Source: Deltaproteobacteria bacterium UBA2385
GTDB lineage: Bacteria; Myxococcota_A; UBA796; UBA2385
Assembly: GCA_002343455.1 (NCBI GenBank)
Contig: DDSR01000468.1
Span: 3,522-14,270, forward strand
Length of the DNA: 10,749 nucleotides
Direction: 5' to 3'
In this document: one piece after another, positions 1-10,749 of the stretch
Position numbering within the stretch: the first letter of the stretch is position 1
Layout of the letters: every line of letters starts with the position of its first letter
Position numbers and translations under genes: made by a program
Notes under the pieces: generated by a model
What the model was told of the DNA's origin: nothing
Seen by the model: the letters and a program-made list of their open reading frames with translations, nothing else
Database searches by the model: none

Positions 1-990
1 GGCGCCGACCGAGACGACCAGGCCGTCGGCGGGGGCCAGGATGGGCACCGCGCCGGCGCCCCCGCTGGTCAGGGCCGTGACCCGGCGCTGGGCGGACTGG
101 ACACGGGCCTGGGCGCGGACGACCGCGGCGCGGGCCTCCTCGACCCGTCGGTCGGAGACCAGCTCGTCGCTGACCAGCCCCTCGACCCGCCGCAGATCGG
201 CGGCGGCCAGGTCCTGGTCGACCCGGGCGGTCGCCACCTCGGCCTGCAGGCTGGCCCAGTGCTCGGCGGCCCCGGCCGGGATCAGCGTGGCGAGGCGCTC
301 GCCCCGCCGGACGCTGCGTCCCACGACCGGCAGCGTCTCGGCCCAGGCGACCAGGCCCTCGACGGGGGCGGCGACGACGGCGGTGCTGGCCGGCGCGGAC
401 TGTACGACCCCGGTGGCCTCCAGGGTCGGCGCGATCGGGCGCTCGCCGCTCGGCACCACCGCGAAGGGGACCTGCCACTGCGCCTCCTTGAGGAAGGTCA
501 CCTCGCCTTCCGCCTCGCCCTCGTGCGCGACGGCCGTGCCCGCGCCGACCTCGACCTCGCCCCCCTCCCACTCGGCCCGCTCCTGCCCGTCGACGTAGGC
601 GAAGACCAGCCGGTAGCGCCCCGCGCTCTTCGGGGCCGGCGCCTGGGCGGCGAAGATGCCGGCGCGGGCGACGGCCGGGTCGGTGTGCGACTCGACGGCG
701 AAGCCCTCCTGCTCGAAGCGGATGGTGAGGGTCCCCGAGGTCGCGGCGTGGTTGTCGGCGAGTCGGGTGACGTGGGCGTGGTAGGAGAAGGCCTGCCCGG
801 CGACGGGGGCGTCCAGCTCGACGAAGAGCTCGTGGCTGGCGGTCCAGCGGGTGATGGCGACGGACTCGCCCTCTTCGGCCTCGTGGTCGTCGGCGTGCTC
901 TCCGGCAGGACCGTGGTCGTGGCCGTGGTCGACCGTTCCATGGCCGCAGCCCAGGCTCAGCGCAAACAGAGGCAAGAGGCGGGGGATCAT
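1..990 (-). CDS. RND efflux periplasmic adaptor lipoprotein (HlyD/CusB-like), partial, C terminus off window
   Basis: This frame is open from an ATG at 990 to the window edge: 330 codons with no stop, so the C terminus lies outside. The N terminus is a lipoprotein signal (hydrophobic run, lipobox LSLG then C15). A His/Asp/Glu-rich stretch follows, with H17, H22, H24, H26, H32 and H36. Residues about 45-150 form an extra beta-rich domain (ELFVELDAPVAGQAF, HVTRLADN) of the kind that precedes the barrel-sandwich part in some CusB/CzcB-type adaptors. Residues about 190-235 look like the first lipoyl/barrel half (GVVQSAP, APVEGLVAW), 245-310 is a helical hairpin, and ILAPADGLV at 317-325 starts the second half. 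Adaptors of this family link an inner-membrane RND pump to a TolC channel. The start overlaps the stop of the outer-membrane factor gene (ATGA), indicating co-translation. Heavy-metal export is inferred from the His-rich tail and the family resemblance; the pump gene is not visible. Confidence 0.88.
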   Translation of the reverse strand, partial: MIPRLLPLFALSLGCGHGTVDHGHDHGPAGEHADDHEAEEGESVAITRWTASHELFVELDAPVAGQAFSYHAHVTRLADNHAATSGTLTIRFEQEGFAVESHTDPAVARAGIFAAQAPAPKSAGRYRLVFAYVDGQERAEWEGGEVEVGAGTAVAHEGEAEGEVTFLKEAQWQVPFAVVPSGERPIAPTLEATGVVQSAPASTAVVAAPVEGLVAWAETLPVVGRSVRRGERLATLIPAGAAEHWASLQAEVATARVDQDLAAADLRRVEGLVSDELVSDRRVEEARAAVVRAQARVQSAQRRVTALTSGGAGAVPILAPADGLVVSVGA

Positions 991-2231
991 CGGGCGAGCT
1001 CCTCGTAGAGGGAATGGATCTCGGGCTCGGGGAAGGAGCCCAGGGCGCAGGAGAGGTCCAGGGCGGCGCGGCGGCGCAGGGCCTCTCCCACGGCCATGGC
1101 GGCGGAGGCCTCGGCCACGTCCTGTGCGGCCTCCAGCAGCTCGTCGATGGAGGCCTCGCCCTGGACGTAGCGGGCGACGGCCCCGGTCCAGACGGCCTCG
1201 GCGTCGAGCCCGGTGGGGGCCGCGCCGAGCTGCTCCACGGAGAGGCGCGCCGCCTCGACCCGGGCGCGGAGCTCGGCCTCGCGGCGGAGGAGGGCGGCCT
1301 CGGCCTCGCGGAGGCTGGCCTGCGCGTCGCTGCGGCCGGCGCGGTTCCAGTCGAAGAGCGGCAGCTCCAGGGCCCCGCCGAGCTCGAAGCCGGGGTTGCC
1401 GGCGCCGCCGTTTGCGGGCGTGTCCCAGCGGGCGCCGCCCTCGATCACCAGGTCGGGCAGGGTCGAGCGGCGGGAGGCGGCCAGGGAGCGCTGGGCGGCG
1501 TCGCGCTCCAGGCGGAGGGCGGCCAGGGTCGGGTCGGAGGCGGGCTCGCCCCTGCCGGCCGCGCCGCTTGAAGGGGCCAGGCTGAGCTGCGGCACGGGCT
1601 CGCCCGTCCAACCGGCCAGGGCGGCGGCGGCGTGGGCAGCCTCGACCCGCATCCGGTCGCGCTCCACAGCCAGGGTCAGCCGCGCCAGGGCCACCCGATC
1701 CCGGTCGTAGCCGGAGCTCTCCCCCGCCTCGGCGAGGCGCCCCATGTCGCGCTCCAGGCGCTCCAGGCGGGCCAGCGCCTCCTCCAGCGCGCGGAGCTGC
1801 TCCTGGGACTGCCACTGGTCCAGGGCCGCGCCGCGCACCGTACAGATCGCGTCGAGGACCGCCGCCCGCGATCGGGAGGGGGCGGCCCGGCCGCGCAGAT
1901 CGGCGGCCTGTCGTTCCGCCAACGTGGACAGACCCAGGTCGAAGCTCAGGGCGCCTCCGAGCGCGTCGGTGGTCGAGGCGCCGCCGCCCTCCTGCTCGTG
2001 GCGAGCCGTCAGCTCGGGGTTGGCCAGCAGCGCAGGGCCGCTGCCCTGGGCCTCTCCCCGGGCCTCCACCGCGGCCAGCTCGGCCTGGAGGGTGGGCATG
2101 GAGAGCGCCCGACGCAGCAGCTCGACCTCGGTGGCGGCCTGGGCGGAGCCGGCACCGAGCCAGGACAAGGCGATGAAACTACTACAGAATGTAGTAATGA
2201 TGATTACACCTCGTCCGCCGCGTTGGTCCAT
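987..2231 (-). CDS. TolC-family outer-membrane efflux protein
   Basis: This 414-aa protein forms the outer-membrane/periplasmic channel of a tripartite efflux pump. The ATG at 2231 is chosen because GGAG stands 7 nt upstream (2238-2241), the stop of the M56 gene is only 10 nt away, and the product begins with a good signal peptide: MDQRGGRG, a hydrophobic stretch VIIITTFCSSFIALSWLG, then cleavage after SAQA. The mature part starts with TEVELLRRALS and long Ala/Glu/Arg-rich helices (about 36-60 and 130-210). The second repeat carries LPDLVIEGGARW, a beta segment ending GGALELPLFDWNRAG, and another long helix, which is the usual OEP pattern. Length is normal for CusC/CzcC-like members. Codons 12-18 of the signal peptide coincide with a 17-bp dyad matching the operator in front of the repressor gene. 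The adaptor gene follows with an ATGA overlap. The substrate cannot be read from this protein; metal is suggested by neighbours. Confidence 0.9.
   Translation of the reverse strand: MDQRGGRGVIIITTFCSSFIALSWLGAGSAQAATEVELLRRALSMPTLQAELAAVEARGEAQGSGPALLANPELTARHEQEGGGASTTDALGGALSFDLGLSTLAERQAADLRGRAAPSRSRAAVLDAICTVRGAALDQWQSQEQLRALEEALARLERLERDMGRLAEAGESSGYDRDRVALARLTLAVERDRMRVEAAHAAAALAGWTGEPVPQLSLAPSSGAAGRGEPASDPTLAALRLERDAAQRSLAASRRSTLPDLVIEGGARWDTPANGGAGNPGFELGGALELPLFDWNRAGRSDAQASLREAEAALLRREAELRARVEAARLSVEQLGAAPTGLDAEAVWTGAVARYVQGEASIDELLEAAQDVAEASAAMAVGEALRRRAALDLSCALGSFPEPEIHSLYEELAR
2180..2196. promoter_or_regulatory. Second BlaI-type operator-like dyad, inside the outer-membrane factor coding region
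   Basis: TACTACA-GAA-TGTAGTA is a perfect 7-bp inverted repeat with a 3-bp centre. It matches 14 of 17 positions of the dyad upstream of the repressor gene at 3558-3574. BlaI/MecI repressors bind TACA-N2-TGTA-type or TACTAC/GTAGTA-type dyads, so both are probably bound by the operon's own repressor. The site covers codons 12-18 of the signal peptide (ATT ACT ACA TTC TGT AGT AGT), a run of AT-rich codons unusual for this genome. It could repress an internal promoter or act as a roadblock or auxiliary site. No clear -10/-35 pair could be picked with confidence. Confidence 0.6.
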
Positions 2232-2241
2232 CGTGCGGCTC

Positions 2242-3186
2242 CTACAGCGAGAAGTTGAGCAGGTGTTCGACCTGGTGGTGCAGCCAGGGGCTGGCGAACA
2301 CACCGAGCGCCGCCAGGGCGACCAGGACGAGCAGGTCGAGCGGACCTGCGTCCGGGCGGGTCTGTTCGAGATCCAGCTCCGGAGCGAGCAGGGCCTGCAC
2401 CCGGCGCTCCAGCCGGCCGCCGGACCAGCCCAGGGCCAGGGTCGGCGTCGAGGCGCCCAGGCGGGCGCAGCGCAGCAGCGCGGCGGCGACCTGCTGGGGG
2501 TCCCCCACGGTCCGGGCCGCGTCGGCGTCGGCCCGCAGCTCGGCCCGGTCGAGCCAGGTGCGGGTCAGGGCCTCCGCGACCCCGCTCGGCGCGATCGCCA
2601 GCAGGGCGCGCAGCAGGGCCAGCACCTGCGGATCGCGGCGTCGGAGGTGGCCGTGCTCGTGGGCCAGGACAGCCGCGCGCTCGGTCTCGGTGAGCGATGC
2701 CCACAGGCCCCGGTCCACGGCCAGGGTCGGGCGCCACCAGCCGACCAGCAGGGCGATCGGCGCGCCCAGCTCCAGCACCCGCGGCGCCGCGCCGCCCCCC
2801 TGACCCAAGGGCTCACGAAGCAGCCGGGCCCAGGCCCGCAGCCGCCCGGGCAGCAGCACCGCCAGGGTCAGCAGCGCCGGGACGAACAGGGCGATGGACT
2901 CTTCGGGATGGACCGGACAGAGGTGCAGCCAGGCCGGCATCGAGTCCAGGCAGTGGCAGCCGAAGAACCGACCCGTGTGGGGGTCGCCCGGGAGGATGGC
3001 CGCCAGCGCCACCGCGCCGCCCAGCAGCCAGGGCGTCGCCGCTGCCAGCAGGGACGTGCGGGCCAGCCCGGGCCAGGCTCGGGAGGCCCGGGTCCAGGCC
3101 GGGAGCAGCACGGCGGCCGAACCCCAGGCCACCAGCAGGGCGAGGGCCGCCACGACGGTCGGCAGGGAGAGGGCGCCCAGGCTCAT
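2242..3186 (-). CDS. M56-family (BlaR1/MecR1-like) membrane metalloprotease without a beta-lactam sensor domain
   Basis: The protein has 314 aa; the ATG at 3186 overlaps the repressor stop (ATGA), so the two are coupled. It shows predicted TM segments at about 9-30, 44-66, 97-113 and 284-300. The zinc-protease motif HEHGH is at 176-180 within VLAHEHGHLRRRDP, and the downstream acidic segment AELRADADAAR is at 215-225, as in the M56 protease loop between TM3 and TM4. In BlaR1 this cytoplasmic loop leads to cleavage of BlaI when the external C-terminal penicillin-binding domain is acylated. That domain is absent: the protein ends 14 residues after TM4. The TM2-TM3 loop, extracytoplasmic by BlaR1 topology, carries H70, C77, H78, C79, H88, C90 and H93, and the tail carries H303, H304 and H308. 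I infer metal sensing in place of beta-lactam sensing. The family assignment is firm; the signal is inference. Confidence 0.9.
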   Translation of the reverse strand: MSLGALSLPTVVAALALLVAWGSAAVLLPAWTRASRAWPGLARTSLLAAATPWLLGGAVALAAILPGDPHTGRFFGCHCLDSMPAWLHLCPVHPEESIALFVPALLTLAVLLPGRLRAWARLLREPLGQGGGAAPRVLELGAPIALLVGWWRPTLAVDRGLWASLTETERAAVLAHEHGHLRRRDPQVLALLRALLAIAPSGVAEALTRTWLDRAELRADADAARTVGDPQQVAAALLRCARLGASTPTLALGWSGGRLERRVQALLAPELDLEQTRPDAGPLDLLVLVALAALGVFASPWLHHQVEHLLNFSL

Positions 3187-3548
3187 CCCCGGCCTCTCCG
3201 CGTGCGCAGCAGGTCTTCGAGCCGGTCCAGCGCCGCCGGATCGGCCTGCTCGAGCTGGTCGAGGAAGGCGACCAGCAGCGGCTCGGGGGCCCCGTCGGCC
3301 CGCTCCAGCACGCGGCCCACCTCGGCCGCCAGGGCCTGGTCCCGCGAGCGGGCGGCGACGTAGCGCCAGGCGTTGTCGACCTTGACCCGGTCGACCTCGC
3401 CCTTGTCGTGCAGGCGGTCCAGCACCGTGGCGAAGGTCGTGTAGGCCAGCAGCGGATCGACGGCGGCGTGGACCTCGCGCACGGACCACTGCCCGCCCTG
3501 CCAGAGGGTGTCGAGGACGCGGCGCTCGAGGTCGGGGGGGCGAGACAT
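3183..3548 (-). CDS. BlaI/MecI/CopY-family transcriptional repressor
   Basis: This is a 121-aa winged-helix repressor. The ATG at 3548 is preferred over a TTG 48 nt upstream because GAGG stands just before it (3554-3557) and MSRPPDLERRVLDTLW matches the usual family N terminus. Residues about 5-65 form the DNA-binding domain (REVHAAVD, then YTTFATVLDRLHDKGEVDR and a wing ending WRYVA). The C-terminal dimerisation part contains PLLVAFLDQLEQAD, which lines up with the region of staphylococcal BlaI that BlaR1 cleaves (Asn-Phe); here the pair would be A94-F95. There is no Cys, so the CopY-type CxC metal site is missing and the protein is unlikely to bind copper directly. It heads a minus-strand operon with the M56 protease, outer-membrane factor and adaptor. 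It probably represses its own operon through the dyads at 3558-3574 and 2180-2196. Confidence 0.92.
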   Translation of the reverse strand: MSRPPDLERRVLDTLWQGGQWSVREVHAAVDPLLAYTTFATVLDRLHDKGEVDRVKVDNAWRYVAARSRDQALAAEVGRVLERADGAPEPLLVAFLDQLEQADPAALDRLEDLLRTRRGRG

Positions 3549-3557
3549 GGGTTCCTC

Positions 3558-3574
3558 TACTACGGTTTGTAGTA
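3558..3574. promoter_or_regulatory. BlaI-type operator upstream of the repressor gene, probable operon promoter region
   Basis: CTACTAC-GGTTT-GTAGTAG at 3557-3575 is a perfect 7-bp inverted repeat with a 5-bp centre; the 17-bp core aligned with the second site is 3558-3574. It ends 9 bp before the repressor ATG and touches its Shine-Dalgarno sequence, a classic place for autorepression. On the minus strand TTGCGC (3596-3591) followed about 16-19 nt later by TACTAC or TACAAA inside the dyad could be the -35 and -10, so bound repressor would cover the -10. The dyad is seen directly; the promoter hexamers are weak guesses. Confidence 0.75.
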
Positions 3575-3617
3575 GCGTGGACGGGGGAGTGCGCAACGGG
3601 CCCTTCGCGAAATCGGC

Positions 3618-4439
3618 TCAGCGCCTCCCCCCTCGGCCGGGCCGCCCCCCCGAGCTCGGCGCGAGCGAGGCCTGAAAGTAGCTCCCCGCCTCGCTGAGGA
3701 TGCGCGCCGAGGGCCCCTCGCTGGCCAGGCGAGGGGCCCGGCCCCGCTCGGCGAGGACGGTACCCGTGGTCCGCTCGCCCAGGATGGAGGCCAGGTCGAG
3801 GTGGTCCGCGGGCGCGTCCACCCAGGGCACGGGCAGGAGCACGGGCGCGGGCGCATCCAGGACGACGATGCCATTCTCGCGCAGCCGCATGGCGCCGGGC
3901 TCGGTGAGCAGGGCGTCTGCGGCCTCGGGAGCGGCCTCGGCGGGTGTCGGGCCCACCCGGACGATCACCCGCCAGGGCATGAAGCCGAGCGCCACCTCGG
4001 CCTCGCGGATGGCCTCGGAGGCCTCCCAGGCCAGCGTGTGGGCGCCGTGCTCGGTCAGCACGTAGCGGGTGCCGGCCTCGGCGTCGGCGGGCACGGTCCA
4101 CGGGAGCGGCCCTTCGGTGCTCGCGGGCTTCTGGTCGGCGATGCTCAGGGTGGTGCCCGGCGCGGCCATCCAGACGCCGACCGGGCGATGGACCATCGCG
4201 TCGCGCAGGAGGGCCTGGTCCAGGCTGAGATCGACCCGCTCGGCGTTGCTCTCCTGGGAGAGGTCCCGCGGCTGCGCCAGGCCGGGCTTGACCACGACGA
4301 TCGCCGCCGCCCGCCAGCGGTGGGGCCAGGGCTCGTCCTCGGCCGGGATGTAGATCTCGGCCTGTTGGCCCTGCTCGGGCAGGGCGGGGGCGGCCCCGGG
4401 CAGGGAGGGGTCGCAGGCGGTCAGCAGGAGGAGCAGCAT
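3618..4439 (-). CDS. Hypothetical lipoprotein
   Basis: I do not recognise this 273-aa protein. It starts with a very short hydrophobic leader ending in a lipobox (LLTA then C9), so it is probably lipidated and anchored in an envelope membrane. The rest is soluble and looks mixed alpha/beta (for example RAAAIVVVKPG, GVWMAAPGTTLSIADQ, FMPWRVIVRVGPTP, GIVVLDAPAPVLLPVP), with an Arg/Gly-rich C terminus GGRPGRGGRR. The leader has no positive n-region and no Shine-Dalgarno is visible before the ATG at 4439. In-frame CTG codons at 4457 and 4463 would add an upstream TARR segment, but no standard start lies nearby. It is on the same strand as the repressor operon and ends 69 nt upstream of the repressor start, where a separate promoter probably lies. 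It is divergent from the helicase gene. A role with the efflux operon is possible but unsupported. Confidence 0.75.
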   Translation of the reverse strand: MLLLLLTACDPSLPGAAPALPEQGQQAEIYIPAEDEPWPHRWRAAAIVVVKPGLAQPRDLSQESNAERVDLSLDQALLRDAMVHRPVGVWMAAPGTTLSIADQKPASTEGPLPWTVPADAEAGTRYVLTEHGAHTLAWEASEAIREAEVALGFMPWRVIVRVGPTPAEAAPEAADALLTEPGAMRLRENGIVVLDAPAPVLLPVPWVDAPADHLDLASILGERTTGTVLAERGRAPRLASEGPSARILSEAGSYFQASLAPSSGGRPGRGGRR

Positions 4440-4558
4440 CCGGCGCGCTGTATCCAGAAACAGCGGGTGGGGTTGGGGCCTCGCCGGCCCCCCGCCTTGA
4501 AGAGGCCGGGGCCCTCCGTTACGCGTCCTGCTTGCCCGGGTCGGGCCACGAGGTGCGC
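4440..4558. other. Divergent intergenic region between the lipoprotein and helicase genes
   Basis: This 119-nt stretch must hold the promoters of both divergent genes. Besides the CTGT-N8-ACAG dyad it contains GGGGCC (4475-4480), GGCCCC (4486-4491) and GGGGCC (4508-4513). The middle copy can pair with either neighbour, giving two mutually exclusive hairpins. No convincing -10 or -35 hexamers were found. In a genome this GC-rich, short G/C arms also occur by chance. Confidence 0.4.
4448..4463. promoter_or_regulatory. LexA-box-like dyad in the divergent intergenic region
   Basis: CTGTATCCAGAAACAG fits the CTGT-N8-ACAG SOS-box consensus of enterobacterial LexA, and the symmetry extends to CGCTGT-N8-ACAGCG (4446-4465). 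It lies 9 bp upstream of the lipoprotein ATG and about 95 bp upstream of the helicase start, so it could affect either gene. A match to the eight fixed bases in 10 kb is not rare by chance, and LexA sites differ between phyla. The dyad is seen; the LexA reading is speculative. Confidence 0.25.
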
Positions 4559-6646
4559 GTGGAGAAGAGCGAAGCCGAAGGAGGGGCGGCCCTGGACCAG
4601 GCTCCGCCGGTGGTGGTGGAGGAGCTGGGCCACCTGGCGCGGGTCCGGCGCGCGCTGGCCGAGCAGCCCGAGGCCGCCGCCGCCAGCGAGACGTTGCTGG
4701 TCGGCGAGATCGTGCAGCTCCAGAACGAGATGCTCACCGCCCGGGCTGAGGACCGCTCGGCGATCCACCAGCACCTGGAGCATATGCAGGCCCGGCTGGA
4801 CCAGATCCGGCGCGGCCGCGGGGGAGAGCCGGTGGATCCGGACTCGCCCTACTTCGGGCACCTGGGCCTGCTGGAGAACGGGCGGCCCAACCACATCTTC
4901 ATCGGGCGGGCCACCCGGGTGGCCGAGGGGTTGCGCATCGTGGACTGGCGCAACGCGCCGGTCTCGCGGATGTTCTACCGCTACGAGGAGGGCGAGGAGT
5001 TCGAAGAGGAGCTGGCCGGCCGCTTCCGCGAGGGCACCATCATCGCGCGGAGGACCCTGCACATCGACCGGGGCGAGCTGCTGCGGGTCGGGACCTCGAC
5101 AGGCTCCTGGCTGCGCGAGGAGCGGGGCTGGCGCGAGCTCAGCACCGAGAGCCAGCGCCTCGCCGGGGGTCAGGGGGCGGCCCTGCGCGCCGGCCGGGCC
5201 CACGAGTCCTCGCTGGGCGCCGCCCGCGGCGGCCTGCGCGCCGACAAGCACCTGCCGGACATCGCCGCCCTGATCGACCCCGAGCAGTTCGCCCTGATCA
5301 CCGGCTCGGACAGCGGGGTGGTAGTGCTGCGGGGCTCGGCGGGCTCGGGCAAGACGACGGTGGCCCTGCACCGCATCGCCTGGCTGAACTACCAGGACCC
5401 GCGCCGCTTCGCACCCGAGCGCATGCTGGTCGTGGTCTGGGGCCGCGGCATGCGCGACTACGTCGGACACGTCCTGCCCGCGCTGGGGGTGCCCGGCGTG
5501 ACCGTCACGACCTGGGACGAGTGGTCGCGGCGGCTCGTGCTGCGCACCTTCGGCAACCAGCTCCCCCACCTCTGGGCCGACGACACCCCCGAGCCGGTGG
5601 TCCGCATCAAGCTGCACCCAGGGGTGGCCGAGCTGCTGGCCGCCCACATCCGCACGACGCCGGGCAAGCCGCGCCCGCTCCAGGCCATCGAGGACTGGGC
5701 CACCATCCTGACCGACCGGGCCGCCATCGCCGCCGCCATGGGCACGGACATCAGCGAGGCCGCCCTGGATCGCGCCATGCGCTGGCTGCTGGACCAGACC
5801 CGGGCCGTCGTCTCCTTCGCCAACGGCCGCTCGGACGCTGACGCCCGCCTGGACGACGAGGACGCCGCCCTGCTGCTGCGGGCCGCCCAGCTCCGGCTGG
5901 GCCCCCTCAAGGACAAGAACGGCAAGGCGCTGGCCCACGCCCACATCGCCCTGGACGAGGTCCAGGACTTCTCGCCGATCGAGGTCCAGGTCCTGCTCGA
6001 CACCGCCGACAAGCACCGCTGCGTCACCCTCGCCGGCGACGTGCGCCAGCACATCAGCGAGGCGGCCGGCTTCTCCTCCTGGACGGAATTCCTGGAGCGC
6101 ATCGGGGTGCCCTCGACCAGCCTCGCCACCCTGGAGATCAGCTACCGCTCGACCCACCCGATCACCGCCTTCGCCGTCTCCGTGCTGGGCGATCACGGCG
6201 AGCCCCCGCCTCGCACCACCCGCGACGGCCCGGCGGTCGAGCTCTTCCCCTTCACCGATCTGGGCGCCACCATCGCCTTCCTGGCGCAGGAGCTGCGCGG
6301 CCTGCTGATGCGCGAGCCGCTGGCCAACGTCGCCATCCTGACCCCCAACGCCGAGATCTCCCGACTCTGCTTCGACGGGCTGCGCCGGGCCGAGGTCAAC
6401 AACCTGCGGCTGGTGGTCGATCAGGACTTCGCCTTCGCCCCCGGGATCGACGTGGTCGAGGCCGGCGAGGTCAAGGGCCTGGAGTTCGACTACGTGGTCG
6501 TGGTCGAGGTCAGCGCGAAGTATTGGCCCGACAGCGCCCACCATCGCCGCCTGCTGCACGTCGCCGCCACCCGCGCGGTCCACCAGCTCTGGCTGACCTG
6601 CACGGGCACCCTCTCCCCCATCCTGCCGGAGGCTGTCCGTGGCTGA
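4559..6646 (+). CDS. helD: HelD-like superfamily 1 helicase / RNA polymerase remodelling ATPase
   Basis: HelD proteins are UvrD-like SF1 ATPases that bind RNA polymerase, insert a coiled-coil arm into its secondary channel and release it from stalled or nucleic-acid-bound states. The N-terminal about 85 residues look like a coiled-coil arm (LLVGEIVQLQNEM, HLEHMQARLDQIRRG). The HelD-typical segment SPYFGHLGL ... IFIGRA ... LRIVDWRNAPVSRMFYRYEEG follows. Walker A is GSAGSGKTTVALHR with K265, Walker B is ALDEVQD with D466/E467, and late motifs include VKGLEFDYVVVVE and VAATRA with R672. The chosen GTG at 4559 has GAGG 5 nt upstream. TTG 4532 and GTG 4553 are alternatives, and a strong AAGGAGG at 4578 precedes only an in-frame CTG at 4592. 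At about 695 aa it is slightly shorter than typical Gram-positive HelD. A UvrD/Rep DNA-repair role is less likely given the DWRNAPVSRMFYR signature. Its stop overlaps the next gene. Confidence 0.88.
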   Translation: MEKSEAEGGAALDQAPPVVVEELGHLARVRRALAEQPEAAAASETLLVGEIVQLQNEMLTARAEDRSAIHQHLEHMQARLDQIRRGRGGEPVDPDSPYFGHLGLLENGRPNHIFIGRATRVAEGLRIVDWRNAPVSRMFYRYEEGEEFEEELAGRFREGTIIARRTLHIDRGELLRVGTSTGSWLREERGWRELSTESQRLAGGQGAALRAGRAHESSLGAARGGLRADKHLPDIAALIDPEQFALITGSDSGVVVLRGSAGSGKTTVALHRIAWLNYQDPRRFAPERMLVVVWGRGMRDYVGHVLPALGVPGVTVTTWDEWSRRLVLRTFGNQLPHLWADDTPEPVVRIKLHPGVAELLAAHIRTTPGKPRPLQAIEDWATILTDRAAIAAAMGTDISEAALDRAMRWLLDQTRAVVSFANGRSDADARLDDEDAALLLRAAQLRLGPLKDKNGKALAHAHIALDEVQDFSPIEVQVLLDTADKHRCVTLAGDVRQHISEAAGFSSWTEFLERIGVPSTSLATLEISYRSTHPITAFAVSVLGDHGEPPPRTTRDGPAVELFPFTDLGATIAFLAQELRGLLMREPLANVAILTPNAEISRLCFDGLRRAEVNNLRLVVDQDFAFAPGIDVVEAGEVKGLEFDYVVVVEVSAKYWPDSAHHRRLLHVAATRAVHQLWLTCTGTLSPILPEAVRG

Positions 6647-7649
6647 TCCTGCCGTGGTTGATGCCAGCCTGGTCCTCTCTCGCCTGCGGGGCTCGGCCTT
6701 GCCCGAGCTGCTGGCCCTGGTGGTCGACGACCTGCTGGATCGCCCGGTCGCCGGCCTGCTGGACCCGGAGTTCGTCGCCGACCAGGTGATGGCCGCGCTG
6801 GAGACCGCCGGCAGCGGGGCCCGGACCGAGGAGTGGCTGCGCGAGCAGCTCGCCACCCTGCGCGAGCGCGTGCCCGAGGGCACCCTGGGGGATCGGGCCC
6901 CCGCCGAGGTGATGGATCCGCTGCGGGAGGCGCTGGGCCGCCCGGTGGTCTGGGATCGGGAGCTGGCCGGCCGGCTGGTCGACCACGAGGCCGTGCGCAG
7001 CGTGATGAGCGAGGTGCTGCTGCACGCGCTGGAGGCCTACGCCCGCAAGCTGACGGCGCTGGGGCGGGACAACCCGGTCAGCCAGACGGCCCGCAACCTG
7101 GGCATCGGCAAGGGCAGCCTGGGGGGAGGCCTGGGCCGGCTGAAGACCCTGGGCGAGGGGCTGGCGCGCGGCATCACCGCCGAGATCGAGGCCCAGACCG
7201 AGGGGCGGGTGCAGAGCTTCGTCGACCAGGCGATGAGCGCGGTCATGCAGCAGGTGGCCGACCACCTCTGCGACCCGAAGTACGCCGCGCTGTACGGGCG
7301 CTACCGGGTCCACCTCGTCGACACGCTGCTCTCGACCGAGCTGTCGGTGCTGGCCGCCGAGCTCGACAAGATGGACCCCGACAGCCTCGTCGCCACCGGA
7401 GCCGGCGTCGCCCGCAGCCTCTCCCGCCGCGAGGGCTTCCGCGAGGAGGTCGCCCAGGCGGTGGCCGGCGTGCTGGAGCAGGCCGGACCGCAGTCGCTGC
7501 GGGGCTTCCTGGCCGAGGCCGGCGTGGACGAGGCCCGCTGGCGCCAGGGCATCGAGGAGCAGATCCTGGTCCGCGGGCGCGAGCTGATCGAGGAGCCGCC
7601 CTTCCAGGAGTGGCTGGCTCGCCTGCTGGCAGGGCCCGATCCCGCCTGA
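6639..7649 (+). CDS. Hypothetical helical protein translationally coupled to the HelD-like helicase
   Basis: This 336-aa protein is not recognised. The GTG start at 6639 lies inside the end of the helicase gene (8-bp overlap) and is preceded by GGAGG with 6-nt spacing (6628-6632), so the two are very likely made together. The sequence looks almost entirely alpha-helical and rich in Ala, Leu, Glu and Arg. It has no signal peptide, no clear TM segment and no catalytic motif I can identify. A Gly-rich stretch (LGIGKGSLGGGLGRLK, about 151-166) interrupts the helices and may be a hinge. Recurrent pieces such as LVDDLLDRPV near the N terminus and LIEEPPFQEWLARLL near the C terminus could be interaction helices. 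The tight coupling suggests it acts with the HelD-like protein, perhaps as a partner or regulator; this is inference from position alone. Confidence 0.85.
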   Translation: MADPAVVDASLVLSRLRGSALPELLALVVDDLLDRPVAGLLDPEFVADQVMAALETAGSGARTEEWLREQLATLRERVPEGTLGDRAPAEVMDPLREALGRPVVWDRELAGRLVDHEAVRSVMSEVLLHALEAYARKLTALGRDNPVSQTARNLGIGKGSLGGGLGRLKTLGEGLARGITAEIEAQTEGRVQSFVDQAMSAVMQQVADHLCDPKYAALYGRYRVHLVDTLLSTELSVLAAELDKMDPDSLVATGAGVARSLSRREGFREEVAQAVAGVLEQAGPQSLRGFLAEAGVDEARWRQGIEEQILVRGRELIEEPPFQEWLARLLAGPDPA

Positions 7650-7701
7650 CGGAGGCAGCGAGAGGGTTAGCGCCTCGTCCCCCCGACGAACGGTGCCCTG
7701 A

Positions 7702-9828
7702 ATGCCCAACCGCCTCGCTCACGAGACCAGCCCCTACCTCCTCCAGCACCAGCACAACCCGGTCGACTGGTACCCCTGGGGTCCCGAGGCCCTGGCCCTG
7801 GCCAAGGAGCTGGATCGGCCGATCCTGCTCAGCGTCGGCTACAGCGCCTGCCACTGGTGCCACGTCATGGAGCGGGAGAGCTTCGAGGACGCCGACACCG
7901 CCGCGGTGATGAACGAGGGCTTCGTCAACATCAAGGTCGACCGCGAGGAGCGGCCCGATCTCGACGAGATCTACATGCGGGCGGTGCAGGCCTTCAGCGG
8001 CGGGCACGGCGGCTGGCCGATGACCCTCTTCCTCACCCCCGACGGCGCGCCCTTCCTGGCCGGGACCTACTTCCCGCCGACGGCCCGCCAGGGCATGCCC
8101 AGCTTCCGCCAGATCATGGCCCACGCCCTGACGGTCTACCGCGAGCAGAAGGGTCGGCTGGACGAGGTCACGCGCGAGGTGAAGCGCTACCTCGAAGCCA
8201 GCGGGCGGCTGCCGGCGGCGGCGGGAGAGGTCGGCGGCGACTGGCTGGCCCGCATCGCCGAGGCGGCCCGGCAGGAGTTCGACGCCGAGCGCGGCGGCTT
8301 CGGGGCTGCCCCCAAGTTCCCCCCCCACGGCACCCTGGCCGTGCTGCTGGCCCACCACCACCGCAGCGGCGAGGCCCGCAGCCTGGAGATGGCGACCCGG
8401 ACCCTCGACGCCATGGCCAAGGGCGGGATGTACGATCAGCTCAGCGGGGGCTTCGCCCGCTACTCGGTGGACAAGGACTGGCGCATCCCCCACTTCGAGA
8501 AGATGCTCTACGACCAGGCGCAGATCGCCGTGAACTGCCTGGAGGCGCGGCAGGCGACTGGCGACGAACGGTTCGCCTGGCTCGCGCGGGGCATCTTCGA
8601 GTACGTCGCGCGCGATCTCACCGGGCCGGAGGGCGGATTCTTGACCGCCGAGGATGCCGACAGCGCGGTGGCGGATCCGGTCGCGGGCGAGCCGGACCAC
8701 GCGGAAGGCGCGTTCTACGTCTGGCGGGCCGACGAACTCCGGGCCGCGCTCGGCGACGACTACGTGCTGCTGGCCGCGCACTTCGGGCTGGAGGAAGGCG
8801 GCAACGTCCCCGCGCGGCTCGATCCGCAGGGTGAGTTCCGCGGACGCAACATCCTCGTGCAGCGCCGCCCGCTCGCCGACACCGCGCGGCAGTTCGCGCT
8901 CGATCCCGAGGCGGCGAGCGACCGCCTGCTCGCGCTGGTGGGTCGCGTGCGGGAACTGCGCGCGCGCCGGCCGCGGCCCCATCGCGACGACAAGGTCCTC
9001 GCCGCGAACAACGGCCTCATGATCTCGGCGCTCGCGCGGGCCCACCAGGTGCTGGGCTCGGAGGACGGGACGCGCTACCTCGATGCCGCGGTGCGGGCGG
9101 CGGAGTTCCTCGCCCGCGAGCTGCACGACGCGCAGCGGGGCGTCCTCTTCCGCACCTGGCGCGCCGGCCGGGCCGGCACGGAAGGTTTCGCGGAAGACTA
9201 CGCGTTCGTGATCCAGGGCCTGCTCGACCTGTACGAGGCGTCCTTCGACCTGCGCTGGCTCCAGTGGGCGGTGTGGCTGCAGCGCACGCTCGACGCGCAG
9301 TTCTGGGACGAGGCGCACGGGGGTTATTTCAACTCCTCCGCCGGCGACCGGCACCTGGTGCTGCGGCTGAAGGAGGATTACGACGGCGCGGAACCCGCGG
9401 CGAGCAGCGTGGCGGCGATGAACCTGTTCCGGCTGGCGGCCATAGCCCAGGATGAGGCGCTGCGCCAGCGCGGCCGTCGGACCGTAGAGGCGTTCCGCGA
9501 CCGGTGGTCGAAGGCGCCGCACGCCCTGCCGCAGATGCTCTGCGCGCTGGAACTCGCCCTCGAACCGCCGCGACATGTCGTGCTCGCGGGCGATCCCGCG
9601 CGCCCGGACTTCCGCGCGCTCGCCGCCGTGCTGCACGAGCGGCTCGGACCGCGGCGCATCCTCCTCGGCGCCACGGGTGGCGAGGCCCGGGAGTGGCTCG
9701 CGCGCCGGGCGCCCTGGCTCGCCGGCATGGAGCCACGTGACGGCCGGGCGACGGCCTACGTCTGCGAGGAGTTCGCCTGTCAGGCGCCGGTCACGGAACC
9801 GGCGGAGTTGCGCGCCCGGTTGCGCTGA
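7702..9828 (+). CDS. yyaL: YyaL/DUF255 family protein (thioredoxin-fold plus alpha/alpha-barrel)
   Basis: This 708-aa protein is full length for the YyaL (SSP411/spermatogenesis-associated 20) family. The N-terminal DUF255 thioredoxin-like domain begins [21 protein letters not shown] and has [10 protein letters not shown] with C50 and C53 in a CxxC arrangement, then [13 protein letters not shown] and [11 protein letters not shown]. The rest resembles an N-acylglucosamine 2-epimerase-like (alpha/alpha)6 barrel, with [12 protein letters not shown] (260-271), TAEDADS, FYVW, ILV, and near the C terminus [11 protein letters not shown]. The biochemical activity of the family is not settled. The ATG at 7702 matches the family start, although no clear Shine-Dalgarno is visible. 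It follows the preceding gene by 52 nt on the same strand. Codon use changes within the gene near residue 275 (about 8,524). I counted 23 GCC against 9 GCG Ala codons before 8,520 and about 14 against 28 in the next 720 nt, with GAA also becoming common. Confidence 0.93.
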
Positions 9829-9871
9829 TTTTCTGATTGATGCACTCCGGCGTGCCGACCAAACGAAGGGC

Positions 9872-9897
9872 AATTGCGCCTGCGGGCGCGGAATTTT
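9872..9897 (+). terminator. Possible rho-independent terminator after the YyaL gene
   Basis: GCGCC-TGCG-GGCGC (9876-9889) forms a GC stem with a 4-nt loop. It is extended by AATT on each side with a 2-nt bulge and followed by a short T tract ending at 9897. It lies between the YyaL stop (9828) and the response regulator start (9916). The T tract is short, so termination is uncertain. Stem and tail are seen; function is inferred. Confidence 0.35.
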
Positions 9898-9915
9898 CAT
9901 TCACCCCGACCGAAC

Positions 9916-10521
9916 GTGAAGATCCTCACCGTTGAAGATGACGCCGTGTCGCGGGCGGTCCTGCGCCAGTCGCTCGCCAAGCTCGGCCACGAGGCGGTCG
10001 AGGCCGAGGACGGCAACGCGGCGTGGGACTTGTTGCAGCGAACGGACTCCGTCCGTGTCGTCGTCAGCGACTGGATCATGCCCAACAGCGACGGGCTCGA
10101 GCTCTGCAAGCGGGTCCGGGCGCGCACCGACCGCGAGTACGTGTACTTCGTCCTGCTCACCAGCCGCGATGCGACCGGCGAGAACCGGATGGCGGCCGCG
10201 GACGCGGGGGTGGACGACTTTCTCACCAAGCCGCTCGAGTATTCCGATCTCTGGACGCGGCTCCGGGTGGCGGAGCGCATCCTGCGGTACACGACGCAGG
10301 TCCGGCAGCTCGAGGAGATGCTTCCGATCTGCTCCTACTGCAAAAAAATCCGCGACGACCAGAACTACTGGCAGCAGCTGGAGGGCTATATCAGCGAGCG
10401 CACCGGCAGCGACTTCAGCCATTCGGTCTGCCCGGATTGCTACCAACGGATGATCCTGCCGGAAATCGAACGGATGAAAGCCGCCGCCAAGCCGAAGGCA
10501 TCCCGTGAACGAAAGCATTAG
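9916..10521 (+). CDS. Response regulator: receiver domain with a C-terminal CxxC...CxxC segment
   Basis: This 201-aa protein starts at GTG 9916 (V/M-KILTVEDD, the normal receiver start); the TTG upstream at 9874 would add 14 unlikely residues. The receiver domain spans about 1-125, with the acidic pair D8/D9, phospho-acceptor D52 in VSDWIMPNSDG, T82 in LLTSRD and K105 in LTKPLE, so all key residues are present. A short helix (VRQLEEM) leads to a tail with CSYC (139-142), KKIRDDQNYWQQLEGYIS and HSVCPDC (169-175). The two CxxC pairs suggest a zinc-ribbon-like fold. There is no recognisable DNA-binding or enzyme output domain. This tail recurs after receiver domains in several phyla and its function is unknown to me. 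No kinase gene is visible nearby. No Shine-Dalgarno precedes the GTG. The gene overlaps slyX by 17 bp. Codon use resembles the second half of the YyaL gene, not the region to the left. Confidence 0.9.
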   Translation: MKILTVEDDAVSRAVLRQSLAKLGHEAVEAEDGNAAWDLLQRTDSVRVVVSDWIMPNSDGLELCKRVRARTDREYVYFVLLTSRDATGENRMAAADAGVDDFLTKPLEYSDLWTRLRVAERILRYTTQVRQLEEMLPICSYCKKIRDDQNYWQQLEGYISERTGSDFSHSVCPDCYQRMILPEIERMKAAAKPKASRERKH

Positions 10522-10714
10522 GCGCCTCGAGGAAAAGATCGCCTACCTCGAACGGCACGTCACGGAGCAGGACAAGGTCATGCTCGAGCTGGGCGAGGAA
10601 CTCGCCGCGCTGCGTCGCGAGGTGCGCCGGTGGCAGGAACAGGCCGCCGGAAGGGGAGCCGCCGGCCCCGCCGATGGCCCCGCTGCCGAGGACGAGCGCC
10701 CGCCGCATTACTGA
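10505..10714 (+). CDS. slyX: SlyX family coiled-coil protein
   Basis: SlyX proteins are small coiled-coil proteins of unknown function, first named from the slyD-slyX locus. This one has 69 aa. It starts at GTG 10505 with AAGG 6 nt upstream (10495-10498), inside the end of the response regulator gene. Residues about 4-46 are a heptad-rich coiled coil (IRRLEEKIAYLERHV, LELGEELAALRREVRRW). A low-complexity Gly/Ala/Pro linker follows, and the protein ends PPHY, the signature C terminus of the family. The 17-bp overlap points to co-translation with the response regulator, though no functional link between the two is known to me. Confidence 0.88.
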   Translation: MNESIRRLEEKIAYLERHVTEQDKVMLELGEELAALRREVRRWQEQAAGRGAAGPADGPAAEDERPPHY

Positions 10715-10749
10715 TCCAGCGGCAGCGGTGGGGTGGAGCCGCCTGTCCC

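Follow-up and report, generated by a model that had tools for sequence, protein, structure and literature searches.

The window analysed here, a DNA stretch of 10,749 nucleotides from Deltaproteobacteria bacterium UBA2385, is part of contig C77 in an assembly of 496 contigs (6.76 Mb, 87.6% complete). Its minus strand carries, in this order, the genes for a BlaI-type repressor, an M56 protein, a TolC/OEP channel and the first part of an RND adaptor (Table 1). The gene for an RND permease lies outside the window on the same contig (L003:2-2965, minus strand) and is open at the contig end. With the adaptor fragment, 40.9 bits were obtained for TIGR01730 and 29.2 bits for TIGR00999, both under the cut-offs when applied to a fragment.

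Elsewhere in the window, positions 4532-6646 encode a HelD/HelR-like RNA polymerase recycling helicase, which at 158 of 419 bits stays far under the cut-offs of the named models. A DUF255/thioredoxin-like gene (7702-9828) shows a jump in CGCG per 500 bases from 5 (8001-8500) to 25 (8501-9000) with the frame staying open, which may reflect recombination or an assembly join. The product of 9916-10521 has a response-regulator receiver domain, then a C-terminal stretch with Cys residues (CSYCKKIRDD) and no Pfam output domain.

Table 1. Features of the repressor, protease and pump operon, in window positions.
Feature	Position	Strand	Remarks
RND periplasmic adaptor (CusB/CzcB type)	1..990	-	His-rich N-terminus HGHDHG; cut by window edge
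TolC/OEP outer-membrane channel gene	987..2231	-	PF02321, 54 bits (cut-off 22); start at 2231 inferred
Second dyad TACTAC-N5-GTAGTA	2180..2196	.	5' end of the OEP gene
BlaR1-like membrane metalloprotease (M56 protein)	2242..3186	-	314 aa; without C-terminal sensor domain; 4-base overlap with blaI
C-terminal tail HHxxEH	2263..2280	-	Residues 303-308 of the M56 protein
HEHGH catalytic zinc motif	2647..2661	-	Residues 176-180 of the M56 protein
Predicted periplasmic TM2-TM3 loop (EL1 position)	2905..2991	-	Residues 66-94 of the M56 protein
blaI-type repressor	3183..3548	-	121 aa, no Cys; PF03965 Penicillinase_R, 72.3 bits (cut-off 22.6)
Dyad TACTAC-N5-GTAGTA	3558..3574	.	9 bases ahead of the blaI start codon

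Family and predicted fold of the M56 protein

The BlaR1/BlaI and MecR1/MecI systems of Staphylococcus and Bacillus use proteases of peptidase family M56, and BlaR1 is the standard example of gene switching by a membrane protease. An earlier note on this DNA had described the window protein as an M56 protein with an HEHGH motif, an end shortly past the last transmembrane segment and Cys and His residues at named positions, and all of this was confirmed in the sequence. With Pfam PF05569 the protein scored 26.4 bits, under the cut-off of 31; since precomputed domain assignments list PF05569 for the query and for many relatives, this shortfall is only marginal. PF01435 (M48) gave 29 bits at a cut-off of 20.3, models for HtpX gave 15-25 bits at cut-offs of 245-422, and in a sequence search of the PDB the only hit was a weak one to HtpX (E 0.43). 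The residues H176, E177, H180, E216, D220 and R262, that is, the HEXXH motif, the third zinc ligand and the gluzincin residues, were found in 86 of 86 aligned rows.

The predicted model of the M56 protein has the transmembrane and protease fold of BlaR1. Its best match was BlaR1, and the TM2-TM3 loop fell at the BlaR1 signalling loop EL1 (VIA-align). Foldseek also ranked BlaR1 first, though with no E under 0.001, so that the fold assignment rests on VIA-align. As the earlier note had supposed, the loop is predicted to be periplasmic and not cytoplasmic. Over the loop, model confidence was high in the window's group (ten-residue means of 88-95 across residues 61-100), and it was 63-78 across residues 81-100 in a second group of relatives. 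The protein thus resembles the BlaR1 and MecR1 proteases, but it stops shortly after TM4 and has no C-terminal, beta-lactam-binding sensor domain; instead, its EL1 carries Cys and His residues, its C-terminus is a short HHxxEH tail, and metal-pump genes come after its gene. One further residue, C240 (window 2467-2469) in the predicted cytoplasmic domain, was kept in 81 of 90 homologues.

Conserved candidate ligands in the loop and the tail

The loop of the window protein offers H70, C77, H78, C79, H88, C90 and H93 as candidate ligands, and the motif of its family reads CHCxxSMPxWLHLCPxHP. Among the 90 rows recovered by protein search, a set which includes the query and a few remote proteins, H70 was present in 78, C77 in 85, H78 in 87 and C79 in 80, while H88, C90 and H93 were each found in 87, H303 and H304 each in 88 and H308 in 87. 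After removal of two fragments and two non-members, the resulting 86-row alignment had ten Cys/His columns conserved to at least 97%, and all ten were either catalytic (H176, H180) or located in the loop (C77, H78, H88, C90, H93) or the tail (H303, H304, H308). The positions named at the outset are therefore conserved among orthologues of the same operon type. A second group, which shares about 30% identity with that of the window, behaved similarly: 11 of its 12 Cys/His columns at or above 97% were catalytic or belonged to loop and tail, and D81, C83, H90, H92, C94, H97, H319 and E323, together with the catalytic residues, were found in 80 of 80 rows. When 53 loop-bearing proteins were picked, plasmid copies included, H176, E177, H180, D220, R262 and E307 were invariant, and C79, H88, C90 and H303 each reached at least 90%.

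Besides the loop of the window's type, a second type, DHCxxHxxHxHLCxxH, was frequent. We found 116 proteins of this kind, of which the four weakest were left out, and 80 entered the alignment for the second model. The loop motif was present in 109 of the 112 proteins counted and an H[HQ]xxE tail in 111; two of the three proteins that missed the loop motif are fragments, and the third reads DDC. In one Myxococcota M56 relative (L132:2389-3621) the TM2-TM3 loop has grown into a long His-repeat with 22 Cys and His residues.

Plasmids were searched as well. No match was obtained with query P0091, and query P0094 gave 10 records, none of them covering 80% of the query; four of these records, three gammaproteobacterial and one from Streptomyces, were examined. 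All three gammaproteobacterial operons (Pseudomonas, Shewanella and Pseudoalteromonas) have the same gene order as the window and a pump annotated as CusA/CzcA. The Pseudomonas loop reads CSAHADALLHLCVWH, with HLCVWH, and is accompanied by the tail LHSVTE. The loops from Shewanella and Pseudoalteromonas read FAHWHHVD or FAHWHHID, being His-based and free of Cys, and their tails are LHHIIE and FHHFIE.

These loops bear on the question of whether C77, C79 and C90 could form a redox sensor, making or breaking disulphides tuned by the His residues, with a pump that would export a toxic organic compound or answer oxidative stress. Such a role would suit a predicted periplasmic loop with three Cys residues, two of them conserved to at least 97% in the 86 rows. 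We nevertheless consider it very unlikely, because the His residues (and in the second group also Asp) are conserved as strongly as the Cys residues, some plasmid relatives with the same gene order have the Cys-free loop, and the pumps are members of the heavy-metal RND family.

Genomic context of loop-bearing proteins

Relatives that carry an organism name are myxococcal, and a search of 377 Myxococcota genomes yielded matches in 106 of them, at 129 places. The 129 loci examined consist of the window, one loop-less paralogue from its genome and 127 of the 128 remaining places; L005-L007, duplicates of L039, L044 and L046, and G037:C63 were left out. Proteins with at least four Cys and His residues in the TM2-TM3 segment were classed as loop-bearing, a threshold that was set after the sequences were seen. 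This gave 93 loop-bearing and 36 loop-less loci, the latter including M48/HtpX-like proteins and not M56 proteins alone. A BlaI gene was adjacent in 93 of 93 loop-bearing loci as opposed to 14 of 36 loop-less ones, and H303 and E307 were both present in 88/93 loop-bearing proteins versus 4/14 BlaI-linked loop-less proteins. Among loci with 1.5 kb or more of sequence downstream, an OEP, adaptor or RND gene followed on the same strand for 80 of the 84 loop-bearing ones, compared with 1 of 32 loop-less loci and none of the 12 that were BlaI-linked. The paralogue from the window's own genome (L169:1001-2244, contig C130), a second BlaI/M56 pair with neither Cys/His loop nor pump genes, is a natural control.

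The earlier note had proposed to ask whether the loop ligands occur only beside BlaI and pump genes. From the loop-less side this held, as none of the 12 BlaI-linked loci was followed by a pump; from the other side it held almost, though not wholly, as the four pump-less loop-bearing loci with enough sequence (L065, L082, L141 and L150) each lie beside a gene for a TonB-dependent receptor. The copy on a Streptomyces plasmid comprises BlaI and M56 genes and lacks both loop and pump, and two short M56 proteins of Streptomyces have no Cys and a single His in the TM2-TM3 segment, one of them keeping a tail HxxxE. The idea that the loop is a generic trait of short M56 proteins was rejected, given its absence from the BlaI-linked loop-less proteins and the two Streptomyces proteins.

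The exceptional loci raise the possibility that metal represses, or that BlaI is merely sequestered and remains uncut, the switch then governing metal uptake or balance. Apart from the four TonB-dependent receptor genes standing in the place of a pump, the contig of L150 carries, about 4.5 kb off, a partial gene for a ZigA-like zinc GTPase (486.6 bits, cut-off 600). This alternative appears highly improbable to us, since efflux is encoded by most operons (80/84) and since no row in either group lacks the catalytic residues. The TonB-linked pairs may represent an arm of this switch that serves metal uptake.

The Cys/His cluster could also be a structural metal site that pins the loop to the tail, the signal being something else, such as pump overload, a partner protein or envelope stress. 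A pinned loop would fit the coil that the first model predicts with confidence, and structural and sensory sites look alike in sequence. Against this, BlaI-linked loop-less M56 proteins manage without any such site, and it is these that have no metal pump after them; we regard a purely structural role as unlikely.

On a tree of the 107 BlaI-linked proteins, from which loop and tail columns had been removed, the presence of the loop needs 2 changes, and the association of loop and pump is represented by 1 supported independent pair. The association is clean, yet it comprises only one or two independent events, and for this reason Fisher values overstate it. The loop types were compared with the pumps in the same way. 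The window's type and the second type pair with pumps whose TM4 reads VDD, and other loops, which are of several kinds (LHQxE..C..DH, for example), mostly pair with VDG pumps. In 60 of 63 operons the loop type matches the pump type (42+18; 59 of 63 by a cruder regular expression), the exceptions being L057, L122 and L079. With 1 independent pair on supported branches of the tree and 3 overall, this agreement may be explained equally well by co-inheritance. Counting independent changes added no significance, either for loop and pump or for loop type and pump type.

The 6.76 Mb assembly contains just two exact matches to TACTAC-N5-GTAGTA, and both belong to this operon. The dyad ahead of blaI is a probable BlaI operator; the second lies within the signal-peptide codons of the OEP gene if that gene starts with the ATG at 2231. 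Where a perfect TAC..GTA dyad lay ahead of blaI, its spacer measured 5 bases (17 bp) in 12 of 12 loop-bearing loci and 4 bases (16 bp) in 6 of 6 loop-less ones. By this strict test no perfect dyad was found in 81 of 93 loop-bearing and 8 of 14 loop-less BlaI-linked loci; the placement of repressor starts in this survey missed the window's own operator, which was seen by direct search of the assembly.

CopY-type repressors bind metal through a Cys-rich CxC..CxC motif. This motif appeared in none of the 107 BlaI partners; Cys is missing altogether from the window's repressor, and likewise from 71 of the 93 loop-linked repressors. Direct, CopY-like metal sensing by the repressor was rejected on this ground.

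The pump, its likely metal and a proposed switch

The RND permease of the window's operon passes TIGR00914 (CusA/CzcA heavy metal) with 707.4 bits against a cut-off of 701.45, 988 aa of it being present, and 8 of 9 RND proteins tested were over this cut-off, the ninth being a fragment of 729 residues. At the Met triad of CusA, which we take to be positions 573/623/672, the pump has A, Y and H, and Met was found at either of the first two places in just 1 of 63 pumps. CusA-like specificity for Cu(I)/Ag(I) is thus not supported. The missing triad argues against these ions without proving another one, and because of it we favour a divalent ion, which is probably what is sensed. Zn2+ would be our first guess, with Cd2+, Co2+ or Ni2+ possible; the partial ZigA-like GTPase gives a weak hint in the direction of zinc.

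A Cys/His loop and tail, predicted to face outwards and encoded beside heavy-metal pump genes, suggest that the protease probably switches the pump on when metal accumulates outside the inner membrane. We propose, with a probability of roughly 0.7, that this sensor-less BlaR1-type protease uses EL1 and the tail as a metal sensor that activates BlaI cleavage and, with it, pump expression. The loop and the short tail would take the place of the beta-lactam sensor. When metal rises in the periplasm, it would be bound by the Cys and His residues of the TM2-TM3 loop jointly with the His residues of the tail. Binding would shift TM3, which in BlaR1 leads directly from EL1 into the protease domain, so that metal would stand in for the beta-lactam-driven displacement of EL1. 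The cytoplasmic HEHGH site would then cut BlaI, the cut repressor would leave the dyads ahead of blaI and at the OEP gene, and repressor, protease and the OEP-adaptor-RND metal pump would be expressed. Metal is favoured over other signals because the ligand set varies among the types yet stays ligand-rich, because the pump is a heavy-metal RND and because the repressor is without the CopY-type motif. The metal-responsive variant of the BlaR1/BlaI switch put forward in the earlier note is partly supported and was largely right in direction.

Signalling through EL1 and helix 3 is described for BlaR1 in the excerpted text of PMC9834060. The protease PetP of Synechocystis is described as degrading PetR when copper is present (PMC12292863, PMC7896320, PMC10141476, PMC13421787), which runs counter to the earlier note's remark of knowing no characterised example. 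As these sources describe it, PetP is likewise a BlaR-family membrane protease that responds to metal and removes a regulator of the BlaI/CopY family, and by analogy it shows that a BlaR-type protease is able to respond to metal. PetR/PetP, however, controls plastocyanin and cytochrome c6, while the window's operon encodes metal efflux and its protein family has an identifiable extracytoplasmic ligand loop, a comparison made with the description of PetP only. BlaR-family homologues whose role is given as unknown are mentioned for several marine bacteria in an excerpt of PMC10141476. In the excerpt of PMC9834060, a Mycobacterium tuberculosis BlaR homologue is said to lack the sensor domain and its way of detecting beta-lactams is called unclear; going by this description, it and the window protein are both protease domains without a sensor domain. 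For Porphyromonas gingivalis, M56 and BlaI genes with neighbouring tags are reported, with no metal link stated in the excerpt (PMC10470040). Among titles and abstract openings of the open-licence literature, none described an EL1 loop with Cys and His residues in M56 proteins, nor a metal operon made up of BlaI, M56 and RND genes.

CopY-type repressors and two-component systems such as CusRS/CzcRS, whose sensors face the outside, regulate operons for metal homeostasis or efflux. The switch proposed here differs from the former in that its repressor does not have the CopY-type Cys motif, and from the latter in that its membrane sensor is a protease and not a kinase; it would thus point to a third route for the control of metal efflux, beside two-component systems and cytoplasmic repressors. 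As a variant of BlaR1/BlaI it merits solid interest, its sensor having been reduced to a loop that is directly testable. A receptor cut down to a protease and a loop with an obvious candidate ligand set would offer a small, mutable system in which to ask if movement of EL1 alone suffices to switch on an M56 protease. A wider reading, held tentatively and at a shade under even odds, is that EL1 serves M56 proteases as an exchangeable sensor and that a large family in Myxococcota and Gammaproteobacteria reads periplasmic metal with a ligand loop of 15-30 residues and a His tail, the loop type (HLCxxH, C..DH or HWHH) being tuned to the controlled pump. If true, an exchangeable EL1 would explain in concrete terms by what means BlaR homologues without a sensor domain perceive their signals.
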